From Ruminococcus sp. UBA6407 (GTDB lineage: Bacteria > Bacillota > Clostridia > Oscillospirales > Ruminococcaceae): DNA of 64,000 nucleotides. The position numbers were made by a program, and so were the translations under genes. The notes below the pieces were generated by a model. It ran no database searches, had not been told where the DNA came from, and saw nothing but the letters and a program-made list of their open reading frames with translations. The DNA is taken from assembly GCA_002438605.1 (NCBI GenBank), contig DJPR01000011.1, positions 96,201-160,200 on the forward strand, written 5' to 3'. Of the stretch, positions 1 to 64,000 are shown piece by piece; position 1 is the first letter of the stretch; every line of letters begins with the position of its first letter.

Positions 1-26
1 CACAAGCTTTATGCGGTATTGCCCTA
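1..26. repeat. Partial dispersed palindromic repeat at window edge
   Basis: The first bases carry the right arm of the repeat family found throughout the window, ending in GCGGTATTGCCCTA. The left arm lies outside the window. The remaining sequence up to the spoIIR start holds nothing else I can support. Confidence 0.6.
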
Positions 27-136
27 ATTTTCTGAATTGAATGTGATTAAGTTTTTTATTTCTGTCAAAGATATTGATGTGACAATCAGCTTATGGATTA
101 TTGATTGAAGCATTATTATTTATTGAGGTGACAGAA

Positions 137-739
137 ATGAAATTAACTTGGGCAGTTTGTTCTTTGGGCATGATTTTAACAATTTTTTTATCTAATTTAT
201 GTTATACAGGATGCAGGCTTGATGAATTGCGTGAAAGTGTTTTAAGAATTCACATTCTTGCAAATTCAGACAGTTATGAAGATCAGAAGTTAAAGCTGCA
301 TGTAAGAGATGTTCTGTTGGAAAATTCAGAGGAACTTTTCGGTTGTTCTGATTCTTTAAATGCCGCTGTGGAAAGTGCTGAAAACGGACTTCCTGAAGCT
401 CGGAAGCTTGCACAAAAAACGGTATATGAGTCAGGCTTTGACTATGAAGTAAAAGCTGAAATCACCGATATGTATTTTACGGAGCGTGTATATGGTGACA
501 TAACAATGCCCGCAGGAGTTTATAAGGCTTTGAGGATAACTATAGGTGAGGCTGAGGGACATAATTGGTGGTGTGTAATGTATCCGCCGCTTTGTATTCC
601 TGCTGCTGAGGCTGTTGAAGATGATGAAGAAAAGGAAAAAGAGTGCTTTACGGAATGTCAGCAGGATATAATGGAAAATCCTAAGAAATATAAGATTCGG
701 TTTATGATTTGGGATAAGGTTAAGGGAATGTTTGAGTAA
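137..739 (+). CDS. spoIIR: Stage II sporulation protein R
   Basis: Likely SpoIIR, the signal protein made in the forespore that triggers the SpoIIGA protease to process pro-sigma-E in the mother cell. The 200-residue protein opens with a hydrophobic export segment (about residues 5-25). It then has the family core around residues 30-65, including VLRIHILANSDS and KLKLHVRDVLL, which I recognise from SpoIIR. The ATG at 137 is chosen because a GAGGTG ribosome site lies just upstream; the frame runs open further 5' but has no such site. In Bacillus the gene is sigma-F dependent; I could not identify a convincing sigma-F promoter here. It stands alone, followed by the infC promoter. Confidence 0.88.
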   Translation: MKLTWAVCSLGMILTIFLSNLCYTGCRLDELRESVLRIHILANSDSYEDQKLKLHVRDVLLENSEELFGCSDSLNAAVESAENGLPEARKLAQKTVYESGFDYEVKAEITDMYFTERVYGDITMPAGVYKALRITIGEAEGHNWWCVMYPPLCIPAAEAVEDDEEKEKECFTECQQDIMENPKKYKIRFMIWDKVKGMFE

Positions 740-764
740 AAATATTAAAAATATTTTTCAGCTC

Positions 765-793
765 TTGACAAGTACATCAAAATGTTGTATAAT
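765..793 (+). promoter_or_regulatory. Sigma-A promoter for infC-rpmI-rplT
   Basis: A perfect TTGACA (765-770) is followed after 17 bases by a perfect TATAAT (788-793). It lies directly upstream of the L20-type leader. The match to the housekeeping consensus is complete. Confidence 0.9.
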
Positions 794-807
794 TTTTAGT
801 AAACAAA

Positions 808-930
808 GCAGAACACTCCTGTTCTCACCGTTTAGCTTGCTGTTGAAACGGTCAATATTTCATAAGATTATTATGACTTTATTGTGTGAGTGTGGGATTT
901 GCGTTCTGCACTCACATTTGTTTTATTTCA
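808..930 (+). ncRNA. L20-type ribosomal leader of the infC operon
   Basis: The leader begins with GCAGAACACTCC (808-819). GCAGAAC (808-814) is complementary to GTTCTGC (903-909), and ACTC next to it can pair with GAGT (888-891), giving a long-range stem. The competing structure is a terminator: TGTGAGTG (885-892) pairs with CACTCACA (909-916), followed by TTTGTTTTATTT. In Firmicutes this architecture is the L20 leader, in which excess ribosomal protein L20 promotes termination. The two pairings share bases, so they should be mutually exclusive. The assignment to the L20 family is from memory of its conserved ends. Confidence 0.85.
885..927 (+). terminator. Attenuator hairpin before infC
   Basis: An 8-bp perfect stem, TGTGAGTG (885-892) with CACTCACA (909-916), is followed by a T-rich run. 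It is the termination arm of the L20-type leader. Confidence 0.75.
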
Positions 931-947
931 TATTGGAGGTGCTGACT

Positions 948-1466
948 ATTAGCAAACAGGAACTGCAGATCAACGAAGAGATAAGAGATAAGGAGATTCT
1001 CGTAATCGACGCTGACGGAACAAAGCTTGGCGTTATTTCAGCCAAGGAGGCTCAGAAAATTGCATTCGATAAGGATCTTGATTTGGTTAAAATCGCTCCT
1101 CAGGCAACTCCGCCTGTATGTCGAATTATGGATTATGGAAAGTACTGCTTTGAGCAGGCAAAACGTGAAAAGGAAGCAAGGAAAAATCAAAAGGTTGTGT
1201 CAATAAAGGAAATCAGAATGTTTTCAACGATTGATACCCACGATTTTGAAACTAAAGTCAATCAGGCTGTGAAATTCTTACAGTCAGGTGACAAGCTGAA
1301 GGTTTCCGTTAGATTCCGTAAACGTGCTATTGCTCACCCTCAGCTGGGCGAGGAACTGCTTGAGCGTTTCAAAGAGGCGGTTTCATCTGTTGGCTCTGTA
1401 GAAAAGCCCGCTAAGATGGAGGGACGCAGCATAGTTATGTTCGTTTCTCCAAAGGTTTCTAAGTAA
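948..1466 (+). CDS. infC: Translation initiation factor IF-3, AUU start
   Basis: IF-3 binds the 30S subunit, keeps it apart from 50S and proofreads the start codon-initiator tRNA pair. The 172-residue product has the N-terminal domain (SKQELQINEEIRDKEILVID), the basic linker and the C-terminal domain (RFRKRAIAHPQLGEELL). No ATG, GTG or TTG is suitably placed. The GGAGG at 935-939 is 8 bases from ATT at 948, which fits the known use of AUU by infC for autorepression. The frame is open back to 732, but that part covers the promoter and leader and is not coding. It is first in an operon with rpmI and rplT. Confidence 0.95.
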   Translation: MSKQELQINEEIRDKEILVIDADGTKLGVISAKEAQKIAFDKDLDLVKIAPQATPPVCRIMDYGKYCFEQAKREKEARKNQKVVSIKEIRMFSTIDTHDFETKVNQAVKFLQSGDKLKVSVRFRKRAIAHPQLGEELLERFKEAVSSVGSVEKPAKMEGRSIVMFVSPKVSK

Positions 1467-1500
1467 GAACTAACCTGTTCAAATAAGGAGGAATAATACA

Positions 1501-1704
1501 ATGGCAAAGGTTAAGGTTAAAACTCATTCAGGTGCTAAGAAGCGCTTTAAGGTTACAGGAAGCGGTAAGGTAAAGTATCAGCATACTAACAAAAGACACA
1601 GACTTACTCAGAAGGATACAAAGCGTAAGAGAATTGCTCGTAACGCAGGCGTTTGTGATGTTACAAATGCACCAACTATCAAGAAGCTCGTTCCTTACAT
1701 GTAA
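1501..1704 (+). CDS. rpmI: 50S ribosomal protein L35
   Basis: A 67-residue basic ribosomal protein of the large subunit, with the typical opening [20 protein letters not shown] and a C-terminus rich in Lys and Arg ([17 protein letters not shown]). It is full length for the family. A GGAGGAATA site precedes the ATG. It sits in the universal infC-rpmI-rplT order and should be controlled by the L20 leader upstream. Confidence 0.98.
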
Positions 1705-1745
1705 TTTTGGCTTTCCCGTAATTTTATTTTTGGAGGTATAAGACT

Positions 1746-2099
1746 ATGGCACGTATTAAAGGTGCAATGATGACTCGTAAGAGAAGAAATAAAACACTTA
1801 AGCTTGCGAAGGGTTACTTCGGTTCTAAGAGCAAGCACTTTAAAATGGCTAAACAGGCTGTTATGAAGTCAGGCAATTATGCTTACATCGGAAGAAAGCA
1901 GAAGAAGAGAAATTTCAGACAGCTTTGGATAACAAGAATTTCTGCTGCTGCTAAGATGAACGACATGAACTATTCAACATTTATGAATGGCTGCAAAAAG
2001 GCAGGAATCACTCTTAACAGAAAGATGCTTTCAGAAATTGCTATCAATGATGCTGCAGGTTTTACAGCTATCGTTGAAAAGGCAAAAGCAGCTCTTTAA
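1746..2099 (+). CDS. rplT: 50S ribosomal protein L20
   Basis: L20 is needed early in 50S assembly and, in Firmicutes, represses its own operon through the leader RNA at 808-930. The 117-residue product shows the family signature ([21 protein letters not shown], then [21 protein letters not shown]). GGAGG lies just upstream of the ATG. A strong hairpin follows the stop codon and ends the operon. Confidence 0.98.
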
Positions 2100-2105
2100 T
2101 CAATT

Positions 2106-2142
2106 AAAAAAACACGCTCCTTATCAAAAGAGCGTGTTTTGT
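2106..2142 (+). terminator. Terminator of the infC operon
   Basis: AAACACGCTC (2110-2119) pairs perfectly with GAGCGTGTTT (2130-2139) and is followed by TT. A run of A precedes it, so it could work in both directions. Confidence 0.9.
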
Positions 2143-2163
2143 TGTAGATACTGTATATTTATT

Positions 2164-2215
2164 TAGGGCAACACCGCACAAAGCACGTCAAAAGACTTTG
2201 TGCAGTATTGCCTTA
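2164..2215. repeat. Full-length dispersed palindromic repeat
   Basis: One of the most complete copies. The left arm GGGCAACACCGCACAAAG and the right arm CTTTGTGCAGTATTGCC flank the centre CACGTCAAAAGA. It lies between the infC terminator and the TrmH-like gene and ends 33 bases before that start codon. Confidence 0.85.
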
Positions 2216-2247
2216 GAAGTTATTTTCATATAATGGAGGAATTCGGT

Positions 2248-3036
2248 TTGTACGGGGATGATGTAATAAAATCCAAGGATAATCCTGTAGTAAAGTTATA
2301 TCAGAAGCTTGCTTCAATGAAAAAGGAAAGGATTTTGTACGGACTTTTTGTGTTGGAGGGATTTCGTATTGTTCAGGATGCTTTAAAGGAAGAAAGCCAT
2401 ATACGGCATATTCTCGTTACAGTTCAGGCAATGTCAAAATTCAGTGATGAATTATCACAGGTTGATTTGAAGGATGCAAAATTAATTGTTATTTCAAATG
2501 AGCTTGGGAATAAAATTGCTCAAACCGAAAAAACTCAGGGTATATTCGCTATTTGTGAAATACCTCATCATAAAGAAATTGTACTGAACGAAAACGGAAA
2601 ATATATTGTTCTGAATGAATTACAGGATCCCGGAAATGCAGGAATGATAATAAGAACTGCTGACGCTTTGGGGATAGACGGTATTATTATGTGCGGCTGC
2701 TGTGACCTTTACAGCCCGAAAGTAATACGTTCAACAATGGGTTCTGTTTTCAGAATGAAAATTTGGGTTGAAAATGACAGAGAAAAACTTTTTAATATTT
2801 TAGATAAATATAATATATTATCATATGCTTCCGTTATAGATAAAGATGCTGAAAAGATAAATAATTGTGATTTTTCAAAAGGAAGTGCTGTTTTTATAGG
2901 TAATGAAGGAAACGGACTTCCTGAAGAAGTATCAGCTCGCTGCAATTACAGAATAACTATTCCAATGAACGGTAATATAAATTCTCTTAATGCAGCAATG
3001 GCGGCAGGAATAATAATGTGGGAATTAAAAAAATAG
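2248..3036 (+). CDS. TrmH/SpoU-family RNA 2'-O-methyltransferase
   Basis: A SAM-dependent ribose methyltransferase of the SPOUT class acting on rRNA or tRNA. The 262-residue protein has an N-terminal substrate-binding region (KDNPVVKLYQKLAS). The trefoil-knot motifs follow: NELQDPGNAGMIIRTADALG (motif 1), FIGNEGNGLPEE (motif 2) and PMNGNINSLNAAMAAGI (motif 3). I chose TTG at 2248 because GGAGGA (2235-2240) is 7 bases upstream; that GGAGGA overlaps the alternative ATG at 2233, which has no ribosome site of its own. The order rplT-trmH is common in Firmicutes, where this gene is often called rlmB-like or ysgA. The exact target nucleotide cannot be told from sequence. Confidence 0.88.
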   Translation: MYGDDVIKSKDNPVVKLYQKLASMKKERILYGLFVLEGFRIVQDALKEESHIRHILVTVQAMSKFSDELSQVDLKDAKLIVISNELGNKIAQTEKTQGIFAICEIPHHKEIVLNENGKYIVLNELQDPGNAGMIIRTADALGIDGIIMCGCCDLYSPKVIRSTMGSVFRMKIWVENDREKLFNILDKYNILSYASVIDKDAEKINNCDFSKGSAVFIGNEGNGLPEEVSARCNYRITIPMNGNINSLNAAMAAGIIMWELKK

Positions 3037-3065
3037 CATTTTAAGGCAGACAGGAGAATTTTAAG

Positions 3066-4280
3066 ATGTCCAGAGAAAAATACTGGCTGTGGCTCACAAT
3101 GATATTTGGAATCGGGAATGAACGCATCTGGGAAGTAATGAGGTTTTATGATGACCCTGCACAAGCTTATATTGAGCTTGTTTCAGAAACAAACAGATTT
3201 CATTTATCCGATAAAGAAACCGCAAATATCAAAAATGTAAATCTTGAACGCTGTGAAGAACTGATAAATTGGTGCAAAGAAAATAAATACGGTGTCATAA
3301 GCTATTCAAGCTTGCAGTATCCGCCTCTTTTAAGGCATATATATAATCCTCCTGCCATACTTTATTATGATGGTGATTCAGGTATTTTTGAACATGGACG
3401 TATATTAAGTGTAGTGGGAGCAAGAAGTGCATCTGAAAAAAGCATTATTACGGCTGAAAGACTTTGTCATGATTTGGCTGTTTCAGGAAATACTATTGCA
3501 AGCGGATTTGCAGTTGGAATTGATATAACGGCACACAATGCAGCAATAAAAGCAGGACGTCCTACTGTTGCTGTACTTGGCTGTGGAATAGATGTAAACT
3601 ATCCTAAGGACAATTTTTCATATAGAGAGCGTTTGAGGAAATTAGGCGTGTTTATTACTGAGTTTCCTCCCGGAACATCTCCTTATCCGCAGAATTTTCC
3701 GAAAAGGAACAGAATACTTGCAGGAATTGCGTCAGGAGTTGTGGTGATTGAAGCCGGTGAAAAAAGCGGTTCGCTCATTACTGCTGAGCTTGCACTCCAG
3801 AATGGACGAGAAGTTTTCTGCCTGCCGCCTAATGATATATATGACAGCAGATTTGCAGGAAATATAAAATTTCTTCGTGACGGTGCATCAGCAGTTTACG
3901 GATATGAGGATATTCGTGCTTATTATCGGCAATTTGATATAAGCAGGTTGGATTTATCTGAGCATACTGAAGATTATGCGATAAATGGTGAAGAACCGTC
4001 CGAACTGCCGGCATTATCCGCAAGGGAAAATCCGTTTGTAGCAAAGACGCTGAATAATTCCGAAGGAAACTCTTTAAACGTTATATCTGAAGAGGATATG
4101 AAATCACTTTCTGATGAATGCAGAGAAATTGTAATTCTGCTTAAAGACGGAGAGCTTCATGCAGACATAATTGCTGATAAGCTTAATATGGACGCAGGCG
4201 AGCTTATGATGAATTTGACCGAACTTGAGATTGACGGTTTTATTGAAGCCAAAGCGGGCAATATATATAAAATTAAGTAA
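3066..4280 (+). CDS. dprA: DNA-processing protein DprA
   Basis: DprA loads RecA onto incoming single-stranded DNA during transformation. The 404-residue protein has an N-terminal helical part, then the Rossmann core (VVGARSASEKSIITAERL, ASGFAVGIDITAHNAAI, AVLGCGIDVNYPKDN, GSLITAELALQNGREVFCLP), then a C-terminal winged-helix region (about residues 345-404, ILLKDGELHADIIADKLNM). AGGAG lies upstream of the ATG. dprA next to topA is the usual Firmicute order. Whether the organism is transformable cannot be judged from this gene alone. Confidence 0.95.
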   Translation: MSREKYWLWLTMIFGIGNERIWEVMRFYDDPAQAYIELVSETNRFHLSDKETANIKNVNLERCEELINWCKENKYGVISYSSLQYPPLLRHIYNPPAILYYDGDSGIFEHGRILSVVGARSASEKSIITAERLCHDLAVSGNTIASGFAVGIDITAHNAAIKAGRPTVAVLGCGIDVNYPKDNFSYRERLRKLGVFITEFPPGTSPYPQNFPKRNRILAGIASGVVVIEAGEKSGSLITAELALQNGREVFCLPPNDIYDSRFAGNIKFLRDGASAVYGYEDIRAYYRQFDISRLDLSEHTEDYAINGEEPSELPALSARENPFVAKTLNNSEGNSLNVISEEDMKSLSDECREIVILLKDGELHADIIADKLNMDAGELMMNLTELEIDGFIEAKAGNIYKIK

Positions 4281-4307
4281 AGGCACAGTATTTGTGCGGC
4301 ATTGTCT
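4281..4307. repeat. Degenerate copy of the palindromic repeat
   Basis: AGGCACAGTATTTGTGCGGCATTGTCT resembles a short, decayed copy of the repeat: AGGCA...TTGTGCGGCATTG matches parts of both arms. It begins right after the dprA stop codon. Confidence 0.4.
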
Positions 4308-4404
4308 GAAATTTCATTACGCCGCAATGAAATTTTTGAGATTTTGAAATAGAGAAATAAAAAATAAAGTTGTGCGAGGCACATGCGGCAGATTGGAGAT
4401 ACAG

Positions 4405-6483
4405 ATGTCTGATTTAGTTATAGTAGAGTCACCGGCAAAGGCAAAAACAATACAGAAATATCTTGGCAGCGGCTATGAAGTAATTGCTTCAATGGGACAT
4501 GTCAGGGATTTGCCAAAATCAAAGCTTGGTGTTGATACAGAAAATAATTTTGAACCTCAATACATGGACATGAAAGGTAAAGAAGATGTTATCAAGGATT
4601 TAAAAAAGCATGCAAAAAAGTGCGATAAAGTATATCTCGCAACCGACCCCGACCGTGAGGGAGAAGCTATATCATGGCACATTGCACAAATGCTGAATCT
4701 TGACTTAAATGACAATAATCGTGTTGCATTTAATGAAATTACGAAAAGCGGCGTTAAATCAGGAATGAGCAATCCACATAAAATTGATATAGACTTGGTT
4801 AATGCACAGCAGGCAAGACGTATTCTCGACAGACTTGTCGGCTATAAGCTCAGTCCGTTCCTCTGGAAAAAGGTAAAAAGAGGACTTTCCGCAGGCAGAG
4901 TTCAGTCTGTAGCGGTAAGTCTTGTTGTGGACAGGGAAAATGAGATAAGAAAATTTGTGCCAAAGGAATATTGGTCAATAGACGCAAAATTTACCGCACC
5001 GTCATCAAGGAAAGTATTTAATGCGTCACTTGTTTCAGTTGACGGAAAGAAAATTGAAATTGCAGATGAGGTTCAGGCAAACGGACTTCTTGACCGTCTT
5101 AAAGGTGCTGAATATACAGTCAAATCAGTAAAAAAACGTGTGACAAAGAAACAGCCGTCACCTCCCTTTATAACCTCAACAATGCAGCAGGAAGCGTCAC
5201 GCCGAATGGGATTTTCAGCAAAACGCACCATGAAAGCTGCACAGGAGCTTTATGAGGGTGTAGATATTGAAGGAATGGGAGCAGTCGGTCTGATTACTTA
5301 TATGAGAACCGACAGCCTGAGAATATCAGATGAAGCAAGAAATGCGGCTGCACAGTACATTGAAATGGTTTACGGAAAAGACTATCTTCCGCCTGAACCA
5401 CGTTATTTTAAATCAAAGAAAAATGCTCAGGACGCCCATGAAGCAATCAGACCATCAATGCCTGATATGACACCTGAGAGAGTAAAGTCAAGTTTGTCAA
5501 ATGACCAGTATAAGCTCTATAAGCTGATATGGGAACGCTTTATTGCAAGCCAGATGGCAAATGCACTTCTTGATACTGTTTCAGTTGATATTGACGCTGA
5601 TAACTGCATTTTCAGAGCTTCAGGATATTCAGTTAAATTTGATGGCTTTACTGTGCTTTACGTTGAATCAACAGATTCAGAGGAAGAAAATAAAAAGGTA
5701 CTGCCGCCGCTTAATGCTGAGGATAAGGTTAAGCTTAAAAGCATTGACGGCAATCAGCACTTTACCCAGCCGCCTGCACGTTATACGGAAGCATCACTTA
5801 TCAAGGCACTCGAAGAAAACGGAATAGGCAGACCAAGTACTTATGCTCCGACCATTACTACAATTATTTCCAGACTTTATGTTGAACATGAGGGAAAACA
5901 GCTTAAACCGACAAGCCTTGGTGAGGTTACAACAGAGCTTATGAGGGAACATTTCAAGAAAATCGTTGATGCTAAATTTACAGCACAAATGGAAAGTGAC
6001 CTTGATGAAGTTGAACAGGGTCACAAGGACTGGGTAGCCGCACTCCATGATTTCTATGATGATTTTGCTGCAACATTAAGTAAAGCAGAAGAAGCAATGG
6101 AGGGAAAAAGAGTTAAAGTTCCTGATGAAGAAACAGATGTTATCTGTGAAAACTGCGGCAGACATATGGTAATTAAGTTCAGCAGATATGGTAAATTTCT
6201 TGCGTGTCCGGGATTTCCCGAATGTAAAAATACGAAGAAAATTGTACAGGAAACCAAAGGAAACTGCCCTGTATGCGGAAAAAAGGTTATACAGAAAAAG
6301 TCAAAGAAGGGCAGGAGCTTTTATGGCTGTGAGGGATATCCTGACTGCAACTTTATGACATGGAATCTGCCTGTAGAGGAGAAATGTCCTGTATGCGGAA
6401 ACACACTCTTTCAAAAGGGCGGCAAATCAGGAAAACTTATATGTGAAAAGCCGGGCTGCGGATTTGAAAAGGAGCTTAAATAA
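4405..6483 (+). CDS. topA: DNA topoisomerase I
   Basis: Type IA topoisomerase that relaxes negative supercoils. The 692-residue protein has an N-terminal Toprim domain (DLVIVESPAKAKTIQKYLG; acidic DPDREGEAISWH), the topoisomerase core with the active-site tyrosine in LITYMRTDSLR, and three C-terminal zinc ribbons, each with four cysteines (CENCG..., CPVCG..., CPVCG...). I start at the ATG 4405, with TTGGAGAT upstream, because MSDLVIVESPAKA is the usual opening; the 11 extra codons upstream have no support. Its TAA overlaps the ATG of trmFO by one base (TAATG), which implies coupled translation. Confidence 0.97.
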   Translation: MSDLVIVESPAKAKTIQKYLGSGYEVIASMGHVRDLPKSKLGVDTENNFEPQYMDMKGKEDVIKDLKKHAKKCDKVYLATDPDREGEAISWHIAQMLNLDLNDNNRVAFNEITKSGVKSGMSNPHKIDIDLVNAQQARRILDRLVGYKLSPFLWKKVKRGLSAGRVQSVAVSLVVDRENEIRKFVPKEYWSIDAKFTAPSSRKVFNASLVSVDGKKIEIADEVQANGLLDRLKGAEYTVKSVKKRVTKKQPSPPFITSTMQQEASRRMGFSAKRTMKAAQELYEGVDIEGMGAVGLITYMRTDSLRISDEARNAAAQYIEMVYGKDYLPPEPRYFKSKKNAQDAHEAIRPSMPDMTPERVKSSLSNDQYKLYKLIWERFIASQMANALLDTVSVDIDADNCIFRASGYSVKFDGFTVLYVESTDSEEENKKVLPPLNAEDKVKLKSIDGNQHFTQPPARYTEASLIKALEENGIGRPSTYAPTITTIISRLYVEHEGKQLKPTSLGEVTTELMREHFKKIVDAKFTAQMESDLDEVEQGHKDWVAALHDFYDDFAATLSKAEEAMEGKRVKVPDEETDVICENCGRHMVIKFSRYGKFLACPGFPECKNTKKIVQETKGNCPVCGKKVIQKKSKKGRSFYGCEGYPDCNFMTWNLPVEEKCPVCGNTLFQKGGKSGKLICEKPGCGFEKELK

Positions 6484-7811
6484 TGACAAAGAAAGCAAAG
6501 GTAATCGGAGCGGGTCTTGCAGGATGTGAAGCAGCATGGCAGCTTGCAAATGCAGGGATTGAGGTTGAGCTTTACGAGATGAAGCCTGAAAAATATACTC
6601 CTGCTCATCATTACAGCGGCTTTGCAGAGCTTGTATGCTCCAATTCTCTTAAAGCGGCAAGAATTGAGTCTGCTGCAGGACTGCTTAAAGCAGAAATGGA
6701 ATTGCTTGGTTCGCTGACTGTTCCATGTGCAAGAGCAAATTCGGTTGAAGCAGGAGGAGCATTGGCTGTTGACCGTAAAGCGTTTTCTGATGCTGTAACT
6801 GAAAAAATCAGGTCACATTCATTGATTAAGGTTATAGAAAAGGAGCTTACAGAAATTCCTGACGGCAATGTAATAATTGCAACAGGGCCTCTTACGTCTG
6901 ACGGACTTGCAGAAAGCATAAAAAAAAACTGCGGAAACAGTCTTAGCTTTTTTGACGCTGCTGCTCCGATAGTAACGAGTGAAAGTCTTGACAGAAACCT
7001 TGTGTTTTTTGCATCAAGGTATGACAGAGGAGATGCAGATTATATAAACTGTCCAATGAATAAAGAGGAGTATGCGGAATTTTACAATGCTTTGATTACA
7101 GCTGAAAGTGCGGAGCTCAAAGATGTTGATAAAGAATATTTCAGAGTGTATGAGGGATGTATGCCTATAGAAGTGCTGGCAAAGCGTGGAGAGGATACAA
7201 TGAGATTTGGCCCATTAAAGCCTGTTGGTCTTACTGATCCGAGAACAGGAAAACGTCCGTATGCAGTTGTTCAGCTAAGAAAAGAAAATAAAGACGGTAC
7301 GCTTTATAATCTTGTCGGATTTCAGACAAATTTGAAATTTTCAGAGCAAAAAAGAGTATTTTCCAAAATAACAGGACTTCAAAATGCAGAATTTGTCAGA
7401 TACGGCGTGATGCACCGAAATACTTTTATTAACAGTCCGAGACTGTTAAACAGTCATTTTGAAATGAGAGAACGTGAAAATACTTATTTTGCAGGACAAA
7501 TGACGGGTGTTGAGGGCTATATGGAGTCAGCAGCAAGCGGAATTATTGCAGGATTGAGCCTTGCAAGAAAACTTAACGGACAGGAACAGATAATTCTGCC
7601 TGTCAACACTATGACAGGAGCTTTGTCTGCATATATAAGCGATTCCTATAATGAAAGCAATTTTCAGCCTATGGGAGCAAATATGGGAATACTGCCTGAT
7701 TTGGACGTTCGCATAAAGGATAAAAAAGAAAAATATAAAGCATATGCAGACAGAGCAATAAATGCATTAAAGGACGAATTAGCGAGGGTTGGATATGAAA
7801 ATAATTGTTGA
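6483..7811 (+). CDS. trmFO: Folate-dependent tRNA uracil-54 methyltransferase TrmFO
   Basis: FAD-dependent enzyme that makes 5-methyluridine at position 54 of tRNA, using methylenetetrahydrofolate as carbon donor. The 442-residue protein begins with a dinucleotide-binding motif (VIGAGLAGCEAAWQLANAG). It has the family segment YEMKPEKYTPAHH, the cysteine-containing FAELVCSNSLKA, and the GQMTGVEGYMESAASGIIAG segment near the end. It is the usual partner downstream of topA, overlaps topA by one base, and overlaps the start of plsX by 17 bases. Confidence 0.97.
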   Translation: MTKKAKVIGAGLAGCEAAWQLANAGIEVELYEMKPEKYTPAHHYSGFAELVCSNSLKAARIESAAGLLKAEMELLGSLTVPCARANSVEAGGALAVDRKAFSDAVTEKIRSHSLIKVIEKELTEIPDGNVIIATGPLTSDGLAESIKKNCGNSLSFFDAAAPIVTSESLDRNLVFFASRYDRGDADYINCPMNKEEYAEFYNALITAESAELKDVDKEYFRVYEGCMPIEVLAKRGEDTMRFGPLKPVGLTDPRTGKRPYAVVQLRKENKDGTLYNLVGFQTNLKFSEQKRVFSKITGLQNAEFVRYGVMHRNTFINSPRLLNSHFEMRERENTYFAGQMTGVEGYMESAASGIIAGLSLARKLNGQEQIILPVNTMTGALSAYISDSYNESNFQPMGANMGILPDLDVRIKDKKEKYKAYADRAINALKDELARVGYENNC

Positions 7812-8799
7812 TGCATTTGGTGGAGATAATGCTCCTCATGAGGTAATAAAAGGCTGTGCAAGAGCTGTAAAGGAGCTTGGAGTTGAAATTATCCTTACAG
7901 GCAGCAGAGAAAAAATAGAGTCCTGTGCAAAAGAGCTTGATGTCAGTCTTGACGGTATTTCAATTGTCCATACTGACGAGGTTTTTGATATACATGAAGA
8001 ACCTGTGCAAATAATAAAGTCAGGGAAAAACACTTCAATGGGAGTCGGTCTGAAACTTCTGCATGACGGCGGCGGTGACGCATTTGTTTCAGCAGGAAGT
8101 ACAGGAGCTTTGGTTGTCGGAGCAACAATGACAGTAAAGAGAATCAAAGGAATAAAGAGAGTTGCATTAGCACCGATAATACCTGCAGATAAGGGCAGCT
8201 TTATACTTATGGATGCAGGTGCAAACACTGACTGCCGACCTGAAATGCTGTTGCAGTTTGCGATAATGGGAAGTGCATATATGGAAAAGGTAATGGGAAT
8301 AAAGAATCCAAGGGTTGCACTTGTCAATATTGGAGCAGAAGAAACAAAAGGACGGGATTTAGAGATAGAAACATATAAGCTTTTAAAGGAGTCAAGCTTG
8401 AATTTCTGCGGCAACGTAGAGGCAAGGGATATACCGAACGGTGATTATCAGGTTGTTGTTACTGACGGGTATACGGGAAATGTACTTCTCAAGCTGTATG
8501 AGGGAATGGGGAAATTTTTTTCAAGAAAGCTTAGAGGAATTTTATCGGGGATTAACGGAAAGATTTCAGCACTTCTTGTACTTGGAAAAATCAAGGCTTT
8601 TAAAAAGCAGATGGATTACAGTGAAGTTGGCGGAAGTTTGATGATGGGTTCATGCAAGCCTGTTATAAAGGCACACGGAAGTTCAAATGCAAATGCATTT
8701 TATAATGCAATACGTCAGGCTAAAAAGTGCATAGATGAAAAGGTAATTGATGAAATATCATTATCAATCAGCGAAAATTCAGGAAAGGAAAAAGCTTAA
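7795..8799 (+). CDS. plsX: Phosphate acyltransferase PlsX
   Basis: Converts acyl-ACP to acyl-phosphate, the first step of phospholipid synthesis with PlsY. The 334-residue protein starts MKIIVDAFGGDNAP, close to the family opening. It contains SAGSTGALVVGATM and ILMDAGANTDCRPEML. ATG 7795 is preferred over the TTG two codons upstream. It overlaps the trmFO end. In many Firmicutes acpP follows plsX; here rnc follows directly after 5 bases, so the carrier protein gene is elsewhere. Confidence 0.95.
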   Translation: MKIIVDAFGGDNAPHEVIKGCARAVKELGVEIILTGSREKIESCAKELDVSLDGISIVHTDEVFDIHEEPVQIIKSGKNTSMGVGLKLLHDGGGDAFVSAGSTGALVVGATMTVKRIKGIKRVALAPIIPADKGSFILMDAGANTDCRPEMLLQFAIMGSAYMEKVMGIKNPRVALVNIGAEETKGRDLEIETYKLLKESSLNFCGNVEARDIPNGDYQVVVTDGYTGNVLLKLYEGMGKFFSRKLRGILSGINGKISALLVLGKIKAFKKQMDYSEVGGSLMMGSCKPVIKAHGSSNANAFYNAIRQAKKCIDEKVIDEISLSISENSGKEKA

Positions 8800-8804
8800 T
8801 TGTT

Positions 8805-9497
8805 ATGAAAGAACTTGAAAAATTTCAGGAGATAATAGGATATAAATTTAAAGACGAAAAACTGCTTTATCAGGCATTGTCACATTCTTCTTATGCAAAC
8901 GAGAAGAAAAGGACAAGAGTGAGCAATGAAAGACTGGAATTTTTGGGTGACAGTGTATTATCAATTGTAGTATCAAAATATCTTTTTGAGCATTTTACTC
9001 ATATAGCAGAGGGTGAGCTTACAAAGCTGAGGGCTTCTTTGGTTTGTGAAAAATCACTTCATATTTTTGCACAGAAAATTCACCTTGGTGATTATATAAT
9101 GCTTGGAAAAGGTGAGGAAATTACAGGCGGCAGAGAAAGACCTTCAATTCTTGCAGATGCATTTGAAGCTGTTATTGCTGCAATTTTTCTTGACGGCGGT
9201 TTTGAACCTGTAACGAAATATATTCTTGGATTTATGCCCGAGGACGTTCAGCACCAGAAAGAAGCCGCATTCAGTGATTTTAAAACAATTTTACAGGAGA
9301 TTGTGCAGAAAAATCCTGAAGAAAAGGTTGAATATGTTCTTGCAGGAGAAGAAGGACCTGACCATAATAAGAGCTTCGTTGTAGAGGTTTACCTTAATTC
9401 AAATGTAATAGGCAAGGGCAAGGGAAGAAGTAAAAAGGAAGCGGAACAAATGGCAGCAAAAGAAGCTCTGGAGCTTATGGGATATGAAGCACAGTAA
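8805..9497 (+). CDS. rnc: Ribonuclease III
   Basis: Double-strand RNA endonuclease for rRNA and mRNA processing. The 230-residue protein has the catalytic signature NERLEFLGDSVLS (about residues 41-53) and ADAFEAVIAAIFLDGG in the nuclease domain. A C-terminal double-stranded RNA binding domain ends in GKGRSKKEAEQMAAKEAL. Length is normal. It sits in the classical plsX-rnc-smc order, and its last 14 bases overlap the next gene. Confidence 0.97.
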   Translation: MKELEKFQEIIGYKFKDEKLLYQALSHSSYANEKKRTRVSNERLEFLGDSVLSIVVSKYLFEHFTHIAEGELTKLRASLVCEKSLHIFAQKIHLGDYIMLGKGEEITGGRERPSILADAFEAVIAAIFLDGGFEPVTKYILGFMPEDVQHQKEAAFSDFKTILQEIVQKNPEEKVEYVLAGEEGPDHNKSFVVEVYLNSNVIGKGKGRSKKEAEQMAAKEALELMGYEAQ

Positions 9498-10476
9498 CAT
9501 TTCTGTTTTTATACCGCATATAGGCTGTCCGAATATGTGCAGCTTTTGTAATCAGAGGACAATAAGCGGAACACAGAAAGCACCGTCAGCATTTGAGGTC
9601 AGGGAAATATGCCGAAAGGCATTTTCAGAAGTCAGCAGCCGCAGTGAAACTGAAATTGCTTTTTTCGGAGGCAGCTTTACCGCTATAGATCGCAGTTATA
9701 TGCTTGAATTGCTTCAAGCTGTTCAGGAGTTTATCGGAGATGACGGGTTTAAGGGGATAAGAATTTCAACACGTCCCGACTGCATAAACAGTGAAATACT
9801 GGACTTGCTGAAAAAATATAAAGTTACATCAATAGAGCTTGGTGCACAGAGTATGTGTAATCATGTTTTGTTGGCAAATGACAGAGGTCATACTGCGGAA
9901 GATGTTGAAAATGCAGGCAGACTGATAAAAGCTTTCGGGTTTGAACTTGGCTTGCAGATGATGATAGGCTTATATAAAAGCACACCTGATGATGAACTCA
10001 GAACCTTTGATAAGATTATGTCAATAAAGCCCGATACACTGAGGATATATCCTGTGGTCATATTAAAAGGAACTCGTTTGGGAGAGCTTTATGAAAGCGG
10101 AGAATATGAGCCTTTTGATTTCCGGAAAGCAGTTGAATTATGCTCACTTTTTATGGAAAAATCAGAGGAAAACGGTGTAAGGGTAATAAAAGCAGGACTT
10201 CATGCGTCTGAATTTGTGGAAAAAGACCTGCTTGGAGGATTTTATCATCCTGCATTTCGGGAACTTTGTGAAAGTGAGATTTACAAAAAGAAAATCAAAT
10301 CGTTAATAGGAGAAAATTGCAGTTATGCCTTAATTTCAGTTCCAAACAGAAATTTAAGCATGGCAATAGGTCAAAAAAGAAGCAATATAGAATTTTTCAG
10401 CTCAATCGGTACACAGTTGAGGATAATATCCGATAAATTACAGACGGAAAGTCTTAAATTAATAGAACGGCGGTGA
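9484..10476 (+). CDS. Radical SAM protein, Elp3-like without acetyltransferase domain
   Basis: The 330-residue protein has a CX3CX2C iron-sulfur motif (GCPNMCSFCNQ, about residues 13-23), the usual 4Fe-4S/SAM cluster site of radical SAM enzymes. FFGGSFTAIDRSYM and STRPDCINSEILDLL resemble the Elp3/oxygen-independent coproporphyrinogen oxidase-like fold. The lysine acetyltransferase domain of true Elp3 is missing. Genes of this type sit between rnc and smc in many Clostridia. The substrate is unknown; RNA modification is a family-based guess. It overlaps rnc by 14 bases and ends 4 bases before smc, so it is part of this operon. Confidence 0.85.
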   Translation: MKHSNISVFIPHIGCPNMCSFCNQRTISGTQKAPSAFEVREICRKAFSEVSSRSETEIAFFGGSFTAIDRSYMLELLQAVQEFIGDDGFKGIRISTRPDCINSEILDLLKKYKVTSIELGAQSMCNHVLLANDRGHTAEDVENAGRLIKAFGFELGLQMMIGLYKSTPDDELRTFDKIMSIKPDTLRIYPVVILKGTRLGELYESGEYEPFDFRKAVELCSLFMEKSEENGVRVIKAGLHASEFVEKDLLGGFYHPAFRELCESEIYKKKIKSLIGENCSYALISVPNRNLSMAIGQKRSNIEFFSSIGTQLRIISDKLQTESLKLIERR

Positions 10477-10480
10477 ATGA

Positions 10481-13400
10481 ATGTACTTAAAGTCATTGGA
10501 GATTCAAGGCTTTAAATCGTTTCCTGATAAAATAAGTCTTACCTTTGATAAAGGACTTACTGCGGTTGTAGGCCCAAACGGCAGCGGAAAAAGTAATATC
10601 GGTGACTCTGTAAGGTGGGTTCTTGGAGAGCAGTCAACCAAAACTCTCCGAGGAAATAAAATGGAGGACGTTATTTTTTCCGGTACTGTTGCAAGAAAGC
10701 CAATGGGGTTTGCGGCCGTAACGCTGAATATTGATAATACAGATAAAACTCTTCCCGATTACGGCGAAGAAGTAGGAGTTACAAGAAAGTTATACAGAAG
10801 CGGCGAAAGTGAATATCTTATTAACGGAAAGCAGGTAAGGCTTAAAGATATAAATGAGCTTTTTATGGATACAGGTCTTGGACGTGACGGATATTCTATT
10901 ATCGGACAGGGAAGAATTGCTGAAATTGTCGGTGCAAAGAGCAATGAACGACGTGATATTTTTGAGGAAGCCGCAGGAATTTCCAAAATCAGATATAAAA
11001 AGCATGAGGCTGAAAAGAAGCTTTCTGCCGCACAGGAAAATATATTGCGTTTAAGTGATATAATATCGGAGCTTGAAAGCAGAGTTGAACCGCTGAGAAT
11101 ACAGTCGCAGAAGGCAGAAAAATTTGTAAAGCTTGCTGAGGAACGTAAAAGACTTGAAATTTCTGTATGGGTAAATCGGCTTGATGAAATAAAAATCAGA
11201 CTTGATGAGTTTGAAGAGAAAATTCTTGTGAATAAAACCGAATATGAAAATATAGAAAACGATATTGCTCATGAAGAAGAAAAAATTCAGCTTGGTTATC
11301 GGAAAATGCAGGAAAGTACAATTGAAGCTGACCGTTATCAGCAGAAAATACTTGAGGAAGAACAGTCCGCATCAAATGTAAAATCAGATATAGCTGTTTA
11401 TGAAAATGATATCAAGCACAGCAATGATACAATTGCGTCCATAAAAGAAAGAAAAAATAATGAAGCTGAAACAAAAAAGAAAATAGCAAAGGACATTAAA
11501 GCAGCAGAAGAAAAACTATATCAGCTTGAATTGAAAAAGAAATCTGTTGCAGATGAAATTCTTATTGTAACAGCAGAGTTTCAAAAGCTTGAAGCGGAGG
11601 CTGCGGAGTTAGGAAAAAGCTTTGATAAAGCAGGAAATGAGATAAATGCACTTTACATTAAGGAAAGTGAGTGCAGGTTTACACTTGAATCTGCACAGCA
11701 GTCAATTGAAGATGCAAACCAAAACTTAAAAATGCTTGAAATGCGTAAAAATGAACTTGACAGCGGTTTTGCAGATTACGAAAAGAATTTATCAGAGCTT
11801 GAAGAACGCTTGAATAAGTCAAAAGGACTTTCAGACGAACTGAAAAATAAGCTGAACGGATACGGCAGACTTTATAAAACAAGGCAGGAAGGCTTTGAAA
11901 ATGCAAAGGTAGAGTTTGAAAAGGTATTGTTTGAGCTGAAAGAAAAACAGCAGAAGAAAAAGCTTTTAAGTGACCTTGAAAACAACATGGAGGGCTTTGC
12001 AGGAAGTGTAAAGAATGTTCTGAAAGCGTCAAAGCAGGGAAGATTAAGCGGAGTTTATGGAACAGTTGCACAGAATATAAGCGTTGAATCCGAGTATGCC
12101 GCAGCAATTGAGGCAGCATTGGGCGGTGCAATGCAGAACATAATAGTTGAAAATGATGATATAGCAAAACGCTGTATCAGATATTTAAAAGAACAGCGTG
12201 GCGGACGTGCAACATTTCTGCCGCTGACATCGGTAAAAGGCTATGAACTGAAAGAAAACGGGCTTGAAAATCAGGAGGGATTTATCAATCTTGCAAGTCG
12301 GCTCATAAATGCTGACAGCAAATTCAGCGGAATTATTTTCTCACTTCTCGGAAGAACAGCTGTAGCTGAGGATATTGACGCAGCTGCAATTATAGCAAAA
12401 AAATACGGTTATAAGTTCAGGATAGTAACTCTTGACGGACAGATAATAAATGCAGGAGGTTCATTTACAGGCGGTTCAATGCAGAAGTCGGCAGGAGTTA
12501 TCACAAGAAAAAATGAGATAGAAAAGCTGGATGCTGCTGTTGAGGAGCTTTCTGTTCAGCGTGATAAACTGAGAGCAGATGCAGAAAAGCTGAGAAGTGA
12601 AGCAGAAAAGCTTCGTCTTGATGCTGAGGGTGCAAAGGAAAAGCTGAATGAAAATGAACGGGAGATAGTTCGTATACAGTCTGAGCTTTCAAGTGTAAAA
12701 GCATTGAGCAGTCAGAGTGAAAATCAGCTTGCAGAAATTGAACGGCAGATTAACGAAAATAATGAAAAAGCTGAAAAAGCCGGAAGAATAATAAAAGAAA
12801 CAAATGACCTGCTGACCGAATATGCTGTCAAGATTAAACTTGCAGAGGAAAAAGCCGCTGAGAGTGAGGAGATAAAAAACAGGCTTCGTCAGCAGCGAGA
12901 GGACTTTTCAAGCAGTATTTCAAGACTCAAAATAAGTGAAGCAGAGGTATCAAAGGACTGTGAGGCACAGCTTAAAGAAATTGATAATTTAAAGCAAAGT
13001 GAAGCAGAGCTTGGCAGTAACTCAGATAAGCTTGATGAGGAGATTGAAATTCAGAAAAAACTTATTGAGGAAAAAAACAGACAGATTTCCGAAAGAAGAG
13101 AACAGCTTGAGAGTTTTAAGGAAAATACATCGGAATATCGTGAACAGATAAAAAGATGGCAGAATATTCATACCGAACAAAGCAGAATGGTAAAGGATAT
13201 TCAGCAGGGACTTAAATCAATAAATGATGCAAAAGAAAAGCTTTCAGGCGAAATAATGAGAATTGAAGAACGCAGAAATACAAGTCAGCGGGATTATGAC
13301 TCGATTATAAAACAGCTTTTTGAAGCGTATGAGCTTACACGCTCGGAGGCTGTAAGGATTGCTGAAAAACTTGATGATGCTGTTAAGGCTCAGCGTGAAC

Positions 13401-14041
13401 TTGCTGATATAAAAAATAAAATTCGTGCATTAGGCAATGTCAACGTTGAGGCAATAGAGGAATATAAGGAAGTATCAGAGAGATACAGATTTATGTCAGA
13501 ACAGCTTGCAGATGTTCAGTCATCAAAAAAAGAGCTGGAAAAGATTATTTCTGAATTGACAGAGGATATGTGCCGAATTTTCTCTGAAAGCTTTAAAATA
13601 ATAAATTCAAATTTCAAGGCAATTTTCGTCGAGCTTTTTGGCGGAGGTCATGCCGAACTAATACTTACAGAACCTGATAATGTGCTTGAATCAGGGATAG
13701 AAATAAGTGTTGCACCGCCCGGAAAGGTAATAAAAAATCTTATTTCTCTTTCAGGCGGAGAGCAGTCTTTTATTGCAATTGCAATATATTTTGCAATTTT
13801 AAAGCTGAGACCTGCACCTTTTTGTATTCTTGATGAAATTGATGCGGCTCTTGACGAAGTTAATGTCAGAAAATATTCACAGTATCTTAAAAAGTTTACG
13901 GATACCACTCAATTCGTGCTTGTAACTCACCGCAGAAGTGCAATGGAGGAAGCAAATGTTCTTTACGGTGTTACCATGCAGGAGGACGGTATTTCTAAGC
14001 TGCTGAAAATGGAACAGGTAGATTTTCAGGAGGAACAGTAA
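10481..14041 (+). CDS. smc: Chromosome segregation ATPase SMC
   Basis: SMC condensin subunit that organises and separates sister chromosomes with ScpA and ScpB. The 1186-residue protein has Walker A (VGPNGSGKSNI, near residue 30), two long coiled coils (about 170-500 and 680-1010), the central hinge (about 510-665, ending with GGSFTGGSM), the ABC signature LSGGEQSFIAIAI and Walker B FCILDEIDAALDE. Length is typical. The order rnc-smc-ftsY is the common Firmicute arrangement; here ftsY follows after 124 bases that include a half repeat. Confidence 0.97.
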   Translation: MYLKSLEIQGFKSFPDKISLTFDKGLTAVVGPNGSGKSNIGDSVRWVLGEQSTKTLRGNKMEDVIFSGTVARKPMGFAAVTLNIDNTDKTLPDYGEEVGVTRKLYRSGESEYLINGKQVRLKDINELFMDTGLGRDGYSIIGQGRIAEIVGAKSNERRDIFEEAAGISKIRYKKHEAEKKLSAAQENILRLSDIISELESRVEPLRIQSQKAEKFVKLAEERKRLEISVWVNRLDEIKIRLDEFEEKILVNKTEYENIENDIAHEEEKIQLGYRKMQESTIEADRYQQKILEEEQSASNVKSDIAVYENDIKHSNDTIASIKERKNNEAETKKKIAKDIKAAEEKLYQLELKKKSVADEILIVTAEFQKLEAEAAELGKSFDKAGNEINALYIKESECRFTLESAQQSIEDANQNLKMLEMRKNELDSGFADYEKNLSELEERLNKSKGLSDELKNKLNGYGRLYKTRQEGFENAKVEFEKVLFELKEKQQKKKLLSDLENNMEGFAGSVKNVLKASKQGRLSGVYGTVAQNISVESEYAAAIEAALGGAMQNIIVENDDIAKRCIRYLKEQRGGRATFLPLTSVKGYELKENGLENQEGFINLASRLINADSKFSGIIFSLLGRTAVAEDIDAAAIIAKKYGYKFRIVTLDGQIINAGGSFTGGSMQKSAGVITRKNEIEKLDAAVEELSVQRDKLRADAEKLRSEAEKLRLDAEGAKEKLNENEREIVRIQSELSSVKALSSQSENQLAEIERQINENNEKAEKAGRIIKETNDLLTEYAVKIKLAEEKAAESEEIKNRLRQQREDFSSSISRLKISEAEVSKDCEAQLKEIDNLKQSEAELGSNSDKLDEEIEIQKKLIEEKNRQISERREQLESFKENTSEYREQIKRWQNIHTEQSRMVKDIQQGLKSINDAKEKLSGEIMRIEERRNTSQRDYDSIIKQLFEAYELTRSEAVRIAEKLDDAVKAQRELADIKNKIRALGNVNVEAIEEYKEVSERYRFMSEQLADVQSSKKELEKIISELTEDMCRIFSESFKIINSNFKAIFVELFGGGHAELILTEPDNVLESGIEISVAPPGKVIKNLISLSGGEQSFIAIAIYFAILKLRPAPFCILDEIDAALDEVNVRKYSQYLKKFTDTTQFVLVTHRRSAMEEANVLYGVTMQEDGISKLLKMEQVDFQEEQ

Positions 14042-14109
14042 AAATGTCCGTATGCGAGTATGTATGAAAACTTGCAGGATTGCGGCGTGCAGGGTTATTA
14101 TATAGCTGT

Positions 14110-14134
14110 AATGTGCTTTGTACGGTGTTGCCAT
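14110..14134. repeat. Half copy of the palindromic repeat
   Basis: Only the right half is present: ATGTGCTTTGTACGGTGTTG followed by CC. It lies between smc and ftsY. Confidence 0.55.
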
Positions 14135-14165
14135 AAAATGAGCAAATGCAGAATGGAGATTTAAT

Positions 14166-15146
14166 ATGGGACTTTTTTCAAAAATTAAAGAGGGACTTAA
14201 AAAAACAAAGGACTCTATGATAAACAAAATGCAGAGAGTCGTAAATTCATTTACCAAGATTGATGAGGAACTTTTTGAACAGCTTGAAGAAACTATGATT
14301 ATGAGTGATATAGGAGTGGAAACCTCTGTTGAAATATGCAGCCGACTCCGTAAGAAGATAAAGGAACAGGGTGTAACTGACCCTGCACTTATCATGGATT
14401 TGATTCAGGAAATAGTAGCAGAAATGATGGGAAATGATACAAGTCTGGATATGTCAACCACACCGTCAATAATAATGGTAATAGGAGTGAATGGTGCAGG
14501 CAAAACAACGACCATAGGCAAGCTTTGTCATCAGCTGAAATCTGAGGGTAAAAAGGTAATTGTTGCAGCAGCCGATACATTCAGAGCAGCAGCAATAGAT
14601 CAGCTTCAGGTGTGGACAGAACGTGCAGGCGTTGACATAGTAAAGCACGCAGAAGGTTCAGATCCCGGTGCAGTTGTTTATGACGCTATTTCAGCGGCTA
14701 AGGCAAGAAACTGTGACGTACTTGTAATTGATACGGCAGGCAGACTTCACAATAAGAAAAATCTTATGGATGAGCTTGCTAAAATTAACAGAATTATGTC
14801 AACTCAGGCGGAGGGCTGTTCAAAGGAAGTTTTGCTCGTGCTTGATGCAACAACGGGACAAAACGCTGTAAATCAGGCAAGATTATTCAGTGAAACAGCA
14901 GAAATTACAGGAATTGTGCTTACAAAGCTTGACGGTACAGCAAAGGGCGGAATTGTAATTTCAATAATGAATGAACTTAATATTCCTGTTAAGCTTATCG
15001 GAGTTGGCGAAAAAATTGACGATTTACAGCCTTTTGACAGCAAAAGCTTTGTAACAGCACTGTTTGAGCGTACTGATTCAGAAAATGAAAAAGCTGAAAA
15101 TGAAGAATCTGAATTTTCTGATGAGGAGGAAGAAGATGCTGAATAA
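14166..15146 (+). CDS. ftsY: Signal recognition particle receptor FtsY
   Basis: SRP receptor GTPase that delivers ribosome-nascent chains to the Sec translocon. The 326-residue protein has the N domain (about residues 1-95), then the G domain with G1 (GVNGAGKTTTIGKL), DTAGRLHNKKNLM and TKLDGTAKGG. Odd point: the acidic region that many FtsY proteins carry at the N-terminus is absent, and instead the last 25 or so residues are strongly acidic. The 3' end overlaps rdgB by 11 bases. TGGAG lies before the ATG. Confidence 0.96.
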   Translation: MGLFSKIKEGLKKTKDSMINKMQRVVNSFTKIDEELFEQLEETMIMSDIGVETSVEICSRLRKKIKEQGVTDPALIMDLIQEIVAEMMGNDTSLDMSTTPSIIMVIGVNGAGKTTTIGKLCHQLKSEGKKVIVAAADTFRAAAIDQLQVWTERAGVDIVKHAEGSDPGAVVYDAISAAKARNCDVLVIDTAGRLHNKKNLMDELAKINRIMSTQAEGCSKEVLLVLDATTGQNAVNQARLFSETAEITGIVLTKLDGTAKGGIVISIMNELNIPVKLIGVGEKIDDLQPFDSKSFVTALFERTDSENEKAENEESEFSDEEEEDAE

Positions 15147-15720
15147 ACTTGTAATGGCTACAAATAACGCAAATAAGCTGAAAGAAGTAAAAGAAATACT
15201 TTCTCCAATGGGAATAGAGGTCTTATCTCAGAATGAAGCGGGAGTAAACGTAAATCCTGAAGAAAACGGGGAAACCTTTGAACAAAATTCAGAAATCAAG
15301 GCAAGAGCAGTATATAATGAGGTGCATATGCCTGTTATTGCCGATGACAGCGGTATTTGTGTTGATTACCTTGACGGAAAGCCGGGAGTTTACTCTGCAA
15401 GATATGCACCAAGCGGTCAGGAGTGTGAAAAGCTGCTTTCAGAATTAAACGGAGTTCCCGATGAAAAAAGAACAGCACGTTTTGTCTGCGTAATAACCAT
15501 GATTGACGAAAAAGGTGAGACTGTTTCGGTAAGAGGCGAATGTGAGGGTAAAATCGGATATGAAAAGCTTGGAACAAACGGATTTGGATATGACCCGATT
15601 TTTATGTATGAGGATAAATCATTTGCAGAAATAGAAGCAGCTGAAAAAAACAAGGTAAGCCACAGAGCAAATGCACTTAAATTATTCAGCAAGATGATAA
15701 AAGAAAGGTATTGTGATTAA
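15136..15720 (+). CDS. rdgB: XTP/dITP diphosphatase (RdgB/HAM1 family)
   Basis: Removes non-canonical purine nucleotides (ITP, XTP and their deoxy forms) from the pool. The 194-residue protein has the N-terminal ATNNANKLKEVKEIL, the catalytic stretch DDSGICVDYLDGKPGVYSARYA and the C-terminal VSHRANALKLF, all classic for the family. I use ATG 15136, with GGAGGAAGAAG upstream, which overlaps the ftsY tail. It continues in a tight series with yhbY and nadD. Confidence 0.94.
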   Translation: MLNKLVMATNNANKLKEVKEILSPMGIEVLSQNEAGVNVNPEENGETFEQNSEIKARAVYNEVHMPVIADDSGICVDYLDGKPGVYSARYAPSGQECEKLLSELNGVPDEKRTARFVCVITMIDEKGETVSVRGECEGKIGYEKLGTNGFGYDPIFMYEDKSFAEIEAAEKNKVSHRANALKLFSKMIKERYCD

Positions 15721-15723
15721 TAT

Positions 15724-16017
15724 ATGTTAAAAAGTAAACAAAGAGCTTTTTTAAGAGGAATTGCAAGCAGTTATGAAACAATTTTTCAGGTTGGAAAAGG
15801 CGGTATTAATGAAAATTTCATTAATCAGGTTACAGATGCACTTAGAAAAAGGGAGCTTATCAAGCTGAGAGTTCTTGAAAATTCAGGTTATACAGCAAGA
15901 GAAGCAGCAGAAGAAATTGCATCAAAAACCGAGTCAGACGTTGTACAGGTGATAGGCAGCCGTTTTGTTTTGTTTAAAAGAAATCCGAAAGAACCTGTTA
16001 TAGACATAAAGCTATAA
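15724..16017 (+). CDS. yhbY: Ribosome-associated RNA-binding protein YhbY (CRM domain)
   Basis: A 97-residue single CRM-domain protein (LKSKQRAFLRGIASSYETIFQVGKGGIN...). Family members bind pre-50S particles and are thought to help ribosome assembly. The conserved GKGG turn and the C-terminal GSRFVLFKRNP are visible. It starts 3 bases after the rdgB stop, and its stop overlaps the nadD start by one base. Confidence 0.93.
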   Translation: MLKSKQRAFLRGIASSYETIFQVGKGGINENFINQVTDALRKRELIKLRVLENSGYTAREAAEEIASKTESDVVQVIGSRFVLFKRNPKEPVIDIKL

Positions 16018-16631
16018 TGAAAATAGGTATTTTCGGAGGCAGTTTTAATCCGATACATAAAGGTCATATGCATCTTGCAGAATCGGTTATGGAGGATATA
16101 AAGCTGGATAAAATAATATTTGTTCCCTCAAAAATTTCGCCCCATAAATCAAGTGATGAATATATTTCAGAAAATGACAGACTTGAAATGGTAAGACTTT
16201 CGATAATGAACAACAGGAATTTTGAGGTGAGTGACTATGAACTTGCACAGGACAGAGTAAGTTATTCAGTTTATACCGTAAGGCACTTTAAGGAAAAATA
16301 TCCTGATGATGAGCTTTATCTTCTTGTTGGAACAGATATGCTTTTATGCTTTGAAAAGTGGTATAAATTTGAGGAGATAATGAAGCTAGCTGCTATAGTT
16401 GCAGTTGCAAGAGAAAATGGAGAAATTGATGCTTTGAATAAAAAATCAAAGGAGCTTTCCGGATATGGCAAAGTGATTATATGTAAGGCTGAACCATTTT
16501 CGGTATCCTCTACAGAAATAAGAAAAAAAATTGTTAATAATGAGAATTGGTATTGCTATTTAGAGAAAAATGTAGTACAATATATAAGATTAGGAGGATT
16601 TTATACTATCGCTCCCAAAACTAACTCTTAA
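16017..16631 (+). CDS. nadD: Nicotinate-nucleotide adenylyltransferase
   Basis: Transfers AMP to nicotinate mononucleotide in NAD synthesis. The 204-residue protein has the nucleotidyltransferase motifs GGSFNPIHKGHMHLAE (HxGH type) near the start and SSTEIRKKI near the end. KISPHKS binds the phosphates in the family. It is coupled to yhbY by a TAATG overlap. The nadD-yqeK-LCP-rsfS order is widespread in Firmicutes, but here about 370 bases separate nadD from yqeK. Confidence 0.95.
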   Translation: MKIGIFGGSFNPIHKGHMHLAESVMEDIKLDKIIFVPSKISPHKSSDEYISENDRLEMVRLSIMNNRNFEVSDYELAQDRVSYSVYTVRHFKEKYPDDELYLLVGTDMLLCFEKWYKFEEIMKLAAIVAVARENGEIDALNKKSKELSGYGKVIICKAEPFSVSSTEIRKKIVNNENWYCYLEKNVVQYIRLGGFYTIAPKTNS

Positions 16632-16667
16632 ATTTTTCTGCTTGTCCTGACAGTGAAATACTGTGTC

Positions 16668-16719
16668 AGAAAACCTTCCAATATGCCGGTATGCCTGTGG
16701 TTTTCTTTCTTGTTTTTTT
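16668..16719 (+). terminator. Possible terminator after nadD
   Basis: AGAAAACC (16668-16675) pairs perfectly with GGTTTTCT (16699-16706), and a run of T starts five bases later. The loop is long and the T-run is displaced, so this is a moderate call. The DNA from here to the repeat at 16931 shows no gene: reading frames are short and lack ribosome sites. Confidence 0.45.
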
Positions 16720-16930
16720 CACCGTCAGTTCTTCGCATAAATTCTTCAGGATTTAATTGGTGAAGCAATGAGAATAGGTGCTAAGACATACTGACTTTGA
16801 TTGACTGATGTATACAAGTCAAAATGAAATACAGGTATGTTGTGTAAAATCCTTAAAATGAATACCAGCGGAATAAGTAACTTTGTATTATACAAAGCTG
16901 ATAGGCATTGCTTTGTTATAATACTGCTTT

Positions 16931-16981
16931 AAGGTAACACTGCACAAAGCACATCAAAAGACTTTGTATGGTGTTGCCTTG
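16931..16981. repeat. Full-length dispersed palindromic repeat
   Basis: AAGGTAACACTGCACAAAGC is the left arm, CACATCAAAAGA the centre, and CTTTGTATGGTGTTGCCTT the right arm. It sits immediately upstream of yqeK and is the reason the yqeK frame looks artificially long. Confidence 0.85.
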
Positions 16982-17002
16982 AATAATCAGAGGTGTGATT
17001 TT

Positions 17003-17584
17003 GTGTATAACATTAGTGAGAAAAAGGCGTTTTTAAAAGAAAGACTTTCAAAAAAAAGGTTTAATCACAGCGTTAATGTTGCTGAGGAGAGTAGGAGTTT
17101 AGCTGAGCTGTATGGTGAAGATCCTGAAAAGTCTTTTTTTGCAGGACTTCTTCATGACATCTGTAAAGAGGAGGATGCTGAAATTCAAAGACAAATGGCT
17201 GAAAAAAGCGGACTTTCTGTTTTGCGTGAGGAGCTTGAATCACGTCCTTTGCTGCATGGAATTGCGGGGGCTTATTTTGTTAAAACAGAATTTGGCATAA
17301 AAGATATTGACATTATAAATGCAATACGCTTTCATACGGTTGGAAGAGCAGGAATGTCCAAGCTTGAGGAAATTGTATATCTTGCTGACCTTGTATCAGC
17401 AGACAGGGATTATAAAGATGTAGACAAAATGCGTAAAATTGTGCATACCGATCTGGATTCTGCAATGCTTGAGGGGTTGAAGTTTTCATTGGAATCCGTT
17501 TTGAAAAAGGGCGGATACATTCCGATGTATACATTGGAAGGGTATAACTTTTATACTCGTCTGAAGAAAAATAAAAACATATAG
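17003..17584 (+). CDS. yqeK: YqeK-type HD hydrolase (Ap4A hydrolase family)
   Basis: HD-domain metal-dependent phosphohydrolase. YqeK proteins split diadenosine tetraphosphate symmetrically. The 193-residue protein shows RFNHSVNVAEES and the HD motif LLHDICKEED, then IRFHTVGRAGMSKLEEIVYLADL. I place the start at GTG 17003, preceded by AGAGGTG; the frame extends upstream only into the repeat. It is followed by the LCP gene and rsfS. Confidence 0.9.
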   Translation: MYNISEKKAFLKERLSKKRFNHSVNVAEESRSLAELYGEDPEKSFFAGLLHDICKEEDAEIQRQMAEKSGLSVLREELESRPLLHGIAGAYFVKTEFGIKDIDIINAIRFHTVGRAGMSKLEEIVYLADLVSADRDYKDVDKMRKIVHTDLDSAMLEGLKFSLESVLKKGGYIPMYTLEGYNFYTRLKKNKNI

Positions 17585-17623
17585 AAAAAAGTATACCATT
17601 GCTATGAAAGGTAAGGTTTAGCT

Positions 17624-19078
17624 ATGAGTCGTAACGGAAGAAAAGATAACAAAAAGACAAACAGGCATGCATTTGAAAATACTGAAAAAATAAGACAGCA
17701 AAAAGAAAATTATTCAGAGGATTATCAAAACAGCAGTTATCAAAGCATTGGACAGCACGAGGCTCTGCCAAAGCTCAGGAGAGTCGGTACACATGAAGAA
17801 CAGCCGATTAATGATTCAATTTATGAGGATGACCTGGAGGTAAGCGGCAGACTTATCAGACAATCTGTTGTAAAGGTAAAGAAAAAACATTCCTTAAGGG
17901 ATATACTTATAAAAATAAGCTCTATAGCGGTAAGCTTTGTTATTATAGTTCTGCTTGTTTTTAATATGCCGATAATTGCTTACACAACGGAAGTGAACGG
18001 TGAGAAGGTCATAGAAAATGTTTCTATAATCACGTTCATCAAAAGATGGCAGCCGCTTGTAGAAGTTGAAGGCAAGCTTTCGTCAGTTGTTGTTTCAGAT
18101 ATAGATTCTGATGTTGCACATGATGATGACGGACTTGATCTTCCTCAGATTATTGAGGGACAGTATACAGTTCTGTTTTTAGGATTTGATGAAAGCAGTC
18201 AGATCAATGACGTAAATTGGCTTTTCCAATTTGACATCGGCAAGGGTACTATGAATGTTTTGCAAATTCCGAGAGATACATTTATGCCAAGCTATACATC
18301 AAGCTCCACAGCAAAATTCAATAGTATTTATGCATGCGGTGATTCTTCTGTAAGTCCTATTCAGAGAGTGGTCAATGCAGTTCAGGAAAATTTTGGCATA
18401 CCTGTTGATTCATATGTTACTACAAATTGTTATGATATTGTAAGCATCGTTGACCTTATCGGCGGTATTCCGATTACACTTGATGAACAAATGATGTATG
18501 AGGGAGATAAGATAATTCCAGCTGGTGATAATGTACTTACAGGTGAACAGGCAGAATGGTTTGTAAGATACAGACGTACATTCAAGGGTGAAGGCGATAT
18601 TTCAAGAATGAAGCATCAGCGTAAATTTCTTGCAGCTGCTATGACTAAAATGCTTAATATAGTTGAAGATGAGGGACAAGCTAAGTTTTACAGCTACCTA
18701 AAAAAGATATACGAAAATCAGTATGTACTTACAGATATGAGTCTTGAGGAAATAAGCATGCTTGCAGACTTTGGTTCAAATCTGGATCTTGAAAATGTTC
18801 AGGTTCATTTACTTCCGGGTGAAGGTGCATGGTACTATCCGTCAAGCAATGATCGTCAGTCAGTATGGTCAATTCATAAGCAGGCGGCTCTTGATATAAT
18901 AAATGAAAACTTCAGACCATATCAGCTGCCTCTTACAAATGAATCAAGTTCAATGTATGAGCTTGTAACTGATTATCTGAATACTTCAAATGACAGTTCT
19001 TCAGATAATCTTGAAGATGTACAGAGCGGCGATACCAAAACTCCTATGATAGATAGTTATAAAGAATGGGAATATTAA
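17624..19078 (+). CDS. LytR-CpsA-Psr (LCP) family cell-wall ligase
   Basis: LCP enzymes attach polymers such as teichoic acid or capsule to peptidoglycan from lipid-linked intermediates. The 484-residue protein has a charged cytoplasmic N-terminus (about residues 1-95), one membrane helix (about 97-118, ILIKISSIAVSFVIIVLLVF), then the extracellular LCP domain. Visible LCP motifs include LFLGFDES, IPRDTFMP, VDLIGGIPI and FVRYRRTFKGEGDISRMKHQ. The tail after about residue 440 is low complexity and rich in Ser and Asp. It lies between yqeK and rsfS, the usual place. Confidence 0.93.
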   Translation: MSRNGRKDNKKTNRHAFENTEKIRQQKENYSEDYQNSSYQSIGQHEALPKLRRVGTHEEQPINDSIYEDDLEVSGRLIRQSVVKVKKKHSLRDILIKISSIAVSFVIIVLLVFNMPIIAYTTEVNGEKVIENVSIITFIKRWQPLVEVEGKLSSVVVSDIDSDVAHDDDGLDLPQIIEGQYTVLFLGFDESSQINDVNWLFQFDIGKGTMNVLQIPRDTFMPSYTSSSTAKFNSIYACGDSSVSPIQRVVNAVQENFGIPVDSYVTTNCYDIVSIVDLIGGIPITLDEQMMYEGDKIIPAGDNVLTGEQAEWFVRYRRTFKGEGDISRMKHQRKFLAAAMTKMLNIVEDEGQAKFYSYLKKIYENQYVLTDMSLEEISMLADFGSNLDLENVQVHLLPGEGAWYYPSSNDRQSVWSIHKQAALDIINENFRPYQLPLTNESSSMYELVTDYLNTSNDSSSDNLEDVQSGDTKTPMIDSYKEWEY

Positions 19079-19109
19079 GAACAAGTTCTAATTAGAAAGG
19101 AAATAATAT

Positions 19110-19472
19110 ATGCTTCAAAATGAAATGATAGAGAAAATTGTAAGAACGCTCGACAGTAAAAGAGCAGAGGATATTCAGGCAATAGAGATAAAAGACCTTA
19201 CAATACTTGCAGATTATTTTATTATTGCAAACGGAAACAGCAATACTCATACAAAAACACTTGCAGAAGAAGTTGAGTTTCAGCTTTCTCAGCTCGGAAT
19301 TGAACCTGTAAGGAGAGAGGCTGACAGCGGAAACACTTGGATAATACTTGATTATTCAGATATTATTGTACATGTATTTTACAAAGAAACAAGAAACTTT
19401 TATCAGTTGGAAAGACTTTGGGCAGACGGTAAGCCGCTTGATATAAGCAGTTATCTTACTAAGGAAAATTAA
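19110..19472 (+). CDS. rsfS: Ribosomal silencing factor RsfS
   Basis: Binds protein L14 on the 50S subunit and blocks joining with 30S when nutrients are scarce. The 120-residue protein has the family core KDLTILADYFIIANGNSNTH and WIILDYSDIIVHVFYKETRNFYQLERLW. AAAGGAAAT lies before the ATG. It closes the yqeK-LCP-rsfS group. Confidence 0.95.
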   Translation: MLQNEMIEKIVRTLDSKRAEDIQAIEIKDLTILADYFIIANGNSNTHTKTLAEEVEFQLSQLGIEPVRREADSGNTWIILDYSDIIVHVFYKETRNFYQLERLWADGKPLDISSYLTKEN

Positions 19473-19503
19473 TGCACAGGTATCATAGGCAGAAAGTGTG
19501 CAT
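19473..19503. repeat. Small inverted repeat after rsfS
   Basis: TGCACA and TGTGCA form a 6-bp stem around an 18-base loop just after the rsfS stop. No T-run follows, and it does not match the dispersed repeat well. Its role is unknown. Confidence 0.3.
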
Positions 19504-19541
19504 TGCTGTTTCAGAGATTTTTATATGAAAGGGATGCAGAA

Positions 19542-21527
19542 ATGGCAAAGAAAAATAATAAAAAAGAAAATGTGTCAAAAAAAGCTGATGCAATAAATGA
19601 ACAGACGGTTCAGAAAGAAGAAATAATAGCTGAAGAAACAGAAAACTTAAACGAAGAAATTCAGGCGGAAGAAAGTGAAAATGCTCAGGCAGAGCCGAAA
19701 ATGAGCTTTAAAGAGGTTTTGGAAAGCATTAAGAAGTATATTTGCGGGATTGAAGTACCTGGATGCATAATGCGTTTGCTTGGCTGTTATTTTATTGTAA
19801 TGGCTTACTTTATCTATAAAAATATTGATAAGATTAATCCGATCAGTCAGTGGCAGGAGTTTGTTAAGAACATTCCGATTTTGCCTTCTGTACTGATTAT
19901 TGCAGCAGGATTTATATTCTTTACAAGTATAAAGCGTTTATTGAAAGGCAAAGTAAATACAGATTCACTTCTGCTTTCAGGAGGCGTAATATGTTTTTCT
20001 CTTTCATATTTGTGGAAGTGCAATAATTTTTATTATTGTGTAGGGTTTATTGCTGTTTCTGCGATTGTAATATGGTTTTGTTATAATTACGGAGGGTGTA
20101 AGCTTCTTTCAAGGCTGCCTAAGTGGTCAATATATACATTGGTAGGATTATTGGCAATTGCATCAGGTCTGTTTATCGGAGTTTACACTGTATACAAGCA
20201 TTACGTTTACTGGACTGCAACATTTGATTTCGGAATATTCCTGCAAATGTATCATTATATGGCTGAAACATTTGAGCCGCTTACAACATGTGAGCGTAAT
20301 GAGCTTCTTTCACACTTTGCAGTGCATTTTTCACCTGTTTACTATTTATTGCTGCCGTTTTATTATTTCTTTCCTTCGGCAAATACACTCCTCATTGCAC
20401 AGGCTGTCCTTGCAGTGATCGGTGTCATACCATTAATGCTTATATGCAGAAACAGAAAGTTTTCAAATGCAGAAACATTGTGCTTTGGAATAATTTTCTT
20501 ATTCTGCTGCGGAATTGTCGGTCCATGTTTTTATGATTTCCATGAAAATGCATTTCTGCCTGCAATACTTTTGTGGTTCTTCTATGCAATAGAGAAAAGA
20601 AAATATGTATTTATGTACATTATGCTGTTCCTTCTTCTTTCCGTTAAGGAGGACGTAGCTTTATATGCAATGCTCATATCACTTTATTGTGCATTTAATC
20701 TTGAAAAACGCTATCATGGCGTAATAATGTTTTCAATTTCAGGAATTTACTTTGCTATCGTAACATCACTTATGAACCAATACGGCGAGGGCGTAATGAC
20801 ATCAAGAACATATGGAAACCTTATGACTGAATATGATGCAGGCTTGGGAAATGTTGTAAAGACAGTAATTACAAATCCGGCTTACTTTATTACGCAGTGC
20901 CTTAATGAAGATGACTTTAAGTTCTTCCTTATTATGCTTATACCTCTTGCATTTATGCCGTTTGTATCAAAGAAATTTACAAACTATTTTCTTATTGCAC
21001 CATTCCTGCTGACCAATCTTGCGACAGGCTATGGATATGCAAAGGATATCGGATATCAGTATGTTTTTGGCACATCAACCTGCTTGATTTACTGTGCGTT
21101 GATAAACTATACAGACATCAAAAGCAAGAAAAAGCAATTCATTCCGATGTTTATGGCACTTGCAACAGTATATTCATTTGCCGCATTAATGGGTGATAAG
21201 TCAAATGTGTATGATGCATATAAAAACAACAAAAATACTTTGGAAATTCAGGATAGAATACTTGCTTCAATACCTGATGATGCGTCTGTCGGCGTAGCAA
21301 ATGCATTTTTGCAGCCTCATTTGGCACAGAGAGAAGAGTCATATCTGATTGATGAGCATTGTCTGGAAAAGCCTGAAACCAATGATTTTATAGTTGTAAG
21401 AACACATTCTACTGATGAATGGATCATTCAGATGATTCAAAAAATTCAGAATGAGGGATATACAGAGTATGCAAGCAATCAGGATACAGTAACAGTTTAT
21501 GTCAGTCCTGATTATAAGGAGGGTTAA
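19542..21527 (+). CDS. DUF2079 multi-pass membrane protein (GT-C-like)
   Basis: A 661-residue protein with a charged, Glu/Lys-rich N-terminal tail (about residues 1-70), then many hydrophobic helices (I count around twelve). The segment WTATFDFGIFLQMYHYM followed by HFAVHFSPVYYLLLPFYYFFP is the hallmark of DUF2079. These proteins resemble GT-C glycosyltransferases, with an acidic residue in the first outside loop (TFDFG). ATG 19542 is chosen over the upstream start because a GAAAGGG site precedes it. It is followed after 2 bases by a polyprenyl-phosphate sugar synthase-like GT2, so a role in sugar transfer outside the membrane is a reasonable inference. Confidence 0.82.
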   Translation: MAKKNNKKENVSKKADAINEQTVQKEEIIAEETENLNEEIQAEESENAQAEPKMSFKEVLESIKKYICGIEVPGCIMRLLGCYFIVMAYFIYKNIDKINPISQWQEFVKNIPILPSVLIIAAGFIFFTSIKRLLKGKVNTDSLLLSGGVICFSLSYLWKCNNFYYCVGFIAVSAIVIWFCYNYGGCKLLSRLPKWSIYTLVGLLAIASGLFIGVYTVYKHYVYWTATFDFGIFLQMYHYMAETFEPLTTCERNELLSHFAVHFSPVYYLLLPFYYFFPSANTLLIAQAVLAVIGVIPLMLICRNRKFSNAETLCFGIIFLFCCGIVGPCFYDFHENAFLPAILLWFFYAIEKRKYVFMYIMLFLLLSVKEDVALYAMLISLYCAFNLEKRYHGVIMFSISGIYFAIVTSLMNQYGEGVMTSRTYGNLMTEYDAGLGNVVKTVITNPAYFITQCLNEDDFKFFLIMLIPLAFMPFVSKKFTNYFLIAPFLLTNLATGYGYAKDIGYQYVFGTSTCLIYCALINYTDIKSKKKQFIPMFMALATVYSFAALMGDKSNVYDAYKNNKNTLEIQDRILASIPDDASVGVANAFLQPHLAQREESYLIDEHCLEKPETNDFIVVRTHSTDEWIIQMIQKIQNEGYTEYASNQDTVTVYVSPDYKEG

Positions 21528-21529
21528 TT

Positions 21530-22483
21530 ATGAGTAAAGATAAAATTACGATCATAGTTCCGTGCCATAACGAACAAGAAGTTTTGCCGTTCTTTTTGGA
21601 GGCGGTTGAAAAGGTTTATGCAAAAATGAACAGTGAGTATGGCGTAGAATTTGAATATATGTTTGTTGATGACGGCTCTAAGGATAAAACATTAAGTATT
21701 TTAAAGGAGTTCGCAAAGACAAATCCGAGAGTCAATTACCTTTCATTTTCCCGTAACTTCGGCAAAGAGGCGGGAATGTATGCAGGATTACAGCACGCCA
21801 CAGGCAATTATGTTGTTATCATTGACGCTGACCTTCAGGATCCTCCGGAGCTTATGGAAGAAATGTATAAAACTCTTACAGCACCTGATTCTGACTATGA
21901 CTGTGTTGCTTCATGCCGTGTGGACAGAAAGGGCGAATCAAAAATACGTTCAGCATTTGCACATTCATTTTATAAAATTATCCGTAAAATCTCTAAGGTG
22001 AATATAGTGGACGGTGCAAGAGATTTCAGAATGATGACAAGGCAAATGGTTGATTCCATTATATCCCTTGAGGAATATAACAGATTTTCAAAAGGCATAT
22101 TTGCATGGGTGGGATTTAACACTAAATGGATTCCGTTTGAGAATATAAATCGTAAGGCAGGAACAACAAAATGGTCATTCTGGGGACTTGTTGTTTATGC
22201 TATTGACGGCATTTTAGCGTTTTCAACAGCACCCCTTGCATTATCTGCAATAGCAGGTATAGTTTTATGCATTATTGCATTAATAATGATTTTGGTAATC
22301 ATAGGCAAAACCTTGATATTTGGCGACAAGGTTCAAGGCTGGCCGTCACTTGCATGTATAATGTGCTTTACATCAGGCATAACTATGTTTTGCAATGGTA
22401 TAATTGGGCTTTATGTTTCCAAAACCTATTCGGAAGTAAAGAAACGTCCGCATTATATAGTAAAGAGCAAGCATATACAATAA
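21530..22483 (+). CDS. GT2 polyprenyl-phosphate glycosyltransferase (GtrB/CsbB type)
   Basis: The 317-residue protein has a GT-A domain: TIIVPCHNEQEVLPFFLEA, the YMFVDDGSKDKTL acidic motif, FSRNFGKEAGMYAGLQHATG, and DADLQDPPELMEEM. Two C-terminal membrane helices follow (about residues 230-255 and 265-300). This is the layout of enzymes that make undecaprenyl-phosphate-linked glucose or a related sugar on the cytoplasmic side. It lies between the DUF2079 protein and a small membrane protein. The donor sugar cannot be told from sequence. Confidence 0.9.
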   Translation: MSKDKITIIVPCHNEQEVLPFFLEAVEKVYAKMNSEYGVEFEYMFVDDGSKDKTLSILKEFAKTNPRVNYLSFSRNFGKEAGMYAGLQHATGNYVVIIDADLQDPPELMEEMYKTLTAPDSDYDCVASCRVDRKGESKIRSAFAHSFYKIIRKISKVNIVDGARDFRMMTRQMVDSIISLEEYNRFSKGIFAWVGFNTKWIPFENINRKAGTTKWSFWGLVVYAIDGILAFSTAPLALSAIAGIVLCIIALIMILVIIGKTLIFGDKVQGWPSLACIMCFTSGITMFCNGIIGLYVSKTYSEVKKRPHYIVKSKHIQ

Positions 22484-22513
22484 GAACACATTGCTCATAT
22501 AGGAGTGGTATGG

Positions 22514-22855
22514 TTGAATACAAACAATCAGAGGGGAAGAGCCATTGCATTAACAATAGGTATATATTTAATTGCAAAATCTATACTTAATAAGATGCTC
22601 GGCGGAGATTCGGGTGACATTATGTATGCGACAGTTGAAACGATTTTCCTTTTCACAGGTCTGCAATATGTAAATTACGTTATTGCGGCTATAACAGGAT
22701 TTGTTTTTCTTTATTATCTTAAAGGAAACCTTGCTGATATTTCATCAAACTGGATATATCTTGCAGAAGGAATCATTGACGTAATTTGTGCTGTACTTCT
22801 TATTACCCATAAAGATGTGAAAGAGCATTTTACAAATAAATGGATAAAGAAATGA
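22514..22855 (+). CDS. Small three-helix membrane protein of unknown function
   Basis: I do not recognise a family. The product is 113 residues with about three hydrophobic helices (around residues 9-24, 45-70 and 82-98) and a Lys-rich end. The start is best placed at TTG 22514, eight bases after AGGAG; a GTG three codons earlier overlaps that site. It follows the GT2 gene closely. In three-component glycosylation systems a small GtrA-like protein flips the lipid-linked sugar; this could be such a partner, but it has fewer helices than GtrA and I see no diagnostic motif. Confidence 0.6.
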   Translation: MNTNNQRGRAIALTIGIYLIAKSILNKMLGGDSGDIMYATVETIFLFTGLQYVNYVIAAITGFVFLYYLKGNLADISSNWIYLAEGIIDVICAVLLITHKDVKEHFTNKWIKK

Positions 22856-22881
22856 AAATATTTTTAAAAGGAATGATATAA

Positions 22882-25287
22882 ATGAGCAAATATGATTATG
22901 CTGCCATAGAAAAAAAGTGGCAGAAATACTGGGACGATAATCATACATTTGAGGCAGAAACAGATTTTTCAAAGCCGAAATTTTATGCACTTGTGGAGTT
23001 TCCATATCCTTCGGGACATGGTATGCATGTTGGACATATCAAGGCTTATTCAGGACTTGAGGTCGTAAGCAGAAAAAGAAGAATGCAGGGATACAATGTC
23101 CTTTTTCCTATCGGCTTTGACGCTTACGGACTTCCGACAGAAAATACTGCAATTAAAACAGGTGTACACCCAAGAAAAGTTACAGACGATAATATCAAGA
23201 AATTTACAAGTCAGCTTAAAAAGGTAGGATTTTCTTTTGACTGGTCAAGAGTAATAGATACTACAGAGGAAAGCTATTATAAGTGGACACAGTGGATTTT
23301 CCTTAAAATGTTTGAAAAAGGACTTGTTTTTAGGGACAAAACCTCTGTAAATTACTGTCCGAGCTGTAAGGTTGTACTTTCAAATGAGGATTCACAGGGC
23401 GGTAAATGTGACGTTTGCCATAGCGATATTGTACAGAAAACAAAGGAAGTATGGTATCTCAGAATAACCGAGTATGCAGATAAGCTCCTTCAGGGTCTTG
23501 AGGAGGTTGATTATCTTCCGAATGTAAAGCTCCAGCAGCAGAATTGGATAGGTAAATCAACAGGTGCGTTTGTTGAGTTTAAAATTAAGGAGAATGACGA
23601 AAAGCTTAAAATTTATACAACACGTCCCGATACACTTTATGGTGTAACATTCATGGTTATGGCTCCTGAACACCCTATGATTCAGAAGTACAGAGAAAGC
23701 ATTTCAAATATAGATGCACTTGACGCATATAAGAATGAATGTGCGAAGAAGAGCGAATTTGAGAGAACTCAGCTTGTTAAGGACAAAACAGGTGTTAAAA
23801 TTGAGGGATTGACAGCAATAAATCCAATTACAAATAAGGAAATACCGATTTACATATCCGACTATGTAATGATGGGTTACGGAACAGGTGCTATTATGGC
23901 TGTTCCTGCACACGATTCAAGAGATTACGATTTTGCAAAGAAATTCGGTATTGACATCATTGAGGTTATCAAGGGCGGAGATATTTCAAAGGAAGCCTAT
24001 ACGGGTGACGGAGAAATGGTGAATTCAGGTGAACTCAACGGCATTTCAAATAAGAAAGAAGCTATCGAGAAGATGCTTGAGGTTCTTGAAAAGCTTGGCT
24101 GCGGTGAAAAGGGCGTACAGTATAAGATGAAGGACTGGGCATTTAACCGTCAGAGATACTGGGGCGAGCCGATTCCGATTGTACATTGTTCAAAATGCGG
24201 AATGGTAGCAGTTCCATATGAAGAATTGCCGCTTAAGCTTCCAAAGGTTGACAATTATGAACCGGGTACAGACGGCGAAAGTCCGCTTGCTAAGATTGAA
24301 AGCTATGTAAACTGCAAATGCCCTAAGTGCGGCGGTGATGCAAAGCGTGAAACTGATACAATGCCTCAGTGGGCAGGTTCATCATGGTACTTCCTCCGCT
24401 ACTGCGATCCGCATAACGATAAAGAATTTGCTTCACAGGAGGCTCTTAAATACTGGATGCCTGTAGACTGGTATAACGGCGGTATGGAGCATGTAACAAG
24501 ACATATGATTTACTCTCGTTTCTGGCATAAGTTCCTTTATGATATGGGACTTGTACCGACTTCTGAGCCTTATGCAAAGAGAACCGCACAGGGACTTATT
24601 CTCGGGCCTGACGGTGAGAAAATGAGTAAATCAAGAGGAAATGTAATCGATCCTAATGATGTAGTTGAAGAATACGGTGCAGATGTACTCAGACTTTATG
24701 TTCTCTTTATGGGGGATTATGAAAAGGCAGCACCATGGAGTCAGTCAAGTATTAAGGGCTGTAAGAGATTTGCAGACAGAGTTTGGGCATTGCAGGATAT
24801 GCTTATTGACGGTGAAACATATCGTGACGAGCTGAAATCAAAGCTCCATAAGACTATTAAAAAGGTTTCAGAAGATATAGAGGGCATGAAGTTCAATACA
24901 GCTATTGCAGCAATGATGACGCTTATCAATGACATTTATGCCGTAGGAACAATCAATAAGGCAGAGCTTAAGTCGCTTTGCATTATGCTTAATCCTTTTG
25001 CACCTCACATTACCGAAGAAATTTATCAGAATTGCTTTGGTGAAATACTCAGCAATCAGAAGTGGGTATCATATGACGAGGCATTCTGTAAGGACGATAT
25101 GATTGAAATTGTTGTACAGATTAACGGAAAGCTCAAAACAAAGCTTATGGTTTCAGCTGACGCTGATAAGGATACTGTTCTTGCATCTGCTATGCAGGAG
25201 GAGAAAGTTAAAGAGGCTTTGGACGGTAAGAATGTTCTAAAACAGATATATGTACCAAATAAGCTTGTTAATTTTGTAGCAAAATAA
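22882..25287 (+). CDS. leuS: Leucyl-tRNA synthetase
   Basis: Class I aminoacyl-tRNA synthetase. The 801-residue protein has the HIGH-type motif in YPSGHGMHVGHIKAY (about residues 39-53), a zinc-binding stretch (CPSCKVVL...CDVC), the editing domain with TTRPDTLYGVTFMV, and the KMSKS motif in GEKMSKSRGNVI. The C-terminal anticodon-binding part is full length. AAAAGGAATG lies upstream of the ATG. No T-box leader is present; only 26 bases separate it from the preceding gene, so it may be read through from there. Confidence 0.97.
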   Translation: MSKYDYAAIEKKWQKYWDDNHTFEAETDFSKPKFYALVEFPYPSGHGMHVGHIKAYSGLEVVSRKRRMQGYNVLFPIGFDAYGLPTENTAIKTGVHPRKVTDDNIKKFTSQLKKVGFSFDWSRVIDTTEESYYKWTQWIFLKMFEKGLVFRDKTSVNYCPSCKVVLSNEDSQGGKCDVCHSDIVQKTKEVWYLRITEYADKLLQGLEEVDYLPNVKLQQQNWIGKSTGAFVEFKIKENDEKLKIYTTRPDTLYGVTFMVMAPEHPMIQKYRESISNIDALDAYKNECAKKSEFERTQLVKDKTGVKIEGLTAINPITNKEIPIYISDYVMMGYGTGAIMAVPAHDSRDYDFAKKFGIDIIEVIKGGDISKEAYTGDGEMVNSGELNGISNKKEAIEKMLEVLEKLGCGEKGVQYKMKDWAFNRQRYWGEPIPIVHCSKCGMVAVPYEELPLKLPKVDNYEPGTDGESPLAKIESYVNCKCPKCGGDAKRETDTMPQWAGSSWYFLRYCDPHNDKEFASQEALKYWMPVDWYNGGMEHVTRHMIYSRFWHKFLYDMGLVPTSEPYAKRTAQGLILGPDGEKMSKSRGNVIDPNDVVEEYGADVLRLYVLFMGDYEKAAPWSQSSIKGCKRFADRVWALQDMLIDGETYRDELKSKLHKTIKKVSEDIEGMKFNTAIAAMMTLINDIYAVGTINKAELKSLCIMLNPFAPHITEEIYQNCFGEILSNQKWVSYDEAFCKDDMIEIVVQINGKLKTKLMVSADADKDTVLASAMQEEKVKEALDGKNVLKQIYVPNKLVNFVAK

Positions 25288-25315
25288 CAAATTTATAATT
25301 TATTACAAATTAGAC

Positions 25316-25344
25316 TTGACATTAACATTTCATTGTGATAAAAT
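25316..25344 (+). promoter_or_regulatory. Sigma-A promoter for rpsU
   Basis: TTGACA (25316-25321), 17-base spacer, TAAAAT (25339-25344). It is followed by a folded leader and rpsU. Confidence 0.8.
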
Positions 25345-25380
25345 TAGTTTATGATTTAATCCATGTATGTTTTTGCGTCT

Positions 25381-25460
25381 GTGGTTAGAGGTATGAGATA
25401 ACTAAAGTCCATAGGACTTTTAGTATAGATACCGCAGTTATTATGCGGATAACCTCTAGG
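25381..25460 (+). ncRNA. Structured 5' leader of rpsU
   Basis: Three stems can form at once. An outer stem pairs TAGAGGT (25386-25392) with ACCTCTA (25452-25458). Inside are a hairpin ACTAAAGTCC (25401-25410) with GGACTTTTAGT (25414-25424, one bulged base) and a hairpin CCGCA (25432-25436) with TGCGG (25444-25448). Together they make a three-way junction ending just before the GGGAGG ribosome site of rpsU. I do not match it to a riboswitch class I know. Autogenous control by S21 or another regulator is an inference. Confidence 0.55.
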
Positions 25461-25479
25461 TAAAGGGAGGGAATGACAA

Positions 25480-25653
25480 GTGGCAGAAGTTCGTGTTGGT
25501 AAAAACGAATCTTTAGATACAGCTCTTAAGAGATTTAAGAGATCATGTGCAAAGGACGGCGTTATCGCTGAGGTTCGTAAGAGAGAACACTACGAAAAGC
25601 CTTCAGTAAAGCGTAAGAAGAAGTCTGAGGCAGCTCGTAAGCGTAAGTATTAA
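25480..25653 (+). CDS. rpsU: 30S ribosomal protein S21
   Basis: A 57-residue basic small-subunit protein. The GTG at 25480 gives [18 protein letters not shown] as the opening after Met, and the tail is [23 protein letters not shown] lies upstream. The ATG at 25473 is in another frame. The length and the clusters of Arg and Lys are normal for S21. It is a single-gene unit with its own promoter, leader and terminator. Confidence 0.96.
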
Positions 25654-25702
25654 TTTTTACGCTGATAACACTTAATTAGTGGTATTTATTTACAAAATTA
25701 GT

Positions 25703-25729
25703 AAAAAGCGAGCATTTTGCTCGCTTTTT
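25703..25729 (+). terminator. Terminator of rpsU
   Basis: GCGAGCA (25708-25714) pairs with TGCTCGC (25718-25724), followed by TTTTT and preceded by AAAAA. It is a strong intrinsic terminator that may act in both directions. Confidence 0.92.
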
Positions 25730-25813
25730 CGTTTAAAACAGTATTAATAATGTTACATGATTTTTTCGACAAAAATTGCGTTGTTTTTGTATTATAATAT
25801 ATTGGAGGAACTT

Positions 25814-26317
25814 ATGCTGTTCAGGGCAACTGCTGCATTTAAAAGGGTTACGGATATTACTCCGGAGATATTGAAAAAACTAAGTATTAAAGGACTTATT
25901 CTTGATTTGGATAATACGCTTACAACTCATGATAATCCTGTTCCGGCTAATGGAGTTATGGAATGGCTTGATAAAATGAAAAAAAGTGGCATAAAGCTCA
26001 TGATAGTTTCCAATAATCATCCGCCAAGGGTAAAGCCTTTTGCGGATATGCTCGGACTTGATTTTGTAAGTGAGGGACGCAAGCCTCTTTCAAAAGGCTT
26101 TAATGAAGCAGCTGAAAGATTAAAACTTCCTAAAACAGCTTTGGCAGCAGTCGGCGATCAGATTTATACAGATATACTGGGAGCTAATCTTGCCGGTCTG
26201 AAAAGCCTTTATGTTGTTCCTATTGAACACGAAAAAACAAACTTTTTTAAATTTAAACGTAAAATGGAAATTCCTTTTTTACCGAAAAAATATGGTAAGG
26301 AGAGTATAGATGATTAA
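25814..26317 (+). CDS. yqeG: YqeG-family HAD-IIIA phosphatase
   Basis: The 167-residue protein has the HAD motif I in LILDLDNTLTTHD (nucleophile Asp about residue 34), motif II in LMIVSNNHPP and the GDQIYTDILGANLAG acidic motif. YqeG proteins are predicted phosphatases; in related organisms they act on phosphatidylglycerol phosphate, which I cannot test here. ATG 25814 has GGAGGAAC upstream. A TATAAT at 25793-25798 may be its promoter, but no good -35 box is seen. Its end overlaps aroQ by 8 bases. Confidence 0.9.
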   Translation: MLFRATAAFKRVTDITPEILKKLSIKGLILDLDNTLTTHDNPVPANGVMEWLDKMKKSGIKLMIVSNNHPPRVKPFADMLGLDFVSEGRKPLSKGFNEAAERLKLPKTALAAVGDQIYTDILGANLAGLKSLYVVPIEHEKTNFFKFKRKMEIPFLPKKYGKESIDD

Positions 26318-26741
26318 AAAAATTCTTGTTATACATGGACCAAACCTTAATCTTTTAGGTGAACGTGAGCCGGGAATTTATGGTTCAACAGGTATAGATG
26401 AACTGAATAAAAATATTATTGCAAGAGCTAAGGAGCAAGGTCTTGAATGTGAGATATTTCAATCAAACCATGAGGGTGCGATAATAGATAAGCTTCATGC
26501 GGCACGTTTGAAATTTGACGGTGTAATCATAAATGCAGGAGCATATACTCATTACAGCTATGCTATTCGTGATGCTATTGCTGCAATAAAAATTCCATGT
26601 ATTGAAGTGCATATAAGCAATGTTTTTGCAAGAGATGAATTTCGTTCAAAATCTGTGATTGCACCTGTCTGCAAGGGTTCAATATGCGGATTTGGATTTG
26701 GAAGCTATTATCTTGCAGTAATTGCAATGTCGGAGATGTAG
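26310..26741 (+). CDS. aroQ: Type II 3-dehydroquinate dehydratase
   Basis: Third step of the shikimate pathway. The 143-residue protein shows the type II signature VIHGPNLNLLGEREPGIYG with the catalytic tyrosine, then NHEGAIIDKLH, INAGAYTHYSYAIRDAI and EVHISNVFARDEFRS. Length matches the dodecameric family. It overlaps yqeG and is followed after 6 bases by an M24 peptidase, then efp, an order known from Bacillus. Confidence 0.96.
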   Translation: MIKKILVIHGPNLNLLGEREPGIYGSTGIDELNKNIIARAKEQGLECEIFQSNHEGAIIDKLHAARLKFDGVIINAGAYTHYSYAIRDAIAAIKIPCIEVHISNVFARDEFRSKSVIAPVCKGSICGFGFGSYYLAVIAMSEM

Positions 26742-26747
26742 ACGCTT

Positions 26748-27815
26748 ATGAACAGATTTGCCAAGCTTTTTGAATTGCTGTCAGATGATATTGATTGTGC
26801 TTTAATTACATCTGATATAAATCGCCGTTATTTTACGGGAATGAAGTCTTCAGCAGGAATTATTGCCGCATTCAGAGAAAAATCATATCTTATTATAGAT
26901 TTCCGTTATATTGAAAAAGCGAGAAAAACAGTTACATCAGCTGAAGTTATTGAACAGAAAGACCTGATATCTCAGCTCAAAAGTCTGCTTACAAAGCATC
27001 ATGCAAAGAATATTGTTATTGAATCTGAAAATATGACAGTAAAGGAACTTTCCATATACAGAACGAAATTAAATGAATTCAACATTTGTGATGACAACAG
27101 ATTGAGCAGTGCTGTAAATTCACTCAGAGCCGTAAAGGACGCTGATGAAATTGAATGTATAAAAAAAGCACAGCGTATTGCTGAAAGTGCTTTTGACGAG
27201 CTGCTTGATTTTATCAAGGTCGGTGTAACTGAACGTGAAATTGCCTTAAAACTTGATTTTCTTATGCTGAGTAAGGGTGCGGAAGCACTTTCTTTTGATA
27301 CAATTGCATTGGCTGGAAAAAACACTTCTATGCCTCATGGTGTGCCGTCTGATAAAAAGGTGGAGGACGGAGAGTTTGTTCTTCTTGATTTTGGTGCTGT
27401 ATATAATGGATATCATAGTGATATGACGAGAACAATATGTGTGGGCAGACCGAGTGAAGAAATGACAGAGATTTATAATATTGTTCTTGAGGCACAGCAG
27501 GCAGCATTGGACGCTGCAAAGGCAGGAATAACAGGAAGTCAGCTTGATTTTGCTGCAAGAAATATAATTGAAGATTATGGTTACGGTGACTGCTTCGGAC
27601 ATTCACTGGGACATGGTGTTGGCATGGAAATTCATGAATTTCCAAACGCATCTCCTAAGAGCACAGCAGTTTTAAAGCCAAACGAAATTATTACAATTGA
27701 GCCGGGAATATATATTCCTGAAAAGTTTGGAGTAAGAATTGAAGATTTTGTCATTTTAACTGAAAATTCCTGTGAAAATATGACTAAATGTGCAAAAAAT
27801 ATAATATCTTTATAA
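26748..27815 (+). CDS. Xaa-Pro aminopeptidase-like M24 metallopeptidase
   Basis: The 355-residue protein has an N-terminal creatinase-like domain (about residues 1-125) and a C-terminal pita-bread domain. The metal ligands are visible: LLDFGAVYNGYHSDMTRT (two Asp), GHSLGHGVGMEIHEFP (His), TIEPGIYIPEKFG (Glu) and GVRIEDFV (Glu). It corresponds in place and length to Bacillus YqhT, directly upstream of efp. The function is release of N-terminal residues before proline; the true substrate is unknown. Confidence 0.92.
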   Translation: MNRFAKLFELLSDDIDCALITSDINRRYFTGMKSSAGIIAAFREKSYLIIDFRYIEKARKTVTSAEVIEQKDLISQLKSLLTKHHAKNIVIESENMTVKELSIYRTKLNEFNICDDNRLSSAVNSLRAVKDADEIECIKKAQRIAESAFDELLDFIKVGVTEREIALKLDFLMLSKGAEALSFDTIALAGKNTSMPHGVPSDKKVEDGEFVLLDFGAVYNGYHSDMTRTICVGRPSEEMTEIYNIVLEAQQAALDAAKAGITGSQLDFAARNIIEDYGYGDCFGHSLGHGVGMEIHEFPNASPKSTAVLKPNEIITIEPGIYIPEKFGVRIEDFVILTENSCENMTKCAKNIISL

Positions 27816-27833
27816 TATTTTTCACTAAGGGTA

Positions 27834-27862
27834 TTGCAAAATCTGTGAAAATGTAGTAAAAT
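27834..27862 (+). promoter_or_regulatory. Candidate promoter for efp
   Basis: TTGCAA (27834-27839) and TAAAAT (27857-27862) are separated by 17 bases, upstream of the efp ribosome site. Confidence 0.6.
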
Positions 27863-27904
27863 AAATGTATGTACTATTAATGTAGAATTTACGGAGGTAA
27901 TTAT

Positions 27905-28462
27905 ATGATTTCAGCAGGAGATTTCAGAAACGGCGTTACATTTGAAATGGATGGAAACGTTGTTCAGATAATCGAATTTCAGCACGTAAAACCAGGTAAG
28001 GGTGCTGCTTTTGTTAGAACTAAGTTTAAAAATGTTATTACAGGTGCTGTTGTTGAGCGTTCCTTCAACCCAACTGAAAAGTTCCCGACAGCTTTTGTTG
28101 AAAGAAAGGACATGCAGTACAGCTACAATGACGGCGACCTTTACTACTTTATGGATATGGAAACTTATGAGCAGATTCCGATTAATGCTTCAGTTCTTGG
28201 CGATAACTTTAAGTTCGTTAAGGAAGAAATGGAATGTAAGGTTCTTTCATACAAGGGCAATGTGTTTGGTGTTGAACCTCCTTTCTTTGTTGAACTTGAA
28301 GTAACTGAAACAGATCCCGGCTTCAAGGGTGATACAGCTACTAATGCTACAAAGCCTGCTATTGTTGAAACAGGTGCAGAGGTTAAGGTTCCACTCTTTA
28401 TCGAACAGGGTGATAAGATTAAGATTGACACAAGAACAGGCGAATATATGGAAAGAGCATAA
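27905..28462 (+). CDS. efp: Elongation factor P
   Basis: Rescues ribosomes stalled on polyproline stretches. The 185-residue protein has the three-barrel layout: an N-terminal KOW-like domain with the tip [17 protein letters not shown], the central OB domain, and the C-terminal [17 protein letters not shown]. The lysine in the PGKG loop (about residue 32) is the site usually modified or used unmodified in Firmicutes. GGAGG lies before the ATG. Confidence 0.97.
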
Positions 28463-28505
28463 GCTTTTCATATAAATTTATTTGATTTGAAAGGGGGAGC
28501 TGTTT

Positions 28506-28973
28506 ATGAAGCTTACCGAAAAAATGTCATATTTGCAGGGACTCATCGACGGCCTTGATGTTGACAATTCCACTAAGGAGGGCAAAGCACTTCTTCAGAT
28601 GGCTGATGTTATGAACGAAATGGTTATGTATGTTGAGGACCTTCAGTCACAGGTTGATGAGCTTACAGAACTTTGCGACATTCTTGATGAGGATCTTGGT
28701 TCAGTAGAAGAAGACTTTTATGATTATGACGACTGCGATTGCGATGATGATTGTGATTGCTGCTGCGAAGATGATGACGAAGATGATTATGAGTTTGACG
28801 AGGATGAGGAGCTTTATGAAGTGACTTGCCCTACTTGCGGTGATACAATTCTTCTTGATGAGAGCATTATTGAAGAGGGTTCGATGAATTGTCCTAACTG
28901 CAATGAACTTCTTGAGTTTGACGATGAAAGTCTTACAATTGAAGACTTTGAAGATATGACAAATGAGGACTAA
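28506..28973 (+). CDS. CD1247-type acidic zinc-ribbon protein
   Basis: The 155-residue protein begins with a helical domain (MKLTEKMSYLQGLIDGLDVD...) that I recognise from clostridial proteins named after C. difficile CD1247. A very acidic linker rich in Asp and Cys follows (about residues 75-102), then a zinc ribbon (CPTCGDTILLDE...CPNCNELLEF). Members often sit near efp in Clostridia. Function unknown. A GGGGGAG site precedes the ATG and a terminator follows. Confidence 0.8.
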   Translation: MKLTEKMSYLQGLIDGLDVDNSTKEGKALLQMADVMNEMVMYVEDLQSQVDELTELCDILDEDLGSVEEDFYDYDDCDCDDDCDCCCEDDDEDDYEFDEDEELYEVTCPTCGDTILLDESIIEEGSMNCPNCNELLEFDDESLTIEDFEDMTNED

Positions 28974-28986
28974 TTTAGAATTATTT

Positions 28987-29017
28987 ATCAGGGTGCTTTC
29001 AAGTACCCTGATTTTCT
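28987..29017 (+). terminator. Terminator after the CD1247-like gene
   Basis: ATCAGGGT (28987-28994) pairs with ACCCTGAT (29005-29012), followed by TTTCTTT. Confidence 0.85.
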
Positions 29018-29037
29018 TTAAAAAGGTAGGTTAATAA

Positions 29038-31302
29038 ATGGATATTAATAAGACACTTGCACAGGAATTTGGTCTAAGACAGGAACAGGTTGATAATACA
29101 GTCGCACTTATTGATGATGATAAAACAATTCCTTTTATTGCTCGATACAGAAAGGAACTTACGGGTTCTCTCGATGATCAGATTCTTCGTGAACTTTATG
29201 ACAGACTAACATATTTAAGAAATCTTGAAAAACGCAAGGATGAGGTTCGCAGCTCTATAACTGAACAGGAGAAAATGACGCCTGAAATTGAAGCAGCTAT
29301 TGGTAATGCAAAAACTCTTGTTGAAGTCGAGGATATTTATCGTCCATTCAAACCGAAAAGACGTACAAGAGCAAGTATTGCAAGGGAAAATGGTCTTGAA
29401 CCATTGGCAGAATATATTATGCAGCAGGATAAATCTTCTGCACCCGAACCTGAAAGTGAAAAATATATAAATCCTGAAAGGAATGTTCCTGATTCTCAGA
29501 CAGCCCTGCAAGGTGCAATGGATATTATCGCAGAGGATATTTCAGATGATGCTGATATAAGAAAAAAGCTGCGTGAAGCTGTATTCAGAAATGGTACTAT
29601 TGATTCAAAGGCGGCAGATGAGGAAGCTGAAAGCGTTTATACAAATTATTATGATTATTCCGAGGCAGTAAATAAAATTGTTCATCACAGAATACTTGCA
29701 CTTGACAGAGGAGAAAAGGAAGGCTTCCTTAAAGTAAGTGTTAATCTTGACGAAACAAGCGGCACAGGATTTATTATACACAAATATATAACCTGCGACA
29801 GTCCTTGTGCAGAATATATAAGAGAAGCGGCTGTTGATAGCTATAAGCGTCTTATTTTTCCGTCAATAGAGCGTGAAATCCGTTCCGAACTGACTGCAAA
29901 CGCTGCTGAACAGGCAATAAAGGTATTTGCACAAAACCTTAGACAGCTTTTGCTCCAGCCGCCGCTGAAAAACAGTGTTATTCTCGGACTTGACCCTGCA
30001 TACAGAACAGGCTGTAAAATTGCTGTTGTTGACTCTACAGGAAAGGTGCTTGATACAACTGTTATCTATCCTACACCGCCTCAAAATAAGATTGAGGAAG
30101 CTAAAAAAATAATCCATGCACTTATAAAAAAGCATGGAGTTACAACCATTTCAATCGGCAACGGTACTGCATCACGAGAGAGTGAGGCATTTGTTGCGGA
30201 GCTTTTAAAGGAAATTCCTGAAAAGGTGAGTTACATTGTGGTAAGTGAGGCAGGAGCGTCTGTTTATTCCGCATCAAAGCTGGCGGCAGAGGAATTCCCT
30301 GAATATGATGTTTCATTAAGAAGTGCAGTTTCAATTGCAAGACGTTTGCAGGACCCGCTTGCCGAACTTGTAAAGATTGACCCAAAGGCTATCGGTGTGG
30401 GGCAGTATCAGCATGATATGCCGCCTGCAAGAATGAATGAAGCACTTTCAGGTGTAGTAGAGGACTGTGTTAACTCTGTTGGCGTAGACCTTAATACAGC
30501 GTCACATTCACTCCTTTCTTATGTTTCAGGAATTAATAATACTGTTGCAAAAAATATTGTAACATATAGAGAGGAAAACGGCAGATTTACTGACAGAAAG
30601 CAGCTTTTAAAGGTTTCAAAGCTTGGTAAAAAAGCATTTGAACAGTGCGCAGGATTTTTGAGAGTTCGTGACGGTGCCAATCCTCTTGATAATACAGCAG
30701 TTCACCCTGAAAGCTATGCGGCGGCAGCAGGTTTGTTGAAGGAATGCGGTTTTACAATTGCCGATGTATCAAGCGGAGGTGCAAATGGAATTCTGTCAAA
30801 GGCTGATGAAATAGGATTTGAAAAAATCAGTCATACTCTTGAAATAGGTATACCTACGCTTGAGGATATTGCAGAGGAGCTTCAAAAGCCAGGTCGTGAC
30901 CTTCGTGACGAACTCCCTCCTCCGATTTTAAGAAGCGGTGACATAATGGAAATCAAGGACTTAAAGCCAGGTATGGAATTTATGGGTACTGTAAGAAATG
31001 TTATAGACTTTGGAGCTTTTGTTGATATTGGAGTTCATGAAGATGGTCTTGTTCATATTTCTCAGATAACAAATAAATTTATAAAGCATCCTCTTGATGC
31101 AATTAAGGTCGGTGAAATTGTAAAAGTAAGAGTGCTTGATGTTGACGTTAAGCGTAAGAGAATATCACTTACAATGCGTCTTGACGAAGAAAATCCTACG
31201 GAAAAACCGATAAAACCTGTTCGCAAAAATAAGCCTAAACAGGAGAAAAAGGATATCATGACTAATTTCAGAAATTCAAGTTTCAGAATTAAAGGTAAAT
31301 AA
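29038..31302 (+). CDS. tex: Tex-like RNA-binding transcriptional accessory protein
   Basis: The 754-residue protein has the Tex layout: N-terminal helical region (FIARYRKELTGSLDDQILRELYDRL), YqgF/RNase H-like fold (ILGLDPAYRTGCKIAVVD), helix-hairpin-helix part (DLNTASHSLLSYVSGINNTVAKNIV), and a C-terminal S1 domain (GMEFMGTVRNVIDFGAFVDIGVHEDGLVHISQ). Tex acts in transcription and RNA processing; its exact task is not settled. It has its own ribosome site (AAAGGTAGG) and ends against pnp on the other strand. Confidence 0.95.
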   Translation: MDINKTLAQEFGLRQEQVDNTVALIDDDKTIPFIARYRKELTGSLDDQILRELYDRLTYLRNLEKRKDEVRSSITEQEKMTPEIEAAIGNAKTLVEVEDIYRPFKPKRRTRASIARENGLEPLAEYIMQQDKSSAPEPESEKYINPERNVPDSQTALQGAMDIIAEDISDDADIRKKLREAVFRNGTIDSKAADEEAESVYTNYYDYSEAVNKIVHHRILALDRGEKEGFLKVSVNLDETSGTGFIIHKYITCDSPCAEYIREAAVDSYKRLIFPSIEREIRSELTANAAEQAIKVFAQNLRQLLLQPPLKNSVILGLDPAYRTGCKIAVVDSTGKVLDTTVIYPTPPQNKIEEAKKIIHALIKKHGVTTISIGNGTASRESEAFVAELLKEIPEKVSYIVVSEAGASVYSASKLAAEEFPEYDVSLRSAVSIARRLQDPLAELVKIDPKAIGVGQYQHDMPPARMNEALSGVVEDCVNSVGVDLNTASHSLLSYVSGINNTVAKNIVTYREENGRFTDRKQLLKVSKLGKKAFEQCAGFLRVRDGANPLDNTAVHPESYAAAAGLLKECGFTIADVSSGGANGILSKADEIGFEKISHTLEIGIPTLEDIAEELQKPGRDLRDELPPPILRSGDIMEIKDLKPGMEFMGTVRNVIDFGAFVDIGVHEDGLVHISQITNKFIKHPLDAIKVGEIVKVRVLDVDVKRKRISLTMRLDEENPTEKPIKPVRKNKPKQEKKDIMTNFRNSSFRIKGK

Positions 31303-31308
31303 AAAAAT

Positions 31309-31339
31309 GTCAGGGCGGTTTATAACCGCCCTGATTTAT
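31309..31339. terminator. Bidirectional terminator between tex and pnp
   Basis: TCAGGGCGGTT (31310-31320) pairs perfectly with AACCGCCCTGA (31324-31334). A A-run lies to the left and a T-rich stretch to the right, so it can serve tex on the plus strand and pnp on the minus strand. Confidence 0.92.
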
Positions 31340-33453
31340 TATGCATTATTTTTTTTAGCTTCAATGTCAGCAAGGGCATCTTTTCTTGAAAGATTAATTC
31401 TGCCCTGTTTGTCTATTTCAACAACCTTGACAACTATTTCATCGCCAATTGAAACAACGTCCTCGACATTTTCAACTCTGTTTTTATCAAGCTTTGAAAT
31501 ATGAACAAGACCGTCCTTGCCGGGAGCAATTTCAACGAAAGCACCAAAGCTCATTATTCTTACAACCTTGCCCTTGTATATAGCACCAACCTCAGGGTCA
31601 TTGGCTATAGTTTCAACAATCTGGAGAGCCTTTTTGGCTTTTTCGCCGTCAATACCACTGATAAATACATTTCCGTCATCGCTTATATCAATTTTAACTT
31701 CACAGTCAGCAGAGATTTTCTGAATAACCTTTCCGCCCTGTCCGATTACTTCTCTGATTTTATCAACAGGAATTTTTGTCTGGAGCATTTTCGGAGCATA
31801 CTGATTTACAGTTTCTCTTGATTCAGGGATTGCCTTAAGCATAACCTCATCAAGAATATAATTTCTTGCCTTGTGAGTCTTTTCAAAAGCCTCTTTGATT
31901 ATATCCATTGTAAGACCGTCAACTTTAATGTCAACCTGAATAGCAGTGATACCTTTCTTTGTACCGCCAACCTTGAAGTCCATATCGCCGTAGAAATCCT
32001 CAAGACCCTGAATGTCAACCATAGTCATCCAGCTGCCGTCCTCTTTTGTAATAAGACCGCATGAAATACCTGCAACAGGAGCTTTGATAGGTACGCCTGC
32101 ATCCATAAGTGCAAGAGTAGAACCACAGATTGAGCCCTGTGATGTTGAACCGTTTGATGAAAGAACCTCAGAAACAAGTCTGATAGCATAAGGAAATTCT
32201 TCAACAGGCGGAATAACAGGCTCTAAAGCTCTTTCTGCCAAAGCACCATGACCTATTTCACGACGTCCCGGACCCCTGCTTGGCTTTGTTTCACCAACTG
32301 AATATGACGGGAAATTGTAATGATGCATATATCTCTTTGAGTCTTCTTCATCAAGACCGTCAATTCTCTGAGCTTCACTTACAGGACCGAGAGTAGCAAC
32401 AGTAAGAACCTGTGTCTGACCTCTTGTGAAAAGGCCTGAACCGTGAACTCGTGGAAGAAGGCCTACTTCAGCAGCAAGAGGACGTATTTCATCAATACCT
32501 CTGCCGTCAACACGCTTGCCATCGTAAAGCCAGTTTCTTACAATTTTTTTCTGAAGCTTGTACATTACTTCACCAATAATGTCTGTAAGCTCAGGATATT
32601 TTTCTGAAAGTGTTTCAAGAACCTCATCGGTAATTGGCTGCATTCTTGCGTCACGAACGTTTTTATCGTCTGTATCGAGAGCAACCTTAACCTTTTCACC
32701 AACAAGTGCTTCAACATCATCCATGATTTCATGGCTGATTTCCATTGACTGAAATTCAAACTTAGGTTTGCCGATTTCAGCTTTGATATCATTAATAAAT
32801 GAAACCATTTTCTTGATTTCCTCATGTCCCTTTGCAATAGCTTCAAGCATGAGTTCATCAGAAATTTCGTCAGCACCTGCTTCAATCATAACGATTTTTT
32901 CAGCAGAACCGGCAACAGTAAGGTTAAGTTTGTTCTTTGCTCTTTGTTCAAGCGTAGGATTGAGAACAAGCTCACCGTCAACATAACCTACATTAATTGA
33001 TGCAACAGGGCCATTCCAAGGAATATCTGAAATAGAAAGAGCAACAGATGTAGCAATCATGCCTGCAATTTCAGGTGAATTATCAGGGTCAACGGCGAGA
33101 ACAGTCATAACAACTGAAACGTCATTTCTCATATCCTTTGGAAAGAGAGGCCGAATAGGTCTGTCAACGCAGCGTGATGTAAGGATAGCCTTTTCTGATG
33201 CCTTACCTTCTCTTTTAAGGAATGAACCCGGAATTTTGCCGACAGCATAAAGCTTTTCCTCAAAATCAACGGAAAGAGGGAAGAAGTCAACACCCTCTCT
33301 TGGCTTGGCACTTGCGGTTACGTTGCCCATAACAACAGTATCGCCATAACGTACCCAACATGAGCCGTTAGCTAAACCGCAGGTCTTACCTGTTTCAACA
33401 ACAAGCTCTCTGCCTGCATAAGTAGTTTTAAATGTTCTGTAATTTTCAAACAT
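31339..33453 (-). CDS. pnp: Polyribonucleotide nucleotidyltransferase (PNPase)
   Basis: 3'-5' phosphorolytic exoribonuclease. The 704-residue protein has two RNase PH domains (N-terminal TYAGRELVVETGKTCGLANG and the active second domain from about residue 310 with RGQTQVLTVATLG), a KH domain (IPVDKIREVIGQGGKVIQ) and a C-terminal S1 domain (GKVVRIMSFGAFVEIAPG). The start is the ATG at 33453, with GGAG upstream and the usual MFENYRTF opening; the 50 codons upstream in frame lie in the rpsO-pnp gap. It follows rpsO on the same strand, the standard order. Confidence 0.97.
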   Translation of the reverse strand: MFENYRTFKTTYAGRELVVETGKTCGLANGSCWVRYGDTVVMGNVTASAKPREGVDFFPLSVDFEEKLYAVGKIPGSFLKREGKASEKAILTSRCVDRPIRPLFPKDMRNDVSVVMTVLAVDPDNSPEIAGMIATSVALSISDIPWNGPVASINVGYVDGELVLNPTLEQRAKNKLNLTVAGSAEKIVMIEAGADEISDELMLEAIAKGHEEIKKMVSFINDIKAEIGKPKFEFQSMEISHEIMDDVEALVGEKVKVALDTDDKNVRDARMQPITDEVLETLSEKYPELTDIIGEVMYKLQKKIVRNWLYDGKRVDGRGIDEIRPLAAEVGLLPRVHGSGLFTRGQTQVLTVATLGPVSEAQRIDGLDEEDSKRYMHHYNFPSYSVGETKPSRGPGRREIGHGALAERALEPVIPPVEEFPYAIRLVSEVLSSNGSTSQGSICGSTLALMDAGVPIKAPVAGISCGLITKEDGSWMTMVDIQGLEDFYGDMDFKVGGTKKGITAIQVDIKVDGLTMDIIKEAFEKTHKARNYILDEVMLKAIPESRETVNQYAPKMLQTKIPVDKIREVIGQGGKVIQKISADCEVKIDISDDGNVFISGIDGEKAKKALQIVETIANDPEVGAIYKGKVVRIMSFGAFVEIAPGKDGLVHISKLDKNRVENVEDVVSIGDEIVVKVVEIDKQGRINLSRKDALADIEAKKNNA

Positions 33454-33604
33454 AATAATCTCCAATACTGCAAAAATGCAGCTGTCATTTTTCAGGCAAT
33501 GACACACCGAATTAAGCAGCGGCCTTAGCAATAAACTCTGACTCATAAAAAATGAACCACAGTTTAATGCTAAAAGCTCCGACTGCTTTTGATTTTTAAA
33601 CACT

Positions 33605-33640
33605 TAAAGGCAGCAGGTATTTTTCACCGACTGCCTTTAA
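33605..33640 (-). terminator. Hairpin between rpsO and pnp
   Basis: On the minus strand AAAGGCAG (33638-33631) pairs with CTGCCTTT (33613-33606), a few bases after the rpsO stop codon. The T-run is weak, so partial read-through to pnp is expected. In other bacteria this region carries a terminator and RNase III sites. The rest of the gap to pnp shows no further feature. Confidence 0.55.
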
Positions 33641-33650
33641 AAGATTGATC

Positions 33651-33917
33651 TTACTTACGGATTCCGAGCTTTTCGATTACAGCACGGTATCTGTTAACGT
33701 CCTTCTTCTTAAGGTAGTTAAGAAGGTTACGTCTGTGACCTACCATTTTGAGAAGACCACGTCTTGAGTGATGATCCTTCTTGTGAACCTTTAAATGTTC
33801 AGTAAGGTCATTAATTCTCTTTGTGAGAATAGCAATCTGAACTTCAGGAGAACCTGTATCAGTTTCATGAGTTCTGTTAGCTTCGATAACAGCAGTTTTT
33901 TCTTCTTTCAATAACAT
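33651..33917 (-). CDS. rpsO: 30S ribosomal protein S15
   Basis: An 88-residue small-subunit protein that binds 16S rRNA early in assembly. The family core [20 protein letters not shown], then [25 protein letters not shown], is intact. The start is ATG 33917 with AAGAGGTG upstream, giving [12 protein letters not shown]; the three codons upstream in frame overlap that site. Confidence 0.97.
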
Positions 33918-34002
33918 TGAAAACACCTCTTAAAATAATTCCGTAAACGTAGAAAGGGGTGATTAATCGGTACAAGCCCCAGTCCAAGTACACGGTGATA
34001 AT

Positions 34003-34031
34003 ATTATATCATATTTAAACGCATTTGTAAA
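34003..34031 (-). promoter_or_regulatory. Sigma-A promoter for rpsO-pnp
   Basis: On the minus strand TTTACA (34031-34026) is followed by 17 bases and a perfect TATAAT (34008-34003). The leader that follows has GGGG and CCCC blocks (near 33976-33980 and 33955-33959) able to pair, which could be an S15 control site; that last point is only suggestive. Confidence 0.78.
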
Positions 34032-34080
34032 TAGTAAAATCGGATTTTTTGCAATTTTTCGCAAACTTTTTAGCAATAGC

Positions 34081-34112
34081 AGGAACACCGCACAAATATT
34101 GTGCGGTGCTGA
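34081..34112. repeat. Short copy of the palindromic repeat
   Basis: CACCGCACAA (34086-34095) and TTGTGCGGTG (34099-34108) form a perfect 10-bp stem matching the inner arms of the dispersed repeat. The outer arms are decayed. It sits downstream of the M18 peptidase stop and may also help end that transcript, though no T-run is present. Confidence 0.65.
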
Positions 34113-34140
34113 TAAATTTATAGTTTATGAGAACAGGCTC

Positions 34141-35544
34141 TTAATCAGCCATAAATACAGAAAAAGCTTTATATGCCATATAAACGTCAATTTTAGATAC
34201 GATTTCATATGGAGCATGCATAGATAAAACGGGAACTCCTACGTCAATTGTATCAACATTGAGATTTGCGATATATGCAGCAACAGTGCCTCCGCCGCCC
34301 ATGTCAACCTTTCCGAGTTCGCCTGTCTGCCAGATTACGTTTTTGCTGTCAAGGAGATTTCTTACTCTGCCTACAAATTCAGCAGAAGCATCAGATGTTC
34401 CGGATTTTCCTCTTGAACCTGTAAATTTAGTAACACAAACGCCCTTGTTTATATATGCACAGTTGTTTCTTTCAAGTACATCAGGGAATGTTGGGTCAAA
34501 TGCTGAATTTACGTCTGCAGAAAGGCATTCTGAAGCAGAAAGAACAGTACGTCCCTCTGTACCAAACTCAGCGGCAAGGTCTGCAATGAAGTATTTCAGA
34601 TATGCAGAACAAAGTCCTGTATTGCCGTCACTGCCTGTTTCTTCCTTATCTGTAAGTATTGTAACTACAGTGTGCTTTGGATTTTTGCAGTCAAGGGTTG
34701 CTGAAAGAGCTGTATATGCACAAACCCTGTCATCATGACCGTAAGAGCCTATCATACTTCTGTCAAAACCAATGTCCTTTGCCTTGAAAGCAGGAACAGC
34801 TTCAAGCTCAGCAGAAATAAAGTCATCTTCAATAATTCCGTATTTTTCATTAAGAATATTTAAGATGTTAAGCTTTACAGCTTCACTTGCTTCGTCATCT
34901 TTGAATGGTCTTGAACCTACAACGATATTAAGCTCCTCACCCTTAATGCCCTGAGCAAGATTTCTTTTCATTTGTTCTGTTGCAAGGTGTGGAAGTAAAT
35001 CTGTAACGCAGAAAACAGGGTCGTTTTCATCTTCACCGATATTAACCTTAACTGATGAATTATCAGACTTAATAATAACTCCATGCAGAGAAAGAGGAAT
35101 GGCAGTCCACTGATATTTCTTTATACCGCCATAGTAATGTGTCTTAAAGAGAGCCATTTCATTGTCCTCATACAGAGGAAACTGCTTTAAATCAAGGCGA
35201 GGGGAGTCGATATGTGCAGCACAAAGCCTTACACCGCTTTCAATTGGTTCAGAACCGATAATTGCAGCAATAACAGCCTTGCCCCTGTTGATTCTGTATA
35301 TTTTATCTCCTGCGGAAAGCTTCATGCCGATTGTATATTCCTTAAAGCCCTTTTGCTTCAGAAGTTCTACTGATTGTTCAACAGCTTCACGTTCAGTTTT
35401 AGCAGCGTTAAGGAATGACTTATAGCTTTCTGAAAACTCGTCACAGCTTTTAAGTTCTGCGTCATTCATACGGAAAATGCCATTCTTTTTTTTGGAAAAA
35501 AGCTTTTCTTTAAGCTCTTTTGATACACTATTCTTTTCTGACAT
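34141..35544 (-). CDS. M18-family aminopeptidase
   Basis: Zinc aminopeptidase of the aspartyl aminopeptidase/ApeB family that trims acidic or other N-terminal residues. The 467-residue protein shows AAHIDSPRLDLKQFP, GSYGHDDRVCAYTALSA, TDKEETGSDGNTG, SGTSDASAEFVG and VPVLSMHAPYEIVSKIDVY, which carry the metal ligands and catalytic Glu. Start ATG 35544 with GGAG upstream is preferred over one five codons earlier. It stands alone, with repeats on both sides. A cytoplasmic role in peptide turnover is inferred. Confidence 0.92.
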   Translation of the reverse strand: MSEKNSVSKELKEKLFSKKKNGIFRMNDAELKSCDEFSESYKSFLNAAKTEREAVEQSVELLKQKGFKEYTIGMKLSAGDKIYRINRGKAVIAAIIGSEPIESGVRLCAAHIDSPRLDLKQFPLYEDNEMALFKTHYYGGIKKYQWTAIPLSLHGVIIKSDNSSVKVNIGEDENDPVFCVTDLLPHLATEQMKRNLAQGIKGEELNIVVGSRPFKDDEASEAVKLNILNILNEKYGIIEDDFISAELEAVPAFKAKDIGFDRSMIGSYGHDDRVCAYTALSATLDCKNPKHTVVTILTDKEETGSDGNTGLCSAYLKYFIADLAAEFGTEGRTVLSASECLSADVNSAFDPTFPDVLERNNCAYINKGVCVTKFTGSRGKSGTSDASAEFVGRVRNLLDSKNVIWQTGELGKVDMGGGGTVAAYIANLNVDTIDVGVPVLSMHAPYEIVSKIDVYMAYKAFSVFMAD

Positions 35545-35584
35545 AATACAATACTCCAATCTGCTGTAAAAACAGCGTTAATTT

Positions 35585-35622
35585 ATGGCAACACTGCAAA
35601 AAATTTATGCTGTGCTGCCTTA
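35585..35622. repeat. Copy of the palindromic repeat
   Basis: GGCAACACTGCA on the left and TGCTGTGCTGCC on the right flank an AT-rich centre. It lies between coaE and the M18 peptidase gene. Confidence 0.65.
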
Positions 35623-35636
35623 TTCAAACAAAGCTC

Positions 35637-36308
35637 CTATTCCGAACAGGATTGTAAAAAATCGAGAGAAATCTGGTCTTTATTTTTATTATAGTAATAA
35701 TCCTTTATTTTATCCGAAACTTCTTTAGAAACGGCATAAACATTTTGAAGGTTTTTGTTGTTTTTAATGATAAAATCTGAATTTTCAATAAAGAACTGTT
35801 CGCTAAGCTGTGCATTCATACGTTTTAAAGCCTGTTCTGCACTTAAACCGTCACGCTTCATTATACGCTCCTGACGTATATCATTATGAGCAATAACGGA
35901 AATAATCAACTCACAAAAATCATCAGCACGACTTTCAAAAAGCGTTGGGGCATCTAAAAGAATGAGAAGTTCACCTTTTTCATAATGTCTGTCAATCTGT
36001 TTAAGAATTTCAGCAGTGATATACGGATATGTAACAGTATTCAGCATTTCAAGTTTTTGCTTATCGGAAAAAACGATTGCGGCAAGAGCCTTTCGGTCAA
36101 GCTCGCCTTGTTCGGTTATGATGTTATTTCCGAAAACATCTGCGATTTCAGAAAGGCATTTACTGCCTTTTTCAACAACAAGTCTTGCTATTTTGTCAGC
36201 ATCAATAACAGCAAAGCCGTTTTCGGCAAATGTTTTTGAAACAGTGCTTTTTCCTGCACCCGTCTGACCTGTCAGCCCAACAACCATAACGCCGTCTAAA
36301 CTATTCAT
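35637..36308 (-). CDS. coaE: Dephospho-CoA kinase
   Basis: Last step of coenzyme A synthesis. The 223-residue protein has the P-loop VGLTGQTGAGKSTVSK, the DADKIARLVVEKG motif, and the lid segment RQERIMKRDGLSAEQALKRM. The ATG at 36308 has GAGGTG seven bases upstream, so I keep the MNSLDG opening. It overlaps the end of the tsaC-like gene by four bases (ATGA), which indicates coupled translation. Confidence 0.94.
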   Translation of the reverse strand: MNSLDGVMVVGLTGQTGAGKSTVSKTFAENGFAVIDADKIARLVVEKGSKCLSEIADVFGNNIITEQGELDRKALAAIVFSDKQKLEMLNTVTYPYITAEILKQIDRHYEKGELLILLDAPTLFESRADDFCELIISVIAHNDIRQERIMKRDGLSAEQALKRMNAQLSEQFFIENSDFIIKNNKNLQNVYAVSKEVSDKIKDYYYNKNKDQISLDFLQSCSE

Positions 36309-37321
36309 ACTTTTATCACCTCAAATCCTGCCGCCCTTATAAGACGGTTATATACGGCAAGACCTATGCCGTTTTTGTCCGGAACACGCACATAGACGTT
36401 TTTTGCACCAAGCGAATCAAGCTCACGAAGTTTTGAAAAAATATTATGAGCCTGCTGTGCACTGTCTGAACCGTAGGTTAGAAAATTACAGTCAGAATTT
36501 AATTTATCATTATCAAATATTAAAAAATATGTATCTTTGCTTTTTTTTGTTTCTGCAAAGCATGAAAATGAGTCAGATGTTCCTTCAACAAGAGTTACCT
36601 TTGCAGAAGGAGAGTAATGCTTGTACTTCATTCCGGGTGAAGAAACCCTTTCTCCCTCAGCAACCTCGTGCAGTATAGCATTGTCAACTATCACATTGCA
36701 GCCTAATGAATTAAGGTTTTCCTTTGTTATAAATCCGGGACGAAGTATTCTTACTGTATTTTCATCATCAAATGAAATAACAGTTGATTCAACACCGCAT
36801 TTACAATCTCCGCCGTCAACAATGGCAGGAATTTTTCCGTTCATGTCATACATCACATGTTTTGCAGAAGTAGGACTGGGGTAACCCGATGTATTTGCTG
36901 AAGGTGCAGCAATGGGACATCCTGAAAGCTCAATAATTTTTCTTGCAGTTTTATGTGCAGGTATTCTTATGCCTACAGTGTCAAGTCCACCTGATGTTAT
37001 ATATGGTATTTTGTCATTTTTCGGCAGTATCATGGTGATAGGGCCGGGACAAAAGTTTTCAGCAATTTTATATGCAAGTGCAGGAATATTTCCCGTATAT
37101 TTTTCAGCGTCGGAAAATCGGCTCAAATGAACTATCAAAGGGTTGTCCGATGGTCTGCCTTTTGCTTTGAAAATTTTTGCAACGGCAGTTTCGTTGCAGG
37201 CATCAGCGGCAAGTCCGTAAACGGTTTCAGTAGGCATACCGATTATTTCGCCGTTTTTTATAAGTTCAGCAGCTTTTAAGAGCTGTTCTTCATCATTTTC
37301 GTTTATTAAAACTGTATCCAT
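36305..37321 (-). CDS. L-threonylcarbamoyladenylate synthase (Sua5 type)
   Basis: Makes the threonylcarbamoyl-AMP used for the t6A modification of tRNA. The 338-residue protein is the long form: a YrdC domain (IGMPTETVYGLAADA; KGRPSDNPLIVHLS; PGPITMILPKN; PIAAPSANTSGYPSPTSA) followed by the Sua5 C-terminal domain (from about residue 215; SPGMKYKHYSPSAKVTLVEG). It lies between prfA and coaE, a frequent Firmicute neighbourhood, and ends 3 bases into coaE. Confidence 0.94.
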   Translation of the reverse strand: MDTVLINENDEEQLLKAAELIKNGEIIGMPTETVYGLAADACNETAVAKIFKAKGRPSDNPLIVHLSRFSDAEKYTGNIPALAYKIAENFCPGPITMILPKNDKIPYITSGGLDTVGIRIPAHKTARKIIELSGCPIAAPSANTSGYPSPTSAKHVMYDMNGKIPAIVDGGDCKCGVESTVISFDDENTVRILRPGFITKENLNSLGCNVIVDNAILHEVAEGERVSSPGMKYKHYSPSAKVTLVEGTSDSFSCFAETKKSKDTYFLIFDNDKLNSDCNFLTYGSDSAQQAHNIFSKLRELDSLGAKNVYVRVPDKNGIGLAVYNRLIRAAGFEVIKV

Positions 37322-37323
37322 TT

Positions 37324-38397
37324 TTATTGTTCCTGATTAGCAAGTTTTGCTGCCTGATCGGCAGTAGCGAGAGCGTCAAATACTTCATCAAGATTACCGT
37401 TCAGCATATCCTCAAGGCGATAAATTGTAAGACCTATTCTATGGTCTGTAAGACGTCCCTGTGGATAGTTGTATGTTCTTATACGTTCGGAACGGTCACC
37501 TGTGCCGACCTGCATTTTACGTTCTGATGCAATTTTATCGTTTTGTTCCTGCTGCAAAGCCTCATAAAGACGTGAACGAAGAACCTTCATGGCTTTTTCC
37601 TTGTTCTTGTGCTGACTTCTTTCGTCCTGACATTCAACAACAACGCCTGTAGGAATGTGTGTTATTCTTACAGCGGATTCAGTTTTGTTGATGTGCTGAC
37701 CGCCTGCACCGCTTGCACGGAAATAGTCTATTTTGAGGTCTGTAGGGTTGATTTCAAGTTCAACCTCATCTGCTTCCACGAGGACTGCAACAGTAACTGT
37801 TGAAGTATGGATACGTCCCTGAGATTCAGTTTCCGGAACTCTTTGAACTCTGTGAACACCGCTTTCGTATTTAAGACGTGAGTATGCACCTTCACCTTCA
37901 ATAGAGAAGCTGATTTCCTTAAATCCGCCAAGCTCGGTTGGATTTGCATTTAAAATCTCCTGCTTCCAGCCTTTAGCTTCTGCATACATGGTATACATTC
38001 TGTAAAGGGAATTAACGAATAATGAGGCTTCTTCACCGCCTGCACCGCCTCTGATTTCAATAATTACGTTTTTATCATCATTAGGGTCTTTAGGCAGAAG
38101 AAGAATTTTTAATTCTTCAGTTATTTTTTCTGTTTCTTCCTTTGATTCTTCAAGTTCAGCCTGAGCCATTTCCTTGAAGTCTTTATCGAGTCCGCCGCCG
38201 TCAAGAAGTTCTTTAGCTTCATCATGACGTTTTTTTGCACTGACATATTCACGGTACTTTTCTATAATTGGAGTAAGATTTTTAAACTCCTTCATAAGCT
38301 GAGTATACAGCTTATTATCACTTACAACTTCAGGGTCAGAAAGCTTTTCACTTATTTCCTCATATCTCTGTTCCATGAGCATTAATTTTTCAAACAT
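37324..38397 (-). CDS. prfA: Peptide chain release factor 1
   Basis: Reads UAA and UAG and triggers peptide release. The 357-residue protein begins [21 protein letters not shown]. It has the recognition domain in the middle and the GGQ motif in [19 protein letters not shown], and ends with [18 protein letters not shown]. The start ATG 38397 has GGAGAAA upstream; the 13 upstream codons in frame are not supported. The gene for the GGQ methyltransferase (prmC), often next to prfA, is absent here. Confidence 0.97.
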
Positions 38398-38460
38398 AAT
38401 ATTTCTCCAATCTAAAAGGTCATAAACATAAAACAAATTTCTAAAAGTGAAACAGAGCCG

Positions 38461-38649
38461 CTAGCCTTCAGCTTCCCGAAAAACCTTTTTAATATTTTTT
38501 TCTATTTTATTTCGGGGAATCATAAATTCTCTGGAGCAGCCGACGCATCTGAGTTTAAAGTCCATACCTGCTCTGATGACATACATCTGATTTGAACCGC
38601 ATGGATGTTTTTTTTTCATGGTGAGTACATCACCCGGTCTGATGTCCAA
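38461..38649 (-). CDS. DUF951 protein
   Basis: A 62-residue protein with MDIRPGDVLTMKKKHPCGSN and FKLRCVGCSREFMIPR. The three cysteines suggest a metal or zinc site. DUF951 proteins are common in Firmicutes, frequently near DNA replication genes; function unknown. GGAGG lies just upstream of the ATG and a strong promoter precedes it. It is first in the prfA operon. Confidence 0.85.
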   Translation of the reverse strand: MDIRPGDVLTMKKKHPCGSNQMYVIRAGMDFKLRCVGCSREFMIPRNKIEKNIKKVFREAEG

Positions 38650-38686
38650 AGAAATTCCTCCTAACTATAAAAAGCGTGTACACTAC

Positions 38687-38715
38687 ATTATACCCTAAAA
38701 ATTAAATCAAATCAA
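38687..38715 (-). promoter_or_regulatory. Sigma-A promoter for DUF951-prfA-tsaC-coaE
   Basis: On the minus strand TTGATT (38715-38710), 17 bases, then a perfect TATAAT (38692-38687). Confidence 0.8.
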
Positions 38716-38851
38716 TATTTTCATGTATATTTTTTGATATTTGTGTAAAAATAATAAAAATGATAGGTGAATAATATTAAACTCGCCTAATTTTAATATA
38801 GACAATACAGTATAATAATATATCGGGTAGTCTATGGATTGGAGTTTTAAA

Positions 38852-39199
38852 ATGCTTACAAGGATTTCTGCTGAATTTGAAAATATAGATATGGCTGAAA
38901 TAGCGTCAAAGCGTATTAAAGATACAATAAACGGAGTGCGGAGAACTGGTGTTATACACAATAAAACTGCGGAACGTGCAAAGAGGCTTGAACGTGGACG
39001 CCACTATACTATTTTACCTTTGGCTGCTACAACATATAATTACTTTACGGCTACAATGGAATATGAAACAACAGATGATATAATTGATGAACCATACCGC
39101 AACAGAAAAACAATTTTATATATTATATGTGAAGAAGATGCGGTTAATAACATAAAATCGGTATTAAATGCAATGGGCGGACTTAATATAAGTGCTTAG
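38852..39199 (+). CDS. Unknown 115-residue protein
   Basis: I do not recognise this protein. It starts MLTRISAEFENIDMAEIASK and ends with KSVLNAMGGLNISA. The predicted order is strand-helix in the first 30 residues, a basic patch (KTAERAKRLERGRHY), then a final strand-helix, which might be a small alpha/beta sandwich. ATG 38852 has GGAG 8 bases upstream. A TATAAT lies at 38811-38816 with no clear -35 box. Base composition is like its neighbours. Repeats follow immediately. Confidence 0.65.
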   Translation: MLTRISAEFENIDMAEIASKRIKDTINGVRRTGVIHNKTAERAKRLERGRHYTILPLAATTYNYFTATMEYETTDDIIDEPYRNRKTILYIICEEDAVNNIKSVLNAMGGLNISA

Positions 39200-39330
39200 G
39201 GCAATACGACAGTATGCTTTCAAAAATTCTATGCAATCTGACGAAAAATATATCTGCGTTTCTGCCGCACAAGCTTTTTGCGGTGTTACCCTAGGGCAAT
39301 ACAGTAAAATATTTGTGCAGTGTTACCTTA
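39196..39330. repeat. Compound block of palindromic repeats
   Basis: A left arm TAGGGCAATAC (39197-39207) is followed about 60 bases later by GCCGCACAAGC and the right arm TTTTTGCGGTGTTACCCTA (39263-39294). A second short copy begins at once, with left arm TAGGGCAATACAG and right arm TGTGCAGTGTTACCTTA (39292-39330). The first looks like a copy with an enlarged centre. An 87-codon frame across this block is repeat-derived and not a gene. Confidence 0.65.
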
Positions 39331-39373
39331 ATAAAAATAATCATAAAATCATCAAATATAACATAGAATGTTT

Positions 39374-39425
39374 TAGGCAGCACCGCACAAAACACATCAA
39401 AGGACTTTGTATAGTGTTGCCTTTA
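39374..39425. repeat. Full-length dispersed palindromic repeat
   Basis: TAGGCAGCACCGCACAAAAC, centre ACATCAAAGGA, right arm CTTTGTATAGTGTTGCCTTT. It is in the same orientation as the copies at 2164 and 16931, upstream of the two-S1-domain gene. Confidence 0.85.
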
Positions 39426-39499
39426 TTCACAAGAATATTTGCATATTTCTTATGAAGAAGGGTTTTATTTTTCGGAATCTATGTAAATCGGAGGTAAAA

Positions 39500-40423
39500 A
39501 TGGAGAAATTCAGACCGGAAGGCTGTTTGTTCAATACAGCTGAAAATCAGAAGTTTATAAGCAGTGAGGAAAGTTTAAAAGAGGCTTTACAAGATAGAAT
39601 TTTTCTTGAAGCAAGAGCTGTAGTATGCGACAGCAGTCACAATCTTATTATAGATATGCCATGCATGAAAGGTATTATTTCAAGAGAGGAAGGAGCTATG
39701 GGAATTACAGAGGGATATACTCGTGATATTGCTTTGATTTCCAGAGTAAATAAGCCTGTAAGATTTATCGTTAAGGAAATAACGATTGATGAACAGGGCG
39801 AAAAAATAGCAGTATTATCAAGAAAGGAAGTTCAGCAGGAATGTTATGAACGATACATAAAAAAACTTAATGCAGGAGATGTTATTGAAGCAAAAGTAAC
39901 ACATTTAGAGCAGTTTGGCTGTTTTGTCGATATTGGGTGCGGAATACCCTCGCTTATACCTATAGACACCATTTCCATATCGAGAATTTCACATCCGTCC
40001 GATAGATTTATAACAGGACAGAGCATACGTGCAATCGTAAAGAGCAATCAGAACGGAAGAGTATGCCTGACTCATAAGGAATTATTAGGAACATGGGAGG
40101 AAAATGCCTCAGGATTTGAGGCGGGTGAAACTGTATCAGGAATAGTACGTTCTGTAGAAGATTATGGTATTTTCGTTGAGCTTACTCCGAATCTTGCAGG
40201 ACTTGCAGAGCCAAGACCTAATATTAAAGCAGGGGAATGTGTCAGCGTATATATCAAGGCTTTAATTCCTGAAAAAATGAAGGTTAAGCTTATTATTGTT
40301 GATGTTTGCGAAAAAATGGAAACTGCAAACAGCTTTAGATATTATTATGACGGAAACCATATGAACAGATGGCTTTATACTCCGGAAAATTCATCTAAAG
40401 TAATTGAATCGGTTTTTGAATAA
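39500..40423 (+). CDS. Two-S1-domain RNA-binding protein (ribosomal S1-like)
   Basis: The 307-residue protein has an N-terminal region of about 130 residues with a barrel-like pattern, a clear S1 domain (AGDVIEAKVTHLEQFGCFVDIG, about residues 135-205) and a second S1 domain (AGETVSGIVRSVEDYGIFVEL, about 215-280), then a short tail ending in Tyr/Asn-rich sequence. Start ATG 39500 has GGAGG upstream; the 31 codons before it run through the repeat area. Short S1-like proteins occur in Clostridia, where full six-domain S1 is often absent. Binding of mRNA or the ribosome is inferred. Confidence 0.82.
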   Translation: MEKFRPEGCLFNTAENQKFISSEESLKEALQDRIFLEARAVVCDSSHNLIIDMPCMKGIISREEGAMGITEGYTRDIALISRVNKPVRFIVKEITIDEQGEKIAVLSRKEVQQECYERYIKKLNAGDVIEAKVTHLEQFGCFVDIGCGIPSLIPIDTISISRISHPSDRFITGQSIRAIVKSNQNGRVCLTHKELLGTWEENASGFEAGETVSGIVRSVEDYGIFVELTPNLAGLAEPRPNIKAGECVSVYIKALIPEKMKVKLIIVDVCEKMETANSFRYYYDGNHMNRWLYTPENSSKVIESVFE

Positions 40424-40458
40424 TTTTTTGATAACATTATATTATGCCATAATAAAAT

Positions 40459-40510
40459 AAGGCAAGACCGTACAAAGTCTTTTGATGTACTTAACTCGGT
40501 GTTGCCTGAA
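40459..40510. repeat. Dispersed palindromic repeat, inverted orientation
   Basis: AAGGCAAGACCGTACAAAG, then TCTTTTGATGT, then CGGTGTTGCCT. The centre is the reverse complement of the TCAAAAGA core seen in the copies at 2164 and 16931, so the element is inserted the other way round here. Confidence 0.78.
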
Positions 40511-40515
40511 GTATA

Positions 40516-40556
40516 AAAAGAGCTGCTGCACCGAAATTCAAGTGCGGCAGCTCATT
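40516..40556 (-). terminator. Terminator of the cyclophilin gene
   Basis: GAGCTGCTGCAC (40520-40531) pairs with GTGCGGCAGCTC (40542-40553) with one wobble. On the minus strand the stem is followed by TTTTT, so it ends the cyclophilin transcript. It may also stop the plus-strand S1 gene, but the T-run there is poor. Confidence 0.85.
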
Positions 40557-40560
40557 AAAT

Positions 40561-41031
40561 TTATTCTATTGTAACTTTTTTCATAACCTGTGGAGTAATC
40601 GGCTTATCAGCACTGTTTGTAGCAGTTTCGGCAATTTCATCAACTACGTCCATGCCTTCAATTACTTTTCCGAATGCAGCATAGTCTCCGTCAAGATGAG
40701 GAGCGTCCTCGTGCATGATAAAGAACTGTGAACCTGCTGAGTTAGGCATCATTGAACGTGCCATAGAAAGTACGCCTCTGGTGTGTTTGAGGTCATTTTT
40801 CACGCCGTTTGAAGCAAATTCGCCCTTGATTGTCCAACCCGGACCTCCCATACCTGTTCCGTTCGGACAGCCGCCCTGAATCATAAATCCCGGGATAACT
40901 CTATGAAAGCAAAGTCCGTCATAAAATCCTTGTTTTACAAGCTTTTCAAAGTTTTCACATGAAATCGGTGCGATTTCAGGATATAACTCAATTTTAATTT
41001 TTTTACCGTTTTCCATTTCAATAACTATCAT
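40561..41031 (-). CDS. Cyclophilin-type peptidyl-prolyl isomerase
   Basis: A 156-residue cytoplasmic cyclophilin with no signal peptide. Active-site segments are visible: FHRVIPGFMIQGGCPNGTGMGGPG, GVLSMARSMMPNSAGSQFFIMHED and YAAFGKVIEGMDVVDEIA. It speeds cis-trans isomerisation of proline bonds. It has its own promoter and terminator. GGAGG lies upstream of the ATG. Confidence 0.95.
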   Translation of the reverse strand: MIVIEMENGKKIKIELYPEIAPISCENFEKLVKQGFYDGLCFHRVIPGFMIQGGCPNGTGMGGPGWTIKGEFASNGVKNDLKHTRGVLSMARSMMPNSAGSQFFIMHEDAPHLDGDYAAFGKVIEGMDVVDEIAETATNSADKPITPQVMKKVTIE

Positions 41032-41057
41032 AATAAGCCTCCAGATATTTTAATAAA

Positions 41058-41086
41058 ATTATATCATAACCTAATTGCAATGTCAA
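41058..41086 (-). promoter_or_regulatory. Sigma-A promoter for the cyclophilin gene
   Basis: On the minus strand a perfect TTGACA (41086-41081), 17 bases, and a perfect TATAAT (41063-41058). Confidence 0.9.
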
Positions 41087-41108
41087 TGGAAAATTTGTTA
41101 GCACATAA

Positions 41109-42473
41109 TTAATTTAAAATAGAAAATGCCTGTTTCAAATTATTTATGCCGATTATTTTTAAGTTGTAATCATTTACAGAAATAAGTGAAAGTGACTGTT
41201 TGGGAATAAGGCAGGTTTTAAATCCCATACGTTCAGCCTCATTAACTCTTTGTGCTATGTGTGAAACAGAACGAATTTCACCGCCAAGTCCCACTTCACC
41301 AAATGCAATAAGCTCATCATCAACAGGTTTGTCCACAATACCCGAATAAAGTGAAAGAGCAACTGAAAGGTCACCCGCAGGTTCGTCAAGACGAAAACCG
41401 CCTACGATGTTTACATATACATCAAGAGTTCCCATGAATATACCGAGTCTTTTTTCCATAACTGCAATTATAATTGCCAAACGATTGAAATCAAATCCTG
41501 TTGAGGTTCTGCGTGGAGCCGGATAACTGCTTTTAGTGGCAAGTGTCTGCACCTCTGCCAATATAGGCCTTGTACCCTCCATAACACATGTAACACATGT
41601 TCCTGATACATTTACAGGACGTCCTGAAAGCAGCATTTGAGAAGGGTTTTCTACTTGCCGCAGACCTTTGTCTATCATCTCAAAAACACCTATTTCATTA
41701 GTAGAACCAAAACGGTTTTTTACTGCTCTTAATATGCGGTAGCTCTGGTGACGTTCACCCTCAAAATAGAGTACAGCGTCTACAATATGCTCCATGACTT
41801 TAGGCCCTGCAATTGCACCATCCTTATTGACGTGTCCTACAATAATTGTAGGAATTTCAAGCTCTTTTGCAGTATGCATAAAAAGGTTTGTACATTCCCT
41901 GACCTGTGTAAGACTTCCCGGACTTGATGTTATTTTGTTAATGCACATAGTCTGAATTGAGTCAATAATTGCAATATCGGGAGTACAGTTCCTGATTGTT
42001 TCCGCAATTGATTCTGCATCATTTGCAGGAAGAATGTAGAGATTTTCCGTATCTACCCTCAGTCTGTCTGCTCTTAATTTAAGCTGTCTTGCAGATTCCT
42101 CTCCCGAAACATACAGAATAGAATGATCCTCTCCTAAAAATTGACATATTTGCAGTAATATGGTACTTTTTCCTATTCCCGGTTCACCGCCTAAAAGAAC
42201 GATAGAGCCTTTTACAAGTCCGCCGCCGAGTACACGGTTAAGCTCACTCAAGCCTGTATCATAGCGTACGTCTGTGTCATATTGAATATCTGAAAGCTCA
42301 AGTATGCTGTCTGAAAGATTTACGGCGTTGCCTGATGCAGAAATACTTGATGATGTTGTTGGCAGTCCTTCCTCAAAACTGTTCCATGCTCCGCAAGACG
42401 GGCATTTTCCGTTCCATTTCGAGCTTTCATAACCGCATTGATTGCATGTAAAAATAGTTTTTGATTTTGCCAT
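41109..42473 (-). CDS. radA: DNA repair protein RadA
   Basis: RecA-like helicase that helps branch migration in recombination. The 454-residue protein has an N-terminal zinc finger (CNQCGYESSKWNGKCPSC), Walker A (GGEPGIGKST), the RadA-specific KNRFGS motif (AVKNRFGSTNEIG) and a C-terminal Lon-like domain. Start ATG 42473 with GAAAGGAAC upstream gives the normal MAKSKTIFTCNQCG opening; the 13 in-frame codons before it overlap the promoter. Confidence 0.97.
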   Translation of the reverse strand: MAKSKTIFTCNQCGYESSKWNGKCPSCGAWNSFEEGLPTTSSSISASGNAVNLSDSILELSDIQYDTDVRYDTGLSELNRVLGGGLVKGSIVLLGGEPGIGKSTILLQICQFLGEDHSILYVSGEESARQLKLRADRLRVDTENLYILPANDAESIAETIRNCTPDIAIIDSIQTMCINKITSSPGSLTQVRECTNLFMHTAKELEIPTIIVGHVNKDGAIAGPKVMEHIVDAVLYFEGERHQSYRILRAVKNRFGSTNEIGVFEMIDKGLRQVENPSQMLLSGRPVNVSGTCVTCVMEGTRPILAEVQTLATKSSYPAPRRTSTGFDFNRLAIIIAVMEKRLGIFMGTLDVYVNIVGGFRLDEPAGDLSVALSLYSGIVDKPVDDELIAFGEVGLGGEIRSVSHIAQRVNEAERMGFKTCLIPKQSLSLISVNDYNLKIIGINNLKQAFSILN

Positions 42474-42513
42474 TTTTGTTCCTTTCAAAATTATAATAAT
42501 AAATACAGTCATA

Positions 42514-42542
42514 ATTATACATTATATCTTATGTTTTTTCAA
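42514..42542 (-). promoter_or_regulatory. Sigma-A promoter for radA
   Basis: On the minus strand TTGAAA (42542-42537), 17 bases, TATAAT (42519-42514). It lies just past the stop codon of the M50 protease gene. Confidence 0.78.
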
Positions 42543-42545
42543 TAA

Positions 42546-43115
42546 TTATGAGAGAAGTTCTGCAAAGGAATAAATTAAAATTACTATAAAAAAGGAATAA
42601 AAATGCCGTGTAAAAATAAAGATAAGTACAATTGCGGCAATAATCAGAAATGATATTATTTTAAGAAGATGAGATGCATTAAAGCTGTTTTTTATAAGCT
42701 CTGAGGTTTTTATGATCAAACAGCCGCCGTCAAGTTTAGAGAAGGGAAGCAAGTTGAATATACCAAGAATTAAATTAAAGTATAAAAAGTATTCCGAAGA
42801 ACAGCCGATTATTTTTAAGAAAATATACATTATCAGGTTTGCAGCAGGACCTGCTGCAAGTATGATTATTTCATAAGGCAGTGAAATAAGCTTATGTTTA
42901 TTTGGGGTAATGATAATTCCAAAGCCGGTGAATAGTGTTTTTTTTATGTTTCCGCCAAGACTGTATACAGCAATTATATGCCCCAGCTCATGTATAAGAC
43001 AGGCAGCAGCAAAATAAAACCAGATTTCAGCATTAAACAAAAAAATAATTGAAATCGTGAGAAAAAAGGTAAACTCAAATATAATTTCTGTTCCATTAAT
43101 TTTAAATCTTATCAT
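42546..43115 (-). CDS. SpoIVFB-like site-2 (M50) membrane protease
   Basis: Intramembrane zinc metalloprotease. The 189-residue protein has HELGH (His42, Glu43, His46) in a membrane helix and the third ligand motif NLLPFSKLDGG (Asp129), with about five hydrophobic segments. It is short and lacks PDZ or CBS domains, as in SpoIVFB, which cleaves pro-sigma-K in the mother cell. Its start overlaps the upstream small membrane gene by four bases. In a spore former the SpoIVFB role is the best guess, but other short M50 proteases exist. Confidence 0.8.
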   Translation of the reverse strand: MIRFKINGTEIIFEFTFFLTISIIFLFNAEIWFYFAAACLIHELGHIIAVYSLGGNIKKTLFTGFGIIITPNKHKLISLPYEIIILAAGPAANLIMYIFLKIIGCSSEYFLYFNLILGIFNLLPFSKLDGGCLIIKTSELIKNSFNASHLLKIISFLIIAAIVLIFIFTRHFYSFFIVILIYSFAELLS

Positions 43116-43381
43116 TTTATGCTGTCTATCGGATTGCTTATTATTTCGTTTGTATCTGTAATATATGTTTGCAGCATCTTATAAAGTTCGTGGCATGTAT
43201 CAGGTATGAATTGATTTGCTATAAAAAATGCTATAACGGTTAATATACATAAAACTGCCTGAAAAGCTATTATATCATCTAATTTTTTTTGCTTTTTTTC
43301 ATGAGTTTCTGCAAGATCCTTTATTTCAACATCGCTGAATTCAGCTTGTGAATTATTTTCTGTAAGTGTTTCATTTTCCAT
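43112..43381 (-). CDS. Small single-helix membrane protein, possible reduced SpoIVFA
   Basis: An 89-residue protein with an acidic and Lys-rich cytoplasmic part (residues 1-35), one membrane helix (about 38-60, IIAFQAVLCILTVIAFFIA) and a short outer tail. It is translation-coupled to the M50 protease. In Bacillus and other spore formers SpoIVFA precedes and holds SpoIVFB and carries a LytM domain after its helix. Here that domain is missing and only about 30 residues follow the helix. I cannot assign a family; SpoIVFA-like is inferred from position and topology. Confidence 0.6.
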   Translation of the reverse strand: MENETLTENNSQAEFSDVEIKDLAETHEKKQKKLDDIIAFQAVLCILTVIAFFIANQFIPDTCHELYKMLQTYITDTNEIISNPIDSIK

Positions 43382-43430
43382 AATCAGTCACCTCATTACA
43401 GAATATTATAAATAATCTTAAAATATGCAC

Positions 43431-43459
43431 TTGACTTTTTATTCTTTTAATGGTAAAAT
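43431..43459 (+). promoter_or_regulatory. Sigma-A promoter for zur-znuACB
   Basis: TTGACT (43431-43436), 17 bases, TAAAAT (43454-43459). Its -10 box overlaps the left half of the Fur-type operator. Confidence 0.75.
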
Positions 43460-43482
43460 TGAAAATAGAAATCATTTTCAAT
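43458..43482 (+). promoter_or_regulatory. Fur/Zur-type operator
   Basis: A perfect 9-base inverted repeat ATTGAAAAT (43458-43466) and ATTTTCAAT (43474-43482) with a 7-base centre. It covers the -10 box and transcription start region of the Fur-family gene and resembles the Fur box pattern (A/T-rich with ATTTTC). Binding by the encoded regulator in zinc-replete cells would repress the whole operon. Confidence 0.75.
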
Positions 43483-43497
43483 TTTAGGTGAGCAAAT

Positions 43498-43914
43498 ATG
43501 AAGAAAAATAATTATAATACAAAACAGAAAGAACTGCTTCTTGACTTTTTAAAAAATAACGGTTCAAAGCATGTTAATGTTCAGGAAATAAGCTCTTATC
43601 TTATAAATTCGGGTAACCCTATGGGAACGAGTACAATTTATCGTCAATTGGAAAGAATGGTAGAGCAGGGAACTGTCAGAAAGTATGTTTTGGACGGACG
43701 TGCAGGTGCTTGTTATCAATATGTGAGTGAAAAGCAGGAGTGCGGCTCACATTTTCATCTTAAATGTGTTTCATGCGGAACTTTATTTCATCTCGACTGC
43801 AACTATTTAAGCGAGATAGATAAGCATATTTATGAACATCATGGTTTTACCGTAGATAATTCAAAAACTGTTTTTTACGGTATATGCGGAAAGTGCAATG
43901 GTGAAAAAACATGA
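43498..43914 (+). CDS. zur: Fur-family metal regulator, probably Zur
   Basis: A 138-residue Fur-type repressor with an N-terminal winged helix (SSYLINSGNPMGTSTIYRQLERM) and a metal-binding C-terminal domain with HFHLKCVSCGTLFHLDC and the CGKC pair near the end. The zinc uptake genes directly downstream (four-base overlap) point to Zur rather than iron Fur or PerR. The operator over its promoter suggests self-regulation. Confidence 0.85.
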   Translation: MKKNNYNTKQKELLLDFLKNNGSKHVNVQEISSYLINSGNPMGTSTIYRQLERMVEQGTVRKYVLDGRAGACYQYVSEKQECGSHFHLKCVSCGTLFHLDCNYLSEIDKHIYEHHGFTVDNSKTVFYGICGKCNGEKT

Positions 43915-44876
43915 GAAAAAGACTTTTTCTTTTATTCAGCTGTATTTTGTTTATTGTGTCATTATTTACAGGTTGTGCAACGACTTCTGCCGTGTCGGAT
44001 TCATTGTCAATTGTTACAACCTGTTTTCCGCCTTATGACTTTGCAAGAGCAGTAAAGGGCAGCAGCAGCGGAATTACAATGCTGCTTAGTCCCGGTGCTG
44101 AGGCACATTCCTATGAGCCTGCTCCACTTGACATTCTTACCATTCAGCAATGTGATATATTTATTTATATAGGCGGTGAAGGTGAAGTATGGGCTGATAA
44201 AATACTTGATTCCATAGATACAAGCAATATGACTATTGTTAAGCTTATTGATTACGTTGAACCCTTGGAAGAAGTTGAAATTGAAGGGACCTGCACCAAT
44301 GAAGAGCATCATCACGAACATGAACACGAGCATCATGAGCATGAAGAAGAGTATGACGAGCATATCTGGACATCACCTGAAAATGCTGCTAAAATGACAG
44401 AGGCTGTATGCAAGGCTTTTATTTCGGCTGATAGCGAAAATTCAGATGTATATGTAAATAACACTGAAAATTATGTTTCAGAGCTTGATTTGCTTGATGC
44501 AGATTTTAAAGAAATGCGAGCAAATGCTGAAAATAATCTTATAATAATCGGCGACCGCTTTCCTTTCAGATATCTGGCAGAAAGCTATGACCTGAATTAT
44601 TATGCAGCATTCAGCGGCTGCAGCTCAGAAACAGAACCCGGAGTTTATACAATGGCATTTTTGATTGAAAAACTTATTGAAACAAAAAGCAAATACGTTT
44701 TTTACCTTGAATTTTCTACAAAAAAGCTTGCACAAAAGCTTTGTGATGCATCAGGTGCTGAAATGCTGCCATTGCAGTCATGTCATAATGTTACAAAATC
44801 AGATTTTGAAAACGGCATAACGTATATTGAACTTATGCGTCAGAATTTAGAAAATCTCAGGAGGGCATTGTCTTGA
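43911..44876 (+). CDS. znuA: Zinc ABC transporter substrate-binding lipoprotein
   Basis: The 321-residue protein has a lipoprotein signal with lipobox LFTGC (Cys22). A cluster A-I metal-binding fold follows (VTTCFPPYDFARAVKG; PGAEAHSYEPAPLDI). The His/Glu-rich loop at about residues 125-150 is a mark of zinc-specific binders. DEHIWTSPENA gives a further ligand. It lies between the regulator and the ATPase, with four-base overlaps on both sides. Confidence 0.93.
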   Translation: MRKRLFLLFSCILFIVSLFTGCATTSAVSDSLSIVTTCFPPYDFARAVKGSSSGITMLLSPGAEAHSYEPAPLDILTIQQCDIFIYIGGEGEVWADKILDSIDTSNMTIVKLIDYVEPLEEVEIEGTCTNEEHHHEHEHEHHEHEEEYDEHIWTSPENAAKMTEAVCKAFISADSENSDVYVNNTENYVSELDLLDADFKEMRANAENNLIIIGDRFPFRYLAESYDLNYYAAFSGCSSETEPGVYTMAFLIEKLIETKSKYVFYLEFSTKKLAQKLCDASGAEMLPLQSCHNVTKSDFENGITYIELMRQNLENLRRALS

Positions 44877-45580
44877 AAGAACTTATAAAATGCAATAACA
44901 TATCTCTTAGCTATGACGGTGTTGATGTTCTCAAGGATATTTCTTTCAGTATATATGATGATGATTATTTATGTATTGTAGGAGAGAACGGTTCAGGAAA
45001 GAGTACGCTTATAAAATGTCTGCTTGGCATAAAAAAAGCGGACAAAGGTGAAATTATTATGAATGGCGGACTTAAACATTCCGATATAGGTTATCTGCCT
45101 CAGCAAACGTCTATACAAAAAGGCTTTCCTGCTACTGTTGAAGAGGTTGTAATATCAGGCTGTTTAAGCAGCAGGGGCTACCGTCCTTTTTATTCCAAAA
45201 AGGAAAAACAAACTGCTGAAATGAACATGAAACGTCTTGGCATTTTGGATTTGAGGAAAAGATGTTACAGGGAGCTTTCAGGTGGACAGCAGCAGAGGGC
45301 TCTCCTTGCAAGAGCCTTATGTGCCGCAAAAAAACTTATATTGCTTGACGAGCCTGTTACAGGTCTTGATCCTGTTGCCATTAATGAGCTTTATAATTTG
45401 ATTGGAGAATTAAATCAATCAGATAAAATAACAATAATCATGGTTTCACATGATATTCAGAATTTGCTGCGTAATACAAAGCACGTTCTGCATTTGAATG
45501 AAAGTTCAGCTTATTATGGTTCGGTAAACGATTATCTTAAATCCGAAATAGGAAGTAAATTTATTGGAGAATTAAAGTAA
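44873..45580 (+). CDS. znuC: Zinc ABC transporter ATP-binding protein
   Basis: A 235-residue ABC ATPase with Walker A GENGSGKST, Q-loop YLPQQTS, signature ELSGGQQQRALLARAL and Walker B LILLDEPVTGLDP. It powers the ZnuA/ZnuB zinc importer. It overlaps znuA by 4 bases and shares one base with znuB. Confidence 0.95.
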   Translation: MKELIKCNNISLSYDGVDVLKDISFSIYDDDYLCIVGENGSGKSTLIKCLLGIKKADKGEIIMNGGLKHSDIGYLPQQTSIQKGFPATVEEVVISGCLSSRGYRPFYSKKEKQTAEMNMKRLGILDLRKRCYRELSGGQQQRALLARALCAAKKLILLDEPVTGLDPVAINELYNLIGELNQSDKITIIMVSHDIQNLLRNTKHVLHLNESSAYYGSVNDYLKSEIGSKFIGELK

Positions 45581-46416
45581 TGGCAGAAAATCTTAAATTG
45601 ATGCTTACACCTGAATTTATGGCGGCAATACTTTTGCCTGCGATTATTGGCGGTATAGCAGTAACATTATGTTCCTCACTCTTAGGTGTAACGCTTGTAT
45701 TAAAAAAATATTCAATGATCGGCGACGGCCTTTCACATATAGGATATGGTGCATTGTCTGTTGCGGCGGTAATGAATCTTGCTCCGCTTAAAGTAGCACT
45801 TCCTGTTGTAATAGCTGCTGCGTTTGTGCTTTTGAGATTAAGTGAAAGCGGAAAGCTGGCAGGTGATTCTGCGATTGCACTATTTTCTACAACTGCACTT
45901 GCAATAGGCATACTTGTTTCGTCAAAAGCAGGGCTTACAAATGATGTAAGTCACTATATGTTCGGCAGTATACTTGCTATGAACAAAAGCGATGTAATAT
46001 TAAGTGTAGCAGTTTCTGTAATTGTGATACTTGCTTATATAGTGCTGTATAACAGAATATTCTCTGTTACATTTGATGAAAGCTTTGCAAGGGCAACAGG
46101 AGTTAATCCTGATGTGTATAATCTTATTTTTGCGGTTCTCACAGCAGTAACTGTGGTTTTGGGAATGATGATGATGGGAACTCTTTTGATTTCAAGTCTT
46201 ATTGTCATACCGTCGCTTACAGCTATGAGGATATGCAGGAGTTTTAAAGGGGTTGTTATTACTTCATCAATAGTATCTGTTATAAGCTTTCTGATTGGTA
46301 TGCTGATTGCTTTGGCATTTAATACAACACCCGGGGCAAGTATAGTAATTGTAAATGTATCATTTTTCATTCTTTTTTCTTTAATAGGAAAAATAAAAGG
46401 CTGTAAGGCGGACTGA
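45580..46416 (+). CDS. znuB: Zinc ABC transporter permease
   Basis: A 278-residue ABC-3 family membrane permease with about eight helices. Typical segments are MIGDGLSHIGYGALSVAAVM (the coupling region) and GMMMMGTLLISSLIVIPSLTAM near the end. It completes the zur-znuACB operon. Confidence 0.94.
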   Translation: MAENLKLMLTPEFMAAILLPAIIGGIAVTLCSSLLGVTLVLKKYSMIGDGLSHIGYGALSVAAVMNLAPLKVALPVVIAAAFVLLRLSESGKLAGDSAIALFSTTALAIGILVSSKAGLTNDVSHYMFGSILAMNKSDVILSVAVSVIVILAYIVLYNRIFSVTFDESFARATGVNPDVYNLIFAVLTAVTVVLGMMMMGTLLISSLIVIPSLTAMRICRSFKGVVITSSIVSVISFLIGMLIALAFNTTPGASIVIVNVSFFILFSLIGKIKGCKAD

Positions 46417-46418
46417 TT

Positions 46419-46553
46419 TTACGGAATATATATTTTAACATCATCTTGCTTATTTTTTTCATCCTGAATACTTATTTCCTTTTTTGAATTTATATTTGGT
46501 ATATAAATTTTTAAGTTTTCGGGATTGCTGTTTGATTTTTGTTTATCCAACAT
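46419..46553 (-). CDS. Unannotated 44-residue small protein
   Basis: A short frame on the minus strand from ATG 46553, preceded by GACGAGGTGAGTAAT, a good ribosome site (GAGGTG, 6-7 bases away). The product opens MLDKQKSNSNPENL and contains the motif KIYIP twice: once as KIYIPNI near residue 15, and once as VKIYIP at the very C-terminus. It is polar, with many Lys, Asn and Asp, and has no membrane helix. It ends 3 bases from the znuB stop, tail to tail. I do not recognise a family. The good ribosome site and the internal repeat favour a real gene. Confidence 0.5.
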   Translation of the reverse strand: MLDKQKSNSNPENLKIYIPNINSKKEISIQDEKNKQDDVKIYIP

Positions 46554-46609
46554 ATTACTCACCTCGTCAATATTATTTGTGTTTTTTTAGTTAATATTCA
46601 TAAAAGATA

Positions 46610-46674
46610 AAGGCAATACTGCACAAAAATCGTGTGGTGTTGCCTTAATGACTTTGTACGGTATTGCCTTAAAT
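46610..46674. repeat. Palindromic repeat followed by an extra right half
   Basis: A short copy (AAAGGCAATACTGCACAAA ... GTGTGGTGTTGCCTTA, 46610-46647) is followed at once by another right half, TGACTTTGTACGGTATTGCC (46648-46668). The stretch from here to 46820 is AT-rich, with a TATAAT at 46780-46785 but no gene. Confidence 0.7.
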
Positions 46675-46821
46675 GTTGACTTTTCCGTTTTCATTGTGCT
46701 TTATAATTACTTTTATTTGACTGTGTTTTGCTTAAAAATCCAATTCTGACCATATATTTCTTTTTGTTTAGTTAATTTGTTATAATGTTTGTGCTTGAAT
46801 ATGTGTTTTATATGTTGAATA

Positions 46822-46850
46822 TTGACAATTGTATTGAGATGTGGTAATAT
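46822..46850 (+). promoter_or_regulatory. Promoter for the large surface-protein pair
   Basis: TTGACA (46822-46827), 17 bases, TAATAT (46845-46850). A repeat copy lies between it and the start codon, so the 5' leader would contain the repeat hairpin. Confidence 0.7.
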
Positions 46851-46888
46851 GAAATAAAGTTTTTATTGTTGGCAGTACAGCTAACAGT

Positions 46889-46928
46889 TAAGGCAATGCC
46901 ACACAATCTTTATGCTGTATTGCCTTAA
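46889..46928. repeat. Copy of the palindromic repeat
   Basis: TTAAGGCAATGCCACACAA on the left and ATGCTGTATTGCCTTAA on the right. It would be transcribed in the leader of the downstream gene, ending 17 bases before its ATG. Confidence 0.7.
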
Positions 46929-46944
46929 ATAAGATTCAGGGGGA

Positions 46945-49900
46945 ATGATGCAATTGTATTTAAAAGGATGCAGTGTTAAAAGGGTAAAAAAAGCTATTTC
47001 TCTTTTTTTAAGCGTTGTACTGACGTTTAATATCTGTGCTATCATAAGTCTTAAAACTTATGGTTCTTCACAGAATGAACAGAAAGCAGCGAAGGAAAAA
47101 ATCATTGAAAGAGCTGTTGCTTACCTTGAAAATGAAGAAAATGCAGATCACAGTATCGGTGACAGCAGAACTATTAATGATACTTCTGATGCACTGTCTG
47201 TATTGAGAACATTAGGAGAACATCAGCACAATGAAAGTGTGCAATGGCTGACAGAGCAGGTATCAACTGAAAATACTGATATGACAGCAAGACTTATTTC
47301 TGCGACAGGTAATCCGGAGTATTTGGAATATATCAAGGATATGCAGAATGAGGACGGCAGTTTCGGACTTTATCCGGGATATGCCGGTGATGTAATGGAT
47401 TCCGTTCTTGTTCTTGAGGCAATTAATGATATCGGTTATACAGGTACAGATATTTCATGTACAGACCTATGCTCTTATCTTATAGCTTCTGTGAATGGTG
47501 ACGGTGGATTTTCTTATAATGACGCAAATGCAAGCGATTACATATTATCTTCAATGGCGGTTTATAATATAGGAAGATTTTTTTATACCAATAATTATGA
47601 TATGTCTGTTCTCAGTAATTCATTGGATTACATAAATGAAAATACAGGCAATAGTTACAGTGATGACAATATTGAAAAAACAATATATAAATTTCTTGCA
47701 CTTCAGGCTTGTCAAGTTGAGTTTGACGCTATAGAAGTTGTAGAAGAACTTGAAAAGGCTGAAAAAGCTGACGGCAGTTTCGCAGGGAGTGTTCATATAA
47801 CTTCACTTGCCATAAAGCTTCTCAGCTCACTGGACCTTGAAAATCGTGTAAGAATAACTGATTTTAATACTGTTCTTAGCAATACTGAAGGAACGACAAA
47901 TAAGTCTACCTCAATTACAGCAGAGACTAATATCGGATATATAAGCAATTATGATGCACCGTTGGATTTGAAGTTTTCAGTATATAATGGTGAAAATGTT
48001 GTTTATGAAAACAACAGCAGCGTTTTGCTTCAGGAAAATGAAACTTCTCTTGTTGTAAATTCAGGTGAATTTCGACTTTCAGAACCAAGCAGTGCAGGGG
48101 TTTATACTCTTGTTGAACTTTATAATTGTGATACATTGATTAAATCTCAAAAAATAGTCATTAATATCAGCGATAATGAGACTGTTTATTCTACTGAGAT
48201 CAGTGAACTGGCTGTAGAACTTGATTCATATTCTGCATATAAAGATTCTGCTGCTGAAGTTGGAGTTTCATATGCTTTGCTGTATGCAACCAATGTAAAG
48301 CAGGATGTTAAAATGAAAACCATTGTCACAAAGGATAATAAGGAAATTAATTCTGTTAGCGAGGAATGTGAGCTCACTGAGGAGAAGAATATCCTTTCAG
48401 GAACACCGCTTAGTTTCAATCCTGACACTTCAAAGGAAGGCAAGTATGAAATAACCGTTATCTGTTTTTATAATGATGAGGAAATCTGCCGCCGAACAGT
48501 TGAATTTGTTGTTCAATCTGCTCCTGTAATTAAGGAAAAAACGGACGACATTGAATCGGAACAATTTGAAGTAACATGGTTTGGTCCTATACTCAGTGAT
48601 TACTATATTTTTGCAGGAAATGAAACTGAAATTTCTGTTGGTGCAGAGATCAATTATTTTTCCAATTGTGAATTTACAGGAAATATTGAAATTCAGGTTT
48701 ACAAGGGAGAAGAATGCATCGCTGAAAATACAACGGATATTTCCCTTGAAAAAGGAATTCCAACTTATTTTGAAGGAAAGGCAAATTATCCTGTTTATAA
48801 GAAAAACTCTCAACTTTCGTTCAGCGTGAAAAACGTTGGTGAATATAACGTATACGCTAAGCTTTATAATTCAAAGGGTGAACTTCTTAAAGAAGGTGAG
48901 TGCAGGCTGCAGGTGCTTGATAAGCCTGTGCAGGATCTTGTACTTAACAGCACAGTAGATGAAGAAGCCTCTGATATGGTCAATCTTTCATGGAACGATA
49001 TAAGCAATGATGCTGAGAGTTACAGCTATCAGCTTTACAGACGAACACCCGGAGCAAATTGGGAGCCACGTTCTATCTGGAATGAAGAAGAAAAAATTAA
49101 TGTACTTAATGTATATCCAAAGGGTCCTTATCTTGAGAATTGGATGAATACAACCATAAGTGATACAGAATATCCTGCCGGAAAGGGAATATTCGATATT
49201 GAATCGGTACATTTCCCTGTATTCAGTTCTGATCCTTACGGCTGTTTGCTCAATGATGACGGTACATGGAAATATGATGTTATATTTTTTGGTTCTTCTG
49301 ACTGTAATGACGGATATGATCTTGATGAGACTTCATCAGAAGTCTTACAGAAATTCATTGACAGCGGCAGAGGTGTTCTTTTCGGACATGATACCTTATG
49401 CGGAGGTTCATCGTATTACCTTAAACACCATTATTTCAATGATTTTGCTGAACAGGCAGGACTTGTTATAAAAACCCCAAGTCCTGAGGTATGGTACAGA
49501 ACCACTTCTGTTTCAGTTGTAAAGATTGGTACGCTTACAAATTATCCATGGGTTATAAGAGGAAACCTTACTGTCCCTAATACTCATTCAACCGGTCAGT
49601 ATCTTTATGGTGCAACAAGATGGATAGATCTTAATGCTACAAAGCGTGTTGACGAAGAAACGGGAGCAATTGATAATTTTTATCTTTGCACAAACAATAA
49701 CATAGGTATGATACAAACAGGTGACAGCACCGGTCAGGCATCTGACGATGAAAGAAAAATACTTGCAAATACGCTGTTCTATCTTTATCAGATTTCACAG
49801 CAGACAACTGCTAAGGATGCCTCTTTCTATGATATTGACGCTCCGAATAAACCGACATTTGTGTCATCTTCTGTATCTGAAGGAAAGATGACAATAGATA

Positions 49901-51414
49901 TAAGCTCTGTTGACAATAAAACAGAATATGAGTATTACATAAGTGCAAATCCTGAAAATACAAAGTCTGAAAACGTACTTTCAAACATAAGAAAACATGA
50001 AACTTTAAGCGGACTTGCAGGGTTTGTAGTTGAAGTAAACAACAGCTCTGAGCCAAGCTCTGACTTAATAAAATATGATGAGAATAATGAAAATATTCTT
50101 AATCTTAATCTTACTGATTCAAATGGACAAGCAAAGGTAACGGTTTCACCTACTGACTTGAGTGAACCGCAGTATATCCACATATTTGCTGTTGATAATG
50201 CCAATAATGTCAGTGAAGAATTAATCGTGCCTTTCTCTGATGCGGAGCTTGTTACAAATATTGAAACAGACAAAAAACTTTATTCATGCGGTGACACAGT
50301 AAGCATAGATACTTATACAGTTTCTGCACCATTTGGAAGAACGGCTGATATGACTATAGATATATATGATGAATTTGATAATAAAACTTCTGAAATAGCA
50401 TCTGAACCTCAGCAGATTCTTACAGCAGACGAACGCTTTATAAGTTCTGCTGAATGGAGTGTGCCGGATAATTTAGTGGGAAGATATAAGGCTGTAATAA
50501 CATGGGAGAATGATAATGATATTATCGCTAAGGCAGAAACAGAATTTAAAATAGCTAACGAAGAAAGTGTGCTTAATACAGTAAGCAGTGATAAAATGAG
50601 CTATTCTGTAAGTGACCCGATAAATCTTGAAAATATTGTTTATAATAAGAGTCAGGGAATGACTGAAAATGACCTTATACTTAATATTAAGGTATATAAT
50701 ACAGATACTTCTTATGAAGCTGCATCATTTGAACATTCTATCGGATTAATAAATCCGAACAGTTCAGCAGATTATTCAGACTCAATTGCTCCCAATGTTC
50801 TTGTAAGCGGTAATTACAGAGTTATATCTTCCGTAATTCAGGGCAATAGTGAGATTTCAACGGATACAGCAGAATTTACAGTTACTGATGATGTAACATC
50901 ATTTACAGGAAAACTTAAATTTAATTCGGATGTAAACTCCGCATCGGCTGACTTTAGCGTGACTAATAACGGAACAGAAAATGCTGATGAAGCTCTTATA
51001 ACATTATCTGTTTATAAAGAGGGTGTGACAGAGCGTATTTACACATATAGCGAATCTGTTTCTATAGGCATCGGTGAAACTGTAAGCCGCAGTCAGAAAA
51101 TAGATGTACCTCTTACTGACTGTGAATACTATGGTGTGTTAAGTGTAAATTATAAAGGCAGTTCTTCTGATCTTGATTATGATGGTTTTAAATTAATGCC
51201 GTTAGTTACTACTGTTTCAAATTCTGTTACGGATATGGAAACTGCTTCAACAACATCTGCTTCAAAGAAAACTGTAACAAAAACACAGAATCTGGATTCT
51301 CCTAAGACGGGAGTAAAGGATATTCCGACTTATATGTGGGTAATCACAATACTCAGCTTTGTGGGACTTATTGCAATAAAAATGACAGGAGGCAGTGAAG
51401 ATGAGAAAGACTAA
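46945..51414 (+). CDS. Large cell-surface protein with alpha-toroid domain and SPKTG anchor
   Basis: A 1489-residue exported protein. Residues 1-35 form a signal peptide. About residues 45-295 hold repeats like those of terpene cyclases and prenyltransferases (QNEDGSFGLYPGYAGDVMDSV; VNGDGGFSYNDANASDYI; KADGSFAGSVHITSLAIKLL). A series of beta-rich modules follows, with a fibronectin-III-like start near residue 675. About 700-960 holds a conserved unit (YDVIFFGSSDCNDGYDLDE; GRGVLFGHDTLCGG) that resembles DUF5057. The end has SPKTG (1452-1456), a membrane helix and a charged tail, as in sortase-anchored proteins. The next gene overlaps it. Its function is unknown; adhesion or binding is a guess. 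Confidence 0.75.
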   Translation: MMQLYLKGCSVKRVKKAISLFLSVVLTFNICAIISLKTYGSSQNEQKAAKEKIIERAVAYLENEENADHSIGDSRTINDTSDALSVLRTLGEHQHNESVQWLTEQVSTENTDMTARLISATGNPEYLEYIKDMQNEDGSFGLYPGYAGDVMDSVLVLEAINDIGYTGTDISCTDLCSYLIASVNGDGGFSYNDANASDYILSSMAVYNIGRFFYTNNYDMSVLSNSLDYINENTGNSYSDDNIEKTIYKFLALQACQVEFDAIEVVEELEKAEKADGSFAGSVHITSLAIKLLSSLDLENRVRITDFNTVLSNTEGTTNKSTSITAETNIGYISNYDAPLDLKFSVYNGENVVYENNSSVLLQENETSLVVNSGEFRLSEPSSAGVYTLVELYNCDTLIKSQKIVINISDNETVYSTEISELAVELDSYSAYKDSAAEVGVSYALLYATNVKQDVKMKTIVTKDNKEINSVSEECELTEEKNILSGTPLSFNPDTSKEGKYEITVICFYNDEEICRRTVEFVVQSAPVIKEKTDDIESEQFEVTWFGPILSDYYIFAGNETEISVGAEINYFSNCEFTGNIEIQVYKGEECIAENTTDISLEKGIPTYFEGKANYPVYKKNSQLSFSVKNVGEYNVYAKLYNSKGELLKEGECRLQVLDKPVQDLVLNSTVDEEASDMVNLSWNDISNDAESYSYQLYRRTPGANWEPRSIWNEEEKINVLNVYPKGPYLENWMNTTISDTEYPAGKGIFDIESVHFPVFSSDPYGCLLNDDGTWKYDVIFFGSSDCNDGYDLDETSSEVLQKFIDSGRGVLFGHDTLCGGSSYYLKHHYFNDFAEQAGLVIKTPSPEVWYRTTSVSVVKIGTLTNYPWVIRGNLTVPNTHSTGQYLYGATRWIDLNATKRVDEETGAIDNFYLCTNNNIGMIQTGDSTGQASDDERKILANTLFYLYQISQQTTAKDASFYDIDAPNKPTFVSSSVSEGKMTIDISSVDNKTEYEYYISANPENTKSENVLSNIRKHETLSGLAGFVVEVNNSSEPSSDLIKYDENNENILNLNLTDSNGQAKVTVSPTDLSEPQYIHIFAVDNANNVSEELIVPFSDAELVTNIETDKKLYSCGDTVSIDTYTVSAPFGRTADMTIDIYDEFDNKTSEIASEPQQILTADERFISSAEWSVPDNLVGRYKAVITWENDNDIIAKAETEFKIANEESVLNTVSSDKMSYSVSDPINLENIVYNKSQGMTENDLILNIKVYNTDTSYEAASFEHSIGLINPNSSADYSDSIAPNVLVSGNYRVISSVIQGNSEISTDTAEFTVTDDVTSFTGKLKFNSDVNSASADFSVTNNGTENADEALITLSVYKEGVTERIYTYSESVSIGIGETVSRSQKIDVPLTDCEYYGVLSVNYKGSSSDLDYDGFKLMPLVTTVSNSVTDMETASTTSASKKTVTKTQNLDSPKTGVKDIPTYMWVITILSFVGLIAIKMTGGSEDEKD

Positions 51415-54223
51415 TCTTCTTAAAATGGCAGCTTTAATTACTGCCTCAGCTTATATTTTTTCCACATCCGGAAGTATTTCAAATGTTGTTAAAAATGAAA
51501 GTAAGGAAACTCCGGAAAAATCAGTTTCAGTAAGCGTAGTTTCAGAGGAAAGCCGCACTTCTTCCGTAGAAAAGCTTAAAAATGCTTTTGAGGAAAATGG
51601 CGAAACACTTAGTTTGTGTGACGAGATAATCAGAGAAGTGAATATCGAAAAGGAAAAACTGGATTCGGACGTTATTGATATATCGGATTGGGCTGATGAT
51701 GTAATAATTGCACGTCAGGAAAAGTATGAGCATGAATTATCAATAAAATATGCCGAAACCATTGAAGCTCTTACTGAGCTGAAAAATGGTGAGAATATCA
51801 ATGAAAATCTTGAAATCATTAATAAAAATCTTTCTGAGCCTGAAGAATATCATAAATCAGATGCTGTTCCGAATACAGCAGTCGATATTAGTGATATCAG
51901 TCTTGTTCCGGGTACAAGATCAGCCCAAAGTGTAGAGATCACTTCACCTGAACCTTCATCTGATGACCTGATATATGATGCAGATACAGTTTATCCGGAA
52001 GTGATAAAGACATTTGCCGAAAAGCTTGGAGATGTCAACAGCATATACCTTTATGTAAAGAACAATATTTATTTTGAAGCTTATTCAGGCTCAAAGAAGG
52101 GTGCAACTGTCACTCTGGAGCAGCAGGGCGGCAATGATATAGATCAGGCTTCGCTTCTTATTGCTATGCTCAGAGCAATAAATATTCCATCAAGATTTGT
52201 CGGCGGAACAATAAGAATAACAGCAGAACAGGCTGTGGATATAACAGGTGCGGCAGATGCTGTAAGTGCAGGACGAATTCTTGCTTCAAGATATAAAAAT
52301 GTTACAGGCATTACTTATAATGGTCAGCTCATTGGATATAAAATGTATCATACATGGGTAGAGGCATACATTCCATATACTGACTACCGTGGAGCAGGCA
52401 ACAAATCAGGCAGCAAAATATGGGTACAGCTTGACCCAAGTTTTAAAAAGCTTGAAAAGGTTTCAGAGTCGATTGTTCCTGAATATACGGCCGAAGATAA
52501 GGCACTGCTTAAAACTATCTCCGATAATGCTGAGCTTTATCCGAATATTTACAAATCTATGGAGCCGATGCCTGAATCAATAAATTATAATGGTACAACT
52601 ATTGTAAGCACCAATGAAAAATACATTCCAACATCACTTCCATATACAGTATTGAGTGTTGATGAGAGATATTCATTTGTAAAAAACAGTGATAAGGACA
52701 GCATATCCATAGAAATTAACGGAGAAACTTTATTTTCATCTCCAATATCAGAACTGTATTATAATAAAATAAACATATCCTATGAACCTGCAACTGATTA
52801 TGACAGATCGGTTATGGAGCATTACGAAAAGATAACAGATGTTCCTGCATATCTGGTAAATGTTGTTCCGGTAGTTACTGTTGGTGATAAAAAGTATGCA
52901 GGAAGTGAAGAGGCATCTCTTGGTTCAATGCAGCAAATGATTACTACTATAAGGAACAACGGTGGAACAACAATGCTGGATGACAGTGTTTACTGCGGTT
53001 CAATGTATGCAATAAATCTTGATCTTCAGCGAATTTCTCCTGAGGATGCTGAAGCTGCGGAAAAAAGACTTGTTAAAGCTGAACAGATATTTACAACAGC
53101 AAATGCTTGTTCTACAGATGTTCTTGGCTCAATGCTTGATTATGCAGGCAAGTATTATTTCAGTCTGTGTGACGCTCAGTCAATGATTCAGGCGGCAATT
53201 ATGGATATAAATCAGACAAGACAGCTTGCCCTTGCAATAACAGGTTATCAGTTCCATAGGTTAAGCTCATTTGGTATAGTAAGATCTCTTGACTTTGGGG
53301 CATTCTATATAGATGTTGCTTATAATAATGTTGCTGCTTTAAGCTTGACTGGTGATAAATCTGCTGAAAGAAAGTACATGATGTCTGCTGGTGCAGTTGA
53401 GTCATTTTATGAAAGCTATATATGGCAGCAGCTTATTGATAATGAATCTACCTGCATATCTACTGTCAGCGTATTTGATATTGCACATGATCAGGGAATT
53501 AAATCAAGATATATTTGTTCAGCAAATCTGGAAGATGAGCTGAGCCAATGCAATATCAATGATTCAGTTAAAACTGAGATAAGAAACTTCGTTAATCGTG
53601 GTCTGCTGGTCGAGATAGTTCCTGAAACACTTACCATAGGTGACTGGACGGGTACAGCTTACATAGCAATGAATATGGATAACGGTTCTGCCTCCTACAT
53701 GATTTCCGGAGGAACAGCCGGCGGCTCGTCCATGAACTTTGAAGATTTATTCAATTTAAATATGAGGCTGTTTGTAATAAACACCGAGTTTACTTGTGCA
53801 AGCATGATGAAAGGTGTAGTTAATTTTGAGTGTGGAGTTTTTACATATAACGGAGCAAAGCTTTTTGAAGGAGCAAGTAGTCTTATAGGAGGAGCATTCA
53901 CACTTGCTTCGGCTTTTCAAATGAGATATGATGCCATTGACTTTATTTTAAGATATGCCGAAGAGGGCGAGGACTGCATGAAAGAATTTAAAATAATGAC
54001 AGCACGCAATCTTTTGGATACATTTTTCAATGTTGTTGCAGCCTGCGGTGATCTTATAGGCGGCGCTGCAGGAGATGTTACAGGCTGGACTGCAACTATA
54101 TATTCATATATCACATATTTTTCAGATCCTGATTTTAAGGATTCGGATTCAGATGAGAGATTAACTAATTCTATTCCTGTTATATGGGATCTGATAAGCA
54201 AATTAATAAGCAAGCAATTATAA
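51401..54223 (+). CDS. Exported protein with transglutaminase-like fold lacking the catalytic Cys
   Basis: A 940-residue protein with an N-terminal signal (about residues 1-28). A Glu/Lys-rich helical stretch (to about 130) precedes a transglutaminase-like domain (about 190-350). In the family the triad is Cys-His-Asp. Here the His (YHTWVEAY, His317) and Asp (WVQLDPSF, Asp345) are present, but the Cys position reads GGNDIDQASLL with Asp246. About 590 further residues, with long helical patches and late hydrophobic segments, have no family I recognise. The start is ATG 51401, with AGGAGG 8 bases upstream; it lies inside the end of the preceding surface-protein gene, so the two are coupled. Confidence 0.75.
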   Translation: MRKTNLLKMAALITASAYIFSTSGSISNVVKNESKETPEKSVSVSVVSEESRTSSVEKLKNAFEENGETLSLCDEIIREVNIEKEKLDSDVIDISDWADDVIIARQEKYEHELSIKYAETIEALTELKNGENINENLEIINKNLSEPEEYHKSDAVPNTAVDISDISLVPGTRSAQSVEITSPEPSSDDLIYDADTVYPEVIKTFAEKLGDVNSIYLYVKNNIYFEAYSGSKKGATVTLEQQGGNDIDQASLLIAMLRAINIPSRFVGGTIRITAEQAVDITGAADAVSAGRILASRYKNVTGITYNGQLIGYKMYHTWVEAYIPYTDYRGAGNKSGSKIWVQLDPSFKKLEKVSESIVPEYTAEDKALLKTISDNAELYPNIYKSMEPMPESINYNGTTIVSTNEKYIPTSLPYTVLSVDERYSFVKNSDKDSISIEINGETLFSSPISELYYNKINISYEPATDYDRSVMEHYEKITDVPAYLVNVVPVVTVGDKKYAGSEEASLGSMQQMITTIRNNGGTTMLDDSVYCGSMYAINLDLQRISPEDAEAAEKRLVKAEQIFTTANACSTDVLGSMLDYAGKYYFSLCDAQSMIQAAIMDINQTRQLALAITGYQFHRLSSFGIVRSLDFGAFYIDVAYNNVAALSLTGDKSAERKYMMSAGAVESFYESYIWQQLIDNESTCISTVSVFDIAHDQGIKSRYICSANLEDELSQCNINDSVKTEIRNFVNRGLLVEIVPETLTIGDWTGTAYIAMNMDNGSASYMISGGTAGGSSMNFEDLFNLNMRLFVINTEFTCASMMKGVVNFECGVFTYNGAKLFEGASSLIGGAFTLASAFQMRYDAIDFILRYAEEGEDCMKEFKIMTARNLLDTFFNVVAACGDLIGGAAGDVTGWTATIYSYITYFSDPDFKDSDSDERLTNSIPVIWDLISKLISKQL

Positions 54224-54253
54224 GACAACATATACTGATTTATAGCAATGCAA

Positions 54254-54318
54254 TAAAGGCAGCACTTCACTAAAAATGTGCAGTGCTGCCTTTGACGTGT
54301 TTTGTGCAGTGATATTCT
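54254..54318. repeat. Palindromic repeat followed by an extra half
   Basis: AAAGGCAGCACTTCACTAAA and TGTGCAGTGCTGCCTTT form a copy (54254-54293). GACGTGTTTTGTGCAGTGATA then repeats part of the right arm, the same arrangement as at 46610-46674. Confidence 0.7.
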
Positions 54319-54353
54319 AAAAAGCTCACATCATAAAAGGTGTGACTTTTTTT
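54319..54353 (+). terminator. Terminator after the surface-protein pair
   Basis: AAAG and TCACA (54321-54330) pair with TGTGA and CTTT (54341-54349), one bulged C, followed by a T-run. Confidence 0.6.
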
Positions 54354-54401
54354 ATCTCTAAAATATGAATAATTTGTAAAAAATATTAAAAAGTGCTTTG
54401 G

Positions 54402-54436
54402 AAAACCACGAGAAATTCGTGGCTTTCTTGTTTTTT
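54402..54436 (+). terminator. Second terminator before the tetR gene
   Basis: CCACGA (54406-54411) pairs with TCGTGG (54417-54422), followed by CTTTCTTGTTTTTT. Together with the hairpin at 54319 it isolates the NHLM locus from the surface-protein genes. Confidence 0.75.
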
Positions 54437-54471
54437 AACAATGAAGTTCCTAAAATTTTTGCTCAAAGTGG

Positions 54472-54500
54472 TTGATTTTTTATTTAAATTATGATACACT
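54472..54500 (+). promoter_or_regulatory. Promoter for tetR and the partner-switch/NHLM operon
   Basis: TTGATT (54472-54477), 17 bases, TACACT (54495-54500). The TetR-type palindrome starts two bases after the -10 box. Confidence 0.6.
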
Positions 54501-54501
54501 A

Positions 54502-54523
54502 TAACTAATTAAACAATCAGTTA
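54502..54523 (+). promoter_or_regulatory. Putative TetR operator
   Basis: An imperfect palindrome with outer half sites TAACT (54502-54506) and AGTTA (54519-54523). Inner ATT/AAT matches give 8 of 11 positions symmetric. Its place, between the -10 box and the ribosome site of a TetR-family gene, fits self-repression. Confidence 0.6.
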
Positions 54524-54541
54524 TATTATGGAGGCTGATGT

Positions 54542-55147
54542 GTGCATATGAGGACGCCACAGCAACACAATGAAAAAAAGATAGAAATTATGGAGAAATG
54601 CTTTGAATGCTATGCTGAAAACGGTCTGACCGGTACCGGCATTAAAGCACTTGCAAAGGCTTGTGACTGCACGACCGGAAATCTGTATGTCTATTTCAAT
54701 AATCTCGATGAGCTGATTATTGAATCAACTGCTTACTGTATGGCTAAGGTGGAAGATGAATTCATGGCAAAAGCTCCACATAATCCAAAGGATGTTATGC
54801 GTTTTATCGAAGAAATTCCTTACTGGACAGCTGAAAAACATGGCAAAAAATATAGGCTTATGTATCAGATTTATACCCATCCGAAATATATTGAATACGG
54901 AAAAAAGTTCTTTGAAGGTGTCAATGAGCGTTATACCGCATATGCAAAGCTGCTTGAACCACAAATTGGCATACCTTATACGGTAATTGTATCTCTTATC
55001 TTCATTTTCGTCCGTGCATGCGTCCATTACGCTATGTTTGAGGATGAGTATTATCTCAAAAGTCAGATGGAAGTATTGAAGCAGGCAGTCAAACTGTTTT
55101 CGGATAAATACCGTATTGAATTTTCAGACGGATATATCGGACAATAG
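54542..55147 (+). CDS. TetR/AcrR-family transcriptional regulator
   Basis: A 201-residue repressor. The N-terminal helix-turn-helix reads IMEKCFECYAENGLTGTGIKALAKACDCTTGNLYVYFNNLDELI (shown across residues 15-58), typical of TetR with the YxYFxN recognition end. The C-terminal ligand domain is not assignable. GTG 54542, 7 bases after GGAGG, is the likely start; ATG 54548 is possible. The gene is followed after 36 bases by the STAS gene. It probably controls the whole NHLM locus. Confidence 0.88.
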   Translation: MHMRTPQQHNEKKIEIMEKCFECYAENGLTGTGIKALAKACDCTTGNLYVYFNNLDELIIESTAYCMAKVEDEFMAKAPHNPKDVMRFIEEIPYWTAEKHGKKYRLMYQIYTHPKYIEYGKKFFEGVNERYTAYAKLLEPQIGIPYTVIVSLIFIFVRACVHYAMFEDEYYLKSQMEVLKQAVKLFSDKYRIEFSDGYIGQ

Positions 55148-55183
55148 AATTACAAATAAAAAATATATTATGGAGGCAAAAAT

Positions 55184-55480
55184 ATGATTATCAATAAAAA
55201 ATCTGAAGGCGAAAAATTAACACTTATTATATCGGGACGGCTCGACACAAATTCATCTCCAAAGCTTGAAACTGAGTTAAGACAGTCTGTAGGCGGAATA
55301 AAGGAACTTGTCTTTGATTTTTCTGAAGTAGAATATATTTCCTCAGCAGGACTTCGTGTTCTCCTTGCAGCACAAAAGGTGATGAATCGTCAGGGCAGCA
55401 TGAAACTGATCGGAGTTAGTTCGGAAGTTATGGAAGTATTTGAAATTACAGGCTTTTCAGATATATTAACAATAGAGTGA
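55184..55480 (+). CDS. STAS-domain anti-sigma factor antagonist (SpoIIAA/RsbV type)
   Basis: A 98-residue single STAS domain. The phosphorylation site is in the segment EYISSAGLRVLLAAQK, with Ser54 aligning to Ser58 of SpoIIAA. In the family the dephosphorylated form binds the kinase and releases its target, and the phosphorylated form is inactive. GGAGG lies before the ATG. It is followed by its likely phosphatase (10 bases later) and kinase. Confidence 0.92.
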   Translation: MIINKKSEGEKLTLIISGRLDTNSSPKLETELRQSVGGIKELVFDFSEVEYISSAGLRVLLAAQKVMNRQGSMKLIGVSSEVMEVFEITGFSDILTIE

Positions 55481-55489
55481 TTAAAAAAT

Positions 55490-57925
55490 ATGAAAACATT
55501 TTTATGGCTTTCTCTTATCGCACTGTTTCCTGTGGTTTTGTCTGCTTTGATTTACCTTACGGAGCGAACAAAAGTGGCAAGCAAAATGTCGTATATTGCA
55601 AAGCAGTTAATAACAGGCATTATGTTTGGCGGACTTGCAATTCTTGGAACAGAATTTGGTATTAAAATTGACGGTGCGATTATAAATGCCAGAGATGCTT
55701 CGCCTATCTGTGCAGGACTTCTTTTCGGTGCACCTGCGGGAATTATTGCAGGTATTATAGGCGGAGTGGAACGCTGGCTTGCAGTTATTTGGGGTGCAGG
55801 TGAATACACACAGCTTGCCTGCAGTGTTTCAACTGTTCTTGCAGGTGCTTTTGCCGCCGCATTGCGAAAGTACATGTTTGACAACAAAAAACCAAAGTGG
55901 TATTACTGCCTTGCAATAGCAGTGATTACAGAAATCGTGCATATGTTGATGATATTCCTTACGAATATGAATGATGTGCGAACTGCATTTTCTTTTGTGC
56001 GTATATGCTCGCTGCCTATGATTGCAGTAAATGGTCTTGCGGTGATGCTTGCCGGAGCATTGCTCTCACTTCTATCCGTAAGAGAGCATAAAACTGCACA
56101 TCACGATTTGAAAAATATTTCGCAGTCATTTCAACGTTTTCTTCTCGTATGCGTTACGGCAGGATTTCTTATGACTACCGTATTTACATGGGCACTTCAG
56201 ACCGAGCTTGCGAAAAATGAAGCAAGCGAACTTGTTAAGCTTAACATTGAGGATGTTCGTGAGGATATACTTGATGCTTCAAACAAAAATCTTCTTGAAC
56301 TTACAAAAAAGATAGCCTCACGTCTTAATTCAGCAGGGAAAGCAGATTCAGCACTGCTTAATGAGCTTGGAAAAGAATTTGATATAGCAGAAATTAATGT
56401 TATTGACAGCCGAGGAATTATTACTGCATCTACATATGAGAATTTTCTTGAATATGATATGCGTGGCGGAAGTCAGTCGGCGGAATTTCTTGTTTTGCTG
56501 GACGGCAAAACAAAAGAATATGTCCAGAACTATCAGCCGACATCATCAGATCCGACTATTTCCCGTAAATACGCAGGAATCGTGCTTAATGACGGAGGCT
56601 TTGTTCAGGTTGCATATGATGCTGAACGGTTTCAGAAAGATATTGATGATGTTGTTGTAGGTGTTACACGAAACCGTCATGTCGGAGAAAACGGCTGTAT
56701 TATCATTGCCGGTGAGGATTGGAACATTGTCAGCGACAGGCATGGAAATGAGGGAAAAAATCTTGATTTTTCAGGCGTTTACATAGACCGCAGCACTATG
56801 CCTGAGGGTGACTTGTTTAATGCTGTTGTTTACGATGATGATGCAATTTGCTCATATATTGTTTCAGAGGGATACTACATAGTTGCTGTACTTCCTTGGA
56901 CTGAAGCAATGTTTTCAAGGGATATATCAGTATACATAACCGTCTTTATGGAGTTTGTCGTTTTTGGTATGCTATTTATCGTTGTATATTTCCTGATCAA
57001 AAAACTGGTTGTAGATAACATGGCAAAGATTAACAGGTCACTTGCAAAGATAACAAGCGGAAACCTTGATACTGTGGTTGACGTTCGTACAAATGAAGAA
57101 TTTGCTTCTCTTTCCGATGACATTAATTCAACCGTTCTGACGCTGAAACGCTACATTGCAGAAGCGGCAGCACGAATCGACAAGGAGCTTGAATTCGCAA
57201 AAACAATTCAGCATTCCGCAATACCAACCGTTTTTCCGCCGTATCCGGGACACAGTGAATTTGATATTTACGCTGCAATGGATACAGCTAAAGAAGTGGG
57301 CGGCGATTTCTATGATTTCTACTTTGTCGGTGAGAATAAACTTGGATTTTTAATAGCCGATGTTTCCGGTAAAGGAATCCCTGCAGCAATGTTTATGATG
57401 ACGGCAAAAACGATAATAAAAGGCTATGCCGAATCAGGTAAATCTGTTGATGAAGTATTTACCATAGCTAATGAAAAGCTTTGTGAATCGAATGAAGCAG
57501 GAATGTTTGTTACAGCATGGTTTGGTGTGCTTGATCTTTTAACAGGCAAGGTAGAATTTGTTAATGCAGGTCATAATCCTCCGCTTGTAAGACATAAAGA
57601 TAGTACATTCGATTACCTTAAATCAAAGCCGAGCTTTGTTATTGCAGGAATGGAGGGTATGAAGTACCGCAGGAATGAATTTTTCCTGTCTCCCGGTGAC
57701 GAGATTTATCTTTATACTGACGGAGTGACTGAGGCAACAGATTCTGAAAACAGACTTTATGGTGAGGAGAGACTTGTCAGGTTTCTGAACACTCTGCATG
57801 GACTTTCAGGAGAAGAAATTTGCCATGCTGTCAAGGCTGATGTGGCAGATTTTGTCGGTGACGCTCCTCAGTTTGATGATATTACAATGCTGTACTTGAA
57901 ATATAACGGAGGTGGCGAAAAATGA
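55490..57925 (+). CDS. Membrane-sensor SpoIIE/RsbU-type PP2C phosphatase
   Basis: An 811-residue protein. Residues 1-200 form a five- to six-helix membrane region like the 5TM receptor domain of LytS-type proteins (DASPICAGLLFGAPAGIIAGIIGG). A helix at about 214-233 leads to an extracellular sensor domain (about 235-475, Cache/PAS-like), then a second helix (479-503), a HAMP linker (about 504-556) and a PP2C domain (about 590-808). The PP2C metal motifs are visible: GGDFYDFY, LIADVSGKG, FVNAGHNPP and QFDDITMLYL. It should dephosphorylate the STAS protein upon an outside signal. It overlaps the kinase gene by four bases. Confidence 0.9.
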   Translation: MKTFLWLSLIALFPVVLSALIYLTERTKVASKMSYIAKQLITGIMFGGLAILGTEFGIKIDGAIINARDASPICAGLLFGAPAGIIAGIIGGVERWLAVIWGAGEYTQLACSVSTVLAGAFAAALRKYMFDNKKPKWYYCLAIAVITEIVHMLMIFLTNMNDVRTAFSFVRICSLPMIAVNGLAVMLAGALLSLLSVREHKTAHHDLKNISQSFQRFLLVCVTAGFLMTTVFTWALQTELAKNEASELVKLNIEDVREDILDASNKNLLELTKKIASRLNSAGKADSALLNELGKEFDIAEINVIDSRGIITASTYENFLEYDMRGGSQSAEFLVLLDGKTKEYVQNYQPTSSDPTISRKYAGIVLNDGGFVQVAYDAERFQKDIDDVVVGVTRNRHVGENGCIIIAGEDWNIVSDRHGNEGKNLDFSGVYIDRSTMPEGDLFNAVVYDDDAICSYIVSEGYYIVAVLPWTEAMFSRDISVYITVFMEFVVFGMLFIVVYFLIKKLVVDNMAKINRSLAKITSGNLDTVVDVRTNEEFASLSDDINSTVLTLKRYIAEAAARIDKELEFAKTIQHSAIPTVFPPYPGHSEFDIYAAMDTAKEVGGDFYDFYFVGENKLGFLIADVSGKGIPAAMFMMTAKTIIKGYAESGKSVDEVFTIANEKLCESNEAGMFVTAWFGVLDLLTGKVEFVNAGHNPPLVRHKDSTFDYLKSKPSFVIAGMEGMKYRRNEFFLSPGDEIYLYTDGVTEATDSENRLYGEERLVRFLNTLHGLSGEEICHAVKADVADFVGDAPQFDDITMLYLKYNGGGEK

Positions 57926-58329
57926 AAGAACTGACTATTCCGGCAACTATTGAAAACATTGATCTTGTTACAAATTTTGTGAATGAGCAGTTAGAGGAAA
58001 TCGACTGTCCGCCAAAAGCACAGATGCAGATTGACATTGCTATTGACGAACTTTTCGGTAATATAGCACATTATGCATACAATCCGAAAACAGGTCCTGC
58101 TACGGTACGTGTTGAGGTTACGTCAGCTCCGATTTCAGTGGTCATTACTTTTATCGACCATGGCATACCGTATGATCCGTTGAAAAAGAACGATCCTGAC
58201 ATCACTTTGACATCAGATGAGCGTGAGATCGGAGGGCTTGGGATATTTATGGTAAAAAAGACCATGGATGAAATCACTTATGAATACAGGGACGGTCAGA
58301 ACATTCTTCGTATCCGAAAGGATATATAA
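57922..58329 (+). CDS. SpoIIAB/RsbW-like serine kinase, anti-sigma type
   Basis: A 135-residue GHKL ATPase. The N box is in IDIAIDELFGNIAHYAYNP, the G1 box in FIDHGIPYDP and the G2 box in GGLGIFMVKKTMDEI. In the family it phosphorylates the STAS antagonist and sequesters a sigma factor or other target. No sigma factor gene is nearby. Its start lies inside the end of the phosphatase gene, with GGAGG upstream. Confidence 0.9.
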   Translation: MKELTIPATIENIDLVTNFVNEQLEEIDCPPKAQMQIDIAIDELFGNIAHYAYNPKTGPATVRVEVTSAPISVVITFIDHGIPYDPLKKNDPDITLTSDEREIGGLGIFMVKKTMDEITYEYRDGQNILRIRKDI

Positions 58330-58374
58330 ATCCTATTTTAATTTATTATATAATTTAGGTTAGGGGGCAAAATT

Positions 58375-58851
58375 ATGGGCAAAACAATATTTCGCCAAAA
58401 GAGTATGCAGAAAATCACATCTCCGGAGCAGATGAACGATTATATCCGTGTTTCAAACCCAAGTGTATGGATGATACTTGCAGCAGTCATTGTATTATTA
58501 GCAGGAGTATGCGTGTGGGGCGTGTTCGGGCATCTGGATACTGTTTTGCAGACAGGCGGTGTCTGTAAGAACGGACGTCTGGTTGTTTATATCGGCGAAA
58601 AGGATTTTGCTGAGATTGGCGAAAATACTGTTTTTTCAGTCAATGGAAGTGAATATGCATTGTCCAATCTTGACGATACGCCCGTTCAACTTGACGAAAA
58701 TTTTGATTCGTACCTTATTCACCTGATAGGTCTTTCCGAGGGTGATTGGGTATACGCTTTGGAAACCGATGTTTCAGGCGTCAAAGACGGCACATACACC
58801 GTGTCGGTTATAACCGAACGTGTCAAGCCAATTAATTTTGTCCTGAATTGA
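58375..58851 (+). CDS. Miniature HlyD-like NHLM secretion protein
   Basis: A 158-residue protein with a cytoplasmic start (IFRQKSMQKITSPEQMNDYIRVSNP) that closely resembles the N-terminus of NHLM-system HlyD-like secretion proteins. One membrane helix (about 33-55) and a small beta-rich outer domain follow. Usual family members are much longer and have a coiled-coil hairpin; that is missing here. A GGGGG site precedes the ATG. It lies 9 bases before the C39 transporter gene, so it is likely its accessory subunit. This identification rests on the N-terminal motif and context. Confidence 0.75.
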   Translation: MGKTIFRQKSMQKITSPEQMNDYIRVSNPSVWMILAAVIVLLAGVCVWGVFGHLDTVLQTGGVCKNGRLVVYIGEKDFAEIGENTVFSVNGSEYALSNLDDTPVQLDENFDSYLIHLIGLSEGDWVYALETDVSGVKDGTYTVSVITERVKPINFVLN

Positions 58852-58860
58852 GGTGTGGGA

Positions 58861-61044
58861 ATGAAGGCAACCGAAAAAATAAAATCACCGATTACAAAGG
58901 GCGTTGCTAAAGTACCTGTGGTCATGCAGATGGAAGCATTGGAATGCGGAGCTGCAAGTCTTGCAATGATTCTTGCTTACTACGGAAAATGGATTCCGCT
59001 TGAACAGGTACGCCTTGACTGTGGAGTTTCACGTGACGGCTCTAATGCGAAAAACATTCTTCGTGCTGCCCGCAGTTATGGACTTTCTGCAAAGGGGTAT
59101 CGCTATGAGCCTGAAGTCCTGAAAAAAGAGGGCAGGTTTCCATGCATTATCCACTGGAATTTTAATCATTTTGTAGTTCTCAACGGCTTTCGGGGAAATA
59201 AAGCGATACTTAATGATCCTGCAAAAGGGACATATACTGTCCCGATGAGCACCTTTGATGAATCATTTACCGGAATTTGCCTGATACTTGAGCCAAATGA
59301 GAATTTCGTTCCGGAAGGCAAACCTCAGTCCATGCTTGCTTATGCAAAAAAGAGACTTGTCGGTGCAGGTGCAGCAATTGTATTCGTTATCCTGACTGCT
59401 GTTATTACGTCACTTCTCGGTATTATTACCCCTGCATTTTCACGTATTTTTCTTGACAGATTACTGACGGGCGAAAATCCCGATTGGCTCATGCCGTTTA
59501 CGTTCGCACTTGCAGGCATAAGTGTGGTTCAGCTTGTTGTTGCATGGATACAGGCGGTTTATTCGCTAAGAATCAATGGCAAGCTTGCTATGGTTGGAAA
59601 TACCACATTTATGTGGAAGGTTCTGCGTATGCCGATGGAATTTTTCTCTCAGCGTATGGCAGGTGATATTCAAAGCAGACAGTCGTCAAATGCTATGATT
59701 GCCGGACAGCTTGTAAACACCTTTGCACCGCTTGCACTGAATGCGGTTATGATGAGTTTTTATCTTATTGTTATGCTCAGATACAGTGTAATACTCACAC
59801 TTATCGGGCTTGCTTCGGTGCTTGTAAACCTTATTCTTTCAAGCATTATTTCAAAAAAACGCATTAATATTACTCGTGTTCAGATGCGTGATGCAGGTAA
59901 ACTTGCCGGAACAACCGTTGCAGGCATAGAAATGATTGAAACAATAAAGGCGAGCGGAGCTGAAAACGGTTTTTTTGAAAAATGGGCAGGATATCAGGCA
60001 AGCGTCAATACGAATATGGTTCGTTTTCAACGCATGAATCAGCTTTTAGGATTGCTGCCGACTCTTGTAAGCTCACTTTGCGATACAGCTGTACTTATGA
60101 CGGGTGTTTTCCTTGCAATGAAGGGAGAATTTACCGTTGGCATGATTATGGCATTTCAGGGATTTCTTTCATCATTTATCTCTCCTGCAACAACACTGAT
60201 TTCCGCAGGTCAGACCTTGCAGGAAATGCGTACTGACATGGAGCGTATTGAGGATGTTATGAAATATCCAACAGATGTCACTTTTGAAAATTTCGACGGC
60301 AGTGAAAATATCGAATATGATAAACTTTCCGGAAATATTGAAATCAAAAATGTTACTTTTGGTTATTCACGCCTTGCAGAGCCGCTGATAAAGGATTTCA
60401 GTATGTCACTCAAATCCGGCAGCCGAGTTGCATTTGTCGGTCCTTCGGGGTGCGGTAAATCCACAGTTTCAAAGCTCATATCCGGACTTTATAAGCCATG
60501 GAGCGGTGAAATACTTTTTGACGGAAAACCTATGTCAAAAATTGACCGAAGTGTATTTACCGGTTCTCTTGCAGTTGTGGATCAGGATATCATTCTGTTT
60601 GAAGATACGATTGCAAACAATATAAAAATGTGGGACAATTCCATTGAAGATTTTGAAATGATTATGGCTGCACGTGATGCACAGCTGCATGAGGATATTA
60701 TGCAGCGTGAAGGCGGTTATCAATATAAATTGACTGAAGGTGGAAAAGATTTTTCAGGCGGACAAAGGCAGCGTATGGAGATAGCCCGTGTGCTTGCACA
60801 GGATCCTACCATTATTATTCTGGACGAAGCCACAAGTGCTCTTGATGCAAAAACCGAGTATGATGTGGTGAAGTCCATAAAAGACCGTGGAATAACCTGC
60901 ATTGTTGTGGCACACAGACTGTCAACTATCCGTGACTGTGATGAAATTATCGTAATGGATCAGGGAAATGTAGTTGAGCGAGGAACTCACGAAGAGCTGA
61001 TGAAAAATGGCGGTGCATATACACAGCTCGTATCAAACGAGTAG
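58861..61044 (+). CDS. NHLM-type peptidase/permease/ATPase exporter
   Basis: A 727-residue peptide exporter. An N-terminal C39 peptidase carries Cys29 (MEALECGAAS), His103 (NFNHFVVLNG) and Asp119 (LNDPAKG). Then come about six membrane helices (about residues 160-450) and an ABC ATPase with VGPSGCGKST, FSGGQRQRMEIARVL and IIILDEATSALD. Such proteins cut leader peptides after a Gly-Gly site while exporting the core. ATG 58861 has GAGG 7 bases upstream. It is paired with the second exporter protein 15 bases downstream, the hallmark of NHLM bacteriocin systems. Confidence 0.93.
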   Translation: MKATEKIKSPITKGVAKVPVVMQMEALECGAASLAMILAYYGKWIPLEQVRLDCGVSRDGSNAKNILRAARSYGLSAKGYRYEPEVLKKEGRFPCIIHWNFNHFVVLNGFRGNKAILNDPAKGTYTVPMSTFDESFTGICLILEPNENFVPEGKPQSMLAYAKKRLVGAGAAIVFVILTAVITSLLGIITPAFSRIFLDRLLTGENPDWLMPFTFALAGISVVQLVVAWIQAVYSLRINGKLAMVGNTTFMWKVLRMPMEFFSQRMAGDIQSRQSSNAMIAGQLVNTFAPLALNAVMMSFYLIVMLRYSVILTLIGLASVLVNLILSSIISKKRINITRVQMRDAGKLAGTTVAGIEMIETIKASGAENGFFEKWAGYQASVNTNMVRFQRMNQLLGLLPTLVSSLCDTAVLMTGVFLAMKGEFTVGMIMAFQGFLSSFISPATTLISAGQTLQEMRTDMERIEDVMKYPTDVTFENFDGSENIEYDKLSGNIEIKNVTFGYSRLAEPLIKDFSMSLKSGSRVAFVGPSGCGKSTVSKLISGLYKPWSGEILFDGKPMSKIDRSVFTGSLAVVDQDIILFEDTIANNIKMWDNSIEDFEMIMAARDAQLHEDIMQREGGYQYKLTEGGKDFSGGQRQRMEIARVLAQDPTIIILDEATSALDAKTEYDVVKSIKDRGITCIVVAHRLSTIRDCDEIIVMDQGNVVERGTHEELMKNGGAYTQLVSNE

Positions 61045-61059
61045 GGAGGCAGATGAAAT

Positions 61060-63261
61060 ATGGGTTGGTTTGACGAGCAAATAAGAGATCGCAAGCAAAA
61101 TGACGATGACGCTTTTGCAGAAGCATTTTCCAATATGGCATCTGCTGTAATGGGCAAAAGAATTGAAGCATCTCTTAACGATGACCGTACCGTTACTAAA
61201 GATGCAATTGATGAGATTTTAAAATATTACCATGTAAAAAGCCGAGAGGTTCCCGATAATATCTCTGATATGAACGAACAGCTTGAATATTTGATGCGTC
61301 CGTATGGCATTATGCGGCGTACGGTTAAGCTTGAAAACGGATGGTATCGTGATGCTGTCGGTGCAATGCTTGGTGTGTTGCGAGAGAGTGGAAAGGCGGT
61401 GGCTTTAATTCCGACAGGGCTTTCGGGATATAGTTTTCTTGATATTGAAACAGGTAAGCGTAAGCGTATAAACCGCCGAAATCAGCACTTATTTGATACG
61501 GAAGCAATTGCTTTTTATAAGCCTTTTCCGCTTAAAAAACTCAGTCTTGCTTCACTTGCGGTTTATATTGCACGAACACTTTCAGTATCTGATTTTGTGA
61601 TGATCGCTTTGGCGACGCTTTCACTGTCACTTATCGGTATGATTTCTCCGATACTTAGCAAGCTTTTGTTTGGTAGTGTTCTGCCGTCCGGAAATTTTGA
61701 CACGCTTCTTTCAATTGCATTTTTTACCGTGTGTGTTTCTGTAAGTACATTGCTTATTTCAGCCGTCAAAAGCATGATTACGACACGTATTGAAACGAAA
61801 TTGAATATTTCTGTTGAAGCAGCAACCATGATGCGTGTGATGTCGCTTCCCGCAGATTTTTTCAAGCAGTACAGTTCAGGTGAGTTGTCAAGCCGAGCGG
61901 CTCAGGTAGGTGCACTTTGCAAAATGCTGGCATCTACTGTCTTGTCAACAGGACTCACCTCACTGTTTTCTATCATATATATATCGCAGATATTTGTTTA
62001 TGCTCCAATGCTTGTTGTGCCTGCATTAATAATTCTGCTTGTGACTGTAATATTTTCTGTAGTGTCATCACTTGTGCAGATGAAGATAAGCACTCGTCAA
62101 ATGGAACTTTCCAGTAAGGAAAATGGTATGACCTATTCACTCATTACAGGAATACAGAAAATTAAGCTGGCAGGTGCTGAAAAACGAGCTTTTGCAAGAT
62201 GGGGGAATCTCTACGCAAAGAGTGCAAAGATGATGTATAATCCGCCGATGTTTATAAAGATTAATTCGGTTATAAGCCTTGCAATAAGCCTTGCGGGAAT
62301 GATAATTATGTACAGTATGTCGGTCAGGTCAGGTATTTCTGTTGCCGATTACTATGCTTTTAACACTGCATACGGTATGGTATCCGGTTCATTTATGGCA
62401 CTTGCAGGTATTGCACTCAGTGCGGCACAGATCAGGCCGATTCTGACTATGGTCAAACCGTTTTTTGATACCATTCCCGAAATTTCCGATGGAAAACAGG
62501 TATTAACACGACTTTCAGGCGGAATTGAACTGAATAATGTTTCCTTTCGATATGACGAGAACATGCCGCTTGTTGTGGATGATATGTCATTGAAAATTCG
62601 ACCGGGACAATATGTTGCAATTGTAGGAAAGACGGGCTGCGGAAAGTCAACCCTGATGCGTCTGCTGCTTGGGTTCGAGCGTCCGCAGAAAGGTGCAATC
62701 TATTATGATGGCAAGGATTTAGAACGCATTGACCTTCGCTCCCTCAGACGCCGTATCGGTGTGGTGATGCAGAATGGGAAATTATTCTTAGGAGACATTT
62801 ATTCCAATATCATAATTTCTGCACCGTGGCTGTCTCAAAGTGACGCTTGGGAAGCGGCAGAACTTGCCGGAATTGCTGATGATATCAGAAAAATGCCAAT
62901 GGGAATGAATACGGTTATTTCCGAAGGTTCAGGAGGCATATCGGGAGGACAGCGTCAAAGATTGATGATTGCACGTGCTATCGCACCAAAACCTAAAATT
63001 CTGATGTTTGATGAGGCAACGAGTGCACTTGACAATTTGACACAGAAAAAAGTGTCAGAATCGCTGGCAACACTGAAATGTACCAGAATTGTAATTGCCC
63101 ACCGCCTGTCAACGATAAAACAGTGTGACAGAATTATCGTTCTTGATAAAGGAAAAATCATTGAGGACGGCAAGTATGACGAGCTTATCGCCGCAAACGG
63201 TTTTTTTGCTGAACTGGTTGCAAGACAAAGGCTTGATGACGTAGCTGAAACGGATTCATAA
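61060..63261 (+). CDS. NHLM-type permease/ATPase without peptidase
   Basis: The second transporter of the pair, 733 residues. The N-terminal region (about 1-150) is soluble but has no C39 active site and resembles a cyclic-nucleotide-like or degenerate domain seen in this family. Six membrane helices lie at about 165-430. The ABC ATPase has VGKTGCGKST, ISGGQRQRLMIARAI and ILMFDEATSALD. It probably forms a heterodimer with the C39 protein. GGGAGG lies before the ATG. Confidence 0.92.
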   Translation: MGWFDEQIRDRKQNDDDAFAEAFSNMASAVMGKRIEASLNDDRTVTKDAIDEILKYYHVKSREVPDNISDMNEQLEYLMRPYGIMRRTVKLENGWYRDAVGAMLGVLRESGKAVALIPTGLSGYSFLDIETGKRKRINRRNQHLFDTEAIAFYKPFPLKKLSLASLAVYIARTLSVSDFVMIALATLSLSLIGMISPILSKLLFGSVLPSGNFDTLLSIAFFTVCVSVSTLLISAVKSMITTRIETKLNISVEAATMMRVMSLPADFFKQYSSGELSSRAAQVGALCKMLASTVLSTGLTSLFSIIYISQIFVYAPMLVVPALIILLVTVIFSVVSSLVQMKISTRQMELSSKENGMTYSLITGIQKIKLAGAEKRAFARWGNLYAKSAKMMYNPPMFIKINSVISLAISLAGMIIMYSMSVRSGISVADYYAFNTAYGMVSGSFMALAGIALSAAQIRPILTMVKPFFDTIPEISDGKQVLTRLSGGIELNNVSFRYDENMPLVVDDMSLKIRPGQYVAIVGKTGCGKSTLMRLLLGFERPQKGAIYYDGKDLERIDLRSLRRRIGVVMQNGKLFLGDIYSNIIISAPWLSQSDAWEAAELAGIADDIRKMPMGMNTVISEGSGGISGGQRQRLMIARAIAPKPKILMFDEATSALDNLTQKKVSESLATLKCTRIVIAHRLSTIKQCDRIIVLDKGKIIEDGKYDELIAANGFFAELVARQRLDDVAETDS

Positions 63262-63286
63262 CAATTTGCAAATTTATTGCATTGCT

Positions 63287-63325
63287 ATAGGCAGTATACA
63301 TATTCATTTTGCGGTGTTACCTTAA
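63287..63325. repeat. Copy of the palindromic repeat inside the NHLM locus
   Basis: TAGGCAGTATACATATTC and the right arm TTTTGCGGTGTTACCTTA. It separates the transporter genes from the peptide genes. Confidence 0.6.
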
Positions 63326-63360
63326 ATAATTAAGTATATTATTTTTACAGGAGGTGCTAT

Positions 63361-63513
63361 ATGAAAAAAGAAGAAAAGCAAAACAAGCCAATTGAGGAAA
63401 TTGCTCCAGAGAAACTGAGCGATGAGGAACTTGGCAATGTAAGCGGCGGTAAAAGAATGATCATTACCTATGATGAGAATGAATCTCTTCAGAAGCCTTT
63501 TTGCAAGGAATAA
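63361..63513 (+). CDS. Short double-glycine-type peptide, candidate RiPP precursor
   Basis: A 50-residue frame with AGGAGGTG directly upstream of its ATG. The leader part is Lys/Glu-rich and ends in KLSDEELGNVSGG, nearly identical to the end of the leader in the next gene (LSDEELDNVSGG). Cleavage after Gly-Gly would free a core of 20 residues, starting KRMIITYD and ending PFCKE, with one Cys. Unlike the next gene, it lacks the Nif11-like domain. It is a probable substrate of the C39 exporter. Confidence 0.75.
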   Translation: MKKEEKQNKPIEEIAPEKLSDEELGNVSGGKRMIITYDENESLQKPFCKE

Positions 63514-63566
63514 TGCAAAAATGCCTGAGAACATTTAAAATTTTATATTTTAAGGAGGAACTGATT

Positions 63567-63959
63567 ATGGAAATGAACAAAGAATTGCTTGCAAAAGCAA
63601 AAGGAGCAAAAAACCCTGAAGAGCTTTTTGCTATTGCTAAAGAAAATGGCACAGAACTTACTGAAGAAAGTGCAAAGGCATATTTTGATTTGCTGCAACC
63701 GAAAAACGGTGAGCTTTCCGATGAAGAGCTTGATAACGTTTCAGGCGGCGGTTGTTATAATGGCGGCAGACTGATTGTTACAATCTGGAATCGCTGCGAT
63801 TATTGGGTATGTACAATAGACGGTGAAAGCTATATGGACAGTTGTGCAGGTGGTATTTGTAAGAAATGTGGCTGTGCATCGGTTTGTGAGAACTGCAAGT
63901 ATTGTTCCTACGAAAAAGGACTCTGGCTTTGCAATAATGATAAAAACAGAAAGAATTAA
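63567..63959 (+). CDS. Nif11-like leader RiPP precursor, Cys-rich core
   Basis: A 130-residue peptide. Residues 1-62 form a Nif11-type leader (MNKELLAKAKGAKNPEELF; ELTEESAKAYFDLL) ending in ELSDEELDNVSGG. The core of about 69 residues has 11 cysteines, several spaced as CKKCGC, CENC and CKYC, with some Gly and Tyr. AAGGAGG precedes ATG 63567. The Nif11 leader links it firmly to NHLM export. Modification type (for example lanthionine, cyclodehydration or disulfides) cannot be deduced, as no modification enzyme is in the window. Confidence 0.88.
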   Translation: MEMNKELLAKAKGAKNPEELFAIAKENGTELTEESAKAYFDLLQPKNGELSDEELDNVSGGGCYNGGRLIVTIWNRCDYWVCTIDGESYMDSCAGGICKKCGCASVCENCKYCSYEKGLWLCNNDKNRKN

Positions 63960-63973
63960 TAGGAGGAAAAATT

Positions 63974-64000
63974 ATGAAAATGAACACTGAACTGCTTGCA
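63974..64000 (+). CDS. Start of a further Nif11-leader precursor (cut by window end)
   Basis: After AGGAGGAAAAATT an ATG at 63974 opens a frame reading MKMNTELLA up to the last base. This matches MEMNKELLA of the previous gene at 7 of 9 residues. It is almost surely the next member of a tandem family of precursor genes. Confidence 0.75.

Follow-up and report, generated by a model that had tools for sequence, protein, structure and literature searches.

The partner switches SpoIIAA-SpoIIAB-SpoIIE and RsbV-RsbW-RsbU, by which sigma factors are controlled, consist of the same three protein families as the locus described here, a STAS protein, a kinase and a PP2C phosphatase, and the key residues are present in it; the locus differs from them in having no adjacent sigma gene, in lying in an exporter operon and in carrying a 5TM-LYT sensor with an outside region. 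SiaABCD of Pseudomonas is a partner switch with a non-sigma output, and in the lack of a sigma factor it resembles our locus, the PP2C of which scores weakly with the SiaA model, at 63 bits against a cut-off of 700, and which, unlike SiaABCD, includes no cyclase gene. In Bordetella a phosphatase, a STAS protein and a kinase are also tied to a secretion function: according to passages of a review (PMC7498569), BtrU, BtrV and BtrW, which work with the ECF sigma factor BtrS, are all required for type III secretion and none is a negative regulator, and BtrU and BtrW are assumed to govern secretion itself by a mechanism that is not known. That system belongs to Gram-negative type III secretion, whereas an ABC peptide exporter is found here. 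A stand-alone STAS protein encoded with an ABC transporter is also found in MlaB-MlaF. In portions of the MlaFB paper (PMC7367683), MlaB is bound to the ATPase MlaF with a conserved Ser/Thr, Thr52, at the interface, and a phospho-mimicking Glu at this position weakens MlaF binding; the Thr52Ala variant is still bound, yet non-functional, which does not fit a simple control by phosphorylation. The same portions suggest that small proteins possibly regulate other ABC transporters likewise, and mention that no second PDB entry containing both STAS and ABC domains was found. MlaB-MlaF serves lipid transport, phosphorylation of MlaB is not demonstrated in those portions, and the STAS protein of our locus falls well short of the MlaB family model (26.6 bits against a cut-off of 90). 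With NHLM/Nif11 export loci the locus shares ABC1, ABC2, Nif11 leaders and a radical SAM enzyme, and it differs from them by a truncated HlyD and an added partner switch. A literature search, judged partly by title, rendered no paper on partner-switch genes paired with NHLM/Nif11 peptide export. We take the locus for a new variation on partner switching and not for a system of a new kind.

The window, that is, the whole stretch of 64,000 nucleotides from Ruminococcus sp. UBA6407 that was analysed, belongs to contig C38 of a 2.14-Mb genome. Genes for TetR, STAS, PP2C, kinase, mini-HlyD, ABC1 and ABC2 form a row on the same strand that spans 54542-63261, with the peptide genes next. A preliminary description had reported this row on a single strand, with gaps of less than 50 bases up to the transporters and precursor peptides within about 100 bases of the exporters, and it was borne out in both respects: the intergenic distances from TetR to ABC2 are 36, 9, -4 (an overlap), 45, 3 and 15 bases, 45 being the largest, and 99 bases separate the end of ABC2 from a gene for a 50-aa double-glycine peptide. 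The identities of the seven genes from TetR to ABC2, taken from Pfam and NCBIfam models, are all supported, that of mini-HlyD weakly. The features are as follows.

54500..54525, no strand: candidate TetR operator, an 11-base inverted repeat (10 of 11 positions paired, 4-base spacer; putative role)
54542..55147, + strand: TetR-type regulator (PF00440 27.8 bits, above cut-off)
55184..55480, + strand: STAS switch protein, Ser54 as predicted phospho-acceptor (PF01740 58.7 bits; TIGR00377 above cut-off; alignment)
55490..57925, + strand: membrane-sensor PP2C phosphatase (SpoIIE domain 173 bits; 5TM-5TMR_LYT 103 bits)
57922..58329, + strand: SpoIIAB/RsbW-type kinase (PF13581 79 bits)
58375..58851, + strand: mini-HlyD (partial TIGR03794; one membrane segment by hydropathy)
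58855..61044, + strand: NHLM ABC1, C39 peptidase exporter (TIGR03796 951 bits, above cut-off)
61060..63261, + strand: NHLM ABC2 exporter (TIGR03797 739 bits, above cut-off)
63361..63513, + strand: 50-aa double-glycine peptide with a 20-residue tail (ORF)
63567..63959, + strand: Nif11-leader precursor with a Cys-rich tail (Pfam/NCBIfam, borderline)

Beyond base 64000 (L018) there are two further Nif11 precursors, a terminator-like hairpin, a radical SAM/SPASM enzyme and MacAB-like genes. Since all four same-strand terminator-like sites between TetR and the last precursor are located within genes, a single transcript comprising the genes from TetR to the precursors is plausible as far as the sequence goes. 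The inverted repeat immediately 5' of the TetR gene suggests that the operon promoter may be controlled by TetR. Scans of the other loci with a profile of this regulator yielded no relative of it, and the TetR gene is therefore probably a local addition to the locus. Two very large proteins are encoded upstream on the same strand (window 46945-54223), one of 1489 aa and one of 942 aa with a transglutaminase core.

Judged by protein families and key residues, the locus is a predicted partner-switching module. The STAS protein carries the motif ISSAGL at position 52, and Ser54, which lies inside the motif and is phosphorylatable, aligns with the site in the SpoIIAA-like protein of the same genome. 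In the kinase, which is above the PF13581 cut-off, the N-box, G1 and G2 motifs (DELFGN at 42, DHG at 79 and GGLG at 104) have residues that are invariant across 14 aligned kinases, and a profile of it matched the RsbW structure 6m36 at 4e-9; only two proteins of the genome, the one taken as SpoIIAB and the locus kinase, pass that cut-off. The PP2C protein has the metal-binding aspartates of a phosphatase, in the motifs GGDFYD at 604, YTDGV at 742 and FDDIT at 795, and its SpoIIE domain is the PF07228 match. The functional meaning of the kinase, STAS and PP2C motifs, including the N-box and the metal-binding aspartates, is what we take it to be in these families. Domain models and a hydropathy script together divide the PP2C protein into an N-terminal 5TM-LYT sensor, an outside region at about 237-477, a membrane segment at 478-512 and the SpoIIE domain. 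Its residues 1-560 are 98% identical to two Ruminococcus sp. records, and the sensor half varies between loci.

On the export side, NHLM ABC1 and ABC2 both exceed their curated cut-offs. A full-length NHLM HlyD is absent from the locus, mini-HlyD matching positions 1-58 of the 421 of TIGR03794 with 35.9 bits against a cut-off of 156.2. The leaders of the Nif11/TIGR03798 type end in a double Gly and score at the borderline: as single ORFs, the three precursors reached 22.4, 19.3 and 22.1 bits with PF07862 (cut-off 23.8) and 32.0, 29.5 and 32.4 bits with TIGR03798 (cut-off 32.3), and two matches exceeded the PF07862 cut-off in the genome search. The 50-aa peptide had no match in Pfam or NCBIfam. 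Double-glycine peptides of 48-51 aa with short, unlike tails are encoded near exporter genes in the window (63361-63513) and at L212:11393-11539, L218:12636-12791 and L039:11155-11304, and they are candidate signal peptides. The proposal that the exported peptide itself is the outside signal read by the switch gains from the presence of these short peptides near the exporter but found no further support, and the variation of the PP2C sensor half between loci neither proves nor excludes it.

Recurrence of the switch at NHLM exporters was examined with profiles seeded from the window proteins. The exporter (TIGR03797) was found in 16 of 197 genomes of the family sample and 8 of 125 of the genus sample (E <= 1e-150), and in 22 of 391 of the class sample and 18 of 295 of the order sample (E <= 1e-190). 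The comparison set comprised 76 NHLM loci, namely 16 from the family, 15 further ones from the order, 22 from the class, 7 from the genus and 16 named loci. The 15 order loci represent 14 genomes, and five of them (L213, L216, L218, L219 and L222) belong to the window's own family. At least 80 named loci were found, of which 26 reaching into the C39 part were annotated and 16 counted among the 76; ten further named loci (L064-L069, L071, L072, L074 and L085) had no kinase match. In 12 of the 76 loci, STAS, PP2C and kinase genes are all at most 10 kb away from the exporter: this triad is present in 8/16 of the family and 4/15 of the additional order loci, but not in any of the 22 class, 7 congener and 16 listed named loci, several loci ending at contig ends. 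Conservation of the triad beside NHLM genes in relatives, on which the preliminary description had made the coupling depend, thus holds in half of the family loci and in part of the order sample but not in the class sample, the congeners or the named loci. The four order-sample triads span four GTDB-type families, including the window's own, in which L219 is placed. Gene order varies among the triad loci, the kinase and phosphatase are fused in L050 and L214, and partial sets occur (STAS and PP2C in L186; PP2C in L057; STAS and kinase in L059, L061 and L213; PP2C and kinase in L218). G177, which has the triad, mini-HlyD and the start of ABC1 on one contig and the remainder of ABC1 on another, was counted as triad-less.

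According to Pfam place lists, 9 of 16 family genomes have a strong PP2C match no more than 10 kb away from the exporter, versus 0.33 expected (P 3e-12), and 15 of 23 family and genus genomes have a STAS gene at such a distance, versus 0.93 expected (P 1e-16), P values that treat the genomes as independent, though they are related, and that use rounded genome sizes. On the kinase tree the label exporter-linked required 9 changes, or 7 if the count is restricted to exporter-linked and other kinases, 2 being forced by starred branches; on the ABC1 tree, built by a quick method, the label for kinase and PP2C near required 9 changes, 7 of them forced, and this label is clustered, not random. These changes indicate that the pairing of switch and exporter has been gained or lost repeatedly, and such repetition together with the varied gene order argues for function. 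It could also be the case that the two modules moved jointly on mobile DNA without any functional tie. This would agree with a G+C content of 0.41 in the locus versus 0.36-0.38 in its surroundings, and with the fact that the nearest locus of the same architecture (L212) is in another family while no congener has the arrangement; we nevertheless hold it improbable, as the repeated pairing in varied order and the excess of STAS genes near the exporter speak against it. The nearness of switch and exporter genes is also compatible with plain co-regulation.

Within the genus, the triad is at the exporter in the window genome alone, and seven other exporter genomes lack it there. In five of these seven congeners a STAS gene is located directly upstream of mini-HlyD-ABC1-ABC2, and four of the five encode kinase and phosphatase elsewhere; in the fifth, G944, no kinase was found at E <= 1e-20. 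G892 and G937 had neither a STAS match at the exporter nor a kinase at E <= 1e-20, the contig of G892 ending about 0.3 kb upstream of mini-HlyD, where a STAS gene is possible. The kinase is present in 5 of the 6 genomes with STAS at the exporter, the window's included, versus 13 of 119 other genus genomes (P 2e-4, genomes treated as independent), and 14 of the 76 loci have a STAS gene at most 10 kb away from the exporter but no kinase gene nearby. This pattern suggests that it is STAS which is coupled to the exporter, with a kinase that may serve it from near or far.

Related bacteria have joined switch and exporter genes time and again with the customary transcription factor absent, and for this reason the pump itself may be what the switch controls. 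Our main reading, to which we assign a probability of about one half, is that a partner switch has been built into an NHLM peptide-export operon with the exporter as its output, STAS docking on it as MlaB does on MlaF; a distant sigma factor, the chief competing explanation, would take a clearly smaller share, and other outputs or co-transfer the rest. TetR at the head of the operon would set transcription, as the inverted repeat suggests, and the PP2C membrane sensor, to judge from its domains, would read a signal from outside or from the membrane. Phosphatase and kinase would then set the phosphorylation of STAS Ser54, in line with the conserved residues and the chemistry of these families. 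Unphosphorylated STAS would dock on one of the exporter's ABC ATPases, for which gene association and precedent speak, and would come off again once phosphorylated or captured by the kinase, so that peptide export would be switched without new transcription. More tentatively, and with some doubt on our part, a phospho-switched, outside-sensing, MlaB-like STAS protein may gate an ABC exporter after translation, ribosomal peptide secretion being switched at the pump. A switch with the pump as its target would place peptide secretion under phosphorylation control at the exporter, and we know of no example of such control for ribosomal peptides. The locus is also a candidate for STAS control of another ABC transporter, this time with kinase and phosphatase, which makes it testable with purified proteins, and it bears on why many switch sets in related bacteria have no adjacent sigma gene.

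The absence of a sigma factor from the set had been correctly pointed out beforehand: none was found beside the kinase, and of nine sigma region 2 matches in the genome the only one on the contig (C38:79709-79906) is 71 kb upstream of STAS. Past base 64000, where a search for a sigma gene had been advised, lie the Nif11, radical SAM/SPASM and MacAB-like genes. The lack of an adjacent sigma gene lowers the standing of the locus as a sigma-controlling switch, but not the case for a sigma role at a distance, in which the kinase would hold a sigma factor encoded elsewhere, ECF or sporulation, until a signal frees it to transcribe this locus or others. The three shared protein families, the nine sigma region 2 proteins available in the genome and the presence of an ECF sigma gene near 5 of the 16 kinase-bearing NHLM loci would all suit such a switch. 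From sequence and neighbours the nine were read as RpoD, four sporulation types, one SigH-like protein and three ECFs; one sporulation sigma adjoins STAS and kinase genes taken as SpoIIAA and SpoIIAB, and each ECF gene, by eye, has a candidate partner adjacent or fused. The ECF clade linked to NHLM loci (at least 150 bits), with examples at L042:10142-10645, L043:8200-8697, L212:13608-14195 and L219:8304-8849, is absent from the window genome, the best score of which is 133.6 bits. Clade members occur in 20 of the 76 loci, 5/16 kinase-bearing versus 15/60 kinase-less, and sigma and kinase are thus not associated across the set. Any sigma match appeared in only 2 of 33 loci around other phosphatases or kinases (among them L141, the triad locus of G177, and L137 and L151, which overlap exporter neighbourhoods). 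With the head of the operon already occupied by TetR as well, we regard a distant sigma factor as unlikely here. A sigma output is possible in L043, L212, L218, L219 and L061, which are the kinase-bearing loci with an ECF sigma gene near, directly after ABC2 in L043, L218 and L219; in architecture, L212 comes closest to the window locus. The earlier suggestion of a transporter as a possible target of the kinase agrees better with the comparison of loci than does the classical role of freeing a sigma factor.

The switch might instead act on a c-di-GMP enzyme or another soluble enzyme, the exporter being one of several operon functions. SiaABCD provides a known switch of the non-sigma kind, and ten stand-alone STAS-kinase-PP2C sets in the genus adjoin a PAS-HD-GYP protein (L250:10687-11970, assigned by Pfam in L250 only, and nine more loci of the genus that match it strongly); but no such enzyme gene belongs to the window's set, and a second-messenger output, which we consider improbable, would leave unexplained why congeners encode STAS immediately next to the exporter.

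Variations on the theme occur in relatives, where pseudo-kinases with the RsbW fold are encoded next to the exporter and some MATE transporters carry a fused kinase-type domain. An unannotated family of about 205 aa that is common in switch loci (L055:14853-15476, L213:7893-8498, L141:8618-9232 and L250:7094-7723) is predicted to have the SpoIIAB/RsbW fold without the kinase motifs. MATE transporters ending in a HATPase_c_2 domain, of the anti-sigma kinase type, are encoded next to STAS, PP2C or kinase genes at L133:5714-7465, L135:5642-7396, L039:17336-19063 and L218:3-1478, the N-box Asn being missing in L039 and L218. None of the 120 listed ABC2 relatives, all of them close ones, is fused to STAS; a C-terminal STAS domain is found on proteins of about 415 aa encoded downstream of ABC2 in NHLM loci (L219:6194-7447 and L214:11063-12301). 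A gene for a CstA-type carrier is located between the switch genes and mini-HlyD at L043:13929-15374, as identified by Pfam, and at L216:14011-15456, by sequence likeness.
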